From assembly GCA_021204025.1 (NCBI GenBank), contig JAJQAC010000016.1, forward strand, positions 1-64,000: a stretch of 64,000 nucleotides of DNA, given 5' to 3'. The notes below the pieces were generated by a model. It saw nothing but the letters and a program-made list of their open reading frames with translations, ran no database searches and was not told where the DNA came from. The position numbers were made by a program, and so were the translations under genes. Each line of letters starts with the position of its first letter. Position 1 is the stretch's first letter. The DNA comes from Clostridiales bacterium (GTDB lineage: Bacteria; Bacillota; Clostridia; Lachnospirales; Lachnospiraceae). This document shows positions 1 through 64,000 of the stretch, one piece after another.

Positions 1-2
1 CC

Positions 3-83
3 GAGGAAATTTTGCAGAGCTTACGTTCTAAAATGGTTACATCGAAAATGATTCAGGAGAATAAAACCTTGCCGGGAAGGTAA
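3..83 (+). CDS. C-terminal end of a truncated upstream CDS (product unknown)
   Basis: Open frame from the window edge, ...EEILQSLRSKMVTSKMIQENKTLPGR*, ending TAA at 81-83. Confidence 0.4.
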   Translation, partial: EEILQSLRSKMVTSKMIQENKTLPGR

Positions 84-130
84 AAACATACTATAATAAT
101 AAATCTATCAAACAATCAGGAGGAAGGAAT

Positions 131-334
131 ATGCAGATTAGTAAGGATATGCTGATCGGTGATCTGATTAAGAAGCATGAATTAATCGCGCCGATGCTGA
201 TGCATGCGGGGATGCATTGTATCGGATGTCCGTCGTCGCAGATGGAGTCGCTGGAAGAAGCCTGTATGGTACATGGGATCGACTGCGACATACTGGTATC
301 CAATATGAATGAGATCCTGGCGACAGTAGATTGA
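131..334 (+). CDS. DUF1858 domain-containing protein
   Basis: 67 aa; ISKDMLIGDLI...GMHCIGCPSSQMESLEEAC pattern typical of DUF1858; RBS aggagga upstream. Confidence 0.8.
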   Translation: MQISKDMLIGDLIKKHELIAPMLMHAGMHCIGCPSSQMESLEEACMVHGIDCDILVSNMNEILATVD

Positions 335-353
335 GTAAAATGATAAATAATTT

Positions 354-389
354 GCCGGAGAGAAAGATAAAACGCGCTTTCTCTCCGGC
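354..389 (+). terminator. Intrinsic terminator-like hairpin
   Basis: GCCGGAGAGAAAG / CTTTCTCTCCGGC 13-bp stem between convergent genes. Confidence 0.7.
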
Positions 390-434
390 ATTGTTATACA
401 TAAGGATAAAAAATACGGACACGTCTGCTGATTT

Positions 435-1202
435 TTAAACCGTCATAAGTTTTTGAAGTGCCTGGCCTGAAATCATCGTATCATAATGTTCCTGATAGTA
501 AGCCTCACTTCCGGTCTCCTGATGAATCTTTTCGGAAAATTCCATGAGAGTGTTGCAGAGCCGGCTGAAACAAAGCGCGTCTGTATCCGCGTTTGACACA
601 GTCAGATAATACTGACCGGAGGAAGGATTTTTATACAGGCTGTTGGAGCAGTCGCAGATATCGCCGACCGCCGCTGCCGCTGTGATCACCTGATCGAGAT
701 TGTTGAAGCGGAAGATACGGATGACCGGTTCCGTCGGTGGGGTTGTCTGCGTATTTTCCGGATTGACAGACGTGGAATCTGCAGTTTCCGGGCTGGGGGC
801 AGGCATACCCAGAAGATCATTCTTAAGGAGCTGGAACAGATTGTCGGCGCCTTCAAGCAGCTCCGCCGGGAGAGGATTCCACAGGCTTTCCGCATCCTCA
901 TCGGAAAGAGGAGAAAATCGGGAAAAGCGGGTATCCAGTTCTTCCGGATCTTCGATCTTTGTGATCAACAGGATGACGCTCTCATTGGAAATCGGGATCG
1001 CCTCTACCATGAGGGGGATATCCTCTGCTTCAAATCCTACCTCGCTGGATGCTTTCTGAATCATCTCATGAAAAAGATTACGTGCTTTCTCACTGCCATA
1101 TGCCAGCTCGCCAAGGTTTAAATTGCGTGTGCTGAGATCCGCGCTGTTAAGAGTACAGCGGATCTGATTTTCATTAATTCGTTCTATCTTCATAATAATC
1201 AC
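435..1202 (-). CDS. mecA: Adaptor protein MecA
   Basis: 255 aa; MKIERINENQIRCTLNSADL N-terminus, acidic linker and C-terminal domain typical of MecA; likely start at the internal MKIERI. Confidence 0.85.
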   Translation of the reverse strand: MIIMKIERINENQIRCTLNSADLSTRNLNLGELAYGSEKARNLFHEMIQKASSEVGFEAEDIPLMVEAIPISNESVILLITKIEDPEELDTRFSRFSPLSDEDAESLWNPLPAELLEGADNLFQLLKNDLLGMPAPSPETADSTSVNPENTQTTPPTEPVIRIFRFNNLDQVITAAAAVGDICDCSNSLYKNPSSGQYYLTVSNADTDALCFSRLCNTLMEFSEKIHQETGSEAYYQEHYDTMISGQALQKLMTV

Positions 1203-1968
1203 TCCCTTCAGTTGTCCGGATTAGGGCTGTGTATCATGTTCTGTTACCGTTTTCTACTACTATTATAATATATGATACAGAAAAAAGGCAATTCCTATGT
1301 GATAATCTTAATTAAAACGAAAGGATTGCAAAACAATGGTTTCTGATCGTTGCTTTATCATATAAGATTTTGGTGGGGAATGCAAGCATAAATTGAAAAT
1401 AAAAGCAGGGCTGCAGGTATAAATCAAAAATAGTACTTGTAATCCGGCAGATAATATATTAAAATATTATCCAATCGTATTCGGGAAGGGGGCAATGAGG
1501 TTCAAAGAGAGCTGTTCTGTTTGGCTGACCGGTTTCCGGTCTGTGAGTATGTGTAATTTCATATCCTGTTTTTCCAGGAGATGCAGAGTTTTTGTCTTAT
1601 TTTATCTTGCGTTCAGCAAAAAAATCCGGTTTAAACGATGATAAAAGGTTCAGGAGTCCTCCCTTACTGCCGTAAACTTGTCGGTTATTGTCATGTTTTG
1701 TCTGCTCAGGGCGGTCCTATGTTTGTGGAGAGACGGAAGGAACCTCGAACAGAAGTAGCTGTCTGGATACAGAATAACTGCAAAAGAACCCGCCGTAAGG
1801 TCGGGGAAACATACAAAAGACGCTGGGAAATGGATCGCTCATGAGAGATGGGCGGGTTTCATTTGTGATAAGTCGGCTGTGGAATTGTGGAAATTAAGAA
1901 GGAAAATATGTGTCACGGCAGAATGCTCCGGTCATGTTTCCCGGTTCCATTGTATGGGAGGATAGCAG

Positions 1969-2331
1969 ATGATACGACAGACAGAAAATTTAACAGAACA
2001 GGATAAAGTGGTGTTTTTAAATGGCATTCGAAAATATATGGATCGGGGGATACCGGTTTATATGGATGGAAAAAGAACAGATGAAAGAAGACTGAGAAAG
2101 CTCTTTGAACCACAGGGAAAATTCTTTTATATGGCGGATTTTGTGATCGAAGAGACGGATCAGGCAAACGTCGGGATGATCAGAGAGAGAAATGAGTCTG
2201 CGGGATATTCCGGCGATGTCTGTAGAGATACGGCGAGGGACGCGGAGGGAAAAAGTCTGTACCTGAATGACAAAACTTCCCGGCGATTTCGCTTGAAAGC
2301 GATCCATTTCGATCGGGTTTATCATCAGTAA
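1969..2331 (+). CDS. Hypothetical protein
   Basis: 120 aa ORF preceded by ggaggatag; no recognised domain. Confidence 0.45.
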   Translation: MIRQTENLTEQDKVVFLNGIRKYMDRGIPVYMDGKRTDERRLRKLFEPQGKFFYMADFVIEETDQANVGMIRERNESAGYSGDVCRDTARDAEGKSLYLNDKTSRRFRLKAIHFDRVYHQ

Positions 2332-2572
2332 AAGGAAACTGCAAAACATACGGAAAGGCTTGGAAGAATCCTGATTCAGTCAGCCAGGTAAAAAACCGAG
2401 CGAAGAGAGAAAGTCATAAAAAATTTAGATACGCAAGAGGATATCTATGCTATAATGAGCAAAAGTGATGAATTTTGAAATGTAAATGGCACAGCAGATC
2501 ACGGGCAGGTTCGTGATCTGCTGGATGTGGAAATGATTGATCGTTTGGAAAAAATGGCCAGAGGAGTTACGA

Positions 2573-4231
2573 ATGAAAAAGATTCTGATATCGTTTTTTA
2601 CGGTCGTAATTATGGTTTTTATCATAGCGGGAGCCGTCATTGGCATCCGTCTTTATCAAAAATATGCGCCGACGAAGGAAAGGGCAGATTTAGAAGAATG
2701 GTTTGGCGTATCGGGGGACGAGATCGCTGTTGTTGTGGATAATGAACGGGAGGAAGCGGTTAAGGGGAAATGGATCCATGAGTGTGTATACCTGCCTCTG
2801 TCCTGGGTAAGCAGTACATTGAATGAAAGGTTTTACTGGGCGGAAGATGTTCATGAGATGATTTATGCGCTTCCGGAGACGATCGTTTATGCGGATATGT
2901 CAGTGATGGAGACAAACGGATGTCCGGTTATTGTGGAAGAGGATGAGGAGGTGTGGCTGAACGCAGAGACTCTGCTTACCTACACCGATATCCGACTTGA
3001 GATGTATGTAGATGATGCGGTAAAGCGTATTTTTATTGATACGAAGTGGGAGCCGGTTCGTGAGGCCGGAATGAAAAAGAACGGAAAAATCCGTGTGCTT
3101 GGCGGTATAAAAAGCGCGATCCTTGCGGAAGTTGAAAAAAATGAGAACGTACAGATCCTTGAAACCATGGAGAGGTGGGTCAAAGTACGCACCGATTCCG
3201 GATACATAGGATATATTCAGAAGCGTCTGCTGGAAAATGAAACAGAGGTGACGCCGCACAGCACGTTCGAGGCACCTGTTTATACGAGTCTTTCGGTTGA
3301 AGCGCCAGTCAGTCTGGTCTGGCATCAGGTTACGTCCAGGGAGGCCAACAGTGCGATGAAAACGCTTATGGCGAATACCAAAGGAGTCAATGTGATCGCG
3401 CCGACATGGTTTATGCTGACAGATAATGAGGGGAATTTCGATTCGCTGGCGGATTCTTCTTATGTTGCCGATGCGCATGAGATGGGATTGCAGGTGTGGG
3501 CGGTGCTGGATAATTTTAACCGGGGTGCTGATGTGCAGTCAGAGGTCCTTTTTGCGGATAGCGCAGCGCGGCAGAAGCTGATTGACGTGCTGGTCCGGGA
3601 AGTGCAGACGTATGGAATTGATGGAATTAACCTGGATATTGAGGGAATCAAACCGGCTGCCGGTGTTCATTACATCCAGTTTATCCGGGAACTTTCCGTA
3701 AGCTGCAGAGTCAATGGGATATTTCTGTCAGTAGACAGTTATGTGCCTTCGGCTTATACTGCGTTTTATAATCGTGCGGAGCAGGGTAGAGTGGCGGATT
3801 ATGTTGTGATTATGGGTTATGATGAGCATTACGCAGGAGGAGAAGCAGGTTCGGTGGCATCGATTGGCTATGAACGACAGGGTATTCTGGATACGCTGGA
3901 GGATGTCCCGGCAGAGAAAATCATCAGTGCGATTCCGCTGTATACACGTGTGTGGAAAGTGGATGCAAGCGGAACTTCATCGACGGCGATGGGACTTGCG
4001 TCCGCACAGAGATGGGTAGATGATAACGGTGTAGAGTTATACTGGCAGGAAGAACTGGGACAGTATTATGGAGAAAAGCGGACCGAAGACGCAGTCTGGT
4101 ATATCTGGCTGGAGGAAGAGCGATCTCTGACAGAAAAAGTGGCGTTGATTAAGAAATATGGTCTTGCCGGAGTGGCGTGCTGGAAACTCGGATTTGACAC
4201 AGCAGAAATATGGGAAATCATCCGGCTGTAA
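2573..4231 (+). CDS. GH18-family (YaaH-like) glycosyl hydrolase with N-terminal TM segment and SH3-like domain
   Basis: GINLDIEGI catalytic-type motif, SH3-like VQILETMERWVKVRTDSGYIGYI; start at MKKILISFF with RBS gaggag. Confidence 0.85.
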   Translation: MKKILISFFTVVIMVFIIAGAVIGIRLYQKYAPTKERADLEEWFGVSGDEIAVVVDNEREEAVKGKWIHECVYLPLSWVSSTLNERFYWAEDVHEMIYALPETIVYADMSVMETNGCPVIVEEDEEVWLNAETLLTYTDIRLEMYVDDAVKRIFIDTKWEPVREAGMKKNGKIRVLGGIKSAILAEVEKNENVQILETMERWVKVRTDSGYIGYIQKRLLENETEVTPHSTFEAPVYTSLSVEAPVSLVWHQVTSREANSAMKTLMANTKGVNVIAPTWFMLTDNEGNFDSLADSSYVADAHEMGLQVWAVLDNFNRGADVQSEVLFADSAARQKLIDVLVREVQTYGIDGINLDIEGIKPAAGVHYIQFIRELSVSCRVNGIFLSVDSYVPSAYTAFYNRAEQGRVADYVVIMGYDEHYAGGEAGSVASIGYERQGILDTLEDVPAEKIISAIPLYTRVWKVDASGTSSTAMGLASAQRWVDDNGVELYWQEELGQYYGEKRTEDAVWYIWLEEERSLTEKVALIKKYGLAGVACWKLGFDTAEIWEIIRL

Positions 4232-4250
4232 CAAAAAGGAGGCGGAGTAA

Positions 4251-5768
4251 ATGACAAAGAAGAATCGGAAATCTGCAGGAAAACATCTGCTGATTCTGGC
4301 ATTTGCGCTGATCCTCGGCGCGGCCGGGTGTGGAAAAAGGGCAGATTCTGATCTTGTGGAATCGGGACAGGAGAGGGAAACTGATCCATCGGAAGGAGAA
4401 AGCGCGCCGGAAAATCCTTCTGAGCGGGAGACCGGTGAACCAGAATCCGATGAACCGGAAACAACGATAGAACCGTTTCCTCAGGAGTCATTATGGGAAG
4501 AGGATGACGGGCAGGAAGAAGGAGAGGATGACGAAGAAGAAAACGGCTGGGATGAGGACTGGGAAGGAAGACTGATCCTGGCGACAGATATTCACTATCT
4601 GTCGAGAGAGCTGACCGACGGAGGAGAAGCCTTTCAGTATATGGTGGATCATGGAGACGGAAAAGTAGTTACCTATGTGGAGGCGATTACCGATGCGTTT
4701 CTCGAAGAAGTGATCCGCAGGCAGCCGGACGTGCTGATACTCAGCGGAGATCTTACATTGGATGGAGAGAAACAGAGCCATGAGGAACTGGCGGAAAAAC
4801 TATATGAGGTTGAGGATAGTGGTATTCCGGTACTGATTATTCCGGGCAATCATGATATCAATAATCATCATGCGGCACGATTTGAGGGAAACAGCCGTAA
4901 ACCGGCTGAGTTCACAACACCGGAGGAATTTCGCGAAATCTATCGCGATTTTGGATACGATGAAGCGATCAGTGAAGATCGTACTTCTCTGAGTTATCTG
5001 TATGAATATGATGAGGAGACCTGGTTTTTGATGATTGACAGCTGCCAGTACGCGAGGAAAGCATTGGTGGGCGGAGCGATTATGCCGGAGACTTATGACT
5101 GGATTGAGGAATGCCTGGAGGAAGCCTGGGATGAAGGCATCCATGTAATACCGGTGGCTCATCATAATCTGCTGGATGAAAGTGAGATCTATGTGGATGA
5201 CTGTACGATTGAGCATGGAGAACAGCTGGCGGATATTCTGGAAGAATGGGATGTTTCATCCTTTTTAAGTGGTCATCTGCATGTTCAGCACGCAAAGCGG
5301 TCAGGGGGAAACAGGGGCGTCTGGGAGATGGTGACCAGCTCATTGGCCACACCTGCCTGTCAGTATGGTGTGATGGAGTATCGACATAATGGGGATTTTC
5401 ACTATTATACGCAAAGTGTGGATGTGGAGCGCTGGGCGAAAGTACATCAACGGACAGAACAGGATCTGCTGGAGTTTGATACATTTAAAGAGCCGTTTCT
5501 GCGCCGGGTTTTTTATAATCAGTCGTATGACGCGTTAAGTAAAATCGATGTGTTTACTGAAAACCAGCGGGTGCGGATGTCGAATTTTTATTCTAATCTG
5601 AATTATTATTATTATCAGGGAAATGCCTGTAAGATTGTGGAGGAAGTGGAAAACGACCCGGACTATGAACTGTGGCTGGAGGACGGAGCGCTGAGCGTCC
5701 TTGGCGATTATGTCGTTTATATTATCGAGGACGCGAAGATGGATTATAATACGGTTTTATCTGAATAG
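4251..5768 (+). CDS. Metallophosphoesterase lipoprotein
   Basis: Lipobox LGAAGC; ATDIHYL, LSGDLTLDG, IPGNHDIN, SGHLHVQH calcineurin-like motifs. Confidence 0.85.
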   Translation: MTKKNRKSAGKHLLILAFALILGAAGCGKRADSDLVESGQERETDPSEGESAPENPSERETGEPESDEPETTIEPFPQESLWEEDDGQEEGEDDEEENGWDEDWEGRLILATDIHYLSRELTDGGEAFQYMVDHGDGKVVTYVEAITDAFLEEVIRRQPDVLILSGDLTLDGEKQSHEELAEKLYEVEDSGIPVLIIPGNHDINNHHAARFEGNSRKPAEFTTPEEFREIYRDFGYDEAISEDRTSLSYLYEYDEETWFLMIDSCQYARKALVGGAIMPETYDWIEECLEEAWDEGIHVIPVAHHNLLDESEIYVDDCTIEHGEQLADILEEWDVSSFLSGHLHVQHAKRSGGNRGVWEMVTSSLATPACQYGVMEYRHNGDFHYYTQSVDVERWAKVHQRTEQDLLEFDTFKEPFLRRVFYNQSYDALSKIDVFTENQRVRMSNFYSNLNYYYYQGNACKIVEEVENDPDYELWLEDGALSVLGDYVVYIIEDAKMDYNTVLSE

Positions 5769-5834
5769 GGTTCTTTTTTTGCCGGGAGAAGGATATATTG
5801 AATCAGAGTTTTTTGTGGATATGGGTGGATTCCG

Positions 5835-6560
5835 GTGAATGGTCGAAGAACTGAGCTGTTGATGGGGATACTGTTTCTGGCATGTGTGTATCTGATTTCG
5901 GGTCACGCGGGCCGCCTGGTGGCCAGTCAGAAGACGGCTGCCGCAGCAAAGAGCCGTAAGCAGTTGGTTGTCTGTATTGACAGCGGACATGGGGGCAGCG
6001 ATCCCGGAAAGGTTGGCGTGGACGGAACGCTGGAGAAGGATATTAATCTTCAGATCGCGGAACGGCTGAAAACATATCTGGAGGCCTCCGATGTGAAAGT
6101 GGTTATGACCAGGGAAAGTGACCAAGGACTCTACAGTGAAAAGGATTCCAACAAAAAAAACGCGGATATGAAAAATAGGGTGAATCTGATCAATGAGTCT
6201 AATCCGGATGTGGCGGTCAGCATCCATCAGAACAGTTATCATGAGGAACCGATTTCCGGAGGCCAGGTGTTTTATTATAAGGATTCGGAAAAAGGGAAAC
6301 GTCTGGCGCAGATTCTGCAAAAGCGGTTTGATTTTGTGCTGGGAGAGAAAAATACCCGTCAGGCCAGACCAAACGGGAATTATTATCTGCTGATGCATGT
6401 CCGGCATCCGATTGTAATTGTAGAGTGTGGGTTTTTGTCTAATGCAGCGGAGTCGAAAGCACTTGAATCAGAAGAATATCAGAGTCGGCTGGCGTGGACG
6501 TTGCATATGGGAATTATGGAATATTTAAACACCAGGCAGGAAAACAGATCTGAGAAATAA
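5835..6560 (+). CDS. cwlD: N-acetylmuramoyl-L-alanine amidase (CwlD-like)
   Basis: VCIDSGHGGSDPGKVG, SIHQNS, VECGFLSN motifs of Amidase_3. Confidence 0.85.
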   Translation: MNGRRTELLMGILFLACVYLISGHAGRLVASQKTAAAAKSRKQLVVCIDSGHGGSDPGKVGVDGTLEKDINLQIAERLKTYLEASDVKVVMTRESDQGLYSEKDSNKKNADMKNRVNLINESNPDVAVSIHQNSYHEEPISGGQVFYYKDSEKGKRLAQILQKRFDFVLGEKNTRQARPNGNYYLLMHVRHPIVIVECGFLSNAAESKALESEEYQSRLAWTLHMGIMEYLNTRQENRSEK

Positions 6561-6603
6561 ACTGTGGGAATGATATTTGTCATGTATCAGGAAGGAACTA
6601 AGG

Positions 6604-7659
6604 ATGGAAACAAAATGGGTTCATATTAAAGAGCCGGCTTCGGTAAAGGATGAAGAACTGGAGGAAGCCGTCGAAATCTTACGAAGCGGCGGGCTGGTGG
6701 CGTTCCCGACGGAGACCGTTTATGGTTTAGGCGCGAATGCTCTGGATGAGACGGCGTCAGTGAAGATCTATGCAGCAAAGGGTCGTCCCTCGGATAATCC
6801 GCTGATTGCTCATATCTCAGGTATCGGAGAACTGGAACCGCTGACAGCGCGGGTGCCGGATGCCGGCAGACGACTGGCCGGGGCATTCTGGCCGGGGCCC
6901 CTGACGATGATATTTCCCAAGAGCATTCGGGTTCCGTATACGACGACAGGAGGTCTGGATACGGTGGCAGTGCGTATGCCTTCGGATCCGGTGGCAAACC
7001 GACTGATCGCATTGGCCGGGATTCCGATTGCGGCGCCGAGCGCAAATACTTCCGGACGACCCAGCCCGACGCGGGCAGAACATGTCTGGGAAGATATGAA
7101 TGGGAAAATCGAGATGATCCTTGACGGGGGGCCGGTAGGGATCGGAGTGGAGTCCACGATTGTGGATGTTTCAGGAGAGATGCCGGTATTGTTGCGGCCG
7201 GGAGCAGTGACAATGGAAATGTTGACGGAGGTTCTGGGGGAGGTTGCCGTGGATCCCACGATCCAGGGACCACCCAGGGAAGGACTTCGTCCAAAAGCTC
7301 CAGGTATGAAATATCGCCATTATGCGCCGCGGGCTGAGATGACGATTGTGGAGGGCGAATCCATGCGGGTGGCAGACGAGATCAATCGCCGGGTGCGGGA
7401 GAGTTTGCTGAGAGGAAAGCGCGCAGGGGTGATCTGTACGGATGAAACGAGATCATTATATAAAGCGGGTTTTATCCGGAGTGTGGGTGTCCGCGCCAGG
7501 GAAGAGACGATTGCGCACAATCTGTTTGCGGTGCTGAGGGAATTTGATGAACTGGAAACGGACGTTATTTTCTCTGAAAGTTTTGCGGGAGATCATCTTG
7601 GTTTCGCGATCATGAACCGTCTGACAAAAGCGGCCGGGTATCGGATTATCCAGGTATAA
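6604..7659 (+). CDS. L-threonylcarbamoyladenylate synthase (TsaC/Sua5/YwlC)
   Basis: LRSGGLVAFPTETVYGLGANA, KGRPSDNPLI; C-terminal Sua5 domain; start at METKWV. Confidence 0.9.
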   Translation: METKWVHIKEPASVKDEELEEAVEILRSGGLVAFPTETVYGLGANALDETASVKIYAAKGRPSDNPLIAHISGIGELEPLTARVPDAGRRLAGAFWPGPLTMIFPKSIRVPYTTTGGLDTVAVRMPSDPVANRLIALAGIPIAAPSANTSGRPSPTRAEHVWEDMNGKIEMILDGGPVGIGVESTIVDVSGEMPVLLRPGAVTMEMLTEVLGEVAVDPTIQGPPREGLRPKAPGMKYRHYAPRAEMTIVEGESMRVADEINRRVRESLLRGKRAGVICTDETRSLYKAGFIRSVGVRAREETIAHNLFAVLREFDELETDVIFSESFAGDHLGFAIMNRLTKAAGYRIIQV

Positions 7660-7678
7660 ACAAAAAGGAGGGAACAGT

Positions 7679-8182
7679 ATGTCAGAAACCAGAAAGCGAG
7701 CGGATTACATCTCATGGGATGAGTATTTTATGGGCGTAGCGGATTTGGCCGGAAGACGTTCTAAGGATCCCAACACACAGGTGGGTGCCTGTATTGTCAG
7801 TGATGATAATAAGATTTTGTCGATGGGGTATAATGGCTTTCCCAGCGGATGTTCGGATGATGAGTTCCCATGGAGCCGGGAATCCGGAGATAATGACGAC
7901 CCATATAGTACCAAATATTTGTATGTTACGCATAGTGAGCTGAACGCGATTTTAAATTACCGGGGCGGCAGTCTGGAAGGAAGTAAGCTGTATGTTACGC
8001 TTTTTCCCTGTAATGAGTGCGCGAAAGCGATCATTCAGTCCGGGATTAAGACGGTGATCTATCGTGATGATAAGTATCCGGATTCTCCGTCAGTCCGGGC
8101 ATCCAAGCGGATGCTGAATGCAGCGGGAGTGCGATACTATCAATATGAAAAAACCGGGAGAAGTATACGAATTGACATGTAA
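7679..8182 (+). CDS. dCMP deaminase / ComEB family cytidine deaminase
   Basis: NTQVGACIVSDDNKILSMGYNGFP, HSELNAILN, PCNECAKAIIQSGI zinc motifs. Confidence 0.9.
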   Translation: MSETRKRADYISWDEYFMGVADLAGRRSKDPNTQVGACIVSDDNKILSMGYNGFPSGCSDDEFPWSRESGDNDDPYSTKYLYVTHSELNAILNYRGGSLEGSKLYVTLFPCNECAKAIIQSGIKTVIYRDDKYPDSPSVRASKRMLNAAGVRYYQYEKTGRSIRIDM

Positions 8183-8344
8183 AATGTGGGAACGATGAAA
8201 AAGAGGGCTTGCGGTATCAGGAAAAATAGCATAGAATGAAAACCAGGACTTTAAAGGATGAGTGGCGGGTCCGCGCAGACTTTAAAACCAACAGAGAACC
8301 CGATAACAGAGTTTGTGTAAAGAGCAAAAGAGGTGAATGCTGTC

Positions 8345-8455
8345 ATGATGAATATGCATAATAACAATAAGACCAGAAAGATCGTCTGTGCGGTTATTGT
8401 AATTGTTATCTGTCTTGCAATGGTCGTGCCGGTCATTTTAGCCGCGCTGGTGTAG
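8345..8455 (+). CDS. Small single-TM protein (36 aa)
   Basis: MMNMHNNNKTRKIVCAVIVIVICLAMVVPVILAALV*; RBS aaagaggtg; not in supplied ORF track because <60 aa. Confidence 0.5.
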   Translation: MMNMHNNNKTRKIVCAVIVIVICLAMVVPVILAALV

Positions 8456-8522
8456 CAGTAACTGATCTGACCAGGCGGGCAGGGATGAGAAAAATAGAAT
8501 CGGAAAAGAAAGATGGGGCAGG

Positions 8523-9176
8523 ATGAGAAGGATAGAACGGGAAAACACCGGGAAGATGGTTCCTGGTCAGGATTTGGTTGTGGCCGGCTATGCCGGATTG
8601 TCCGGAAGCCTGTATCTTCTGGCAGCCTGTGGTGAGGAGCTTTCCCGTCGGTTATCTGCTGTTTATCTGAATGAGATGCGCGGACTGGACAATCAGGTCA
8701 TAGAAAAAGATGAGAATTACTGGGCCACAACAGGCGCAACGGAATGGGAATCCTGTGGTCTGGGAGGCATCCTGCGTGCCATCTGGGATCTGACAGGCGC
8801 TTATAAGATGGGAGTTGAATTTGTACTTCGCAGGATTCCGATCCGGCAGGAAACCATAGAGGTTTGTGAATGCCTTTCGTGTAATCCTTACCGTCTTTAC
8901 AGCGGGGGCTGCTGGCTCCTGACAGCGGATAACGGGGGAAAACTTGTCCGGCGTCTGGCGGATGACGGAATCCCGTCGGCAGTGATTGGACAGATCAATT
9001 GCGGGATCGCGAGAGAAGTGATTCAGGAGGACGGCAGAGGTTTCCTGGAACGGCCGCACAAAGATGAAATTTTTCAGAAGATTCCCGATTTCCGGGTGGA
9101 ATGCACGAAGACACATTCCTTTAAAAACGATAAGAGGAGACAATATTATGAGAGAGAAAATCCTGGCAGTAATTGA
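8523..9176 (+). CDS. AIR synthase (PurM C-terminal)/HypE-like protein
   Basis: Architecture resembles PurM-C/AIRS_C: ...GGCWLLTADNGGKLVRRLADDGIPSAVIGQI. Confidence 0.6.
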   Translation: MRRIERENTGKMVPGQDLVVAGYAGLSGSLYLLAACGEELSRRLSAVYLNEMRGLDNQVIEKDENYWATTGATEWESCGLGGILRAIWDLTGAYKMGVEFVLRRIPIRQETIEVCECLSCNPYRLYSGGCWLLTADNGGKLVRRLADDGIPSAVIGQINCGIAREVIQEDGRGFLERPHKDEIFQKIPDFRVECTKTHSFKNDKRRQYYERENPGSN

Positions 9177-9630
9177 AAAAAACAGCAGAATCGATATTCA
9201 TGATCTGGCAATTCTTCTGGGTGAGAGTGAAATCGCGGTTGCAAATGAAATTGCAGATATGGAGAAGGAGCAGATTATCTGCGGTTATCATACGCTGATT
9301 AACTGGGAGAATACCAGTGAAGAAAAGGTAATTGCTTTGATTGAGGTGAAGGTGACTCCTCAGCGCGGCATGGGATTTGATAAAATCGCCGAGCGCATCT
9401 ATCAGTACAGCGAGGTCAATGCAGTATATCTGATGTCAGGAGCATTTGATTTTACTGTGTTTATCGAGGGAAAGACGATGCGGGAGGTTGCGCTTTTTGT
9501 GGCGAATAAGCTCTCGCCGCTTGACTCGGTACAGAGTACGGCGACTCATTTTGTACTGAAAAAATACAAGGATCATGGCACGATTCTCTGCGATCAGATC
9601 CGGGATGAAAGGATGTTGATTACACCGTGA
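9148..9630 (+). CDS. Lrp/AsnC family transcriptional regulator
   Basis: HTH N-terminus plus RAM-type GFDKIAERIYQYSEVNAVYLMSGAFDFTVFIEG; start MREKILAVIEKN with RBS. Confidence 0.85.
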   Translation: MREKILAVIEKNSRIDIHDLAILLGESEIAVANEIADMEKEQIICGYHTLINWENTSEEKVIALIEVKVTPQRGMGFDKIAERIYQYSEVNAVYLMSGAFDFTVFIEGKTMREVALFVANKLSPLDSVQSTATHFVLKKYKDHGTILCDQIRDERMLITP

Positions 9631-10802
9631 GAAATCCATTATCTGAGACGATTACAACGATTGAACCGTCCGGTATCCGCAAATTCTTTGATATCGTAAG
9701 TGAGATGAAGGACGCGATCTCTCTGGGTGTGGGCGAGCCGGACTTTGATACCCCGTGGCATATCCGGGAAGAGGGAATCTATTCACTGGAAAAGGGCCGG
9801 ACTTTTTATACGTCAAATGCAGGATTGAAAGAGTTAAAGGTCGAGATCAACCGGTATCTGGAGCGTAGATATGGGATGAGTTATCATCCGGACAAAGAGA
9901 TCATGGTGACGGTCGGCGGCAGCGAAGCGATCGATATCGCGATGCGCGCGATGCTGGATCCGGGTGATGAAGTCCTGATCCCGCAGCCGAGTTATGTGTC
10001 TTACGTGCCGTGCGCGATTCTTGCCGGGGGTGTGCCTGTGCCGATCGAACTGGAGGAAAAGGATCAGTTCCGTCTGACTCCGGAGAAGCTGCTGGAGAAA
10101 ATAACGCCAAAGAGCAAGCTGCTGGTGATGCCATTTCCCAATAACCCGACTGGGGCGATTATGGAACGGGAAGATCTGGAAAAGATCGCAAAGATTGTGA
10201 TTGAAAAGGATCTCTTTGTGATCTCGGATGAGATTTATGCGGAGCTGACTTATGGGGCGGATCATGTGTCGATCGCTTCATTGCCCGGAATGCGGGAGAG
10301 GACGGTTTTGATCAATGGGTTTTCCAAGGCATACGCGATGACCGGATGGCGACTGGGGTATGCCTGCGCACCGGAAGTGATCTTAAGTCAGATGCTGAAG
10401 ATCCACCAGTTCGCGATTATGTGCGCGCCGACGACGAGCCAGTATGCGGCGGTGAATGCATTGCGAGATGGTGATGCGGATGTTGCCCGGATGAGGGAGT
10501 CGTATGATCAGAGACGCCGTTATCTGCTGCATGAATTAAGAGAGATGGGACTCGCGTGTTTTGAGCCGCAGGGTGCGTTTTATATGTTTCCGAATATCAG
10601 CCGTTTCGGAATGACGTCGGATGAGTTTGCGACGCGGCTTCTGAAAGAAGAAAAGGTGGCAATCGTGCCGGGAACAGCCTTTGGAGCATGTGGCGATGGT
10701 TTCCTGCGCGTGTCATATGCGTATTCCCTGGAGGATCTGAAACGGGCGCTGGAGCGGATCGGGAGATTTATTTCGCGTCTCGATGGGGGCATTGAGCAAT
10801 AA
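9627..10802 (+). CDS. Pyridoxal-phosphate-dependent class I/II aminotransferase
   Basis: SLGVGEPDFDTP, FPNNPTGA, SDEIYAEL, GFSKAYAMTGWRLG. Confidence 0.9.
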   Translation: MRNPLSETITTIEPSGIRKFFDIVSEMKDAISLGVGEPDFDTPWHIREEGIYSLEKGRTFYTSNAGLKELKVEINRYLERRYGMSYHPDKEIMVTVGGSEAIDIAMRAMLDPGDEVLIPQPSYVSYVPCAILAGGVPVPIELEEKDQFRLTPEKLLEKITPKSKLLVMPFPNNPTGAIMEREDLEKIAKIVIEKDLFVISDEIYAELTYGADHVSIASLPGMRERTVLINGFSKAYAMTGWRLGYACAPEVILSQMLKIHQFAIMCAPTTSQYAAVNALRDGDADVARMRESYDQRRRYLLHELREMGLACFEPQGAFYMFPNISRFGMTSDEFATRLLKEEKVAIVPGTAFGACGDGFLRVSYAYSLEDLKRALERIGRFISRLDGGIEQ

Positions 10803-10818
10803 TAAGAATAAAAGTATG

Positions 10819-10842
10819 GCGGCAGACCGAATATCGTCTGCC
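10819..10842 (+). terminator. Intrinsic terminator-like hairpin
   Basis: CGGCAGAC...GTCTGCCG followed by TTGTTGTTT. Confidence 0.6.
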
Positions 10843-10867
10843 GTTGTTGTTTGGAAGGAAGAAAAAA

Positions 10868-11413
10868 ATGAATATTGTACTATTAGAGCCGGAGATCCCG
10901 TCCAACACCGGGAATATCGGACGGACCTGTGTGGCGACAGGAACCCGTCTGCATCTGATCGGTCCGCTGGGATTTCGTCTCAGTGAAAAGGAGAGGAAAC
11001 GGGCCGGACTTGACTACTGGGATAAGCTGGATGTAACAGAATATGTGGATTATGAGGATTTCCTGGAAAAGAATCCGGGCATAAAGTGTTATTATGCGAC
11101 AACTAAGGGACAGAAACGTTACACAGATGTTGTTTATGATCCGGACTGTTATATTATGTTTGGCAAAGAGAGCGCCGGCATTCCGGAAGAGATCCTGATT
11201 GAGCATCCTCAGGAGTGTGTGCGTATCCCGATGTGGGGAGAGATCCGCTCATTGAATCTTGCGAATTCCGTGGCAGTGATTTTATATGAGGCGCTGCGGC
11301 AAAATGATTTTGAGAAGTTGAATGATCGGGGGCAGCTGCATCGATTGAAATGGCCGGAGAAAAATCAGGGGTTTATTCTGGATCGGAAAGCTGATTTTGG
11401 GAAGATAGAATAG
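10868..11413 (+). CDS. trmL: tRNA (cytidine(34)-2'-O)-methyltransferase TrmL
   Basis: MNIVLLEPEIPSNTGNIGRTC, MFGKESAGIPEEIL, RSLNLANSVAVILYEALRQ SPOUT motifs. Confidence 0.9.
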   Translation: MNIVLLEPEIPSNTGNIGRTCVATGTRLHLIGPLGFRLSEKERKRAGLDYWDKLDVTEYVDYEDFLEKNPGIKCYYATTKGQKRYTDVVYDPDCYIMFGKESAGIPEEILIEHPQECVRIPMWGEIRSLNLANSVAVILYEALRQNDFEKLNDRGQLHRLKWPEKNQGFILDRKADFGKIE

Positions 11414-11464
11414 AAATGATATTTCCGTAGGTTTGAAAAAACTTCAGAAATCACAAAAAAGTGC

Positions 11465-11518
11465 TTGCAAAATGAGTTAGAATGTGCTAACATACATATC
11501 AGTTAGCAAAGACTAACT
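11465..11518 (+). promoter_or_regulatory. Putative sigma-A promoter overlapped by two GTTAG-N6-CTAAC palindromes (DtxR/IdeR-like operator candidate)
   Basis: TTGCAA - 17 bp - TAACAT; palindromes at 11476-11491 and 11501-11518. Confidence 0.5.
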
Positions 11519-11624
11519 ACATGTGAATATTCTATACATTTCAAAGTTGCTCCATCTGACCCGTGGAGACAATGACTCAACTCCTATGAAAAGACTGCCT
11601 GCCCCGCAAGCCAGGCGGTTTTTT
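11500..11624 (+). ncRNA. Candidate small RNA (about 125 nt)
   Basis: Predicted promoter upstream, nested stem AGTTG CTCCA ... TGGAG ... CAACT, ending in terminator ACTGCCTG/CAGGCGGT + TTTTTT; no substantial ORF. Confidence 0.35.
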
Positions 11625-11659
11625 CATCTTACAGGAAAGTTCGTCCTGTAAGATGAAAA
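11621..11659. repeat. Hairpin repeat copy 1 (16-bp stem, loop AAGTTCG)
   Basis: TTTTCATCTTACAGGA AAGTTCG TCCTGTAAGATGAAAA; covaries with the copy at 33436. Confidence 0.7.
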
Positions 11660-12064
11660 GTCTCCGACGGATCGCCCGGCATGCCGTTTCGCAATGGCCG
11701 AAGCAGAGTATCGATCGGATACTGCGTCATCTGTATATTTCTGGATCTGCCCATATCAATACAACGAGAAAAGCTGCCCTTCCCCACAAAGGCAGCTTTC
11801 CCATCACGAACAAAAACCATTACATTATAGAGTTAACCTGGCATCCCCCATGCCAAATCAGGAAGAAAAGAAAACGTTTGCAATCTCTTCGATTCTCAGT
11901 ATATCACTCCTTTTTGAAATCGTCAAGTGTTATTTGTGCAAAATCTATTAAAAAATTTCGAGAAGCGACAAGAAAATACAAAAAGTGCATACCGGATATT
12001 TGCATAAGATTTCCTTCGGATGTGCATACTGACGATGTATGGAAACAAATTCGGAGGAAATGCG

Positions 12065-13474
12065 ATGAAATTTGAAAAATCTCTGACGAAGAATCTGGAA
12101 CATATCCGGCAGACGCTGCAGATCGATAAGAACTTTGACCTTGTCTGCCGGGTGATTGATATGGGCGGACGTAAAGCCGCTCTGATCTTTGTAGACGGAT
12201 TTACAAAGGATGAGGTGCTGTTAAAGATCATGCAGGCATGGTCGAGCATCAAGGAGGAAGATCTGCCGGAAGACGCGCAGGCATTCTCAAAAAAATACGT
12301 GCCGTATGGGGAGATCAGTCTGATTGATCAGGAGGAGGACATGGTCGTCCAGCTTCTGACTGGCATTACCTGCCTCTTCGTGGATGGTTATGAGCAATGT
12401 ATTACGATTGACTGCCGCACGTATCCGGCGAGAAATGTGGACGAACCGGATAAGGATAAGGTTATGCGGGGATCTCGGGATGGCTTCGTGGAGACGCTGA
12501 TCTTTAATACCGCGCTGATCCGGCGCAGGATCCGGGATCCGAAGCTGACCATGGAGATCACAAGCGCCGGAGAGAGCTCTCATACGGATATCGCGATCTG
12601 TTATATGGATGGACGGGTAGATCAGGAACTGCTCGAACGGGTCAAAAAGCAGATTGCAGATCTGCGCGTAGACGCGCTGACGATGAACCAGGAGAGTCTT
12701 GCGGAGGCGATTTATCCCTATAAATGGTATAATCCATTTCCGAAGTTCAAGTTTTCCGAACGGCCGGACACTGCGGCGGCGTGCATCCTGGAGGGGAATA
12801 TCGTCATACTGGTGGATAATTCGCCGGCGGCGATGATATTGCCCTCGTCGGTGTTTGATATCATCGAGGAAGCGGACGACTATTATTTCCCTCCGATCAC
12901 GGGAACCTATCTGCGGCTGTCCCGGATGGCGGCGGCCATCCTGTGCCTGCTGCTGACACCGACCTGGTTGCTTCTGATGATGCACCCGGATAGTCTGCCG
13001 CCCTGGCTGCAGTTTATCCGGCTCGCAGACATCAGCTATGTGCCTCTTCTGGTACAGTTGCTGATCCTGGAATTTGCGATCGACGGCCTGCGTCTCGCCG
13101 CGGTCAATACGCCGAATATGCTCTCTACGCCGTTTAGCGTGATCGCCGGTATCGTGCTGGGAGAGTATTCCGTGAAGTCCGGATGGTTCAATCCGGAAAC
13201 CATGCTGTATATGGCGTTTGTCACGATCGCGAATTACAGCCAGTCGAGTTTTGAACTGGGCTATGCGTTGAAGTTTATGCGGGTTGTCCTGCTGCTTTTG
13301 ACTGGGTGGCTGGATGTCTGGGGATATGTAATTGGTCTGATCCTTTCGATCTGCGCGATTGTTTTTAATCAGACGATTGCGGGGAAAAGTTATATTTATC
13401 CGCTGATCCCGTTTCGTTTGAGCGAGCTTAAAAAAAGATTCTTCCGGGAGCGACTGCCGGTAAAGAAGGATTGA
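12065..13474 (+). CDS. Spore germination GerA/SpoVAF family protein
   Basis: GerA-family signature RRIRDPKL, LFVDGYEQCITIDCRTYPARNVDEPDKDKVMRGSRDGFVETLIFNTALIRRRIRDP; TM helices; start after ggagg RBS. Confidence 0.85.
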   Translation: MKFEKSLTKNLEHIRQTLQIDKNFDLVCRVIDMGGRKAALIFVDGFTKDEVLLKIMQAWSSIKEEDLPEDAQAFSKKYVPYGEISLIDQEEDMVVQLLTGITCLFVDGYEQCITIDCRTYPARNVDEPDKDKVMRGSRDGFVETLIFNTALIRRRIRDPKLTMEITSAGESSHTDIAICYMDGRVDQELLERVKKQIADLRVDALTMNQESLAEAIYPYKWYNPFPKFKFSERPDTAAACILEGNIVILVDNSPAAMILPSSVFDIIEEADDYYFPPITGTYLRLSRMAAAILCLLLTPTWLLLMMHPDSLPPWLQFIRLADISYVPLLVQLLILEFAIDGLRLAAVNTPNMLSTPFSVIAGIVLGEYSVKSGWFNPETMLYMAFVTIANYSQSSFELGYALKFMRVVLLLLTGWLDVWGYVIGLILSICAIVFNQTIAGKSYIYPLIPFRLSELKKRFFRERLPVKKD

Positions 13475-13559
13475 CGAAAAACGGGGAATCGATGTAAACT
13501 GATTGAAAAGGATACGAGGGACTCTAAACACTACTATTTACAATACGAGGAATAAAATT

Positions 13560-13736
13560 ATGACAATACCCAAAGACCCGGTGATGCTTTTGAGCTTCAT
13601 CAATACGCAGCTGAGAGATTTTTATCCGGATTTAGAAGAACTTTGCAGTTCGCTTTCGCTGGAGCAAAGGGAACTGGAGGAGAAACTGGCACAGATAGAT
13701 TATCATTACGATGAGAAAAAGAATCAATTTGTTTAA
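13560..13736 (+). CDS. DUF4250 domain-containing protein
   Basis: MTIPKDPVMLLSFINTQLRDFYPDLEELC...IDYHYDEKKNQFV. Confidence 0.75.
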   Translation: MTIPKDPVMLLSFINTQLRDFYPDLEELCSSLSLEQRELEEKLAQIDYHYDEKKNQFV

Positions 13737-13877
13737 AAGTGAGTAGAAATGCAGGCAGTTACGTTGTTGTTGAGTCATCCATGGTGAGAAACGAAGGAAA
13801 CAAAATGAAATAGCACCGATGCAGATTTTGAATGGGAGAGAAGGTATAGCGTCGCGGTTTCTGCGCATACTATCCCC

Positions 13878-14315
13878 ATGAACAGATTAAAGACGTTGCA
13901 AATGAATTTTTTAAAATGCGGAGTGACAGGCTGGTGTCTGGAAGTATTATTTACTTCGCTGGAGTCCATCATGGCGCACGATTGGCGGCTGATGGGGAAG
14001 ACGTCACTGCTGATGTTTCCGATCTACGGCTGCGGGGTGCTGTTGTCGCCGATCGCGAGGTTGACTGACTGGTGGATCGGTGGAGGTGTGGTGCGGCCGG
14101 TGGATCGGATGGTCCGTCATGGGATGCTGTATGTGGTGCTGATCTTTACGATGGAGTACGCTTCCGGCGCCTGGCTGCGGGCGCGGGGAATGTGCCCCTG
14201 GGACTATACCGGAAGGCAGTTAAATATCAACGGCCTGATCCGGCTGGATTTTGCGCCGCTCTGGTTTGGAACCGGACTGCTGTTTGAGCAAATTACAAAA
14301 AAGAAGGGCAGATAG
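13878..14315 (+). CDS. Putative ABC transporter permease (CmpB/PF06541-like) membrane protein
   Basis: GWCLEVLFTSLES, FPIYGCGVLL; 4-TM-type protein. Confidence 0.65.
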   Translation: MNRLKTLQMNFLKCGVTGWCLEVLFTSLESIMAHDWRLMGKTSLLMFPIYGCGVLLSPIARLTDWWIGGGVVRPVDRMVRHGMLYVVLIFTMEYASGAWLRARGMCPWDYTGRQLNINGLIRLDFAPLWFGTGLLFEQITKKKGR

Positions 14316-14338
14316 ACTTGTTTTTGCCCTTCTTTTTT
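14297..14338 (+). terminator. Intrinsic terminator
   Basis: AAGAAGGGCA...TGCCCTTCTTTTTT. Confidence 0.75.
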
Positions 14339-14410
14339 CGTATACTAAAAGATAATGAAAATACAGGATTTTATAATGTACGAAATAAAAGTAAACGGGG
14401 AGATAATATC

Positions 14411-15151
14411 ATGTTGCATTTGATCTTAGTGGGGGCAGCGCTGCTCAGTTTTCTGGTTTACAGCTATCCCTGCATTAAAAAGCAGCAGAAGCTTGCGCTT
14501 ACCGATCTGGCGAGACAGAGTGAGGAAAGCCTCCGGGTGATTCAGAAGATTTTAAGAAGGCTTTTCCGGCTGAGTGGTTCCGAACTGACTGTTATTGGCA
14601 GGGAAAATATTCCGGATGGGGCGGTTCTGTATGTGGGAAATCATCGAAGCTATTTTGATATTGTAACATTGTATCCGCTCTTTCCGAAACCGACCGGATT
14701 TGTCGCAAAAAAAGAGATGTCGACGTGGGCTACGCTGGCTGACTGGATGCGGCTTGGGAATTGCGTTTTTATGAATCGCAAGGATCTGAAAGAAGGCTTA
14801 AAAGCCATACTGGAATCCGTGGAAAAGATTAAGGCAGGGATTTCCCTTGTTATTTTTCCGGAAGGGACACGCAATACCAGCGAAGATATCCGGGAGCTGA
14901 TGCCCTTTCATGAGGGAAGTATGAAGATCGCGACGAAGTCAGGCTGTCCGGTGATCCCGGTGGCGATTACCGGTACGAGGGATATTTTTGAGAGACAGTT
15001 TCCCTGCATCCGGCCTTCAAAAGTGACAGTAGAATTTGGAAAGCCGATTTACATCAGAGAATTGTCGCCGGAGGATCGGAAATATCCGGGGGCGTATGTG
15101 CGCGGAAAGATTATAGAGATGTTAAATGAGGAGCAGATTCGGAGGGGATAG
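14411..15151 (+). CDS. plsC: 1-acyl-sn-glycerol-3-phosphate acyltransferase (PlsC family)
   Basis: VGNHRSYFD (NHxxxxD), FPEGTRN. Confidence 0.85.
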   Translation: MLHLILVGAALLSFLVYSYPCIKKQQKLALTDLARQSEESLRVIQKILRRLFRLSGSELTVIGRENIPDGAVLYVGNHRSYFDIVTLYPLFPKPTGFVAKKEMSTWATLADWMRLGNCVFMNRKDLKEGLKAILESVEKIKAGISLVIFPEGTRNTSEDIRELMPFHEGSMKIATKSGCPVIPVAITGTRDIFERQFPCIRPSKVTVEFGKPIYIRELSPEDRKYPGAYVRGKIIEMLNEEQIRRG

Positions 15152-15155
15152 GACT

Positions 15156-16280
15156 GTGGATTTACAGGAATGCAGGAAGGAACTGGATCAGATTGATCAA
15201 CAGATAGTAGCGTTGTTTGAACAGCGAATGAAGGTTTGCGGCGCGGTGGCGGAATATAAGATTTCCGTCGGAAAAGAGGTCTATGACGCGGATCGGGAGC
15301 AGCAGAAGCTGGAAACGGTCGGGGCGCTGGCTCACGGAAATTATAATCAGACTGCCGTGCAGGAGTTGTTTTCTCAGATGATGACGATCAGCCGGCGGTA
15401 TCAGTACGAGATGCTGGCGGAAAACGGACAGTCGGAAGAGCTGGGTTTTGAGATGGTTGATTCACTGGAAAAACAGGGAGTGCGCGTGGTGTATCAGGGC
15501 GTGGAAGGCGCCTATGGACATCAGGCGGCACTGAAATTTTTTGGTGAGGACGCCGATACGTATCATGTTCCCATGTTTGAGGACGCGATGGTGGAGGTAG
15601 AGGAAGGAAAGGCGGATTATGCCGTGCTTCCGATCGAGAATTCTTCCGCCGGCGCGGTGAATGACAATTATGATCTGCTGATCAAGTATCATAATCTGAT
15701 TGTCGGAGAAGTATTTTTGCCGGTGACGCATGCACTGCTTGCGGGGGCAGACGCGGAAATTTCGGATATCCGCACGGTCTATTCACATCCGCAGGCACTT
15801 GCGCAGTGTTCCCAGTATCTGAATGAGCAGGGCTGGCATCAGGTCAGTTTCGCGAATACCGCAGTGGCGGCAAAGAAGGTTGTTGAGGATGGAGACCGGA
15901 CGCAGGCGGCGGTTGCCAGTGAGATCGCGGGAAAACTGTACGGACTGAAGGTTTTAAAACCGGCGATTCAGAATAATAAAAATAACACTACCCGGTTTCT
16001 GGTGCTTTCGCGCAGACAGATTTTCTGTAAAAACGCGTCGAAAATCAGTATTAGCTTTGAGCTTCCACACAGATATGGCACACTTTACAATGTGCTGGGT
16101 AATTTTGTATACAATCACGTGAATATGTTTATGATTGAGTCCCGGCCGATTCAGGGACGTAACTGGGAGTACCGGTTCTTTATCGATATCGAGGGGAATC
16201 TTGAAGATATTGCAATCAAGAATGCGTTGAAAAGTATTGAACAGGAGTCACGGAATCTGAGAATTCTGGGAAATTATTAA
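15156..16280 (+). CDS. pheA: Bifunctional chorismate mutase/prephenate dehydratase
   Basis: Chorismate mutase N-terminus (ECRKELDQIDQQIVALFEQRMKV), prephenate dehydratase VYQGVEGAYGHQAA, TRFLVLSR, ACT domain ESRPIQGRNWEYRFFIDIEG; GTG start with ggagggg. Confidence 0.9.
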   Translation: MDLQECRKELDQIDQQIVALFEQRMKVCGAVAEYKISVGKEVYDADREQQKLETVGALAHGNYNQTAVQELFSQMMTISRRYQYEMLAENGQSEELGFEMVDSLEKQGVRVVYQGVEGAYGHQAALKFFGEDADTYHVPMFEDAMVEVEEGKADYAVLPIENSSAGAVNDNYDLLIKYHNLIVGEVFLPVTHALLAGADAEISDIRTVYSHPQALAQCSQYLNEQGWHQVSFANTAVAAKKVVEDGDRTQAAVASEIAGKLYGLKVLKPAIQNNKNNTTRFLVLSRRQIFCKNASKISISFELPHRYGTLYNVLGNFVYNHVNMFMIESRPIQGRNWEYRFFIDIEGNLEDIAIKNALKSIEQESRNLRILGNY

Positions 16281-16366
16281 ATGACAGACAGGTTGATTTT
16301 GGCTGATCCGGACAGGAAAAAGGAAGATTTCGGAACGGGGAATCAGAAGTTATCAGGAGCGGAAAA

Positions 16367-17929
16367 ATGACACGGACATTTGCGGCGATTAATGTGGATC
16401 CTTATCAGATGGAGCTTGGCATCTATGAGATGTCCGAGCGGATCGGCATGCGGTCGGTGGATCATGTGCAACATATGATGGGATCAGGGATAGAAAGTTA
16501 CACGGACGGCAAGATCAGTTATCACCAGGTAGAAGAGATGTGTGAGGTGCTTGCTGATTTTAACCGCATTATGAAGGGATATCAGGTGGCGGCATACCGG
16601 GCGTATGCGGCCAATTCGGTGCGCGACGCGCTCAACAGCCGGATTGTGCTGGACCAGATCCGGGTGAGAACCGGAATTGAGGTGCGGGTGATTAGTAACG
16701 CAGAACTCCGGTTTATGAATTACAAGGCAATCGCGGTAAAGGATGTTGAATTTCAGAAATCGATTCAGAAGGGTACCGCGGTTGTGACGGTCGGTTTTGG
16801 CAGTACCCATTTTTCTGTTTTTGATAAAGATGCGCTGATCTCGTCACAGAACCTGTCTCTTGGGGTAATGCAGCTTTATGACAGGGCGCTGAGCGCTAAT
16901 GTGACAACCGAGCAGGAAAAAGATCTGATCTGCGAGATGATTGATAATGAACTGGTTTCCTTTCGTAAGATATATCTGAAGGATCGGGAGATCCGGACGT
17001 TGATCGCGACGGGTAGGCCAATTATGAATATCTTCTTTAAGCTGCAGGGGAAGGACATGAAGAGAGGTTACCTTTCTGCAGCGGAATTTAAACATTTCTT
17101 TGAAGTGATCCGGAAAATGTCTATCGAGCAGCTGGAGGATTATTTTGAGCTGAATACACAGACTGCAACACAGTTATTTCCGACTGTCGCGGTCTTTGAA
17201 CGGGTAATGGAAATCACTGGTGCTGAGACGATGTGGATACCGGGGACAAGGATTACCGACGGCATGGCGGCGAGACATGCTGAAGAGAGGAAATTTATCC
17301 GATTTGATCACAATTTTGATCATGATATTATCGCGATATGCCGTAATATGGCAAAGCGGTATAAATGTTATATGCCGCATATCCAGGCGGTAGAACGGAT
17401 TGCTCTCAAAATTTTTGATGCCCTGAAAAAATATCATGGACTGAAGGCAAGAGAACAGCTGTTACTGTTAATCTCTGCGGATCTTCATGATTGCGGTAAT
17501 TTTATTACCATGTATGAAGCGTCCGACTGCGCATATAGTATTGTAATGGAGTCGGAGATTGTCGGGTTGTCGCATATGGAGCAGGAGATCGTGGCGAATG
17601 TCGTACGTTATCACGGACAGGAGTTTGGCTATGACGACATGGGGATTGAGGAACGGACTGACTGGGGCGGACGTTTGTCGACGCCGGACAATCTGAGCAT
17701 GACGGTGGCAAAACTGACCGCAATGCTGCGGCTGGCAATCGCTCTTGACAGCGGACAGAAAAATAAACTGGAGGACTGCCGGTTATCCGTCAAGGGAGAT
17801 GAGCTGGTGATAACGACAGGCTGCAGCAGTGACATTACACTGGAAAAAATATCCGTTGAGCAATGTGAGGATTTCTTCCGGGAAATTTTTGGGATCTGTC
17901 CGGTGTTGAAGCAGAAAAAGAAGGTGTAG
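16367..17929 (+). CDS. Ppx/GppA-family exopolyphosphatase with HD-like C-terminal domain
   Basis: ASKHA-type N-terminus, SADLHDCGNFI HD-like motif; directly upstream of ppk1. Confidence 0.8.
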   Translation: MTRTFAAINVDPYQMELGIYEMSERIGMRSVDHVQHMMGSGIESYTDGKISYHQVEEMCEVLADFNRIMKGYQVAAYRAYAANSVRDALNSRIVLDQIRVRTGIEVRVISNAELRFMNYKAIAVKDVEFQKSIQKGTAVVTVGFGSTHFSVFDKDALISSQNLSLGVMQLYDRALSANVTTEQEKDLICEMIDNELVSFRKIYLKDREIRTLIATGRPIMNIFFKLQGKDMKRGYLSAAEFKHFFEVIRKMSIEQLEDYFELNTQTATQLFPTVAVFERVMEITGAETMWIPGTRITDGMAARHAEERKFIRFDHNFDHDIIAICRNMAKRYKCYMPHIQAVERIALKIFDALKKYHGLKAREQLLLLISADLHDCGNFITMYEASDCAYSIVMESEIVGLSHMEQEIVANVVRYHGQEFGYDDMGIEERTDWGGRLSTPDNLSMTVAKLTAMLRLAIALDSGQKNKLEDCRLSVKGDELVITTGCSSDITLEKISVEQCEDFFREIFGICPVLKQKKKV

Positions 17930-17931
17930 AT

Positions 17932-20109
17932 ATGGCAGAAAAAGTGACGAAAAAAATCGCGGAAGCAGAAGAAAAGAATCCTTATGAGGATCCGAAAAAT
18001 TATATTAACCGGGAGCTGAGCTGGCTGGAATTTGATTATCGGATCCTGAATGAAGCCAGAGATAAAAATGTTCCGCTGTTTGAACGATTAAAATTCCTGA
18101 GTATTACGGCATCCAATCTGGATGAGTTTTTTATGGTGCGGGTAGCGACGTTAAAAAATCAGGTCCGTGATAAGAATAAAAGGGTGGATATCGCCGGAAT
18201 GAGGCCGCAGGAGCAGTTGGATCAGATCGGGAGGAAAGCTCATGATCTGGTAGAACGACAGTATACGACCTATAATCGTTCTATTTTGCCGGCGTTAAAG
18301 CAGGAAGGACTGCGGATTATCAGCGCGTATACGGAACTGACGGATCAGGAAGCAAAATATGTAGATAAATATTTTCATGAATTTGTTTACCCTGTGCTGA
18401 CGCCAATGGCGGTTGACTCTTCGCGGCCGTTTCCGCTGGTGCGAAATAAGTCGCTTAATATCGCAGCGCTTCTGCAGAAAAAGAACGGCGATGAAGAACT
18501 GGAATTTGCGACCGTACAGGTGCCGACGGTGCTTCCCCGTTTTGTCGAGCTCCCGGAAGATGTCAGTGAAACACGCAGTGTGATTCTGCTGGAGGAAATT
18601 ATTGAGCGGAATATGCACGAGCTTTTTTTGAATTACCATATCATTACAGCGCATCCGTACCGGATTATGAGAGACGCGGATTTTGCCCTGGATGAGGAGG
18701 ATGTGGATGATCTGCTGGAAGAGATCGAGAAACAGCTGAAGACCCGGCAGAGAGGCGATGTGATCCGGCTGGAAGTAGAGGAGCGCGCCGATAAACGGCT
18801 GCTCGAGATATTAAAAGAGGAGATGGAGGTTGAAAACGACGCGGTTTATGAGATCAGCGGACCTCTGGATCTGACGTTTCTGATGAAGATGTACAGCCTG
18901 GAGGGGTTTGATGATCTGAAAGAGGAACCGTATACACCTCAGCCGATCCCAGCGCTGATGAATGACGATGATATTTTCACAAATATCCGTAAGGGAGATA
19001 TCCTGCTGCACCATCCGTACCAGACATTTGATCCGGTGGTCGATTTTGTACGGACGGCGTCCACGGATCCGGATGTCCTGGCGATTAAACAGACATTGTA
19101 CCGGGTGAGCGGACATTCGCCGATTATCGCGGCGCTGGCTGAGGCGGCGGAGAACGGCAAGCAGGTCTCGGTGCTGGTCGAGCTGAAGGCGAGGTTCGAC
19201 GAGGAAAATAATATTAACTGGGCAAAGAAGCTGGAAAAGGCAGGCTGCCATGTAATTTACGGATTGGTCGGGTTAAAGACACATTGTAAGATTACACTGG
19301 TTGTTCGCCGTGAGGAAGACGGGCTTCGGAGATATGTGCATCTGGGTACCGGCAACTATAATGATTCTACTGCGAAACTTTATACAGATTGTGGACTTCT
19401 GACGTGTGCGCCGAAATTTGGCGAGGATGCGACTGCGGTATTTAATATGCTGTCCGGTTACTCGGAACCGCCGGTATGGAATAAACTGGTGCTGGCTCCG
19501 CTGTGGTTGCGCGGGCGGGTGATCCGGCTGATCCGCCGGGAGACAGAGAATGCCCGTCAGGGAAAACCGGCGCATATCATGGCAAAAATGAATTCTCTTT
19601 GTGATAAAGAGGTTATTGCTCATCTCTACGAGGCTTCCTGCGCGGGAGTGAAGATCGAACTGGTTGTACGGGGCATCTGTTCGCTGCGGGCCGGCGTACC
19701 GGGGTTGAGCGAAAATATCAGTGTACATTCGATCGTCGGCAATTTCCTGGAGCATGCGCGGATTCTCTATGTGGAGAACGGCGGAAGCCCGCAGGTCTAT
19801 ATGGGAAGTGCTGACTGGATGCCGCGCAATCTGGATAACCGGGTCGAGATCATGTTCCCGGTGGAGGATCCGGAGTTAAAGGCGCAGGTACTTCATATCC
19901 TTCAGGTGCAGCTTGAGGATAATACCAAGGCACATATCCTGCAGCCGGACGGAACCTATGCGAAGATTGACCGGCGCGGAAGAAAAGTGCTGATTACGGC
20001 GCAGGCGCAGTTTTGCAGGGAGGCTGCAGAAATGGCCAGGGAAGCTGCGATGGAATCGATCAGAGACCGTGATAAGCGGGTATTTGTGCCGATCGGTTCG
20101 GAGGAATAG
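17932..20109 (+). CDS. ppk1: Polyphosphate kinase 1
   Basis: YINRELSWLEFDYRIL, LKFLSITASNLDEFFMVRVA, HHPYQTFDPVVDF, GLKTHCKITLVVRRE, HLGTGNYND. Confidence 0.95.
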   Translation: MAEKVTKKIAEAEEKNPYEDPKNYINRELSWLEFDYRILNEARDKNVPLFERLKFLSITASNLDEFFMVRVATLKNQVRDKNKRVDIAGMRPQEQLDQIGRKAHDLVERQYTTYNRSILPALKQEGLRIISAYTELTDQEAKYVDKYFHEFVYPVLTPMAVDSSRPFPLVRNKSLNIAALLQKKNGDEELEFATVQVPTVLPRFVELPEDVSETRSVILLEEIIERNMHELFLNYHIITAHPYRIMRDADFALDEEDVDDLLEEIEKQLKTRQRGDVIRLEVEERADKRLLEILKEEMEVENDAVYEISGPLDLTFLMKMYSLEGFDDLKEEPYTPQPIPALMNDDDIFTNIRKGDILLHHPYQTFDPVVDFVRTASTDPDVLAIKQTLYRVSGHSPIIAALAEAAENGKQVSVLVELKARFDEENNINWAKKLEKAGCHVIYGLVGLKTHCKITLVVRREEDGLRRYVHLGTGNYNDSTAKLYTDCGLLTCAPKFGEDATAVFNMLSGYSEPPVWNKLVLAPLWLRGRVIRLIRRETENARQGKPAHIMAKMNSLCDKEVIAHLYEASCAGVKIELVVRGICSLRAGVPGLSENISVHSIVGNFLEHARILYVENGGSPQVYMGSADWMPRNLDNRVEIMFPVEDPELKAQVLHILQVQLEDNTKAHILQPDGTYAKIDRRGRKVLITAQAQFCREAAEMAREAAMESIRDRDKRVFVPIGSEE

Positions 20110-20141
20110 GAACTCACTTGTGATACCCATGGAGGACATGT

Positions 20142-21230
20142 ATGGCACAGACGACAGAAGAATGCCTGGATTTTTTAAAAGAGGCAAAAGAGGTTTTGGA
20201 GGACATACAGACGCTGAAGGCAGACGAAGACAATAAAGCAGAGAAGGAGCAGCAGCTTGAACGGTCTTATGAAGCCGAAAAAAAGCGCAGAAACGACACG
20301 ATTCAGCAGACGATTAAAAAGCGCAGGGACGAGATACGGACCAGCTATGACAGGGAACTTGCCAAAGCGCAGGAGCAGTTAAAAAAGACCCGGGCGAAGC
20401 GGGAGAAAGCCCGCAGCCAGGGAATCAAAGAGCGTATTGCGGATGAAACAGAAGGTTATCACAATGATATTCTGTCGGTGCGCACGCAGATTAAAAACTG
20501 TGCTCATCAGAAACATCTGCCGTTTATCTGCCGGTCACAGATGTACTACAGTCTGTATTTTCCGCGGCATTTCAAGGAAATTCTGGTGTTTCTGCTGTTT
20601 GTACTGATTTTCTTTGCCGCTTTTCCCTGTGGAGTCTATCTGCTTATCCCAAAGCGCCGTCCGCTCTGGCTGGCTGTCATCTATATAGTGGATCTTCTGA
20701 TTGTGGGTGGGATTTATATTTTTATCGGGAATCATACAAAACTTCTGTATATGGAAGCACTGCGTGAGTGCAGAGGATATTTTGATCAGATTTATGAACT
20801 GAAAAAAAATATCCGCCGGACGACCCGGTCGATCCGCAGGGATCGCAATGAGGAACATTACAATCTGGGAAAATTTGATGATGAGATTTCGCGGCTGCAG
20901 AAGGAACTGGATGATGTAGCAGCTGGCAAGAAGGAAGCGCTTAACACATATGAGAATGTAACAAAAAATATTCTTACAGATGAGATTGAGAGCAGCTTTC
21001 AGACACAGCTGGAAGAGCTTGAGCAGGAACATGCGCAGGCGGAAATGGATCTGCAGGTGGTTCGTGAGGAATTGAAAAAGAAACGGCTTGACGCTGCGGA
21101 AAATTACAGCTCGCATCTGGGGAAGGAATTTATGGATCCTGCGAAAGTTGCAAAGCTGTGCCTGATCGTCCAGGAGGGACATGCATCGAGTGTCACGGAG
21201 GCGATCGAGTGGTATAAGGAGAACGAGTAG
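20142..21230 (+). CDS. Coiled-coil membrane protein, hypothetical
   Basis: Charged coiled-coil segments flanking two hydrophobic helices. Confidence 0.6.
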   Translation: MAQTTEECLDFLKEAKEVLEDIQTLKADEDNKAEKEQQLERSYEAEKKRRNDTIQQTIKKRRDEIRTSYDRELAKAQEQLKKTRAKREKARSQGIKERIADETEGYHNDILSVRTQIKNCAHQKHLPFICRSQMYYSLYFPRHFKEILVFLLFVLIFFAAFPCGVYLLIPKRRPLWLAVIYIVDLLIVGGIYIFIGNHTKLLYMEALRECRGYFDQIYELKKNIRRTTRSIRRDRNEEHYNLGKFDDEISRLQKELDDVAAGKKEALNTYENVTKNILTDEIESSFQTQLEELEQEHAQAEMDLQVVREELKKKRLDAAENYSSHLGKEFMDPAKVAKLCLIVQEGHASSVTEAIEWYKENE

Positions 21231-21255
21231 CGGTCAGAGGCTGCTGCTCGTTTTA

Positions 21256-21352
21256 TATGCGCAGGGCCGGGTAAGGAATTTTTGCGGCTAATGCCGCACC
21301 CGGCTCGCGCGGCGAGTACGAGGCCAAAAACCGCCTCCTGCTTGATTAAGAA
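21256..21352. repeat. Dispersed intergenic repeat, copy 1 (about 95 bp)
   Basis: TATGCGCAGGGCCGGGTAAGGAATTTTTGCGGCT...GCACCCGG...CTGCTTGATT matches 28805-28893. Confidence 0.5.
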
Positions 21353-21392
21353 TACCTATGATAATGAAAGCGAGAGAAGAGAAGGGATAAAA

Positions 21393-22760
21393 ATGAAGAA
21401 AAAAGAGAATCGTTCGCGTGATGAACGGCTGTTGAATGACCCGGTGGAAAAGGTAATTCCTCAGATGGCGATACCGACGATTATATCGATGCTGATCACA
21501 TCGATTTATAATATGGCGGATACTTTTTTTGTGAGTCAGATCGGGACTTCTGCCTCAGGCGCTGTGGGTATCATTTTCTCCGCTATGGCGATGATCCAGG
21601 CGTGTTCCTTTATGATTGGTATGGGCGCAGGCAATAACGTATCAAGAATTCTGGGATCCGGGCATCATGAGCTGGCGAAGAGATTCGCGTCGACGGCGTG
21701 GTTTACAGGGTTTGGCTTTGGCTGCGTGATCGCAATCTTGGGGCAGGTTTATATGAGACCGCTGGTTATGCTGCTGGGGTCGACGGAGACGATCGCTCCT
21801 TATGCCATGGATTATGCCAGGTACATATTTTTAGCGGCACCTTTTATGATGTGTTCACTGATCATGAATAATCTGCTGCGTCTTCAGGGACTTGCGGTTT
21901 ACGCGATGGTCGGCATTACGACCGGCGGCATCCTGAATATGGTGCTGGATCCGATCTTTATCTTTGGTCTGGGAATGGGAACGGCTGGCGCGGGGCTCGC
22001 GACAGGGACGTCGCAGGTAGTGAGTTTCTGTATCCTGCTTTATATGAGTAATTCGCGGAAAGAGACGATTCACATCAGCCTGCGTAATTTCCGGCCGTCG
22101 TTCAGGATCTACGGGGATATTCTTTATTGTGGCATACCGTCTCTGGCGAGACAGGGCGTTGCCAGTGTCTCAACGGTGGTTCTGAATACAATTGCGGGAC
22201 AGTATGGAGATGCCGCCATCGCGGCGATGTCGATTGTTTCCCGCTATACCATGTTTATTAATTCCGTTGTCGTTGGTTTCGGACAGGGATTTCAGCCTGT
22301 ATGTGGTTTTAGCTTTGGCGCAAAAAAATATGCCCGTGTGAAACAGGCATTCTGGTTTTGCGTGAAAGTAGCAACAGGGGTGCTGCTTGTACTTTGTCTT
22401 GTATCCCTGGTGCTTTCCGGTAATATCGTGCGGGTATTCCGGCGGGATGACGCAGAGGTTATCGCGATTGGCACGTTTGCGCTGCGGGCGCAACTGTGTA
22501 CGATGCCACTCTGGGGATTTTATACGATGAGTAATATGTTTTCTCAGTCCATCGGTTATGGAGTTCGTGCGACCATTATCTCCTGCGCGAGACAGGGGCT
22601 CTTCCTGGTGCCGGTTCTTCTGGTGCTTCCAAGGCTTTTTGGACTGACGGGACTGCAATTATCGCAGCCGACCTCGGATGTGCTGTCTTTTATCCTTTCG
22701 GTTGTGTTAGTGACGAATATTCTGAAAGAACTTGACCGTATGTCAGAAACTGATAAATGA
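21393..22760 (+). CDS. MATE family efflux transporter
   Basis: 12-TM protein; PVEKVIPQMAIPTIISMLITSIYNMADTFFVSQIGTSA. Confidence 0.9.
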   Translation: MKKKENRSRDERLLNDPVEKVIPQMAIPTIISMLITSIYNMADTFFVSQIGTSASGAVGIIFSAMAMIQACSFMIGMGAGNNVSRILGSGHHELAKRFASTAWFTGFGFGCVIAILGQVYMRPLVMLLGSTETIAPYAMDYARYIFLAAPFMMCSLIMNNLLRLQGLAVYAMVGITTGGILNMVLDPIFIFGLGMGTAGAGLATGTSQVVSFCILLYMSNSRKETIHISLRNFRPSFRIYGDILYCGIPSLARQGVASVSTVVLNTIAGQYGDAAIAAMSIVSRYTMFINSVVVGFGQGFQPVCGFSFGAKKYARVKQAFWFCVKVATGVLLVLCLVSLVLSGNIVRVFRRDDAEVIAIGTFALRAQLCTMPLWGFYTMSNMFSQSIGYGVRATIISCARQGLFLVPVLLVLPRLFGLTGLQLSQPTSDVLSFILSVVLVTNILKELDRMSETDK

Positions 22761-22784
22761 TAAGTTGCAGGGGTAAGTAAGGGT

Positions 22785-24518
22785 ATGGAGCATTATCGTG
22801 AATCTGTGAAGAAGAATCTTCGGTATTTTATTCTGGGGCCTTTCTTTATGGTAATCGAGGCCTGCGGAGAGTTTATCCTTCCGTATCTGAATGCCAATAT
22901 TATTAATTATGGCGCGGCTACAGGGGATGTCGGTTACATCTTAAGGAATGGATTTTACATGGCAGTTATCGCGGTCGTTATGCTGGCAGCCGGTGTGCTG
23001 GGCGGGTATTTCGCGATCAATGGAGCCTCGCGGCTGGCAGCGGATGTCAGGATGAAGGTTTATGCCCGGATCCAGAAGTTTTCATTCGCGAATATCGATG
23101 AGTTTTCAACGGGCTCGCTGATCACGCGGGTAACCAATGATATTACGCAGATACAGAACTTTGTGCAGAGTCTGCTGAGAGGTTGTTTTCGCAGTCCGAT
23201 CATGATGATTGGGGCAATTGTCATGTCTTTTTATTTGAATGCACAGTTGGCTGTCGTGATCTGTATTGTAATTCCGATTCTGGCTTTTTCCATTTATTAT
23301 GTCATTATCAAAGCTATGCCGCGGTATACGGCCATGCAGCAGCAACTGGATGACATGAATAATGAGATCAACGAAACGATCACGAATGAGCGGGTAATCA
23401 AATCCTTTGTACGGGAAGAGTATGAGCAGGAGAAGTTTGCGGGAGTCAATGAAGGATTACGTGTAAAGAGTATCCGCGCGCTTGCGCTGATGATTCTGTT
23501 GCAGCCGATGTCTACGCTGGCGATCAATATCACGACGCTGGCAGTGGTGTGGATCGCGGGCTGCCAGATCATTATCGGTGGGATGGAGATCGGGACGCTG
23601 ACTGCATTTATCACCTATCTGTCGCAGATTTTGAATGCACTGAATTTCCTGGCGAATATTTTCCTGCAGGGGACTCGCGCCGCTGCCTCTGACCGGCGGA
23701 TTAAGGAGGTCCTGACAGCGAAAATAGACCTGACGGATGATGACCTGAAGGGAAAAGGTCAGGAAGTAAAGGACGGAGAGATCGAATTTCGTCATGTATC
23801 CTTCCGGTACTTTAAGAATAATCCGGAGAAGGTACTGGATGATGTCAGCTTTACGATACATGACGGCGAATTTATTGGTCTTGTGGGTTCGACCGGAAGC
23901 GGTAAGAGCACATTGATCTCGCTGATTCCAAGACTTTATGACGCGGATGAGGGAACTGTGCTGGTCGGCGGACATGACGTGCGTGAGTATACGTTGTATG
24001 ATCTGCGGGAAAAGGTATCCGTGGTGTTGCAGCAAAATACACTTTTTTCCGGTACGATTGCGGAAAATCTGCGGTGGGGCAGAGAAGATGCGACGCAGGA
24101 AGACATGGAATGGGCATGCAGAATCGCCCACGCGAAAGAATTTATCGATGATTTCCGTGAGGGATATGAGATGGAACTGGAACAGGGCGGACGAAATCTT
24201 TCCGGTGGTCAGCGGCAGCGGCTGTGCATAGCGAGAGCGCTTTTAAAGCGGCCAAAGATCCTGATCCTGGATGACTCGACAAGCGCTGTGGATACGGCGA
24301 CGGATGCGGGGATCCGGCAGGCATTTCACAGAGAACTGACTGGGATGACAAAGATTGTGATTGCCCAGAGAATCAGTTCGGTTATCGACGCGGACAAGAT
24401 CCTTGTGATGGAGGATGGCCGGATATCTGATATCGGCCGTCATGAAGAACTGATCCGGCGATGCGTTCCGTATCAGGAGATTTATTACTCCCAGAAGGAC
24501 AGGGAGGTGGAAGCATGA
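22785..24518 (+). CDS. ABC exporter, fused TMD-NBD (degenerate Walker B/catalytic position)
   Basis: GSTGSGKST, LSGGQRQRLCIARALL, ILILDDSTSAVD. Confidence 0.9.
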   Translation: MEHYRESVKKNLRYFILGPFFMVIEACGEFILPYLNANIINYGAATGDVGYILRNGFYMAVIAVVMLAAGVLGGYFAINGASRLAADVRMKVYARIQKFSFANIDEFSTGSLITRVTNDITQIQNFVQSLLRGCFRSPIMMIGAIVMSFYLNAQLAVVICIVIPILAFSIYYVIIKAMPRYTAMQQQLDDMNNEINETITNERVIKSFVREEYEQEKFAGVNEGLRVKSIRALALMILLQPMSTLAINITTLAVVWIAGCQIIIGGMEIGTLTAFITYLSQILNALNFLANIFLQGTRAAASDRRIKEVLTAKIDLTDDDLKGKGQEVKDGEIEFRHVSFRYFKNNPEKVLDDVSFTIHDGEFIGLVGSTGSGKSTLISLIPRLYDADEGTVLVGGHDVREYTLYDLREKVSVVLQQNTLFSGTIAENLRWGREDATQEDMEWACRIAHAKEFIDDFREGYEMELEQGGRNLSGGQRQRLCIARALLKRPKILILDDSTSAVDTATDAGIRQAFHRELTGMTKIVIAQRISSVIDADKILVMEDGRISDIGRHEELIRRCVPYQEIYYSQKDREVEA

Positions 24519-26434
24519 GCAGGACAGTCAGAAATGCAGTGGATGATTCTATGAAGAATCAGGTGCGTTATGAACGGCTGGAGAAAAAGTATGCCGGCGT
24601 GGGCAGTGGAGGTTCGCAACAGGTAAAGCAAATGCAGGTAACGAACCGTCCGTCCGCAATGAAGAGTCATGAGAAACCGAAAAACGCGATGCAGGTGATG
24701 GTTCGTCTGCTTCGTTATCTGGGAAAGGAGCAGGCGCTGGTAGCGGCGGCCTTGCTGGCAGTTGTACTCAATACGGTGTCGACGCTTGCCGGGTCGTATC
24801 TCTTAAGACCAATTATTAATCAGTTTATCCATGAGGCGGCAGATGGGGATATAGCGGCGGCGCTGGTCAGGGGACTGGCAGGTGCGCTGGCAGTGCTGGC
24901 GGTTGTGTATGTGGTCGCAGTGGTGACGCAGTGGTTCCAGCAGTGGATCATGCTGGATGTGTCGCAGCGTTCGCTGCAGCGGATGCGGGAAGAATTATTC
25001 GGCAAACTGCAGTCTCTGCCAATGAGTTACTTTGATAATCATTCGACCGGTGACGTTATGAGCCGGTTTACCAATGATGTGGATGCGATCGGGGAAATGC
25101 TGAATACGATGATCATCCGGTTGATTTCCGGGTTGATTACATTTGTCGGGACGCTGATTCTGATGTTGTATACGAATCTGATCCTGGGAATGATTACAGT
25201 TCTGATGACGCCGGTCCTGATTGCGATCAGCAGGGCGTTGATTAAGAGCGGGCAGGCGGCGTATTCGGAGCAACAGCGCAAACTTGGCATGCTGAATGGC
25301 TTTGCACAGGAATCGATTACCGGGGAAAAAGTCGTCAAAGTGTTTAATCATGAAGCGGTCGCAGTAGATGAGTTTTCTTATCTGAATGATTCACTGATGA
25401 ACGCGCAGATCCGCGCACAGTTCCGGGCCGGTATCATGGGACCGATCACTCATCAGCTGTGCAATGTCGCTTACGGTGTGGTGGCCTGTGTGGGAGCGAT
25501 TCTGGTTGTAAAGAGGGGATTTGATATCGGCGGACTGACGGTGTCGGTTAATTATACCCGGCAGTTTACGCGGCCGATTACGGAGATCTCCACACAGATG
25601 AATAATGTCTTTTCGGCGCTTGCGGGTGCGGAACGGGTCTTTGAGGTGCTGGATCTGCGGCCGGAGGGAGAGGACGATCAACCGGTCGAGATGGCGGAGA
25701 TCCAGGGGCATGTTGTGATCGATCATGTGAATTTCGGATATGTGCCGGAGGTGCCGGTGCTGCGGGATATCTCGCTTTACGCGAAACCGGGACAAAAGAT
25801 CGCGTTTGTCGGCTCGACCGGCGCGGGAAAGACGACGGTAACCAATCTGCTGTCGAGATTTTATGATATCCGGGAAGGCAGCATCACGATCGATGGTGTG
25901 CCGATCGAACAGATCGACCGGAGTTTTCTGCGCAGTCATGTGGCAATGGTTTTACAGGATACACATCTTTTTACAGGAACTGTACGGGAGAATATCCGCT
26001 ATGGCAGACTGGACGCGACGGACGAAGAGGTTGAGGAAGCGGCGAAGATTGCGTCGGCGCATTCTTTTATCATTCATCTGGAAAATGGTTATGATACACT
26101 GCTGGAGCATGACGGAGCAAATCTGTCGCAGGGGCAGAGGCAGCTGTTAAACATCGCGCGTGCCGCGCTCTCCCGGGCGCCTATCCTGATCCTTGACGAG
26201 GCGACGAGTTCTGTCGATACGCGGACGGAACGCCATATCGAGACGGGGATGGATGCGATCATGAAAAACCGCACGACGTTTGTCATCGCGCATCGCCTCT
26301 CAACAGTACGCAAGTCGGACGCGATTATGGTGCTGGAGAAAGGCCGGATTATCGAGAGAGGGACGCATGAGCAGTTGTTGGCGATGAATGGGAGATATGC
26401 GGATCTGTATCATGAGATTGTGGAGCTGGAGTAG
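24515..26434 (+). CDS. ABC exporter, fused TMD-NBD (canonical)
   Basis: GSTGAGKTT, LSQGQRQLLNIARAAL, ILILDEATSSVD; 4-nt ATGA overlap with the upstream gene. Confidence 0.9.
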   Translation: MSRTVRNAVDDSMKNQVRYERLEKKYAGVGSGGSQQVKQMQVTNRPSAMKSHEKPKNAMQVMVRLLRYLGKEQALVAAALLAVVLNTVSTLAGSYLLRPIINQFIHEAADGDIAAALVRGLAGALAVLAVVYVVAVVTQWFQQWIMLDVSQRSLQRMREELFGKLQSLPMSYFDNHSTGDVMSRFTNDVDAIGEMLNTMIIRLISGLITFVGTLILMLYTNLILGMITVLMTPVLIAISRALIKSGQAAYSEQQRKLGMLNGFAQESITGEKVVKVFNHEAVAVDEFSYLNDSLMNAQIRAQFRAGIMGPITHQLCNVAYGVVACVGAILVVKRGFDIGGLTVSVNYTRQFTRPITEISTQMNNVFSALAGAERVFEVLDLRPEGEDDQPVEMAEIQGHVVIDHVNFGYVPEVPVLRDISLYAKPGQKIAFVGSTGAGKTTVTNLLSRFYDIREGSITIDGVPIEQIDRSFLRSHVAMVLQDTHLFTGTVRENIRYGRLDATDEEVEEAAKIASAHSFIIHLENGYDTLLEHDGANLSQGQRQLLNIARAALSRAPILILDEATSSVDTRTERHIETGMDAIMKNRTTFVIAHRLSTVRKSDAIMVLEKGRIIERGTHEQLLAMNGRYADLYHEIVELE

Positions 26435-26454
26435 GGAAGAACATCGGAGTTGTT

Positions 26455-26556
26455 ATGCTGTTTAGTCATGATGATGAGACGAAATCGAAGGGAATCGTGT
26501 TTTTGATATTGGGAATTATCATCTGGCTTGTGATTTTGGGTTATACATACGGTTGA
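26455..26556 (+). CDS. Small single-TM protein (33 aa)
   Basis: MLFSHDDETKSKGIVFLILGIIIWLVILGYTYG*; below ORF-track cutoff. Confidence 0.35.
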   Translation: MLFSHDDETKSKGIVFLILGIIIWLVILGYTYG

Positions 26557-26574
26557 TATTAAAAAGGAGAAGTT

Positions 26575-27711
26575 ATGTTTACCTTAATGAAAAGAGCGCA
26601 CATCTACGCGCCAGAGGATCTTGGCATTCAGGATGTGCTGATTGGTAATGACAGAGTGATCCGGGTCGCGTCGTCTATTGATTTTCAATGGGAAGGAATG
26701 GAAGAAATATCAGCAGAGGGAAAACTGATTTTCCCCGGATTTATCGATCAGCATGTCCATATCACAGGCGGCGGAGGCGAAAGCGGTTTTCGCAGCCGTG
26801 TTCCCGAAGTGAGGATGACGGACTGTGTGAAAAACGGCGTGACGACGGTTGTCGGCGTCCTGGGGACGGATTCGACGTCGAGAAGCGTGGAGAATATCGT
26901 CGCCAAGGCAAAGGGACTGACAGAGGAGGGAATCACTGCTTACTGTCTGACCGGAGCCTATAACTATCCTTCGCCGACGCTGACCGGTTTGGTGGCGAAG
27001 GATGTGGCATTTATCCCAGAGGTGCTGGGTGTGAAACTTGCGATCTCGGATCACCGCAGTTCACAGGTCACGCGGGAGGAACTGACGCGTCTGGCGATGG
27101 ATGTGCGCAAGGCGGCGCTGCTGGCGGGTAAAGCCGGCATCGTGCATATGCACACAGGAAAAGGAAAGTCCGGTTTGAAGGACGTCATTGAGGTGGTGGA
27201 AACTTCGGACGTACCCATACAACATTTTCGGCCGACGCATTGCGGTAATCTTCATGAGGACGCAATCACTTTTGGAAAGATGGGCGGACATATCGATTAT
27301 ACGACGGGGGCCAATCCACAGAACTGCGCGAAGTTTGTGATGGATGCGATACAGAAGGTTGATTTTGAACTCATCACGATGAGCTCTGACTCCAATGGCA
27401 GTATGCCGATCTGGAATGAGAAGCATGAGATAATCGGCATGGGCGTGGGAAGGATGAGCAGTCTGTTTGAGGCGGTGAAAATTTTAATCGGGGAATACCA
27501 TTTGCCGATGGAAAAGGCGGTTGCGCTGATTACCAGTAATGTGGCAAAGGGCCTGGGGCTTTATCCGCACAAAGGCTGTCTGCATGAGAATGCGGACGCA
27601 GATCTCGTGATTACTGATCAGGAACTGACTGTCTGTACTGTGTTTGCAAAAGGGCAGAAGATGATGGAAGATGGGAAGATTCTGGTGGATAATTATTTTG
27701 GCATTATGTGA
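26575..27711 (+). CDS. iadA: Beta-aspartyl-peptidase (isoaspartyl dipeptidase)
   Basis: FIDQHVHITGGGGESGF, metal-binding residues, MSSDSNGSMP. Confidence 0.9.
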   Translation: MFTLMKRAHIYAPEDLGIQDVLIGNDRVIRVASSIDFQWEGMEEISAEGKLIFPGFIDQHVHITGGGGESGFRSRVPEVRMTDCVKNGVTTVVGVLGTDSTSRSVENIVAKAKGLTEEGITAYCLTGAYNYPSPTLTGLVAKDVAFIPEVLGVKLAISDHRSSQVTREELTRLAMDVRKAALLAGKAGIVHMHTGKGKSGLKDVIEVVETSDVPIQHFRPTHCGNLHEDAITFGKMGGHIDYTTGANPQNCAKFVMDAIQKVDFELITMSSDSNGSMPIWNEKHEIIGMGVGRMSSLFEAVKILIGEYHLPMEKAVALITSNVAKGLGLYPHKGCLHENADADLVITDQELTVCTVFAKGQKMMEDGKILVDNYFGIM

Positions 27712-27718
27712 TGGTATT

Positions 27719-27760
27719 ATGGTAAATGTCGTGTGAGAGGGTCAGGCGACATTTACCATT
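27719..27760. terminator. Bidirectional terminator-like hairpin
   Basis: ATGGTAAATGTCG/CGACATTTACCAT 13-bp stem between convergent genes. Confidence 0.6.
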
Positions 27761-27768
27761 TTATATAT

Positions 27769-28047
27769 TCAGCAGTAATATTGGATATCTTTAAAATAGG
27801 AATACCATTTTTGTTCAATCACGGTATGCCGCGCTTCAATGATGTCCATAATATCTCTGAGTTTTCTATTCGGAATTTTCGAGTTGTTGTGAGATAAAAG
27901 ACATTTTCCTGAGCGGGTAATCCATATTTTAGTTGCGTTTTCTGAGGGAACTGCCTCTGATACGTGAACGTGAACAGGTTCAAGCGGTTCAGTTTCGTTT
28001 GACCAGAAATATACCAGAAAGGATCCAATTTTAAAAATTTGCGGCAT
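27769..28047 (-). CDS. DUF4160-like domain protein
   Basis: MPQIFKIGSFLVYFWSNETEPLEPVHVHVSE...; overlaps the upstream partner. Confidence 0.65.
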   Translation of the reverse strand: MPQIFKIGSFLVYFWSNETEPLEPVHVHVSEAVPSENATKIWITRSGKCLLSHNNSKIPNRKLRDIMDIIEARHTVIEQKWYSYFKDIQYYC

Positions 28048-28309
28048 TATCAAAGCCCCCTTCTCTGGCAAGTCGGATTATAATATGCGCTACAGATTCC
28101 AGGTACTCCTGAAAATTCTGTATCTCGTTTGGAGAAAATCCCTCAATATTTTTCCACTGGTATGAGGGAAGATAACATTCTGCAGAGCAGAATCCTCCAT
28201 ATATTGGTTTTTCAAAATATACTTTTACGGTTTCAACACCATTATTATCATAGGTTTCAGAGTGTACAACCTCGGTTTTATCTTCCAATGTCATAAACGG
28301 ATACATCAT
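28031..28309 (-). CDS. Hypothetical partner of the DUF4160-like protein
   Basis: 92 aa; overlapping two-gene arrangement. Confidence 0.55.
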   Translation of the reverse strand: MMYPFMTLEDKTEVVHSETYDNNGVETVKVYFEKPIYGGFCSAECYLPSYQWKNIEGFSPNEIQNFQEYLESVAHIIIRLAREGGFDNAANF

Positions 28310-28499
28310 AATACTTCCTCCTATAATTATTTGAAATGGTTTATTTGATTAGTAGTTGCGTATAGATATGATATAAAGTTACTTGTCTTTATAAGACTAT
28401 CATATCAATGGCGACAATTCAAGTGGAAAGAGGGATTGACAGGTTTTCCGGGATTATTTATAATTTTGGAGGGTCGTCTGGGCAGTTGAAATATCAGGA

Positions 28500-28725
28500 C
28501 GGCACTAAAAATTGAATAAAGATCAAGTGCCGGAGGCGATCCGGGTAAAAGGGAATTGAGTGAGAATCTCAAGCGAACTGGTCACTGTGTAGGGGAGTGT
28601 ATCCGCAGGATACCATTGCGTGGGAGCGTGAGAAGGGAGCGGATATGCGTCGATCTGAAGTCAGGAAACCTGCTTGGTCTTTGGACATTGGCGCTTCCTG
28701 TACTAAGTGGTCAATAAGAAAGAGA
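28500..28725 (+). promoter_or_regulatory. Cobalamin (AdoCbl) riboswitch
   Basis: GGGTAAAAGGGAATTGAGTGAGAATCTCAAGCGAACTGGTCACTGTG ... GAAGTCAGGAAACCTGC core; followed by a terminator and an ABC transporter operon. Confidence 0.85.
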
Positions 28726-28767
28726 GAGAATTGCCGGTTTTCTCAGATTTTAGATTCTTTCTCTTTA

Positions 28768-28806
28768 AGGGGAAAGTGCGCGTTTTTTTAGACTTTCCTT
28801 TTTTTA
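28768..28806 (+). terminator. Riboswitch-associated intrinsic terminator
   Basis: AAGGGGAAAGT...GACTTTCCTTTTTTT. Confidence 0.65.
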
Positions 28807-28893
28807 TGCGCAAGGCCAGGCAGGAAACTTTGCGGCTGCGCTGCACCCGGTTTACTCGACCGGGCAGGTAGATATTCTTGCCTGATTCCAGGG
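28805..28893. repeat. Dispersed intergenic repeat, copy 2
   Basis: TATGCGCAAGGCCAGGCAGGAAACTTTGCGGCTGCGCTGCACCCGG...TGCCTGATT, similar to 21256-21352. Confidence 0.5.
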
Positions 28894-28989
28894 AGATTTT
28901 GAGAATCAGGTGTTTATGATCCATAGCATGTATGGCAGGTGATTTGTCTTGTTTCAGGGAGAGCGGTGTCCGGAAAGGAGTGGTAAGAA

Positions 28990-30702
28990 ATGAGAAGACG
29001 ATTGGCGGCAATGATTCTGACACTGGCGTTTGCCGTGTCGGCGACGGCTTGCGGGGATTCGTCCTCGACGAATGGAACCACGGTGTCCTCAGCAGCGGTG
29101 CAGGAAACGGCTGGCGAGGCAGACAAGGACGCGGAGGCAGCAACGGCAGAAGACGCGCAGGAGGCAGATGCGGAAGGTTCACAGGAGAAGGAAGTCTCTG
29201 CGGATCGGCCGGATACGGTTGTCGTGCGGATAAGGAAGGACACCGGCGACTTAAATCCACATACCATGAACAGCCAGATGTTCGCGCAGTACTGGGTTTA
29301 TGAAAGTCTGGTTTCGCTTGAGGATGGAGTGATTGTACCGAAACTTGCAGAGAGCTGGGATATCTCGGATGACGGCCTGACTTACACCTTTCATCTGCGT
29401 GAGGGCGTGACCTTTAGTGATGGAAGTGCATTTAACGCGGAAATTGCTAAAAAGAATATCGAAGCGGTGAGAAATCATGCGGATGGTTATTCGTTTTTGC
29501 AGTCGTTAGACGCAATTGACAGTATCGAGACGCCGGATGAGCTGACGCTGATACTGAATCTGAATACCCCGTGCAATTCACTGCTCAATGATTTTACCTA
29601 CAGCCGTCCGCTGGTGATGCTGGGGGAGGCCGGTTTCCCGGAGGAAGGGGATCCTTATGATCAGGGAATCCTTAAGCCAATCGGAACTGGCAAGTGGGTT
29701 GTGGCAGAGTATGTGCCGGATCAGTATACACTCTTTGAGCGAAATGAGAACTACTGGGGCGAAAAGCCGGCTTTTCAATATCTGAAGGCGGTGGTGATCA
29801 CAGACGTCAACACAGCGGCAGCCGCACTGGAGGCAGGCGAGATCGACGTCATGATGGACAGCAGCCAGATCACTGCTGATATGTTCACACGGCTGCAGGG
29901 AGAGGGCTATACCACTGCTGTGGCATCAACAAACAGCGTTGTCAATCTGAATCTCAATACCGCGGGAGCGGTGACCGGAGATCGGAATGTGCGCCTGGCG
30001 CTTGAGTATGCTACAGATAATACCGTGATCGCCGAGGGAGTGTTCGGAGGACTTCAGGAACCGGCCACGGCGTATTTTACGACAGATACCGCTTATACGG
30101 ATACGGGGATAGAAGCCTATCCGTATGATCCGGAAATGGCGAATCAGATCCTGGAGGAAGCCGGCTGGATCTATGAGGACGGGGCAAAGGTTCGTTCCAA
30201 AGATGGGCAGCCGCTGGAAATCAGCGTGATTTACGATGCTTCCGTATCAACACATCAGGATATTGCGTTGATTCTCCAGTCACAGTATGCTGATATCGGG
30301 ATGAAACTGGCGATCGAGCCGCAGGATAGCCAGGTATTCCGCCAGAACTGGACGGCCGGGGAGTTTGACGCGCTGATCTACAGCTCCTGGGGCGGTTCCT
30401 ATGAGCCGTATGCCACTCTGGCGGCTATGGCTTCGGAAGGGGATAAGTTCAGCGTAGTGCAGAAGGGCATGAGCAACAAGGCAGAGCTGGACGAAATTAT
30501 GACGGACTGCCTGAGTCAGTCTGATACAGAGATCCTGCAGCAGAACTTTGAAATCATCATGCAAAGTTTTCATGATGAGGCGGTTTATGTTCCGCTGACG
30601 GTCACAAGCAAACTGGGGATATGCCGCAGTGATCTGACCGGACTTACCGCAACCGGCAACCAGGACAGCATCGATATAGACAGCCTTAAGTGGGCTGAGT
30701 AG
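28990..30702 (+). CDS. Nickel/peptide-type ABC transporter substrate-binding lipoprotein (probable cobalt/metal uptake)
   Basis: Lipobox SATAC; SBP_bac_5 fold TYTFHLREGVTFSDGSAFNAE; downstream of B12 riboswitch. Confidence 0.85.
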   Translation: MRRRLAAMILTLAFAVSATACGDSSSTNGTTVSSAAVQETAGEADKDAEAATAEDAQEADAEGSQEKEVSADRPDTVVVRIRKDTGDLNPHTMNSQMFAQYWVYESLVSLEDGVIVPKLAESWDISDDGLTYTFHLREGVTFSDGSAFNAEIAKKNIEAVRNHADGYSFLQSLDAIDSIETPDELTLILNLNTPCNSLLNDFTYSRPLVMLGEAGFPEEGDPYDQGILKPIGTGKWVVAEYVPDQYTLFERNENYWGEKPAFQYLKAVVITDVNTAAAALEAGEIDVMMDSSQITADMFTRLQGEGYTTAVASTNSVVNLNLNTAGAVTGDRNVRLALEYATDNTVIAEGVFGGLQEPATAYFTTDTAYTDTGIEAYPYDPEMANQILEEAGWIYEDGAKVRSKDGQPLEISVIYDASVSTHQDIALILQSQYADIGMKLAIEPQDSQVFRQNWTAGEFDALIYSSWGGSYEPYATLAAMASEGDKFSVVQKGMSNKAELDEIMTDCLSQSDTEILQQNFEIIMQSFHDEAVYVPLTVTSKLGICRSDLTGLTATGNQDSIDIDSLKWAE

Positions 30703-30708
30703 AAGCAT

Positions 30709-31653
30709 ATGATCCGATATTTTGTGAGACAGGTAATCGGCCTGGTTCCCCTGCTTTTTCTCGTATCAGCGGCGGCTTTTTTCCTGATACGGCGGCTGCC
30801 GGGGGATCCGGCCACAGCCTATTTGAATTCCATCAATGCCCCGGTTACGGAGGAGAGTCTGGCAGAGGTGCGGGGGCAGCTGGGGCTGGACGGTTCTGTG
30901 CCGGAGCAGTATGGGAAGTGGCTTGGGCAGGTTCTGAAAGGAGATCTGGGATATTCGTATCAGACAAAACGCCCGGTCACAGAAGAACTGGCATCGGGGT
31001 TGAGATATACAGCGATCCTGGCGGGAGCGGCTTTGCTCTGGATCCTGGTATTCAGTATGCTGTTCGGCGTCTTTGCCGCTGCCCGGGCTGGTCGGTTGGT
31101 TGATTCAGCGATCCGGTATCTTACTTTTCTGGGTTCGGCGATGCCGAAATTCTGGCTGGGTTATCTGCTGGTACAGTTTTTTTCATTGAAATGGGGAGTG
31201 CTGCCGGTGCAGGGAGCAGCGAACATAAAATGCCTCGTACTGCCGTCTTTTACACTGGCATGTTCTTATATTGCTACCTATACAAAACTGTTGAGAAACA
31301 GTATTCTCGAGGTCAGAAATCAGCCTTATGTCAGATATGCGAGGAGCCGCGGATTTTCAGCCAGGCAGACGGCCTGGCGTCATGTGTTGCCGAATGCTCT
31401 GACGCCGGTGTGCACGGCGCTGGGATTGCATCTGGGAGGTATCCTGTCGGGGGCGGTGATCGTAGAGAATGTATTCTCGTGGCCGGGACTGGGACGCATG
31501 TGTATCAGCGCGGTAACAGCACGCAATTATCCGATAATCCAGGGATACATCCTTCTGATGGCGTTGATCTTTGTGCTTGCCAATCTGATTTCGGACGTGA
31601 TCTGTGTGCTCCTGAATCCCCGTCTCCGCTTTGGAGCAGACGAAGGAATCTGA
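30709..31653 (+). CDS. ABC transporter permease (NikB/DppB type)
   Basis: MIRYFVRQVIGLVPLLFLVSAAAFFLIRRLPGDPA; EAA-like loop. Confidence 0.9.
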   Translation: MIRYFVRQVIGLVPLLFLVSAAAFFLIRRLPGDPATAYLNSINAPVTEESLAEVRGQLGLDGSVPEQYGKWLGQVLKGDLGYSYQTKRPVTEELASGLRYTAILAGAALLWILVFSMLFGVFAAARAGRLVDSAIRYLTFLGSAMPKFWLGYLLVQFFSLKWGVLPVQGAANIKCLVLPSFTLACSYIATYTKLLRNSILEVRNQPYVRYARSRGFSARQTAWRHVLPNALTPVCTALGLHLGGILSGAVIVENVFSWPGLGRMCISAVTARNYPIIQGYILLMALIFVLANLISDVICVLLNPRLRFGADEGI

Positions 31654-31685
31654 TACGATGTGTTGTCAGCCGACAGACGGATGGA

Positions 31686-32534
31686 ATGGAGACTGCAATG
31701 GTGAAAAAGAAAACGAGACCTGGCTGGAAACTGCTGGCGGACAGAAGTGTGAAAGTTTACCTGTTTTTGCTGATGGCACTGACGGCAGCGTGCATCCTGG
31801 CGCCAGTGGTGGCAGTTCATGATCCGGACGCAATCAATCTGGCGGATAAGTTTGCCGCTGTTTCGCCGGCTCACCCGATGGGAACCGATTATCTGGGACG
31901 GGATCTCTTTGCGAGAGTGCTGTGGGGAGGGCGGAATACGCTGGGATACGCGGCTCTGATAACCGCGGTGTCTGCCGTTCTGGGAACGGGTGTCGGGATG
32001 TTCTGTGCGTTTATCGGGGGCCGGGTTGACCGGATGATTATGAGAGGGAGTGATGTGCTGCGGTCATTTCCGGGTATTGTGCTGGTGATGATTGTGGTCA
32101 GCGTTCGTGGCGTCGGGATTGAGAATGTCTGTCTGGCGATGATGATTACCCGATGGATCTGGTATGCCCGCATGGCGCGTAATCTTACCAGGGTGGAGCT
32201 TGGCCGGTCTTCGGTTATGGCAAGCCGCCTGGCGGGGAGCAGCTGGTTTAAGATCCTGCGCAGGAACGTGCTGATGTCGATTCTGCCTGAGATGCTGCCG
32301 ACGCTGTCTCTGGATTTTGGAGGTGCTCTGCTGGCTATTTCGGGGTATTCTTTTCTGGGGCTGGGAGTCCTGCCGCCAGAGGCAGAGTGGGGCATGATGA
32401 TCAGCGATGGGAGAAGCTATATGGATCATCCCGGTATGATGTTCTGGCCGGGGCTGTGCGTGGTAGCAGTTGTGATCAGTGTCAATTATCTTGGGGATAA
32501 GATCCGGGACATTCTGGAAGAAGAGCGGTTATAA
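31686..32534 (+). CDS. ABC transporter permease (NikC/DppC type)
   Basis: HPMGTDYLGRDLFARVLWGGRNTLG; the ORF track start at 31191 is an over-extension. Confidence 0.9.
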   Translation: METAMVKKKTRPGWKLLADRSVKVYLFLLMALTAACILAPVVAVHDPDAINLADKFAAVSPAHPMGTDYLGRDLFARVLWGGRNTLGYAALITAVSAVLGTGVGMFCAFIGGRVDRMIMRGSDVLRSFPGIVLVMIVVSVRGVGIENVCLAMMITRWIWYARMARNLTRVELGRSSVMASRLAGSSWFKILRRNVLMSILPEMLPTLSLDFGGALLAISGYSFLGLGVLPPEAEWGMMISDGRSYMDHPGMMFWPGLCVVAVVISVNYLGDKIRDILEEERL

Positions 32535-32656
32535 AGGGAATGATCGCATCAATGCTGTGCGTTGCTCCATAACGGCAAAATGATATTTTGTATGAAAAGA
32601 GAATGGAATTCTATGATTGTTAGCGTTGCCGTATACCTGCAGAATGGAGAATGAAA

Positions 32657-33471
32657 TGATGGATAGGGAGCCTCTGCTTCAGATAAAAGGACTTTCGGTG
32701 AGACTCAGGAGTGATGATGAGACGCAGCCGATGGTTCGAGGCGTGGATCTTTTAGTAAAACGCGGCGGCTGTACCGGGATCATCGGGGAGAGTGGCTGCG
32801 GGAAATCTACGCTGTGCAATGCCATTATGGGCCTTCTTCCTGCCGGTCAGTGGCTGGTCGAGGGAGAAATGCTGCTGGGGAATGAACAGGTGCCGATCGA
32901 AAACGACCGCAGGATGGATGCGTATCGAGGGAGCCGGATGTCCATGATTGTGCAGAACCCGCTGGCAGCTTTTGATCCCCGGATGACCATCCGGGCACAT
33001 TTTCTGGAGGGATGTCCCTGGAGGGAGCGGGCGAAAATGACTCAACAGGCAATGGAGCAGCTGGATGCCATGATGATACGGGATCCGGAAACCGTTATGA
33101 AAAGCTACCCTTTTCAATTAAGTGGAGGAATGCTGCAGCGGGTTATGATCGCGATCAGCCTGTTATCGTCGCCGGAGCTTCTGATCGCGGATGAACCTAC
33201 AACTGCGCTGGACAGTACTGTGCAGGCGGAGATTCTGAGTTTGCTGCGAAAACTTCAAAGGGAGCGGGGGATCTCCATGCTGCTGGTTTCTCATGATCTG
33301 GATGTCGTCTCACGAATGGCCGATACCCTATATGTGATGCGTGCGGGGAAATTCGTGGAGTGGGGGATGGCAGAGGATGTCTGTAACAATCCGGGGCATC
33401 CTTATACAAAGAGCCTGTTTCAACTCCGGTCAGCTTTTTCATCTGATACGAAAGTTCATCGTATCAGGTGA
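32657..33471 (+). CDS. ABC transporter ATP-binding protein (NikD/DppD type)
   Basis: GESGCGKST, LSGGMLQRVMIAISLL, LLIADEPTTALD; C-terminus reads into a hairpin repeat. Confidence 0.9.
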
Positions 33472-33474
33472 AAA
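33436..33474. repeat. Hairpin repeat copy 2 (16-bp stem, loop AAGTTCA)
   Basis: TTTTCATCTGATACGA AAGTTCA TCGTATCAGGTGAAAA; compensatory differences relative to copy 1 at 11621. Confidence 0.7.
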
Positions 33475-33553
33475 GTCTTCCGGTCAGCATATCTTTATCA
33501 AAAGACTGCCGGGAGGTTATGTCGGAGAATTCACTGGGATGGGAGGAATGAGT

Positions 33554-34492
33554 ATGGGCAGCCTGCTTGAGGTGCAGAATGTGAGCAGAGATTATCGCAG
33601 CTATGGCAGGCGGCAGATATCGGCGCTGCGCGAAGTGAGTTTTTCCATGGAAAAGGGTCGTTGTCTCGGCATTGTAGGAGAGAGCGGCTGTGGTAAGAGC
33701 ACGCTTTGCCGGATGATCGCCGGCATAGAAAAGCCGACGGCGGGGAATATTTTCTATAATCAGATTCCGGTCAGGGATCGGAGTCTTCGTGGAAAGATTC
33801 AGATGGTATTTCAAAACAGTCTGGACGCGGTGAATCTCCATATGGATATCTTTCACACGGTGTCGGAACCGCTGGAAAATTTTTTTACCATGAGCAAAGC
33901 CGGGCGGAGAGCAGAGACGGTACGTCTTCTTGAAACAGTGGGGCTTTGTGCGGAAGATCTGGACAAATATCCGCGACAGCTCAGCGGAGGGCAGCTGCAG
34001 CGCATTTGTATCGCCCGTGCGCTGGCGGCCCGGCCGGAGCTTTTACTGCTGGATGAGCCATTGAGCAGTCTGGACGTAACTGTGCAGGCTCAGATTTTAA
34101 ATCTGCTGTCCGATCTGAAAAAGGAGCTGAATCTGAGCTGTATTCTGGTTTCGCATGATCTGGAAGCAGTTTACTATCTGGCAGATGAGCTGATCGTTAT
34201 GTATGGCGGAGGTGTAGTAGAGAAGTTGGAAGATATTGAGAGATTTCGTGAATTATGTCATCCGTATACGAGACGTCTGCTGATGGCTCATGAGTGGGAG
34301 GATCGTCCGGACAGGAGGAAGAAAATGCCGGACAAGATTCTTTTTGACGGGAAAAAATCAAAAGCGGAAATAAAATCAAAAGTGGGTTGCGTATATGCGG
34401 AGCGTTGTCCTTATGTGACAGCACAATGCCTGGTTGCGCGACCGGAACTGGTACAGCGCACATCAGGACATTGGGTTGCCTGTTATCGTTAA
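33554..34492 (+). CDS. ABC transporter ATP-binding protein (NikE/DppF type)
   Basis: GESGCGKST, LSGGQLQRICIARAL, LLLDEPLSSLD, C-terminal Cys-rich oligo_HPY-type tail. Confidence 0.9.
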   Translation: MGSLLEVQNVSRDYRSYGRRQISALREVSFSMEKGRCLGIVGESGCGKSTLCRMIAGIEKPTAGNIFYNQIPVRDRSLRGKIQMVFQNSLDAVNLHMDIFHTVSEPLENFFTMSKAGRRAETVRLLETVGLCAEDLDKYPRQLSGGQLQRICIARALAARPELLLLDEPLSSLDVTVQAQILNLLSDLKKELNLSCILVSHDLEAVYYLADELIVMYGGGVVEKLEDIERFRELCHPYTRRLLMAHEWEDRPDRRKKMPDKILFDGKKSKAEIKSKVGCVYAERCPYVTAQCLVARPELVQRTSGHWVACYR

Positions 34493-34636
34493 AAAATTGC
34501 AAGATAATGATTATGTACGAAGAAATTCTGATAAAATCTGTCTGTGAATAAATTTCTCTCTTTTACAAATACTACATTTACAGTTGGCAGTAAGGAACTT
34601 ATGTTATGTATGAAACAAAATGGAGGAATTTAGTTT

Positions 34637-35185
34637 ATGAAAGCTACGGGAATTGTGAGAAGAATCGATGATCTTGGAAGAATTGTGATTCCAAAGGAAA
34701 TACGAAGGACGCTGCGGCTGCGGGAGGGGACGCCCTTAGAGATATTTACAGATCGGGAGGGTGAGATTATCCTGAAAAAATATTCGTCGATGGTGGAACT
34801 GGCGTCTTTCGCTGTGCAGTACGTAGACGCGCTGGCCCAGGCGAGCGGGCTGATGGCGTGTATCACGGACAGAGATCAGGTCATCGCCGTGGCGGGTGGG
34901 CCGAAAAAGGATCTGATCCAGAAAAATATCAGTCACGCGCTGGAGCGTCTGATTCATGAACGGGAAACTGTAGTCGCGCAGCACGAGGATAAACAGTTTG
35001 TCTCCATCACAGAAGATGAGATTGAAGGCGTCACCGCGGAGGCGGTCGCGCCGATCATCTCAGAGGGCGACGCGATCGGGTCGGTGGCGCTTCTCAGCAG
35101 AGAGTCCAGAGCGAAGTTTGGGGATACGGAGATGAAGCTGATCGCGACCGCGACCGGGTTTCTGGGGAGACAGATGGAAGGGTAA
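34637..35185 (+). CDS. spoVT: Stage V sporulation protein T (AbrB-family regulator)
   Basis: MKATGIVRRIDDLGRIVIPKEIRRTLRLREGTPLEIF plus GAF-like C-terminal domain. Confidence 0.9.
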   Translation: MKATGIVRRIDDLGRIVIPKEIRRTLRLREGTPLEIFTDREGEIILKKYSSMVELASFAVQYVDALAQASGLMACITDRDQVIAVAGGPKKDLIQKNISHALERLIHERETVVAQHEDKQFVSITEDEIEGVTAEAVAPIISEGDAIGSVALLSRESRAKFGDTEMKLIATATGFLGRQMEG

Positions 35186-35230
35186 GAATGGCGGCTGTCA
35201 GAAACAGATAATAAAATAGGTTGACAATGG

Positions 35231-35270
35231 ATACAGGTCTCTGAAAACAGATTTCAGAGGCCTGTTTTTA
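35231..35270 (+). terminator. Intrinsic terminator
   Basis: ACAGGTCTCTGAAA/TTTCAGAGGCCTGTTTTT. Confidence 0.7.
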
Positions 35271-35294
35271 GATGTTGGAAAAGTACGGAATCAT

Positions 35295-35323
35295 TGTAAA
35301 TTTTGTTCGTGCCGGGTATAATG
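35295..35323 (+). promoter_or_regulatory. Putative sigma-A promoter of the FecCD-type permease gene
   Basis: TTGTAA - about 17 nt - TATAAT. Confidence 0.45.
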
Positions 35324-35352
35324 AATCTACAAAAGATGTAGAGAGGAGCGCT

Positions 35353-36447
35353 ATGGGGAAACAATCCATCCGTATCCCGGTTGTTGTGCTGGGAATGATC
35401 CTGCTGTTTCTGACAGGATTGATCTTAAATATAGCGATCGGGTCGGTTCCGATTGCGCCTTTGAGGATTTTCACTTTACTGGGTCAGGGAATCCGGATTC
35501 AAATGGATTCCCTGATCGGGGCGGCGCATGGCGGTGACGCCATGCACCGATTCCTTACGGGTTCTACAGAAGCCAGGATCCTGTTCAGTATTCGTTTGCC
35601 GCGTATCCTGCTGGCGGCGATTCTGGGCGGCGCGCTGGCGGTGTCCGGTTTTTTGCTGCAGTCATTTTTTGGCAATCCGATTGCCGGACCGTTTGTGCTT
35701 GGTATCTCATCGGGTGCAAAAATGATCGTGGGGATCACCATGATCTTTCTACTGAAAAATATTTCTTTCATGAACTCGGCGGTTATGGTGGCGGCAGCCT
35801 TTGCCGGATCGCTGCTGGTGACAGGAGTTGTACTTCTCTTTGCACAGAAGGTACCGAATATGTCGATGCTGCTGGTGATTGGTATTATGGTGAGTTATCT
35901 GTGCGGCGCAGTTACAGATTTTTGCGTTACCTTTGCGGATGATCAGAATATTGTAAATCTGACAGCGTGGTCGATGGGAAGTTTTTCCGGGGCGGACTGG
36001 GAAGCAGTGAGATTTTCTTTTGTTATCTGTATGGCTGGTCTGGTTCTTTCCTGGCTGCTGGCAAAGCCGATGGGGGCTTATGCCCTGGGCGAGGCTTATG
36101 CCAGGAGCATGGGTGTGCCGGTAAAAACTTTTCGCATAAGCCTGATTCTGCTCTCCAGTATGCTTTCCGGGTGTGTGACAGCCTTTGCCGGACCAGTTTC
36201 CTTTGTGGGCATCGCGATTCCTCACATCACAAAGAGCCTGACGAAGACTTCGCGGCCGGGTGTCGTTATTCCGCTGTCTTTTCTCACAGGAGCCGTGTTT
36301 TGCCTGTATTGTGATTTGCTGGCACGGACGGTGTTTGCTCCGACGGAACTTGCGATCAGCACGGTGACGTCGGTATTTGGCGCGCCGGTGGTGATCTATA
36401 TGATGATACGGCGGGCCAAAGGCCATGAATCAGGCGTGGCGCTGTGA
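35353..36447 (+). CDS. FecCD/BtuC-family ABC transporter permease
   Basis: RILFSIRLPRILLAAILGGALAVSGFLLQSFFGNPIAGPFVLGISSGA, FVGIAIPHI. Confidence 0.9.
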   Translation: MGKQSIRIPVVVLGMILLFLTGLILNIAIGSVPIAPLRIFTLLGQGIRIQMDSLIGAAHGGDAMHRFLTGSTEARILFSIRLPRILLAAILGGALAVSGFLLQSFFGNPIAGPFVLGISSGAKMIVGITMIFLLKNISFMNSAVMVAAAFAGSLLVTGVVLLFAQKVPNMSMLLVIGIMVSYLCGAVTDFCVTFADDQNIVNLTAWSMGSFSGADWEAVRFSFVICMAGLVLSWLLAKPMGAYALGEAYARSMGVPVKTFRISLILLSSMLSGCVTAFAGPVSFVGIAIPHITKSLTKTSRPGVVIPLSFLTGAVFCLYCDLLARTVFAPTELAISTVTSVFGAPVVIYMMIRRAKGHESGVAL

Positions 36448-36494
36448 TGGATGGGTTTTCATGGACAACTGGGCAGACGGAAGGGGAATATGGG

Positions 36495-37613
36495 ATGGGT
36501 GATTTTAGTTATTTTGAGACGAAAGATTTATCGGTAGGCTATCATGGGAAAGCGTTGATCCATGACATCTGTGTGAGCCTGAAAAAGGGAGAGATCTTAA
36601 CACTGATCGGACCCAATGGCGCGGGAAAATCCACAATTCTTAAATCCATCGCCCGTCAGCTGCAAACGATCCGCGGGAGTGTTTGTGTACAGGGTCAGAA
36701 CATCAGTGAATGGAATGCTCGTGAGGCGGCATGTCATCTGGCAGTGGTGCTGACCGACCGGATCCATCCGGAACTCATGACCTGCCGGGAACTGGTGGCG
36801 ATGGGGCGTTATCCGTATACGAATGCTGTCGGCAGGCTGACTGGGGAAGATCGCCGCAGGACAGAGGAGGCCCTTGCACTGGTCCATGGAGAAGAACTGG
36901 CGGAGAAGGATTTTATGACATTAAGCGATGGCCAGAAGCAGCGCATCCTGCTGGCGCGGGCGATCTGTCAGGATACGGAAATCCTGGTGCTGGATGAGCC
37001 GACAGCTTATCTGGATATCCGCTATCAGGTGGAGATCCTGCAGATCCTGAGACGGCTGGCAAGAGAAAAGGGGTCGACGATCCTGCTTTCCATGCAGGAG
37101 ATCGACCTGGCGTATAAGTTTTCTGACCGTCTGCTTTGTGTGAAAGGAGATACGATATTTGCCTTTGGAGATCCGGAAGAAATATTGAGTGGGGATATGG
37201 TAAGAGAGCTTTATGACATGGAACAGGGATATTACGACGCATTACTGGGAAGTGTGGAACTGCCGCAAGTGAAAGGGAGCCCGAAGGTCTTTGTGATCAG
37301 CGGAGCGGGATACGGGATCCCGGTTTACCGGAAGCTGCAAAGGGATGAAATTCCCTTTGCGACAGGGATCCTGTTTGAAAATGATGTGGATTACGCAGTG
37401 GCGTGCGGGCTTGGTTCGGTTGTATTTTCCACGGGAGCTTTTGAACCGGTGGGAGAGGAAACATTTCTGGCCGCAAAGGAAAAAATGCTTGAGATTGGGA
37501 CTGTGATTGACGCCGGATGTCCGGTGGGAAGTTATAATCAGTGTAATGGGATGCTGCTGGCAGCAGCACGGGAAGCAGGGATCCGGGTGATTGCGGATGT
37601 GTCGGAAATATAA
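36495..37613 (+). CDS. FecE/BtuD-type ABC ATPase with fused C-terminal domain of unknown function
   Basis: GPNGAGKST, LSDGQKQRILLARAI, ILVLDEPTAYLD; about 110 extra residues (PKVFVISGAGYGIPVYRKLQ...VIADVSEI). A start at 36444 is possible. Confidence 0.85.
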   Translation: MGDFSYFETKDLSVGYHGKALIHDICVSLKKGEILTLIGPNGAGKSTILKSIARQLQTIRGSVCVQGQNISEWNAREAACHLAVVLTDRIHPELMTCRELVAMGRYPYTNAVGRLTGEDRRRTEEALALVHGEELAEKDFMTLSDGQKQRILLARAICQDTEILVLDEPTAYLDIRYQVEILQILRRLAREKGSTILLSMQEIDLAYKFSDRLLCVKGDTIFAFGDPEEILSGDMVRELYDMEQGYYDALLGSVELPQVKGSPKVFVISGAGYGIPVYRKLQRDEIPFATGILFENDVDYAVACGLGSVVFSTGAFEPVGEETFLAAKEKMLEIGTVIDAGCPVGSYNQCNGMLLAAAREAGIRVIADVSEI

Positions 37614-37698
37614 AAGGGCGGTTGGAAGTTTGTTGGTGTCCTGTCTGTCCTTGGGAGAGAAGAATATTCTTCTTGGTATTGAGTATGCCAATAAAGTA

Positions 37699-37886
37699 GT
37701 CTCTGCGGGGGAATCATATCCGTAGAAGGACATTTTTCACGTCGGCACTTAGTGAGCAGGATGCTTTTCCTGCGAACTTATGCCTTAGTATCCATATAAC
37801 GTGCCAGTGACACGTTATATGGAGTACCGCTACGTGAAAACTTAAGTGCGAACGGTCCTCGGAGGATATGATTCCCCCGCAGAGAC
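37699..37886. repeat. 188-bp structured element with 23-bp perfect terminal inverted repeats (copy A)
   Basis: GTCTCTGCGGGGGAATCATATCC (37699-37721) inverted at 37864-37886; internal hairpin CCATATAACGTG/CACGTTATATGG. Confidence 0.75.
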
Positions 37887-37941
37887 GGACTTTTCACATA
37901 TAATTCGGAAGTTGTCTCAACAGGCTTCCATAATCGAAAGA

Positions 37942-39615
37942 TCAGTCGATCGGCTCTGGGTTTGCAATGTTTACAACATGATCATACCAGGTTCCTTTGG
38001 CGCCCAGGATCGCCAGATCAAAATCTTCTCCGATCGCGGCAATCGGGATGTCAAAACCGTAGACTTCTTCGGAGAGTCCGTCGCTATAGGTGACAGTGTC
38101 GGTGGTGGGTTCGAGGAGCGCGGATGTATCGGTACCTGCGTCGTCCGCCTTGCCGACGTAGAGGTTTACGATATTTTTGGAAACGAGCGAGACATGGAGG
38201 GTCATCACACCGTTTTCAACTGTGAGAGTTCCTTTGCCGTCACAGGCTTCGTTGGCGTGGAACATGGAGCTGTCTGTGTTAAACTCGGCGCTGTAGACGC
38301 CATCTGCCAGAGATGCAGGAGCGGAGTCGGAGGAAGGATCCGTCGTCTGTTCATTGACAGGAAGAGTGTTTATGACTGCCGCAGTGTGATCCGCATATAA
38401 CCGCTGGATCTCTTCTATGCGGCCAAGACCGGCGATCTGGCAGATGATGTCGTCAAAATAACCAGAGTCTGTAAAGCAGCTTTTCCAGGAATCTTCATCG
38501 TCGCCTGCCATGTCGTTGTTGGCGTGGTCGCCGGCCACTACCATAAGAGGACGCAGGATCACATGGGAATAACCGGCCTCATGGACCGCTTCGATGATGT
38601 TGGAACACTCGGTTTCTTCCGGCTCGCCCTCAACAGTTCCGATAAATACATTGTCATATCCGAGGGCTGACATCTGTGCCGCCATCTGGCTGTAGGAAAC
38701 CTTTGCCGTGTGAGCTGTGCCGTGCCCCATGAAGACAAAGGCGGTATCTGTTTCGGCGGCTGTATCCAGTGAGTCATAACCGGCGTCCGCGACAGCGGCT
38801 GCAACGAGAGCTTCCGCAACTGCCTGTTTGTCGGAGTTAATGACCGAAGCGTCTGCTCCAACCTCACCTAACAGTGGCTCGGCGATTGCAACCGCGTTAA
38901 AATAATCGGCATATGCGGCGACGGCGTCACACATCTCATCGTATTCCGCGCCATGCATCAGATGCGTGGGCTGTATGACGAGATTTTTCACACCGTTATC
39001 TACGGCGCGCTGCAGGGCCTGATCCATGTTGTCGATGAATTCTTCATCGCGCGCCTGGATGTGATTGATGATGATCTGGGCAGTAAAGGCACGGCGGACG
39101 GACCAATCCGGATACGCGGCAGCCAGAGCGTCTTCGACGCCTTTGATATCAGCCGCGCGGCTGTCGTTAAAGGAAGTTCCAAAGCTGACGACGAGAATCT
39201 CATTTTCCCCGATGTCATCCTGATTGCGGGGATCGTCCAGAGCGGCATCTCCGGTGTCACGGCCAAAATAGTCAGGATCGGCGTTTTCTCCTTCGACCAG
39301 TTCTTTCTGTTCATCGGTCAGCGCATCCCAGGCAGCTTTGGCTGCGGCACACTGCTCATCCGTTTCTTCTGTGCGGGTCTGCACATAGATCGCGTCGATC
39401 AGCGCGGCGACATTGGCGGCGAGTTCTTCGTCGCTGAGCTCAGATTCCGTGGTTCCCGCGGGTGCATCTGATTGTGCGGCGGCTGTTTCTGCGGCTTCCG
39501 CTGTGGTTGATTCTGTAACACTGGCGGCTGTCTGCGTAGAAGCGGAGCCGGAGCATCCGGTCAGGATGCCGGATGTGACCAGTGCTGCTGAGAGTAAGAG
39601 AGTTAATTTTTTCAT
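37942..39615 (-). CDS. cbiK: Lipoprotein sirohydrochlorin cobaltochelatase (CbiK-like) with C-terminal NEAT-like domain
   Basis: Lipobox SGILTGC; EILVVSFGTSFNDSR, FMGHGTAHTA, LRPLMVVAGDHANNDMAGDD; C-terminal LADGVYSAEFNTDSSMFHANEACDGKGTLTVENGVMTLHVSLVSKNIVNLYVG. Confidence 0.85.
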   Translation of the reverse strand: MKKLTLLLSAALVTSGILTGCSGSASTQTAASVTESTTAEAAETAAAQSDAPAGTTESELSDEELAANVAALIDAIYVQTRTEETDEQCAAAKAAWDALTDEQKELVEGENADPDYFGRDTGDAALDDPRNQDDIGENEILVVSFGTSFNDSRAADIKGVEDALAAAYPDWSVRRAFTAQIIINHIQARDEEFIDNMDQALQRAVDNGVKNLVIQPTHLMHGAEYDEMCDAVAAYADYFNAVAIAEPLLGEVGADASVINSDKQAVAEALVAAAVADAGYDSLDTAAETDTAFVFMGHGTAHTAKVSYSQMAAQMSALGYDNVFIGTVEGEPEETECSNIIEAVHEAGYSHVILRPLMVVAGDHANNDMAGDDEDSWKSCFTDSGYFDDIICQIAGLGRIEEIQRLYADHTAAVINTLPVNEQTTDPSSDSAPASLADGVYSAEFNTDSSMFHANEACDGKGTLTVENGVMTLHVSLVSKNIVNLYVGKADDAGTDTSALLEPTTDTVTYSDGLSEEVYGFDIPIAAIGEDFDLAILGAKGTWYDHVVNIANPEPID

Positions 39616-39674
39616 GTTGTCCTCCTGTAAAGTGGTAGTGAGTTATATATCTATAGGAATCTGCTGATGCAGAA

Positions 39675-39815
39675 CCATGAGCAGGATGTTTTTCTACGAG
39701 CTTATGTCTTGGGATTCACAGAAAGTGTCGTTGATACGTCCTGCGGAGTACCTTTGCGTGGAAAATTAAGTGTGAGCAGTATTCGGAAGATGTTCTTCTG
39801 CCCGGAGACGGATGG
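39675..39815. repeat. Diverged copy B of the structured element at 37699-37886
   Basis: GAGCAGGATGTTTTTCTACGAGCTTATGTCTT...GGAGTACC..TGCGTGGAAAATTAAGTGTGAGC...GGAGACGG aligns with copy A. Confidence 0.6.
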
Positions 39816-39819
39816 TTGA

Positions 39820-41130
39820 TCAATCCAGCCGATACAGAAACTCCATCTGCGCCGGCGCGTCTCCGGTAAAGATCCGGTGCATTTCCTCCATGACAGTGCC
39901 GAGCTGTGTCATATCCTGATAGAGATTGGCGCCGGTACGCCAGACATTATGTTCCTGTACAGCTTTAAAATCACCGAACAGCTGATTTAGAGCGAGGAAG
40001 TCGCCGAGGGTGTCAAGCTGTCCGTCGATGGTACTGTTATAAATAAGAATATCTGCGTCTTTGGCAGTGGCATAAAAATCTTCCATGGTCATATTGACTG
40101 TCGCTGTGGCGTTATCAGAACCGCCGGTATCTTCAAACAGATAGCTGCCGCCGGCCAGAGCGATCATCTTTGCCACGTAATCGCCGGACTTACGGATAAC
40201 GGCGTAGCCGCCGGAGGAACTGATATAGAAAAAGGCGACTGTTTTACCGGTAGGCTGTTCGGAAACAATGTGATTTAATTTATCCGTCTGTTCCTGAAAG
40301 AGAGCTTCCGCCTGCGTTTCTTTTCCCAACAGAACACCGTAAAGTTTGATCCATTCGGTCCTTCCCAGAGGGTGACTTTCATAGCTGGAATAATCGACAA
40401 GTACCGGGATACCCAGTTCTTCCAGTTTTTCCTTTACTTCCGGTGTGTGGTAGATCATGGTGGACTGGATGGAGAGTTGACAGTCAGTGGACAGGATCAA
40501 TTCATAATCCGGTTCACTGTATTTTCCCGCATAGAGGATATCGCCGGCTTCCATCGCCTGTCGGGCGCTTGTAATGGTCCAGTTCTCCGGTTTTGTGCCG
40601 GAGAGAGATATGGTTTCCAATCCATCCAGCGCGTCAAAGAGACACATCGCGGATGTGGCTACCAGATAAACGTCGGAAAGCGGCTGGTGGATCACAGGAA
40701 ACTCTGTGTCGGGGACAGGGGTATCCTTCGGAACGATCAGAAATCGATCTTTGCCGGCGATGGTGATCAAACTGTAATGATTTCCGTAATGATCTTCATA
40801 ATAATCGACGGAAAACTGATGGGCGTATGATAATTCCAGATTGCCGGTGTAGGTGAGATCGCCGATTGCTTTCGCAGGAATATCTGCGGAGGAATACCCG
40901 GATGAAGTTTTTCCGGATAAATCCCTATCAGGAAAAACCGTTTTCGGTGAGGACGTCTGAACTGTGACTGATTCAGACGAGAGTGCTTCGGATGTGGACA
41001 TTTCCGACATGGCAGATGTAGAAAGAATGGATTGGGAAAAAGCGCCGCATCCACTCAGAGCAAGAAGCGATATCATGATAAATAATATAGAAGATATCAC
41101 CGAAGTAAAAAAATTTCGTAATTGCTTCAT
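39820..41130 (-). CDS. BtuF/FhuD-type ABC substrate-binding lipoprotein
   Basis: Lipobox LLALSGC; periplasmic-binding type III features (LEELGIPVLVDYSSYESHPLGRTEWIKLYGVLLGKE). Confidence 0.85.
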   Translation of the reverse strand: MKQLRNFFTSVISSILFIMISLLALSGCGAFSQSILSTSAMSEMSTSEALSSESVTVQTSSPKTVFPDRDLSGKTSSGYSSADIPAKAIGDLTYTGNLELSYAHQFSVDYYEDHYGNHYSLITIAGKDRFLIVPKDTPVPDTEFPVIHQPLSDVYLVATSAMCLFDALDGLETISLSGTKPENWTITSARQAMEAGDILYAGKYSEPDYELILSTDCQLSIQSTMIYHTPEVKEKLEELGIPVLVDYSSYESHPLGRTEWIKLYGVLLGKETQAEALFQEQTDKLNHIVSEQPTGKTVAFFYISSSGGYAVIRKSGDYVAKMIALAGGSYLFEDTGGSDNATATVNMTMEDFYATAKDADILIYNSTIDGQLDTLGDFLALNQLFGDFKAVQEHNVWRTGANLYQDMTQLGTVMEEMHRIFTGDAPAQMEFLYRLD

Positions 41131-41135
41131 GAGGA

Positions 41136-41729
41136 TTACTTCCTTCGTTTATGGATGATAGCAGTGAGAATCCGGATCACTATAATGATACTGATCAATG
41201 CAGCGATCATTGCGACAATCAGAGTACCGGAGATTCCGTTCGCATTATGTGTAAGACCGAAACCGTCAAAATACAATACATATTCAATCTCATGCGGCTG
41301 GCTCATCGCCAGAGTTTCTGCTATGACAGGAATTTCCTCATCGAGACGGACGGGAATCGTAAAGACAGAGCCGTTTTCGATCGAGGTCGGGTAGTAATCA
41401 ATACCGTCTACGGTCATCCGGTCATAGCTGGAACTGCTCCAGACAATGGTTGCAGTAATCTCGCCATCTTTTACGGAAATCTCGGCAGGCGATTGGACCG
41501 AGGCCCTCCCGGTGCCGCCGGTGAGTGTGACATCGACAGAATAATTGCCGTCTGCAGGAAGCTCTGTGCTTGCGGCCATAACAGGAAAAGAGGTTGCCAG
41601 AAAAACACAAAATATCAGAAAAAGACGGGGAGCGAGTACCGTCAGTATGAATTGGCGGCAGTTACAAAGCGGGTATGAGAGTTTATTGAAAAAATGCTTT
41701 GTTCTGAAAAAGGATTTCATATCAGGCAA
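41136..41729 (-). CDS. Surface-anchored NEAT-like domain protein (signal peptide + C-terminal TM)
   Basis: ADGNYSVDVTLTGGTGRASVQSPAEISVKDGEITATIVWSSSSYDRMTVDGIDYYP; C-terminal TM IVAMIAALISIIIVIRILTAIIHKRRK. Confidence 0.65.
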   Translation of the reverse strand: MPDMKSFFRTKHFFNKLSYPLCNCRQFILTVLAPRLFLIFCVFLATSFPVMAASTELPADGNYSVDVTLTGGTGRASVQSPAEISVKDGEITATIVWSSSSYDRMTVDGIDYYPTSIENGSVFTIPVRLDEEIPVIAETLAMSQPHEIEYVLYFDGFGLTHNANGISGTLIVAMIAALISIIIVIRILTAIIHKRRK

Positions 41730-41924
41730 ACCTCGGTTCCAAAAATTTTTTCAAAAAAAGCGCCTGCAAATGTTCCTGCAGACGCTGTGAAATCGGAAAA
41801 CGGGGCAAGAAAACCAGCCGTTGATATCTGTAGGACAGAAAAACGGCATTTTTTATTATGATAAGCCCCTGATATCCCGGCTCCGGAAGTCCGCAGAGTC
41901 AGCATACTGCCGTCATAAGCGGCA

Positions 41925-42085
41925 GAGATACAGGCAAGTATTCTGGCTTATCGCCTGACCGACAAGGGTCGGCTCCCGCGTCTTCCCGGTTTACCCAGTG
42001 ACTTATATGCAGGAGCTTGCGGCGAAATACAGCAACGGCCTTGCGCGGGATTCCCACCCGGCTTCCATAACCTGTACTCCATGTC
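41925..42085 (-). promoter_or_regulatory. Cobalamin riboswitch
   Basis: On the minus strand: ACAGGTTATGGAAGCCGGGTGGGAATCCCGCGCAAGG...GTCACTGGGTAAACCGGGAAGACGCGGGAGCCGACCC...AAGCCAGAATACTTGCCTGTA. Confidence 0.9.
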
Positions 42086-42172
42086 TGGGTTGATTGTAAC
42101 ACTGTGGGGAAAGAAAAGCAAGGTTCGGGTGTTCGTTTTTGCTCATAACCGGTTATATCGTTACATGTCACA

Positions 42173-42204
42173 CCCATGCCACGCACCACGCTGCGTGGCA
42201 TGGG
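42173..42204. repeat. 13-bp perfect inverted repeat hairpin
   Basis: CCCATGCCACGCA ccacgc TGCGTGGCATGGG. Confidence 0.75.
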
Positions 42205-42272
42205 GCCAAGTACGCAATGGAGCCAAAGCGGCGTCCACCTCGTCGTAGACGACTTTAAAATGTGGGTGCCGC

Positions 42273-42316
42273 CGTTACAGGCCACACGTCAGTTGGCTGA
42301 CGTGTGGCCTGTAACG
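42273..42316. repeat. 20-bp perfect inverted repeat hairpin
   Basis: CGTTACAGGCCACACGTCAG TTGG CTGACGTGTGGCCTGTAACG. Confidence 0.85.
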
Positions 42317-42379
42317 TTATATCCGATTTGGAAGGGGAAGCTGTGATAGGGGGCGGTTCGCCAACTGACGGATTATTTT

Positions 42380-42425
42380 ATCGCCAATCGTCGGAAAAAT
42401 ATTTCGCCAATCGTCGGAAAAATAT
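42380..42425. repeat. Two tandem 23-bp repeats upstream of an AAA ATPase gene
   Basis: (A/T)TCGCCAATCGTCGGAAAAATAT repeated with 23-nt period. Confidence 0.8.
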
Positions 42426-42498
42426 TGAATAAAATAGAATTTCAGTATATCCTATAGATAAGATAAATAAAAGATATGAAATCGAGGTGTTTCCTATG

Positions 42499-43770
42499 AT
42501 GAATTATAAGAAACGGATCGCTGATGATATGTTGAAACGTAAGATTGAGGGAAAAGGCGCGGTGTTGATTGAGGGCCCCAAATGGTGTGGAAAAACCACG
42601 ACTGCTGAGCAAATAGCCGCAAGTGTCTTGTATATGGATGATCCAGAGAAAAAGAAACAGAATATCACCATGTCAGAGTTGAATCCCAGGCGGCTTTTGA
42701 AGGGTGCCGTTCCAAGACTGATTGACGAATGGCAGCTTGCTCCTAAACTTTGGGATACGATTCGATTTGAGGTCGATCATCGTGGCGAACTGGGACAGTT
42801 TGTTCTCACCGGTTCAGCGGTTCCTGCCGATACCAGAGAAATTACACACTCTGGCACAGGCCGTTTTACGTGGCTTACTATGCGCCCGATGAGTCTGTAT
42901 GAATCCGGAGAATCGACAGGGGAAGTCAGTTTGCAAAGTCTGTTTGATGGTGTGACAGATATTGACGCCTGCTCCGAAATCAGTATAGATCGTCTGGCTT
43001 TTCTGGCATGCCGGGGAGGGTGGCCGCAGGCTGTGGATATGCGTGATGAGATAGCTCTGGATCAGGCGATGGATTATTATGATGCAGTTGTTCGTTCTGA
43101 TATCAATCGGGCAGACGGTGTGCAGAAAAATCCCGAAAGAGTTCGTCGGCTCATGCGTTCCTATGCCCGTAATCAGGGCGGTCAGGTACCCAATACGGTC
43201 ATCGCGCAGGATATTGCCGCAAATGACGAGAACCCTTTAAGCGAAGAGACTGTGGCCTCTTATTTAAACGCACTTCGAAAAATCTTTGTTGTCGAGGATA
43301 TGGCGGCATGGAATCCCAATCTGCGTTCAAAAACTGCGATTCGTTCGTCCGATACCCGGTATTATGTTGACCCATCGATTGCAACAGCGGCGTTAGGCAT
43401 CGGTCCGGATGATCTGCTGAATGACCTGAAAACGTTTGGGTTCCTTTTTGAGACTCTCTGTGTCAGAGATCTTCGGGTGTTTGCGGATGCTCTGAATGGA
43501 GAAGTTTATCATTACCGGGATAAAGACGGTCAGGAATGTGATGCAGTTGTTCATTTAAGGAATGGCAAATATGGTTTGATTGAAATCAAGCTCGGAGGCG
43601 ATAAACTGATCGAGGAGGGGGCGGCAAGTCTCAAAGCCATGCAGGCAAAAATTGATACAGATAAGATGAAAACGGCATCTTTTCTTATGGTCCTGACGGG
43701 AGTTGGCGACTATGCGTATCGCCGCCGGGATGGGGTATATGTGGTTCCGATTGGGTGTTTGAAAAACTGA
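42499..43770 (+). CDS. AAA ATPase with DUF4143-type C-terminal domain
   Basis: GPKWCGKTTTAEQIA Walker A, RLIDEWQLAP Walker B, FVLTGSAVP, C-terminal LIEIKLGG nuclease-like fold; start MMNYKKRI. Confidence 0.85.
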   Translation: MNYKKRIADDMLKRKIEGKGAVLIEGPKWCGKTTTAEQIAASVLYMDDPEKKKQNITMSELNPRRLLKGAVPRLIDEWQLAPKLWDTIRFEVDHRGELGQFVLTGSAVPADTREITHSGTGRFTWLTMRPMSLYESGESTGEVSLQSLFDGVTDIDACSEISIDRLAFLACRGGWPQAVDMRDEIALDQAMDYYDAVVRSDINRADGVQKNPERVRRLMRSYARNQGGQVPNTVIAQDIAANDENPLSEETVASYLNALRKIFVVEDMAAWNPNLRSKTAIRSSDTRYYVDPSIATAALGIGPDDLLNDLKTFGFLFETLCVRDLRVFADALNGEVYHYRDKDGQECDAVVHLRNGKYGLIEIKLGGDKLIEEGAASLKAMQAKIDTDKMKTASFLMVLTGVGDYAYRRRDGVYVVPIGCLKN

Positions 43771-43877
43771 TGTAATAAGGGGAAATAGGAGAGACGTCTT
43801 ATGTGAAGGAAGAAACACGCAGATACGGATGTAACCGTAACTGCGTGTTTTTGGATAAGAGAAATGGTCACTTTTTA

Positions 43878-44651
43878 TTACTGGAATTCCACAGAAATAT
43901 CCCCATGTACACAGGAAAGAGTCATAGAATAGTCGGATCCGTTGTCAATAAGTTGGCTGGCGATCCCGTGATAGCCCTTATCTCCTACCCGGATATTGCC
44001 GTTAGATGTTGTCAGAGTGTAATTATAATCGCTCTGGGATTCGGAAGATTTGATTTGTAAATGACCTTCGCGGCATTCTGCATCAACAGTTCCGGCAAAC
44101 GTGCCGGAAAGGAAAGCAGAACCCTGCCGGATGTAAATATTACAGGTGTCAGAAACCGAAAGCTGCTCCAGATTGGCTTCACCGTCGCTCAGGTCAAGAT
44201 TCAGATCTTTGATACAAAAAGGCAAGTGGGAAATAATATGTCCTTTATCGATGGAAAAGGAAACCGTATCATAAACGTTGCCGTCCGGGAGGGTCAGCAC
44301 GAGTTTGTGGGCATTCCGGGTGGAAATATGTAGAGTATCATCGGAAATAGAATAATCTGCTTCTTCTCCGTTCTCCTGCGTGAGAGAAAACTTATCGCCG
44401 GATATTACTTCGACTGTGCCGGTGCGTAACTCGATCTGTATATGGCGGAATACCTGGTTTGCATTGCTTGGTATGGAGGTTTCTGACGCATTTGTGCTTT
44501 GCGCTGCGGTTGTACTTTGCAGGATTTCCGTATCGGCAACCGTCTCTTCGGAACTGCTTATTTGAGACTCTGTATTTTTCGAAGGGCTTTGGCATGCCGC
44601 AAGGGAAATCATGAGGATGAGATACAGGGAGGCAAAATGAATTTTTTTCAT
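43878..44651 (-). CDS. Lipoprotein with DUF4097-like beta-strand repeat domain
   Basis: MKKIHFASLYLILMISLAAC lipobox; beta-repeat LDLSDGEANLEQLSVSDTCNIYIRQGSAFLSG. Confidence 0.65.
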   Translation of the reverse strand: MKKIHFASLYLILMISLAACQSPSKNTESQISSSEETVADTEILQSTTAAQSTNASETSIPSNANQVFRHIQIELRTGTVEVISGDKFSLTQENGEEADYSISDDTLHISTRNAHKLVLTLPDGNVYDTVSFSIDKGHIISHLPFCIKDLNLDLSDGEANLEQLSVSDTCNIYIRQGSAFLSGTFAGTVDAECREGHLQIKSSESQSDYNYTLTTSNGNIRVGDKGYHGIASQLIDNGSDYSMTLSCVHGDISVEFQ

Positions 44652-44900
44652 AGCAACAACCATTCCTTTTGTGTTTTTAGAAATTTAATTATTATAAGTC
44701 TGATTTTGTGAAAAGTCAAAGTGCTATAATTGTTTAATAATGTAGCTTTTGCGGTTTTTTGAATTGAGGAAAAAGCAGACGTGACACCTCATTCTATCAG
44801 CTTTTGGAGGAAAGAGATTTGAGTGAAAAGATCTTGCCCGAAGATGGTATTTGGGTTATGATGTATGTGGGAATTCCAAAACACAGAGGAGGATTTGTTG

Positions 44901-45929
44901 ATGGGACAGAAAGACCCTTCAACAAAGGATGAACTTCTGAGTAGTACGCCATATGACGACGTACACCGCACAATGGAGAATGACTGCAGGAAGTGGTTGA
45001 TTCCGCTCATGAGTGAGATCTTTCAGGAGAATCTGGATGAATACAATGATGTCGTATTCACAAAAGAAACTCACTTCATGAATCATGAAGGCGGCGGAGA
45101 AGAGAAGCGAATTACGGACGGATCATTCTGGTTAATTGCCAGGGATGAAGAGACAAAGGAGAAAATTTCAGTCAAAGAGAAGAAGTATTTGTGTGAGTGT
45201 CAGACGAACGCAGACAGCAGTATCCTAATCCGGATGTTTGAGTACGCGACGCAGACAGCGTTGGATGAAAGCGTTCTTGCGGGACATATTCTGAAAGTGA
45301 CGATTCCGCACTGTGCAGTGATCTTTCTGAGATCGCCGGGGACGGAGATCGATTCGATGACGATGCGGATGGAAGCGCCGAAAGGGACGCTCGATATCGA
45401 CGTAAGGGTAGTACGTGTCGGTGATTACTCTTTGGATGAAATCTTTGAAAAGAAACTGTATATCTTATTACCGTTTTATGTTTTTCGGTATGAGAAGCAG
45501 TTCCCTGAATACAATACAAATGATAAGCTGCTTGAGTCGTTGAAAGCAGAATATGTAACGATTGGAAAGCGCCTGAATGAGCTGGCAGATAAGGGCGAGA
45601 TTGAAGAATATTACAAGAAAATCACGCAGGAAATGTCTGAGAAGGTGCTTGTGAATCTTGCGGTTAAGTATGATCGCCTGAGAGAAGAGGTGAGAGATGT
45701 AATGGGCGGAAAAGTAATTATGACCGAAGCAACCCGGATTTTAAATCAGGGAAAAGCCGAGGGTAGAATTGAAGGAAAAGCCGAAGGAATAGCAGAAGGG
45801 AAAACTGCGAACCTGCTTGAAAATCTGCAGGCTCTAATGGAAACGATGGCGTTAACAGCGGAGCAGGCACTGGCGGCGCTTAAGGTGCCGGAGGATCAGT
45901 ATCCGAAGTATTTGTCAAAGCTGAAATAG
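44901..45929 (+). CDS. Rpn-family PD-(D/E)XK nuclease / recombination-promoting transposase-like protein
   Basis: ITDGSF...KYLCECQTNADSSILIRMFEYATQTAL; C-terminal GKAEGRIEGKAEGIAEGK repeat typical of this family. Confidence 0.75.
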   Translation: MGQKDPSTKDELLSSTPYDDVHRTMENDCRKWLIPLMSEIFQENLDEYNDVVFTKETHFMNHEGGGEEKRITDGSFWLIARDEETKEKISVKEKKYLCECQTNADSSILIRMFEYATQTALDESVLAGHILKVTIPHCAVIFLRSPGTEIDSMTMRMEAPKGTLDIDVRVVRVGDYSLDEIFEKKLYILLPFYVFRYEKQFPEYNTNDKLLESLKAEYVTIGKRLNELADKGEIEEYYKKITQEMSEKVLVNLAVKYDRLREEVRDVMGGKVIMTEATRILNQGKAEGRIEGKAEGIAEGKTANLLENLQALMETMALTAEQALAALKVPEDQYPKYLSKLK

Positions 45930-45940
45930 ATAATCCCAAA

Positions 45941-45979
45941 CAAGGGTCAGAGCGGCTTGTGCAAGCTGCTTTGACCCTT
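45941..45979 (+). terminator. Intrinsic terminator
   Basis: CAAGGGTCA...TGACCCTTG followed by a T-rich tract. Confidence 0.7.
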
Positions 45980-46065
45980 GAAATTTTTTATATTCTAAGC
46001 TATACTACAAGAGATTTCGGGAAGAATATCCAAAAATATCTTATAGAAAGGCGGCCACGAAGAAA

Positions 46066-47319
46066 GTGGAAATTAAAAGGGATTATTATCTGGATCAGAT
46101 GATCCGACGCAAAGGTAATGGACTGATTAAGATCGTGACAGGCATTCGAAGGTGTGGGAAGTCATACTTACTGCGCAGGCTGTTTAAGAAGCATCTGTTG
46201 GCGGAGGGTGTGGGAGAAGATCATATTATCGAGATGGCGTTTGATTTGTATGATAATATCGGTTTTCGAGCTCCCGGAGTATTTTATCCCTGGGCAAAAG
46301 ATCAGATGAAGGATGAAGGAAAATATTATTTTCTGCTGGATGAAGTGCAGATGCTGGATGAATTTGTCAGCGTTCTCAATGGACTTGCGGACAGGGAAAA
46401 CTGTGATGTGTATGTAAGCGGCAGCAACGCAAAATTTTTATCAAAGGATATTGCGACAGAGTTTGGTGGGCGGGGTGATGAAATCCATATGTATCCGCTG
46501 AGTTTTTCTGAATTCATGACGATTTATCAGGGTAACCGATATGACGGATGGAATGAGTATGTCACTTACGGGGGGATCCCACTGGTTGTACTCGCGGATA
46601 CAGAGGAGCAGAAAATGACGCTTCTGGACAGTCTGCTCAGGGAGACCTATATTCGGGATATTGTCACCAGAAATAAGATTCGTAATATTGGCGAAATGGA
46701 AACTTTACTTGATATCTTGTCATCGGCAATCGGAGCGCTGACGAATCCTAATAAACTGCAGAAGAACTTTAAAAGTGTAAATCAATCCAGAATAACGGCT
46801 ACAACAATAACAAAATATATTGAGTATCTGGAGGACGCTTTTCTGATCGAGGAAGCAAGGCGTTATGACATCAAAGGAAAAACGTACATCGGCACGCCTA
46901 TGAAATATTATTTTATGGATATGGGACTTCGAAATGCGAGGATTAATTTCCGACAGGATGAAGTGACTCATTTGATGGAAAATGTCATTTATAATGAACT
47001 TCGAATGCGTGGATATCGCGTCGATGTTGGCAATCTTACGGTCACAGAACAGAGTAATGACGGAAAACCAGTTAAGAAACAGCTTGAAGTTGATTTTATC
47101 TGCAAAAGAGGGTCCAGAAAATACTATGTTCAGTCGGCATATTTTCTGGGAACGGAAGAAAAACGGAAGCAGGAAATCCGCCCGTTTTTGAAAATCCAGG
47201 ATTCTTTTAAAAAGATTGTTATCACGATGGATACGCCGAGGCCGTTTTATAGTGAGGAAGGGATTTTAATGATGAACGTGTTTGATTTTCTGTCGAATCG
47301 GGATTCGCTGGATCTGTAA
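46066..47319 (+). CDS. AAA ATPase with DUF4143-type C-terminal domain (second copy)
   Basis: GIRRCGKSYLLRRLF Walker A, FLLDEVQML Walker B, VSGSNAKFLS; GTG start. Confidence 0.85.
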   Translation: MEIKRDYYLDQMIRRKGNGLIKIVTGIRRCGKSYLLRRLFKKHLLAEGVGEDHIIEMAFDLYDNIGFRAPGVFYPWAKDQMKDEGKYYFLLDEVQMLDEFVSVLNGLADRENCDVYVSGSNAKFLSKDIATEFGGRGDEIHMYPLSFSEFMTIYQGNRYDGWNEYVTYGGIPLVVLADTEEQKMTLLDSLLRETYIRDIVTRNKIRNIGEMETLLDILSSAIGALTNPNKLQKNFKSVNQSRITATTITKYIEYLEDAFLIEEARRYDIKGKTYIGTPMKYYFMDMGLRNARINFRQDEVTHLMENVIYNELRMRGYRVDVGNLTVTEQSNDGKPVKKQLEVDFICKRGSRKYYVQSAYFLGTEEKRKQEIRPFLKIQDSFKKIVITMDTPRPFYSEEGILMMNVFDFLSNRDSLDL

Positions 47320-47337
47320 AAGGATTACCGTGATTGC

Positions 47338-47484
47338 ATGACTACTGGGTTGTTTTTTCGTAAATCAGCGGAAGAGCAGTTAAAAGCGCAAACCGACGTC
47401 AGCAAGGCGTCGATCAGAAAGGCGGTTGAGAAACTGGTTGCCATGAATATTCTGACAATCGGCAGGGGATGGGACCTATGTTAA
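47338..47484 (+). pseudogene. Fragment of a winged-HTH-type C-terminus
   Basis: MTTGLFFRKSAEEQLKAQTDVSKASIRKAVEKLVAMNILTIGRGWDLC*; HTH-like TDVSKASIRKAVEKLVAMNIL. Confidence 0.4.
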
Positions 47485-47575
47485 TAGTTTTACGACAGGT
47501 TCGATGTTCCAGCAGTTAATGCTGGAATTTCCTGTTTTGTAATTATGAAAAAAGAAAATAAAGAAAGCATAGATT

Positions 47576-48418
47576 CTATTTATTCTGATTCCGCCAGTTC
47601 CGCGGCGAGACGCCATACACGGTTTTAAACGCCCGCGAAAAGTGCAGCGGATTTTCATAGCTGACCGCAGCTCCGATCTCAGTGATGGAGAGGCTGGTCA
47701 GCTTTAACAGTTCTGCGGCTTTTGCCATACGGAAACTCATGAGAAATTCATTGGGAGATTTGCCGATGGCTTCTTTAAAAATCTTGCCGAAATAGCTGCG
47801 GTTTAAGCCGCAGGCGGCTGCGATATCCTCGACTGTGATATTGTTCTGGAATTCGTGCTCGATAAATTCGATCGCCTCGTGGATATAAAAATCCCGGAGC
47901 TTGCTCCCAGTCGCGATCTGCGGACTCATGGCGGAGCGGACCAGGCAGTCCAGAAAGAGGTATGTGTGTCCGATCAGATGGAAGGGAGAGGCATCGGCGT
48001 GTTCAGTGATGTACGTCATCTCGTCTTTCATGTCTTCGCGGAGTTCCTTTTTGCGCGCTTTATAGATGGGGGAGTCCGGTGTGATTCCTGCCGTCTCGAG
48101 CAGGCTTTTGACGCGCAGACCGTCAAATTCGATCCAGATATATTCCCATGGCATATCCCGGTCGGCGACATAAGTGGTGATCTGTCCGGGGAAGATCATA
48201 AAGCCCTGCAGACTTTTGATATCGTAGGTCTGCGTTATACCCTTGCTGTCGTCTGCCAGTAGCCGGCCCTTGCCGGAGAGGATGTAGTGGAAAAGATAAT
48301 GGTTGCGGCTCGCGGGACCGAAGGAGTGCGCAGGGCTGCAGCGCTCCCAACCAAACTGGAAAAGTCCCAGGTCGACGAAGCTTTCACTGGGAAATACGGA
48401 AAATATCAGGTCCTTCAT
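47576..48418 (-). CDS. AraC family transcriptional regulator
   Basis: Cupin-like N-terminus; C-terminal double HTH ITVEDIAAACGLNRSYFGKIFKEAIGKSPNEFLMSFRMAKAAELL. Confidence 0.9.
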   Translation of the reverse strand: MKDLIFSVFPSESFVDLGLFQFGWERCSPAHSFGPASRNHYLFHYILSGKGRLLADDSKGITQTYDIKSLQGFMIFPGQITTYVADRDMPWEYIWIEFDGLRVKSLLETAGITPDSPIYKARKKELREDMKDEMTYITEHADASPFHLIGHTYLFLDCLVRSAMSPQIATGSKLRDFYIHEAIEFIEHEFQNNITVEDIAAACGLNRSYFGKIFKEAIGKSPNEFLMSFRMAKAAELLKLTSLSITEIGAAVSYENPLHFSRAFKTVYGVSPRNWRNQNK

Positions 48419-48531
48419 TATAATCTCCATTTCGCCACTTTCGGTTGGCGGTACAAATCGTGATGAAAGAGCAGGGAATCCCTTTTATCGACATCAAATT
48501 ACTCCCTTATTTCCGGATTATATCATCCAAA

Positions 48532-48631
48532 CATACCAAAATGCAACCTGACTTTACATAATAGGAAAAAAACCAGCAAAAAGGTATAAATCAACTGGAA
48601 GAGAGCCATTTATAGAAAGCATTTTGGCATG
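48532..48631. promoter_or_regulatory. Inverted pair of 13-bp boxes plus sigma-A promoter in the araC/ABC divergent region
   Basis: CATACCAAAATGC (48532-48544) vs GCATTTTGGCATG (48619-48631); TTTATA-17-TATAAT overlaps the second box. Confidence 0.6.
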
Positions 48632-48704
48632 TATAATACAATCATAAGGATTGGACCGGTCTGAATACCTTGAACAACGTGATGTGTGAAAGAGAGGTAT
48701 TTTT

Positions 48705-49985
48705 ATGAGAAAACGAAGGTTGGCGGGAGCAATAGTTACCGCTGTGTTTGTGCTTTTGGCGACGGGGTGCGGGTCGTCGGCGGGGAGCGATGGAAAAACC
48801 GTTGTCACCCTGTTTCATTACAAATTGGAAGCCTCGGATACGTTTCGTAAGATCCAGGAACGGTTTAATGAGACGCATGACGACATTGAGCTCAAAATCG
48901 AATCACCCAATGAGGCGATTACTGTCCTGAAAACACGTCTGGTAAGAGAGGATTATCCGGATATCGTGGGGATTGGCGGCGATATCGATTATTCGAATTT
49001 CCTGGACGCGGATCTCTTTATGGACATTTCTGACTTTGAGGGAACCGCATGGATCAAGCCGGAGTATATGGAGATAGAAGAGCAGCTGGAGCTGTTGCCG
49101 GAGGATGGCACTTACGCGCTGCCTTATATGGCAAACTGCGCCGGGATCCTGTACAACCGGGATATGTTTGAGGAGAACGGCTGGGAGATCCCCGGGACCT
49201 GGAGTGAATTTCTGGAACTCTGTGACGGGATCCGCGCGGCCGGGATCACCCCGATCTATCTGGGACTCAAGGACACCTGGACCTGTATGTCTCCGTGGAA
49301 TTCCCTGGCAGTGAGCTTCGCATCCGCAGACGTCTGCTCACGGGTGAGTGCCGGTGAGACGACATTTGCAGTCGAGTACGCGGAGACCGCGGAGAAAATC
49401 AAGGCGCTGCTGGATCTGTGTGAGCCGAATCCCTATGCTTACAGCTACAATGACGCCTGCATCGCTTTCGCCAGAGGCGAAGCGGCGATGTATCCGATCG
49501 GAAGTTATGCCGCGCCGCAGATTTTATCGGTCAATCCGGATATGAATATCGGTTCGTTTACCTTCCCGGCTCACGAAGATGAGGCGGACAATGTGCTGAC
49601 CTCCGGCGTTGATCTGCAGTTTTCCGTGATGAAGGAATGCAAAAACAAAGAGGCCGCCTATGAGGTGCTGCGATTCCTGTATGAAGACGAGCTGGTGCAG
49701 ATGTATGCCGATGAGCAGAACGCGATCCCCTGTAAGGAGGGAGAGTTTACGCTACCGACGATCCTGGATGGGATGAAGGAGTATCTGGAAAGCGGCAGAG
49801 TCGGAGACTTCCATGATCATCATTATCCCAGCGAGATGAGCGTCTCAGGTATGATCCAGACTTATCTGATGGACGACAGTGAGAACGCCGCTGAGACGTT
49901 TTTAAACCGGTTTGACACGGAGTGGATCCGCTACAACCGGGATCTGATCGCGAGATTAAAGGAATACGAGGAGGGGACAAAATGA
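48705..49985 (+). CDS. Carbohydrate ABC transporter substrate-binding lipoprotein
   Basis: Lipobox LLATGC; SBP_bac_1 fold; operon with sugar permeases and GH36. Confidence 0.9.
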   Translation: MRKRRLAGAIVTAVFVLLATGCGSSAGSDGKTVVTLFHYKLEASDTFRKIQERFNETHDDIELKIESPNEAITVLKTRLVREDYPDIVGIGGDIDYSNFLDADLFMDISDFEGTAWIKPEYMEIEEQLELLPEDGTYALPYMANCAGILYNRDMFEENGWEIPGTWSEFLELCDGIRAAGITPIYLGLKDTWTCMSPWNSLAVSFASADVCSRVSAGETTFAVEYAETAEKIKALLDLCEPNPYAYSYNDACIAFARGEAAMYPIGSYAAPQILSVNPDMNIGSFTFPAHEDEADNVLTSGVDLQFSVMKECKNKEAAYEVLRFLYEDELVQMYADEQNAIPCKEGEFTLPTILDGMKEYLESGRVGDFHDHHYPSEMSVSGMIQTYLMDDSENAAETFLNRFDTEWIRYNRDLIARLKEYEEGTK

Positions 49986-50851
49986 AAAAGGGAATGAAAA
50001 TCAATACCTATGTTCTGATGCTGCTCCCGGCGCTGATTTTGTTCGCCGCGTTTAATACGATTCCGCTTTTTACGGGAGCTTATTACAGCCTGACCAATTA
50101 CAGGGGCTACGGTTCGTATGATTTTGTGGGGCTTCGCAACTACATCGATCTCTTTCAGGACAGCAGAGTCGGCGGGTCTTATCTGTTTACTTTTAAATAT
50201 GCCATTACCGGTACGATCCTGGTCAATGTGCTGTCGCTGATCCTGGCGCTGGGACTTAACAGCAGGATCCGCTTTAAGAGTCTTTTGCGGGGGATTTATT
50301 TCATCCCGAATATTCTGAGCGGCCTGGTGGTAGGTTTTATCTTTGGTTTCTTCTTTACCTACATTCTGCCGGCGATCGGTTCGGCGCTGGAAATCGGCTT
50401 TTTGAGCTCCAGCATGCTGGCGAGCGAGAAGACTGCCTGGATCGGCGTGCTGATTGTAGGCGTCTGGCAGGCGGTGGCGATGAACACGATCATCTATATC
50501 TCCGGTCTGCAGACGATCCCGACCGATATCTATGAGGCGAGCGCGATTGACGGAGCGGGGAAGTGGGAGACCTTCCGCAGCCTGACGCTTCCGCTGATGG
50601 TGCCGTTTGTTTCGATTAACCTGATCCTCAGCACGAAAAACATGCTGATGGTATTTGACCAGATCGTGGCGTTGACAAAGGGCGGACCGGCGCAGAGCAC
50701 GGAGTCGATCTCCTACCTGATCTACAATAACGGTATGTCCGGTGGACAGTTCGGCTTCCAGAGTGCAAATGCGGTTGTGTTCTTTGTGGTTATTGTTGCG
50801 ATCTCGGTAACGCAGATGGTTATCACAGGTAAGAAGGAGGAACAGTTATGA
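49982..50851 (+). CDS. Sugar ABC transporter permease
   Basis: MalF/UgpA-type; EASAIDGAGKWETFRSLTLP EAA loop. Confidence 0.9.
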   Translation: MKKGMKINTYVLMLLPALILFAAFNTIPLFTGAYYSLTNYRGYGSYDFVGLRNYIDLFQDSRVGGSYLFTFKYAITGTILVNVLSLILALGLNSRIRFKSLLRGIYFIPNILSGLVVGFIFGFFFTYILPAIGSALEIGFLSSSMLASEKTAWIGVLIVGVWQAVAMNTIIYISGLQTIPTDIYEASAIDGAGKWETFRSLTLPLMVPFVSINLILSTKNMLMVFDQIVALTKGGPAQSTESISYLIYNNGMSGGQFGFQSANAVVFFVVIVAISVTQMVITGKKEEQL

Positions 50852-51729
50852 TGAACTGGATCAAAGCCAGGTTCTGTCTGGGCGAGAAAGAAGAAAAACT
50901 GAGCAAAAGCGGCGTTATCATCACGACCTTGTTGATACTGGGATGTCTGACGATTCTGATACCGCTGTATATGACCATCGTGATTGCGTTGAAATCTCCG
51001 GCAGAGATGACCAACGATATCAGGGGCGCGTTAAGTCTGCCGTCCGCATTCAGTCTTTCTAACTTCGCGGAGGCGATGGAGATCACGGATTTCTGGCATT
51101 CGCTTGCCAACAGCTTTATCATCACAGGAGCTTCGATCGGTCTCGCACTGGTGATTCACTCGATGGCGGGTTATGCGATCGGCAGAAATATGGTGAGAAA
51201 AAAGGGGTTCCGTCTGGTTTATTTTTATATCGTGAGCGGTATGTTTGTCCCATTCGCCATTCTGATGATGCCGCTGGTCAAAGAGACTGCCATCCTGGGC
51301 CTCGACAATATGCTGGGTGTGATACTCCTGTATACGGTGTTTTATATGCCGATGAATGTGATGCTGTACTGCGGTTATCTGAAAAATGTGCCGATGGAGA
51401 TCGAGGAGGCGGCGAGTATCGACGGGGCTTCCATCTGGAAAACCTTCTGGACCATCTTGTTCCCGATGATGAAGCCGATGCACGCGACGGTAGCGATCCT
51501 GACGGCGCTTGGCACCTGGAATGATGTGATGACGCCGCTGGTCATCATATCAGGTTCGGAGAGTACAACCCTGCCGTTGGCTCAGCTGAACTTCCAGACA
51601 CAGTTCGGAACCAATTATAATCTGGCGTTTGCCTCTTACCTGCTGGCGCTCATTCCGATTCTGATCTTCTATATCGTCTGCCAGAAGCAGATTATCGGTG
51701 GTATCGCGAATGGAGCGGTGAAGGGATAG
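50848..51729 (+). CDS. Carbohydrate ABC transporter permease
   Basis: MalG/UgpE-type; EAASIDGASIWKTFWTILFP EAA loop. Confidence 0.9.
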   Translation: MMNWIKARFCLGEKEEKLSKSGVIITTLLILGCLTILIPLYMTIVIALKSPAEMTNDIRGALSLPSAFSLSNFAEAMEITDFWHSLANSFIITGASIGLALVIHSMAGYAIGRNMVRKKGFRLVYFYIVSGMFVPFAILMMPLVKETAILGLDNMLGVILLYTVFYMPMNVMLYCGYLKNVPMEIEEAASIDGASIWKTFWTILFPMMKPMHATVAILTALGTWNDVMTPLVIISGSESTTLPLAQLNFQTQFGTNYNLAFASYLLALIPILIFYIVCQKQIIGGIANGAVKG

Positions 51730-51811
51730 GCGACGGGCCGCTGTCGGACGGACAACCGGAAAGAATACGGTTGTCCGGAAAATTATATAAAAAGGAAAAC
51801 AGAGGTGTATT

Positions 51812-54007
51812 ATGGCAATCCATATTGACAAAACCACAGGACTGATAAGATTGACAACAAAAAATACGGAGTACCAGATGAAGATCGATCGTCATGGCGT
51901 TTTACAGCACATCTGGTATGGCGGTTTCGTGAATACCGATATGTCATATCTGACGAAATATTATGATGTGAGCTTTTCTGGCAATCCGTATGATGCGGGA
52001 GATGACCGGTCGTATTCTCTGGATACGCTGCCGTTAGAATATGCGTGCGGAGAGACCGGCGATTACCGGATCCCGGCGATTACCGTAACGCATGCGGACG
52101 GCAGCCGGGTACTGGATCTGCGTTTTGAGGACTGCAGTGTCCGTGATGGGAAATATTCGATCTCCGGTCTGCCCGCTGTTTATGCAGGTGAGGATGAGGC
52201 GCAGACACTGGAAATTACGTTGAAAGATATTGCCTCTGAAGTTCGTGTAGTGCTTCGTTACGGGGTCATCGAAAAAGACGATATTATCACAAGAAACGCA
52301 AAGATTATCAGCGGGGGCAGTGCGGTGACGCTGAACCGGGCGGCCAGCCTCTGCCTGGATATGCCAAACGGTGACTGGGACTGGATTCATTTTTACGGAA
52401 GACATAACAGTGAACGTCTGATGGAACGAAGACCGCTCCTTCACGGCATACAGGAAAGTTCGTCGATGAGGGGGACTACGAGCCATCAGCAGAACTGCTC
52501 GGTGATCCTGTGCAGTGCGGACTGTACCGAAGAGCAGGGACAGTGTATCGGCGCGTGTCTGGTATACAGCGGCAGCTTTCAGATCCAGCTGGAGTATGAT
52601 CAGCTGGATCAGACACGCCTGATTATGGGACTGCATCCGGAACTGTTTGCCTGGCATCTGGAGCCATACAGTGAGTTTGAGACTCCGGAAGTGATTATGT
52701 CCTGCAGTGAGAAGGGGCTGGCACGACTCTCGCACAATTTTCACCGTGTCATCCGGGAGCATATCTGCCGGGGGAACTATCAATACGCGGAGCGACCGGT
52801 TCTGATTAACAGCTGGGAGGCGGTGTATTTTGATTTTGATACGGATAAAATAATGAAAATAGCCAGGAGCGCCGCGGAGCTGGGCGTAGATATGCTGGTG
52901 CTGGACGACGGCTGGTTCGGAGAGAGAGACGACGACTGCTCGGGTCTGGGGGACTGGTTTGTAAATAAGAAAAAGCTGCCGGGCGGTCTGGGCGGCCTCG
53001 CTGAGAGCATAAAAGCTCTTGGTATGAAATTTGGCCTGTGGCTGGAGCCGGAGATGGTTTCGGAAAACAGCGATCTGTATCGGACGCACCCGGACTGGGC
53101 AATCCGGATCCCCGGCAGGCGGCCGACAAGGGGGCGCTGCCAGCTCCTGCTGGATCTGTCACGGCGGGAAGTGCAGGATTATCTGTTTGAAGCGATCAGT
53201 AAAATCCTGTACAATGCGGATATTTCTTATATTAAATGGGATATGAACCGCAGTATCTGTGACTGGTATTCGGAAGAACTGGAACCGGCGGGACAGCGGG
53301 AGCTGCCACATCGTTATGTGCTGGGGCTTTATTCCCTGCTGGAGAGACTCACCCGTGCATTCCCGGATGTTCTGTGGGAAGGCTGCAGCGGGGGCGGCGG
53401 CAGATTCGACGCGGGAATGCTTTATTATTGTCCGCAGATCTGGTGCAGCGATGATACGGACGCCTATGAGCGCAGTAAGATTCAGTATGGAACCTCATTT
53501 TTCTACCCGATCTCAGTAGTTGGTTCTCATGTCTCTACGGTTCCCAACCATCAGACCGGACGGGTGACTTCGCTGAAAACGAGAGGAATCACAGCCATGG
53601 CGGGGAGTTTTGGCTATGAGCTGAATCCGGATACGCTGACAACGGAGGAAAAGGAAGAGATCCGGGGACAGATCCGGAGGTTTAAGAGAGACCGACATCT
53701 GATTCACAACGGGAATTATTACAGGCTGACGGATCCTGTGACGAATAACGCTTCGTTCTGGTCGTTCGTGTCGGAAGATCTGAGGGAGGTACTGATCCAG
53801 GGGATGATTTTTCGAACGGAACCGAACCGGAAACAGGCGGCATTGCGGTTAGCCGGGCTGGATGAGAATGCTGTTTATGTAAATAAAGAGACAGGAGAAA
53901 CCTGTAGTGGATCAGCCCTTATGCGGGGAGGAATCCTCCTCCCACGGCCGTGGGGAGATTACTTCGGCGTAGAGATTCATCTGGAAAAGGAGGGAAATGT
54001 GAATTGA
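51812..54007 (+). CDS. Alpha-galactosidase (GH36)
   Basis: DDGWFGERDDD, YIKWDMNRSICDW, WEGCSGGGGRFDAGMLYYCPQIWCSDDTDAYER. Confidence 0.95.
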   Translation: MAIHIDKTTGLIRLTTKNTEYQMKIDRHGVLQHIWYGGFVNTDMSYLTKYYDVSFSGNPYDAGDDRSYSLDTLPLEYACGETGDYRIPAITVTHADGSRVLDLRFEDCSVRDGKYSISGLPAVYAGEDEAQTLEITLKDIASEVRVVLRYGVIEKDDIITRNAKIISGGSAVTLNRAASLCLDMPNGDWDWIHFYGRHNSERLMERRPLLHGIQESSSMRGTTSHQQNCSVILCSADCTEEQGQCIGACLVYSGSFQIQLEYDQLDQTRLIMGLHPELFAWHLEPYSEFETPEVIMSCSEKGLARLSHNFHRVIREHICRGNYQYAERPVLINSWEAVYFDFDTDKIMKIARSAAELGVDMLVLDDGWFGERDDDCSGLGDWFVNKKKLPGGLGGLAESIKALGMKFGLWLEPEMVSENSDLYRTHPDWAIRIPGRRPTRGRCQLLLDLSRREVQDYLFEAISKILYNADISYIKWDMNRSICDWYSEELEPAGQRELPHRYVLGLYSLLERLTRAFPDVLWEGCSGGGGRFDAGMLYYCPQIWCSDDTDAYERSKIQYGTSFFYPISVVGSHVSTVPNHQTGRVTSLKTRGITAMAGSFGYELNPDTLTTEEKEEIRGQIRRFKRDRHLIHNGNYYRLTDPVTNNASFWSFVSEDLREVLIQGMIFRTEPNRKQAALRLAGLDENAVYVNKETGETCSGSALMRGGILLPRPWGDYFGVEIHLEKEGNVN

Positions 54008-55287
54008 AAGTATCTGAATACAAGGAATATCTGGATCAGGGCGTTTATGATGAAAAACTGAAAAGTCTTTATGGAGACACCGCGGTGCAGAGTCAGAAAG
54101 ACCGGCTGAAAGCAGCGGTTGAAAATTTCCGGAAGAAGTTTCCCGAATACGCAGACGCACCGATCGAAGTATTTTCCGCTCCTGGGAGAACAGAGATCGG
54201 TGGAAATCACACCGATCACCAGCACGGTTGTGTGCTGGCTGCTGCGGTACACCTGGACGCTCTGGGAGTCGTGCATTTTCATGAAGAGCCGGTGATCCGC
54301 TTACATTCGGAGGGATATCCGATGGAAACGGTCAGCCTTGCCGATTTGTCCGTGCGGGACGTGGAAATGGAAACGTCCGCGGCATTAATCCGTGGAATTG
54401 CCGCAGGACTCGTGGGTAGAGGATATCGGGTGGGAGGGTTCGACGCTTACGTCACGTCCGACGTTCCGGGAGGAAGCGGACTGTCATCCTCCGCGGCGTT
54501 TGAAATATTAATCGGAACCATTTTGAATGAAGGATATAACGATAACGCCGTCAGTGCCGTGGATCTGGCGAAGATCGGGCAGTATGCGGAAAATGTGTAT
54601 TATGGGAAAAAGAGCGGTCTGATGGATCAGGCGGCCAGCAGCGTGGGCGGGCTGGTCTTTATGGACTTTGCGGACACGGAAAATCCAAAGATAACGGCAC
54701 ATGAACCGTGCTTTGAAAAATTTGGCTGCGCGATCTGCGTCACGGATACTAAAGGCAGTCACAGTGATCTGACGGATGACTATACACAGATTACGAATGA
54801 AATGAGAGCGGTCGCAAAACTATTTGGCTGTGAGTTCCTGCGGGGAGTGAACGAGGGGACGTTTTACAGCCGGCTGGAATGGATACGCAAAAGCTGTTCA
54901 GACCGGGCGATTTTACGGGCAATGCACTTTTTTGATGAAAACCGCAGGGCAGAACAGGAATCAGAGGCGCTGGCGGAGAGGAATATGGAACGTTTCCTGG
55001 AGCTTGTGAGGGCGTCGGGAGATTCGTCTGCGAATCTGCTGCAGAACCTTTATTCGACAAAGAATCCGACACAGCAGAATATCCCGCTGGCGCTTGCTGT
55101 GAGCAGACATGTGCTGCATGGCGATTATGCCGTACGGGTGCATGGAGGCGGTTTCGCAGGTACGATCCAGGCTTTTGTCCCGATGAAGCAGGTGGAATAT
55201 TACGTGCGGGAGATGGAACGGCTCTTTGGAGAGGGAGCCTGCTGTGTGTTGAGGATCCGCGGCGTGGGCGGCGTGAAATTATCCTGA
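54004..55287 (+). CDS. galK: Galactokinase
   Basis: APGRTEIGGNHTDHQHG, GGSGLSSSAAFE, HGGGFAGTIQAF; TTG start overlapping GH36 stop. Confidence 0.92.
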   Translation: MKVSEYKEYLDQGVYDEKLKSLYGDTAVQSQKDRLKAAVENFRKKFPEYADAPIEVFSAPGRTEIGGNHTDHQHGCVLAAAVHLDALGVVHFHEEPVIRLHSEGYPMETVSLADLSVRDVEMETSAALIRGIAAGLVGRGYRVGGFDAYVTSDVPGGSGLSSSAAFEILIGTILNEGYNDNAVSAVDLAKIGQYAENVYYGKKSGLMDQAASSVGGLVFMDFADTENPKITAHEPCFEKFGCAICVTDTKGSHSDLTDDYTQITNEMRAVAKLFGCEFLRGVNEGTFYSRLEWIRKSCSDRAILRAMHFFDENRRAEQESEALAERNMERFLELVRASGDSSANLLQNLYSTKNPTQQNIPLALAVSRHVLHGDYAVRVHGGGFAGTIQAFVPMKQVEYYVREMERLFGEGACCVLRIRGVGGVKLS

Positions 55288-55377
55288 CATCCTGTTGATG
55301 ATGTGGGAAAAGTCATGAGTGAACCGAACGTATCGGTATGATCGACTTTATATCCGCGCAGAAATAAGGAAGAAAGA

Positions 55378-56973
55378 ATGGAATATAAAATATATATGAT
55401 ACAGAAAACAATACAGGAGTTAATTACTTACGCGCAGAGAGCAGGCCTGATCGAACCGGAGGACAGCATTGTGGTGAGAAACGGTCTGATGGAAACGCTG
55501 CATGTGGGGGAATGGCCGGATGAGTTGCCGCCGGAAGAGAAAATGACCGGGGAAGCAGAGATGCTATGGAAGGGACAGGTAAAAGGATCTGAGCATCCGG
55601 GTAAAACATCACAGGATAAAGCGAAAGCGGTTGATGAGATCCTGGAAGAACTGGTTATGTATGCCTGTGAAAACAAGGTAATTGAGGATACTACGGCATC
55701 CAGAGAAATTTTTGATACAAAGCTGATGGGGATTCTGACGCCGTTTCCAAGGGAAGTGATCCGCCGCTTTTATGAGTATTACACGGAGAGCCCGCAGAAA
55801 GCGACCGGTTGGTATTACGATTTTTGCAAAAAACTGAATTATGTGAGGGCGGGCAGAATTGCCAGAGATAAGAAATGGAAATATCCGGCCATGTGCGGGA
55901 CACTGGACATTACGATCAATCTTTCCAAGCCGGAGAAGGATCCGCGCGATATCGCCGCGATGGGGACGGCCGCGAGCGCCCGCTATCCGAAATGTCAGCT
56001 CTGCCCGGAAAATGCAGGCTTTGCCGGAAATAAAAATCACCCGTCCCGCTACAACCTGCGCCCCATCCCTGTTGAGATTCAGGGAGAACGGTGGCAGCTG
56101 CAATACTCGCCTTACGGCTATTATAACGAACACTGCATCCTTTTTAATGAAAGGCACACGCCGATGGTGATCGATGCCGCGGTGTTTGAGAAACTGTTTG
56201 ACGCGGTAGATCGCTTCCCGCATTATTTCTTTGGGTCCAACGCGGATCTGCCGATTGTGGGAGGTTCGATCTTAAGCCATGAGCATTTTCAGGGAGGCAG
56301 GTATACGTTTCCGATTGAAAACGCGCCGCTGGCGCAGACATTACTAATGCCGGATTTCCCGGAGGTTGAGGCGGGGATTGTTAAATGGTATCTGTCAGTG
56401 ATTCGTCTGTCCTGTGTCGACCGGGCAAAATTGTCGGCGGCGTGCGCCAGAGTCCTGACAAAGTGGCGGGAATACAGCGACGAGAGTGTGGGAATCCTGG
56501 CAGAGTCGGCAGGGAAGCCGCACAATACGGTCACGCCGATCGTGCGGAAAAAGAATGGGGTATATACCTGCGATCTCGTGCTGAGAAATAACCGCACGAC
56601 GAAGGAGCGACCTCTTGGCATTTTCCATCCAAACCCTTTGCTTCATCATATCAAAAAGGAAAATATCGGTCTGATCGAAGTCATGGGTCTCGCGATCCTG
56701 CCGTCGAGACTGGATCGGGAACTGGATGTTCTGCGAGACTATATGCTGACAGGGAAAGATATGCGGGATGATCCCCGGACAGCGGCACATGCGGAGTGGG
56801 CGGAGGAGATCCTGCGCCGCCGGATGGATTTCCGTGAAGAGAGTGCCGAAAGAATCCTCCAGGAAGAGGTCGGCGCGGTCTTTGAGCAGGTCTTAAGCGA
56901 CGCGGGAGTGTTTCAATGGAATAGCAGGGGTGGTGCAGAGGCGTTTCAGAGATTTGTGAAGACGCTGATGTGA
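55378..56973 (+). CDS. galT: UDP-glucose--hexose-1-phosphate uridylyltransferase (Firmicute type)
   Basis: CGTLDITINLSKPEKDPRDI, PVEIQGERWQLQYSPYGYYNEHCI, GGSILSHEHFQGGRY. Confidence 0.92.
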   Translation: MEYKIYMIQKTIQELITYAQRAGLIEPEDSIVVRNGLMETLHVGEWPDELPPEEKMTGEAEMLWKGQVKGSEHPGKTSQDKAKAVDEILEELVMYACENKVIEDTTASREIFDTKLMGILTPFPREVIRRFYEYYTESPQKATGWYYDFCKKLNYVRAGRIARDKKWKYPAMCGTLDITINLSKPEKDPRDIAAMGTAASARYPKCQLCPENAGFAGNKNHPSRYNLRPIPVEIQGERWQLQYSPYGYYNEHCILFNERHTPMVIDAAVFEKLFDAVDRFPHYFFGSNADLPIVGGSILSHEHFQGGRYTFPIENAPLAQTLLMPDFPEVEAGIVKWYLSVIRLSCVDRAKLSAACARVLTKWREYSDESVGILAESAGKPHNTVTPIVRKKNGVYTCDLVLRNNRTTKERPLGIFHPNPLLHHIKKENIGLIEVMGLAILPSRLDRELDVLRDYMLTGKDMRDDPRTAAHAEWAEEILRRRMDFREESAERILQEEVGAVFEQVLSDAGVFQWNSRGGAEAFQRFVKTLM

Positions 56974-57066
56974 TGAGTATTTGCTTTTAAAGGAAAAAGC
57001 CTTCCGGGCGGGATCGCACTGCGGCGGAGTGGAAATATGTCGCTAAAGCGACACGCTGCAGGCGGA

Positions 57067-57096
57067 GAATCCTGCTTTGCAGGATTCTTTTTCAAA
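57067..57096 (+). terminator. Intrinsic terminator
   Basis: AGAATCCTGC TTT GCAGGATTCTTTTTC. Confidence 0.8.
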
Positions 57097-57225
57097 AGAA
57101 AACATAGAGTATCCGGCGGAAAACAGATAGAAAAGCATAGAAGGGAATGATATAATAAAATAATATAATCAGTTCAGGTTATCGAATCATGGATGAAAGG
57201 TTGACATAGAAAGGTTATCAGGCGA

Positions 57226-57717
57226 ATGAATATAAAAATCAGAGAATACGATCGTGAAGATAGTAAGGATGCCATCGAAATATGGAATACCGTCGTCGAA
57301 GAGGGGGTTGCATTTCCGCAGGAGGATTGCCTGACGGAGGAGTCAGGAGATGAATTTTTCAGAGGCCAGACTTATACGGGAATTGCATATGATGAAGATA
57401 CTCAGGAGATTGTTGGGTTATATATCCTTCATCCAAATAATGTAGGGCGGTGTGGACATATCTGCAATGCAAGCTATGCCGTAAAGAAGGGACTCCGGGG
57501 ACGGCATATCGGAGAACAACTGGTTCTGGATTGTAAGAAACAGGCGCACAAATATGGGTACCGGATCTTACAGTTTAATGCGGTTGTAAGAACGAATCAT
57601 TCAGCACTACACCTGTATGAAAAATTAGGATTTCATCAGTTGGGGGTGATTCCGCGGGGATTTCGAATGAAGGATGGGCATTATGAAGATATTATACCTC
57701 ATTATTGTGAGGTATAA
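57226..57717 (+). CDS. GNAT family N-acetyltransferase
   Basis: ASYAVKKGLRGRHIGEQLVLDCKKQAHKYGYRILQFNAVVRTNHSALHLYEKLGF. Confidence 0.85.
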   Translation: MNIKIREYDREDSKDAIEIWNTVVEEGVAFPQEDCLTEESGDEFFRGQTYTGIAYDEDTQEIVGLYILHPNNVGRCGHICNASYAVKKGLRGRHIGEQLVLDCKKQAHKYGYRILQFNAVVRTNHSALHLYEKLGFHQLGVIPRGFRMKDGHYEDIIPHYCEV

Positions 57718-57842
57718 TTGAGAGACAGATTGTGGTTTCTGAAACAGGTGAAAAGGTTTTGATTTATAACCGTTCGCTTTTCATAGATTTTCATGTTATA
57801 ATTCCCAGAGGAGAAGTTATTCGATACACAAAGGGGTGTTAT

Positions 57843-58712
57843 ATGGAAACTGCTTATCTGAAAGAATTTATCGCACTGTCAGAGACGGGGAATTATCTGC
57901 AGGCAGCGGATGAATTGTATATCTCGCAGTCGTCACTGTCGAAGCATATCAAGGCGCTCGAGATCGAACTCGGCATCCCGCTCTTTGACCGGACGTCACG
58001 AAAAGTAGAATTGACGGACTACGGGACGGCGTTCCTGAACTGTGCGAAACAGATTGTTGATGTTGAGTATGGCTTTCTGCGCGAAGTTGCGAACCGTCAG
58101 GATGAGAAGCGTCAGACACTGCGCATCGGTTCGATCCCGCTGATGGCGGCATACCGGATCACAGATATTATCATGAAGTTCCAGCGGGAAAATGAGCACT
58201 GCACGATCAATCTGTTTGAGGAGGAGTCCTGCAATTTAAAGGAAATGCTGCGAAAGAATAAATGTGATCTGGCTTTTATCCGTGAGGAGGGAGACGTGGA
58301 ATCTGAGTTCGCGAAATTTCCGTTTACTTCGGATCATATGGTGGCAATTTTGCCCTGTACTCATCCGCTGGCGGACGCGGAGAGTGTCCGGCTGGAGCAG
58401 CTGCGGGATGAAAATTTCCTCTTTCTGCAGCCGGATTCGCTGCTGTATGGGTTGTGTACGAGCGAATGTCAGAAAGCAGGATTTACGCCGAATATCGCTT
58501 ACACCGGAAAACGGGCGGAGAATATCCTTGATCTGGTGGAAAAAGGAATGGGCGTTTCACTTTTGATGGAAAAGCCGATTATCTCGATTGCGTCTTCGAA
58601 GCTGTCGATTGTGGATGTGGAACCGATGATCTCGACGAATATCTATATTTGTTATAAGAAGAACATACCGTTACCAACGGCGGCTAAGAAATTTATGCTG
58701 GCGGCACTGTAA
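57843..58712 (+). CDS. LysR family transcriptional regulator
   Basis: YLKEFIALSETGNYLQAADELYISQSSLSKHIKALEIELGIPLFDRTSRKVELT. Confidence 0.9.
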   Translation: METAYLKEFIALSETGNYLQAADELYISQSSLSKHIKALEIELGIPLFDRTSRKVELTDYGTAFLNCAKQIVDVEYGFLREVANRQDEKRQTLRIGSIPLMAAYRITDIIMKFQRENEHCTINLFEEESCNLKEMLRKNKCDLAFIREEGDVESEFAKFPFTSDHMVAILPCTHPLADAESVRLEQLRDENFLFLQPDSLLYGLCTSECQKAGFTPNIAYTGKRAENILDLVEKGMGVSLLMEKPIISIASSKLSIVDVEPMISTNIYICYKKNIPLPTAAKKFMLAAL

Positions 58713-58735
58713 GAAGGGTGAGAGATTGAAAAACG

Positions 58736-58772
58736 ACGCGGGAGGAACCATCCGAAGATATTTCCTCCCGCG
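58736..58772. terminator. Bidirectional terminator-like hairpin
   Basis: GACGCGGGAGGAA/TTCCTCCCGCGTC between convergent genes. Confidence 0.75.
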
Positions 58773-58811
58773 TCATAAGTTTAGGACAAATACCAGCCTA
58801 TGGGGATAGGC

Positions 58812-60779
58812 TTAGAGAGACATATCAATCTGTAATCCGTTCGCGTCTTTCTTGCCGCCGAACATCAGACCGCAGATCAGGGCAAGTACAAAACTTGCTA
58901 CCATGGCGATCAGCAGAGCGATGAAGCCGAAGTCAATGCCTTCCGGATTGATGTAGCAGGGCAGACCCAGGATGCCGGACGCGCCGAAGGAGTACAGTTT
59001 GGAGCCACAGAACCCCGCGATCATGGAACCAATACCTGCGGAGAGGAAGGTTCCGTACATCAGCATTCTTCTCGGGAAGAGAACCGCGTACAGTGTCGGC
59101 TCGTTGACACCGAAGAAGGAGGAGATGGCAGCCGGGATAATCATGCTGCGTTCTTCTGCGTCTTTGGTGCGGAGGAGTACGCCGATGCAGGCACCCACGC
59201 TGGCGATTGCACCGGTAAAGAACAGCGGATGGATGATATCATATCCATAGGTGGCTATATTTATGTTGCACATGACGATAACCGGCATATGTAAGCCGCA
59301 CATAACCAGTAGGGACCAGAAAGTACCGATCACCAGGCCGGCGATGCCTGCGTTGAGGTTGACGATAAAGGACATGAAGCCGGTCAGGAAGCCCTGGAGC
59401 AGCATCGCGATCGGGCCAATGATCAGCAGACCGAGGGGCGCAGTGATCAGGAGCGTCAAAAATGGTGTGAAGAAGGAGCGGAGCATTGCGGGCAGGCTCT
59501 TAGTGAAGAACTTGACCAGCAGTGACGCTACCCACACGATCACAATGATCGGGATGACGGAACTGGTATAGCCAACCGCCGGGAAGATCACAGGGAGTCC
59601 CATAAAGGTGGTATATACGGTGGATTCAAAAGCTGTTCCGGTAAATACGGTGTACAGTGGTTCGCCGCCGGTGACGGCAACGATCGTCGGATATACAAGC
59701 ACGCCGCCGAGTACGATACCGTAGACGTCTTTAATGCCAAATTTCTTTGCCGCTGACCAGCCGATCGCGATCGGGAAGAAATAGAAGAGAGCGTCGCCCA
59801 TCGCAGAGAGGATCATGTAGGTTCCGCTGCCGGTGTCCACGACTCCCATAACTGTCGTCAGCAACACGAGGAGGGCTTTTAACATACCGCCGGCCATCAG
59901 CATGCTCAGCAGGGGCTGGAAGATACCGGTCATCAGGACGAGGAATTTACTTATCGGATTCAGGTTTTCCTCCGTTGTCTCGGTCTGTGTGGCGCCGGCC
60001 GCTTCGGTTGCGGAGAAACCGCCGATCTCCATGAGGTCCTTGTAAACTTCGTCAACATGCGGACCGATCACAACCTGATACTGGCCGCCGGTCTGGATGA
60101 CCTGGATGACGCCTTTCGTGTTGGAAAGCACCTGGGTATTCGCCTTGCTCTCATCCTGAAGTTTAAAACGAAGGCGGGTGACACAGTGAGTAACACTGAT
60201 TACATTGGATTTGCCGCCGACATTCTCGATCACAGTTTCACAGAGCTTCTGATATTTCAGACCGCCCGCGGATGTGGTGTCTGCTGCAAGGGCCTGTTCT
60301 CCGGCGGCTTCGGTATTTGCCTGATACTCGATCACAGTGGACTGGCCGCGTTTCACAGTTGTGCCGATACCTGTCAGTTTCAGGTTATATTCGGCGCCGT
60401 TGGTCAGTATCAGCGGAGTAATCAGATTGATGTTTTTCTGTTTCATAAATGCACGGTCAATGCGGATCAGCGCGGCGCCGGTCTTTACCTGTTGTCCCAT
60501 CTTTACGAGGACCTCCAGTCCCTTGCCGCCCAGATTGACTGTGTCCAGGCCGACATGAAGCAGCAGTTCAAGTCCGCCTTTGGAGCGGATCGCCACCGCG
60601 TGGTTCGTCTCCGCGACCAGGATGATCTCACCGTCGCAGGGAGCATATACGGTATCCCCTTCATAGGAAAACGCTACACCGTCTCCCAGAACCTTTGCCG
60701 AGAACGTGTCGTCCGGCACCTGCGCCAGGTCGATGCATTTGCCGTCGACCGGAGCGACTAATTTGAATTTTTCAGCCAT
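58812..60779 (-). CDS. PTS beta-glucoside/sugar transporter EIIBCA
   Basis: EIIA-type LLLHVGLDTVNLGGKG at N-terminus; EIIB-type VTHCVTRLRFKLQDE; EIIC membrane domain. Order A-B-C. Confidence 0.9.
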   Translation of the reverse strand: MAEKFKLVAPVDGKCIDLAQVPDDTFSAKVLGDGVAFSYEGDTVYAPCDGEIILVAETNHAVAIRSKGGLELLLHVGLDTVNLGGKGLEVLVKMGQQVKTGAALIRIDRAFMKQKNINLITPLILTNGAEYNLKLTGIGTTVKRGQSTVIEYQANTEAAGEQALAADTTSAGGLKYQKLCETVIENVGGKSNVISVTHCVTRLRFKLQDESKANTQVLSNTKGVIQVIQTGGQYQVVIGPHVDEVYKDLMEIGGFSATEAAGATQTETTEENLNPISKFLVLMTGIFQPLLSMLMAGGMLKALLVLLTTVMGVVDTGSGTYMILSAMGDALFYFFPIAIGWSAAKKFGIKDVYGIVLGGVLVYPTIVAVTGGEPLYTVFTGTAFESTVYTTFMGLPVIFPAVGYTSSVIPIIVIVWVASLLVKFFTKSLPAMLRSFFTPFLTLLITAPLGLLIIGPIAMLLQGFLTGFMSFIVNLNAGIAGLVIGTFWSLLVMCGLHMPVIVMCNINIATYGYDIIHPLFFTGAIASVGACIGVLLRTKDAEERSMIIPAAISSFFGVNEPTLYAVLFPRRMLMYGTFLSAGIGSMIAGFCGSKLYSFGASGILGLPCYINPEGIDFGFIALLIAMVASFVLALICGLMFGGKKDANGLQIDMSL

Positions 60780-60824
60780 TTTTTCTTCTCCTTTTGTTTA
60801 TGTGTCGCAGTGAGTACAGGAATG

Positions 60825-61925
60825 TCAGTCGATGCTGTGCGATACCTGTATCAATTTTTCTATCAGTTTCTCCGGCTCGCCTTTTGGGATCGGACTGTTT
60901 TCTGTCTCAAAGGACAGACCGTATTCCGTTGCCGGAAGGAAATATTCATAGTATCCGTTGGTATATCCGCTGATGATGGCCTGCACTGGACATTCCTTTT
61001 TGATCTGAATGCCAAATGCGGAGCCGAGTTCACCGGGAAACGCGAAAAGCTGTAACCCGCCAAGGCTGAAGACCCAGGCTTTTGCGTCAAGGTGAAATTC
61101 CTTTGTGTGGATAGTGTGGAACAGGGTCTGGACGGCGATGTGATCTAATGTGACCTCCTGTGTCACATCGATAGCGGAGATTTCCGCAGCCATGCCGGCG
61201 GATACCCGCTCCAGCTCCGCGAAATCTTTGCCCTGTCGTTCGTTGCGGTTGCTGCAGTCGCCGGCCGTGCCAACGATCATAGCCGGATAGAACCCCATTG
61301 ACGCTTTCAGTTTGCGGCAGACATTGCCTGCCCATTCTCCGGTCATCCAGGTGTTGTCTCCGCTGATCACGGTGGAGTGGACTGCCCAGTTGACCAGCCC
61401 GGCAAAGGCATTTCCCTTTTCATCAAAGAATTTTACAACAATAACTTCATTGTCTGCTTTCTCACCGGGGTGATTGCGGTTGCCGTAGTAGCCGAGGATT
61501 TCTTTTTTGCCAAGTTTCGCGGTAGCCGGGCGGAGATTTGCGAGACATTCCTCGTAGCTTTGACAGATCGTATCGATCAGAAAATCATAATAATCCTGGT
61601 CAAATTTGCCGGTGTACCATCCCTTATGATAAGAAACGACGGAGGAATGATCGTGAGTGGCCGCCAGCAGCAGACAGTCACGTTCGAGTCCGTATTTCTC
61701 CAGCATCAGAGTCTTGACGTCCTCAGCCATGGATTCCTCAAATTCGAGGTAGTCCGCGGAGAACAGAAAGACTTGTTTTCCGTCCTGTTCAAACAACAGG
61801 GAATTACAGAAAATATCGTCGTGAATTCCGCTCGACGGTTCCATGCGGTTGGGACTGCGGAACCCGATCAGGTAGAATTCTTTTTTCTGTGGCGAGAGAC
61901 AGTGTCTCGCACATCCTACATTCAT
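60825..61925 (-). CDS. Neutral/alkaline ceramidase-like hydrolase (no signal peptide)
   Basis: GIHDDIFCNSLLFEQDGKQVFLFSADYLEFEE, LAATHDHSSVVSYH, GTAGDCSNRN. Confidence 0.65.
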   Translation of the reverse strand: MNVGCARHCLSPQKKEFYLIGFRSPNRMEPSSGIHDDIFCNSLLFEQDGKQVFLFSADYLEFEESMAEDVKTLMLEKYGLERDCLLLAATHDHSSVVSYHKGWYTGKFDQDYYDFLIDTICQSYEECLANLRPATAKLGKKEILGYYGNRNHPGEKADNEVIVVKFFDEKGNAFAGLVNWAVHSTVISGDNTWMTGEWAGNVCRKLKASMGFYPAMIVGTAGDCSNRNERQGKDFAELERVSAGMAAEISAIDVTQEVTLDHIAVQTLFHTIHTKEFHLDAKAWVFSLGGLQLFAFPGELGSAFGIQIKKECPVQAIISGYTNGYYEYFLPATEYGLSFETENSPIPKGEPEKLIEKLIQVSHSID

Positions 61926-63196
61926 CGTGCTTCCTCCTTCTGTATTGATTTGAGCGTGCCGAGGATCCGGTCGGCCAGGAGCTCGGCTGATCCCTGCGCG
62001 AATTTTGAGTTCATTGCTTCATAGGTAATGCGGTCGTAAGCGGTTTGCTCTGGCATATATTTATCGCCGCCGTTGACCATCGTGACAATCATTGTGAGCA
62101 GATAAGGCGAATCCTTTTTGATATCGATGGCCGTTGTGCTCGAGAGCTCAGGAGCAAGACCAATCAATGCGATGTGTCCCATTGTGAAGATGGAAAACGT
62201 TATCTCATGTTCCTGATCTGACTCGAACCGGTAGGACCGGGTGGGATGGATATCCTTTAAATTCGGAGCGATCTTTTGTCCCGGACAGGTTACGGATCCG
62301 CAATAAAGGGAAGCGGGGACAGGTTCAAAACTCTGGGTCGCCCGTTCCATCGCCTGCACAGTTTGCGCGCCGAGCTTCTTTCCCAGCGCATTCACGAGAG
62401 AGAAGCCTTCGTCGCCGATGTCATTTCTCTCAAAGGAGCCGTCCCGCAGAGGGATATTGTGGTCTGCTTTGAAGAGCGGGGCCTGATCCCCGGCGGCGCC
62501 CAGCAGGAACAATGCGACAAAAGACTCCCCGTACTGTGATTCGATAAAGCGGCTGGCGGCGCCGACGAGATCTCCGGTTACTTTCCCATATCCGTCAGTG
62601 CCTTTCGAGTGATCCATGATCGAGGACTGGACATCGTAGCTGTAGATGACTGCCTTCGGCTGTCCGTCCGTGCTGTCAAAGCGGATGAAGGGAACGGTTT
62701 TATCTGACTCTCCAAGATCATCCGCGCCCAGCCACCAGCCGTTTATGGTATACATGTCACGATTGACATTGACCTGGCAGAACGCGTGGCCAAAGGTAAG
62801 TTTTACCGGCTCCATACTGGCTTTTGCCTGTCTGATTGCGTCGATCATGGCGTTACTCATCGAGTCAAAGAGAATCTGATTCTTGTGAGCGATCTCGCCG
62901 CCTTCTCTTGTCAGCGCTTCTTCGGAACGCAGGTGCGGAGCGGAAAAGGTATGACTGACACAGAGCCAGATGTGGTCCTGCGGGATACCGGCGGCTTTGG
63001 CGGCCTCCGAGCGGAACCGGTCAATTGCGTAGGATCTCAGCGAGGTGACATCAAAAGATACGATCAGGAAGGAGATCCCCGACTGTAATAGGATTGCCCG
63101 TGCGTACAGATCGTCGTGAACACCGTTATAGGTTTCAATGGGAAATAATATTTCCGGGAGTTCGATTTTCGTTTTCCCGGCACCCAATAGCAGCAT
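61922..63196 (-). CDS. Neutral/alkaline ceramidase-like protein (second paralogue)
   Basis: LLGAGKTKIELP, GVHDDLYARAILLQSG, LCVSHTFSAPHL, LLGAAGDQAPLF; start at MLLLGAGK. Confidence 0.65.
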   Translation of the reverse strand: MLLLGAGKTKIELPEILFPIETYNGVHDDLYARAILLQSGISFLIVSFDVTSLRSYAIDRFRSEAAKAAGIPQDHIWLCVSHTFSAPHLRSEEALTREGGEIAHKNQILFDSMSNAMIDAIRQAKASMEPVKLTFGHAFCQVNVNRDMYTINGWWLGADDLGESDKTVPFIRFDSTDGQPKAVIYSYDVQSSIMDHSKGTDGYGKVTGDLVGAASRFIESQYGESFVALFLLGAAGDQAPLFKADHNIPLRDGSFERNDIGDEGFSLVNALGKKLGAQTVQAMERATQSFEPVPASLYCGSVTCPGQKIAPNLKDIHPTRSYRFESDQEHEITFSIFTMGHIALIGLAPELSSTTAIDIKKDSPYLLTMIVTMVNGGDKYMPEQTAYDRITYEAMNSKFAQGSAELLADRILGTLKSIQKEEAR

Positions 63197-63212
63197 GGCG
63201 GTTCCCCCTCTC

Positions 63213-64000
63213 TTACTGAATTCCATAAAGTCTGATCGCGTTTTGGGCAAGAATCTGATCCTTTTCTTCGTCTGTGATATTCAGCGCCTGTACAAAAGCC
63301 GGTCCGTCGAGCAGCCATTCGCGTCTGACCGGATAAGAGGTACCGAAGATGATGTGATCGGCGCCGAGTACTTTAACGGCACATTCGAGCGGTTCCTTAC
63401 CCCAAGGCTGTGCGTGAGACATTTCAAAATAGATATGCTGGCGGAAGAGCTCTTTTAAGTTGGTCTGGCCGACTTCAAAACGCTGCACCTGGTCTTTGGC
63501 TTTTGACTGCTGCGGAAAGAGCATGTTGGCAATCGCAAAAAATCCGCCGCCCAGCATCGAGTGGACAAATGTCAGGTTCGGATACTTTTCAAAGAATCCG
63601 CTGAAGATTTCACGTCCGATTGCGGTCCCCTGGTCGACACAGCGCCCGTAGGAGCGACGCAGGTTGTTGTAATCATAGAGGGAAGCATATTGAACCGGCA
63701 CCGGTGTATGGTGGATGTAGACGGTGGTTTTCCGTTCGTTCAGCTTTGCAAAAAATCCGGCAAACTGCTCATCATCCAGATAGTAATTTCCGTAATGAGC
63801 GCAGAGCTGAACGGCGTTCATCTCCAGTTCATTGCGGCAGCGGTCAATCTCGTCGAAGCATTCTCTGCTGTCTGTCGGAGGTATCACCATCACCGGGATC
63901 AGCCGGCCATTGCTCTGCTTCCGATAATCAGCCATGCCGTCATTGAAGATCCGGCACATTCGCAGGGACATCCACTCGTGGCAGCCCGGAAGTTTTAGTA
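63213..64000 (-). CDS. Amidohydrolase family (Amidohydro_2) protein, 5' end beyond window
   Basis: Frame stays open to the window edge (...LKLPGCHEWMSLRMCRIFNDG); NLTFVHSMLGGGFFA, VLGADHIIFGTSYPVRREW. Confidence 0.8.
   Translation of the reverse strand, partial: LKLPGCHEWMSLRMCRIFNDGMADYRKQSNGRLIPVMVIPPTDSRECFDEIDRCRNELEMNAVQLCAHYGNYYLDDEQFAGFFAKLNERKTTVYIHHTPVPVQYASLYDYNNLRRSYGRCVDQGTAIGREIFSGFFEKYPNLTFVHSMLGGGFFAIANMLFPQQSKAKDQVQRFEVGQTNLKELFRQHIYFEMSHAQPWGKEPLECAVKVLGADHIIFGTSYPVRREWLLDGPAFVQALNITDEEKDQILAQNAIRLYGIQ

What the first reader, a model, noticed from the sequence alone, without database searches (positions are those of the whole stretch)
11465..11624. Candidate metal-responsive small RNA with DtxR-like operators
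A TTGCAA-17-TAACAT promoter is overlapped by GTTAG-AATGTG-CTAAC. A second palindrome AGTTAG-CAAAGA-CTAACT sits just past the predicted start. About 100 nt later there is a terminator (ACTGCCTG/CAGGCGGT + T6), with no convincing ORF in between and a nested stem in the middle. Such palindromes resemble DtxR/IdeR-type operators seen before feo genes in Firmicutes, but no feo gene follows. It is either an iron/manganese-regulated sRNA (RyhB-like in logic) or the leader of a deleted feo operon.
Basis: partly seen in the sequence, partly recalled or inferred. Interest (0 to 1): 0.72.

Follow-up and report, generated by a model that had tools for sequence, protein, structure and literature searches.

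The report
Iron-controlled small RNA in gut bacteria
A previously uncatalogued small RNA of about 124 nucleotides, conserved across gut bacteria of the family Lachnospiraceae, sits under the same iron-repressor operators as the cell's iron-uptake genes and so probably acts as an iron-starvation signal, working like E. coli RyhB although unrelated to it.

Summary
The promoter, both GTTAG-N6-CTAAC palindromes and the terminator lie at the stated coordinates. The inferred transcript (11501-11624, about 124 nt) is conserved in 15 of 24 genomes of the genus and in at least six other Lachnospiraceae genera, but was not found elsewhere in Clostridia. The central stem shows strong compensatory change. 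The paired operators sit at a fixed 25-26 bp spacing, the downstream one intact in 24 of 24 copies. No reading frame is conserved and no Rfam family matches. In the same genome the same operators overlap the promoters of feoA-feoA-feoB, a Fur-like gene and a DUF3793 gene. The only clear DtxR-family repressor is encoded just after feoB and shares the A-C-R-x-E-H iron-site motif of diphtheria DtxR. No feo gene follows the RNA in any relative examined, so 'decayed feo leader' is rejected. Best reading: a free-standing, DtxR-repressed, iron-starvation-induced sRNA whose exposed CUGACCC loop and ACUCCUAUGA linker pair with ribosome-binding sites. Regulation is supported by comparison but not measured; targets (ilvD and leuD suggested) are unproven. 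It works like RyhB, FsrA, IsrR or MrsI, but is a new sRNA family.

The parts
11465..11470 (+). -35 element TTGCAA
   Evidence: Sequence; TTG-containing -35 at the same position in all 24 copies.
11476..11491 (+). Upstream DtxR-type operator GTTAGAATGTGCTAAC, overlapping the -10
   Evidence: present with 0-2 mismatches in 21 of 24 copies, 25-26 bp before the second operator; same operator-in-promoter layout at the DUF3793 and Fur-like gene promoters.
11488..11493 (+). -10 element TAACAT (extended, TGC before it)
   Evidence: Sequence; TAACAT/TAATAT or a close variant in all copies.
11502..11517 (+). Downstream operator GTTAGCAAAGACTAAC; in the RNA it becomes the 5' hairpin AGUUAG-CAAAGA-CUAACU
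   Evidence: Exact in 24 of 24 copies; folds as a hairpin; five of its six pairs never vary, so covariation does not separate DNA operator from RNA stem.
11501..11624 (+). Inferred sRNA, about 124 nt (start inferred from the -10, end from the T-run)
   Evidence: Conserved block; covariance models R1/R2 find it in 15/24 genomes of the genus and in six or more other genera; no Rfam family.
11520..11541 (+). Near-invariant region CAUGUGAAUAUUCUAUACAUUU, predicted mostly unpaired
   Evidence: Almost every column invariant among 17 copies; mean unpaired probability about 0.7 for 11519-11545.
11546..11573 (+). Central hairpin with loop CUGACCC
   Evidence: Seven of eight pairs of the main helix have compensatory changes among 24 distinct sequences; covariation score 0.323 vs 0.179 +/- 0.014 in shuffles; loop about 97% unpaired.
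11574..11590 (+). Linker GACUCAACUCCUAUGAA containing CUCCU, complementary to Shine-Dalgarno sequences (ACUCCUAYGA shared by most copies of both subtypes)
   Evidence: Alignment; about 85% unpaired.
11589..11624 (+). Intrinsic terminator with C-rich loop and T6 tail
   Evidence: Sequence and fold; stem sequence changes freely in relatives while stem and T-run are kept.
10868..11413 (+). trmL-like tRNA methyltransferase gene, conserved upstream neighbour in the genus; not part of the RNA
Evidence: ORF; same gene upstream in most same-genus loci.
12065..13474 (+). Downstream gene resembling a spore germination protein (GerKA type, by eye); not part of the RNA
   Evidence: ORFs; other relatives have other genes here.

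Best explanation
The site encodes a free-standing small RNA, transcribed from its own promoter and ended by its own terminator. When Fe(II) is plentiful, the DtxR-family repressor encoded behind feoB binds the two GTTAG-N6-CTAAC operators, one over the -10 and one at the start site, and blocks transcription. When iron falls, the RNA is made together with the Feo uptake system and the other operator-bearing genes. The RNA carries an operator-derived 5' hairpin, a near-invariant unpaired stretch, a covarying hairpin that shows a C-rich loop, and an unpaired ACUCCUAUGA linker. It most likely base-pairs with ribosome-binding sites of mRNAs for dispensable iron-using proteins and lowers their translation, without Hfq. 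Shown by sequence comparison: the gene, its conservation, structure, operators and shared regulon. Inferred: that this DtxR protein is the repressor, that iron is the metal, and that the RNA acts by pairing. Not established: the targets.
For: Conservation of a complete promoter-operator-RNA-terminator unit in 15 of 24 genomes of the genus and in at least six other genera of the family. Compensatory changes in the central stem. Operator pair exact or near-exact at fixed spacing. Same operators at feoA-feoA-feoB, a Fur-like gene and a DUF3793 gene in the same genome, with matching placement over the -10 or the start. The only DtxR-family protein over cut-off lies directly after feoB and aligns best with diphtheria DtxR, including A-C-R-x-E-H. 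In three relatives (G210, Clostridium sp. chh4-2, Clostridium sp. MCC353) the RNA lies directly before a DUF3793-like gene, in two of them followed by a flavodoxin-like gene, and in another relative (G016) a DUF3793-flavodoxin pair carries the operator by itself. Exposed CUGACCC and AACUCCU. No conserved ORF. Hfq not found in this 98.5%-complete genome.
Against: No expression data. The genome-wide count of near matches to the operator is not above the reversed-pattern control in the own genome, so the assignment rests on context and conservation. Target prediction is inconclusive: ilvD and leuD rank 3rd and 6th of 642 sampled genes, but outside the own genome and its near twin ilvD is not significant (p = 0.16) and the best-scoring neighbour, ilvB, has no known Fe-S cluster. 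In one relative (G210, L041) the RNA sits before a DUF3793-like gene without its own operator, so read-through there is possible. The DtxR Met ligand position is Asn here, so metal specificity is not certain.
Confidence: 0.78

Rival explanations
1. It is the leftover leader of a lost feo operon, or a cis-acting attenuator/riboswitch for the gene downstream.
For: In relative G210 (L041) the RNA ends about 110 nt before a DUF3793-like gene that has no operator of its own, so cis control there is possible.
Against: In the own genus the downstream genes differ widely, some on the opposite strand, and none is feo. feo lies elsewhere with its own promoter. In two relatives with DUF3793-flavodoxin downstream, that gene has its own operator. 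RNA positions are under strong constraint, not decaying.
Confidence: 0.07
2. The repressor senses manganese or another metal, or is the neighbouring Fur-family protein, so the RNA is part of a different metal response.
For: The repressor is MntR-sized (137 aa) and has Asn where DtxR has Met; a Fur-like gene and a ZnuA-type transporter lie beside feo, the Fur-like gene under the same operators. In other genera the motif precedes a superoxide dismutase and a peroxiredoxin.
Against: The operator flanks the feoA-feoA-feoB promoter and a DUF3793 gene of the kind that precedes flavodoxin, both iron-starvation functions; the best structural relatives are iron repressors, with the DtxR-type Cys in the metal site.
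Confidence: 0.12
3. It is a dual-function or protein-binding RNA (encoding a small peptide or titrating a regulator) rather than a pairing sRNA.
For: The 22-nt region 11520-11541 is nearly invariant with no clear pairing partner found in the genome.
Against: The GTG frame is 6-100 codons long and frame-shifted among relatives, with no Shine-Dalgarno sequence by eye; the exposed CUCCU and CUGACCC look like pairing sites.
Confidence: 0.15

Closest known systems
IsrR, Staphylococcus aureus (PMC9410917)
   Same: Iron-starvation sRNA with two repressor boxes at the promoter, exposed C-rich regions in loops and beside a stem that pair with Shine-Dalgarno sequences, no Hfq dependence.
   Different: IsrR is Fur-controlled, 174 nt, found in staphylococci; no sequence or synteny relation seen; no targets proven here.
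MrsI (ncRv11846), mycobacteria (PMC8628891)
   Same: About 100-nt iron-starvation sRNA with a binding site for a DtxR-family repressor (IdeR) in its promoter; represses non-essential iron proteins.
   Different: Actinobacterial; no sequence relation seen; here there are two operators, one forming the RNA's 5' hairpin.
FsrA, Bacillus subtilis
   Same: Firmicute iron-sparing sRNA pairing with Shine-Dalgarno regions through C-rich sequence (PMC9410917 discussion).
   Different: Aided by Fbp proteins and (own knowledge) Fur-controlled; no Rfam match here.
RyhB, Escherichia coli
   Same: Logic: uptake repressor also represses an sRNA, which spares iron when induced (own knowledge).
   Different: Fur and Hfq dependent; unrelated sequence; this genome has no detectable Hfq.

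Membership tests
Iron-starvation (iron-sparing) sRNA | Stand-alone non-coding RNA with own promoter and terminator | tested here: met
   By sequence and comparison.
Iron-starvation (iron-sparing) sRNA | Promoter carries operators shared with iron-uptake genes | tested here: met
Iron-starvation (iron-sparing) sRNA | Expression induced by iron limitation | not testable with these tools
   No transcript data available.
Iron-starvation (iron-sparing) sRNA | Base-pairs with and represses mRNAs of iron-using proteins | tested here: inconclusive
   Pairing-capable regions exposed; ilvD and leuD score well in own genome, conservation of pairing weak.
Any Rfam family (RyhB, PrrF, FsrA and others) | Match to a curated covariance model | tested here: not met
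   No match at gathering scores over the RNA, only chance-level hits at the permissive threshold.
DtxR/IdeR regulon | DtxR-family repressor encoded in the genome and linked to the same operator | tested here: met
   One protein over cut-off, directly after feoB in an operator-bearing gene cluster.
DtxR/IdeR regulon | Repressor binds GTTAG-N6-CTAAC with Fe(II) | not testable with these tools
   Needs a binding assay; iron-site motif A-C-R-x-E-H shared with DtxR.
feo operon leader | feo genes downstream in relatives | tested here: not met
   No feo downstream in the loci examined.
Hfq-dependent sRNA | Hfq in the genome | tested here: not met
   PF17209 not found; control genomes with Hfq rang.

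The most novel reading that the evidence does not exclude
A Lachnospiraceae iron-sparing system run by a DtxR repressor and an Hfq-free sRNA with three separate pairing modules, in which one DNA operator doubles as the RNA's 5' stabilising hairpin and the near-invariant 22-nt stretch recognises a conserved, still unknown partner.
Probability: 0.4. Interest if true: 0.75.

Novelty: new member of a known kind. Interest (0 to 1): 0.6.

Why it matters
Iron-sparing sRNAs are known from proteobacteria, bacilli, staphylococci and mycobacteria. My searches of Rfam and of the open literature held here turned up none for the Lachnospiraceae, which are among the dominant bacteria of the human colon and depend heavily on Fe-S enzymes. 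If the assignment holds, it gives a regulator, an operator code and an sRNA that explain how these anaerobes ration iron, and it makes that directly testable in cultivable species such as Brotaphodocola catenula.

Tried and rejected
Decayed feo leader: rejected from synteny. Small protein: the GTG frame is not conserved. Known Rfam RNA: none. Whole-genome operator count as evidence: not enriched over the reversed pattern in the own genome (16 vs 64 with 1 mismatch), though exact matches are enriched in one other genus (25 vs 3). Long complementary targets of the invariant region: only two 3-mismatch sites besides itself, not followed. Targets of the CUCCU linker by pattern and by duplex energy over 642 genes with orthologue comparison: suggestive for leuD/ilvD, not significant enough to claim. 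First alignment A1 mixed strands because genome-search loci are not flipped, and was discarded for A2-A4. Literature search for the conserved sequence found nothing.

Full report
What is there. Exact operator matches are few by chance (0.55 expected with one mismatch, 2 exact found, but 9 of 100 shuffles reach two), so the count alone is weak. The generic scans do not call this promoter, and they call the terminator only on the other strand. Conservation decides the matter.

Conservation. The 201-nt region has matches in 17 other genomes, 75-93% identical in the longer ones. A covariance model built from 17 copies, and a second one including divergent copies, find it in 15 of 24 genomes of the genus and in 8 of 397 genomes drawn across the family, two of them from the own genus. 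A scan of 392 genomes across the class found no carrier outside the family. Named carriers include Brotaphodocola catenula (two tandem copies), Clostridium sp. MCC353, Clostridium sp. chh4-2, Candidatus Hungatella pullicola and Candidatus Ventrimonas merdavium. Brotaphodocola belongs to Lachnospiraceae. Two subtypes exist. Type A (own genus) has ACUCAACUCCUAUGA after the central hairpin. Type B has an extra AACCC/GGGUU hairpin and AUCAUGACUCCUACGA. By this search the RNA is absent from about a third of the genus, so it is common but not universal.

Structure and coding. The RNA folds as a 5' hairpin made of the second operator, a mostly unpaired near-invariant stretch, a central hairpin with loop CUGACCC, an unpaired linker with CUCCU, and a terminator. 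In the central helix seven of eight pairs have compensatory changes; the whole-structure covariation score is 0.323 against 0.179 +/- 0.014 in shuffles, and no shuffle reaches it. That alignment was fitted to the structure, which favours it. The sequence-only alignment A3 gives a weaker result in the same direction. The only reading frame (GTG, 'VNILYI...') runs 6 to 100 codons in relatives, with stops and shifts, so no peptide is conserved.

Regulation. In 24 of 24 copies the downstream operator is exact. In 21 of 24 an upstream operator with 0-2 mismatches lies 25 or 26 bp before it, over the -10; the three exceptions are one copy of the G016 tandem pair and both copies of the G381 pair. In the own genome the same motif flanks the feoA-feoA-feoB promoter: GTTAGCTATTGACAAC over the -35 and GTTAGGAGACGCTAAC just past the TATAAT. 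It also occurs twice at a Fur-family gene next to a ZnuA-type transporter, over the -10 of a DUF3793 gene, and before a NusG_II/ApbE-like pair. The only protein over the DtxR-family cut-off in the genome is encoded directly after feoB. It has both DtxR domains, aligns best with C. diphtheriae DtxR and shares A-C-R-x-E-H, which from known DtxR structures (own knowledge) holds the metal ligands Cys102, Glu105 and His106; the DtxR Met10 position is Asn here. In a relative, the operator precedes a DUF3793-flavodoxin pair. Together this makes iron-dependent repression by this DtxR protein the most economical reading. It is inferred, not measured.

Free-standing or leader. In the genus the RNA follows the trmL-like gene in most genomes, and what follows it varies, including genes on the opposite strand; no feo gene is found downstream. 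In other genera the neighbours differ again. In G210 (L041), Clostridium sp. chh4-2 and Clostridium sp. MCC353 a DUF3793-like gene follows (assigned by similarity to the Pfam-tested own-genome protein), with a flavodoxin-like gene after it in the latter two; in those two the DUF3793-like gene has its own operator, and in G210 it has none. The feo-leader option is therefore rejected; local read-through in some relatives remains possible.

Mode of action. CUGACCC (97% unpaired) and AACUCCU (88% unpaired) are exposed, and CUCCU is complementary to Shine-Dalgarno sequences. The genome, 98.5% complete, has no detectable Hfq, while control genomes with Hfq were detected. This matches IsrR, which has two Fur boxes and single-stranded C-rich regions that pair with Shine-Dalgarno sequences (PMC9410917). 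In 786 kb of the own genome (642 genes in the final count), ilvD and leuD, parts of the branched-chain pathway with Fe-S dehydratases, rank 3rd and 6th for pairing with the linker. Across relatives, excluding the own genome and its near twin, the signal is p = 0.016 for leuD, 0.16 for ilvD and 0.001 for ilvB, which has no known Fe-S cluster; these are uncorrected over 16 groups. Targets are therefore unproven.

Comparison with known systems. In logic it belongs with RyhB, FsrA, IsrR and especially MrsI, an iron-starvation sRNA whose promoter has an IdeR (DtxR-family) site (PMC8628891). No Rfam family matches, and no paper in the library held here contains the conserved sequence. A catalogue of human-microbiome structured RNAs may already include it (PMC8040213); its tables could not be searched. 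Verdict: a real, conserved, probably iron-repressed sRNA family, new as a family, of a known functional kind.

Noticed in passing
window 28508-28691 (+) and 41916-42090 (-): Two cobalamin riboswitches (RF00174, 94.6 and 58.7 bits); genes they control were not examined.
   Followed up: no
window 11631-11659: A small hairpin repeat (AGGAAAGTTCGTCCTGTAAGATGAAAA) right after the sRNA terminator; a repeat of the same pattern occurs at four other sampled places of the genome (L117, L122, L125, L139), and similar ones follow the RNA in G016 and G009.
   Followed up: partly
L062:2374-2958 and loci L041, L046, L051, L100, L109: DUF3793 genes (unknown function) repeatedly carry the operator in their promoter or follow the sRNA, often before a flavodoxin gene, which suggests an iron-starvation role for this family.
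   Followed up: partly
L032:1520-1600 (G086, another family of the order): The same double operator at the same spacing, with a third copy after it, precedes a lipoprotein-like gene without the sRNA, so the operator layout reaches beyond the RNA.
   Followed up: no
G381 genome: 25 exact GTTAGN6CTAAC sites against 3 for the reversed control, suggesting a much larger regulon in that genus; one site precedes a superoxide dismutase.
   Followed up: partly
L047 (Brotaphodocola catenula) and L042/L043 (G381): The sRNA gene is duplicated about 1 kb and 3.8 kb apart; in the G016 pair one copy, and in the G381 pair both copies, have a degenerate upstream operator.
   Followed up: partly
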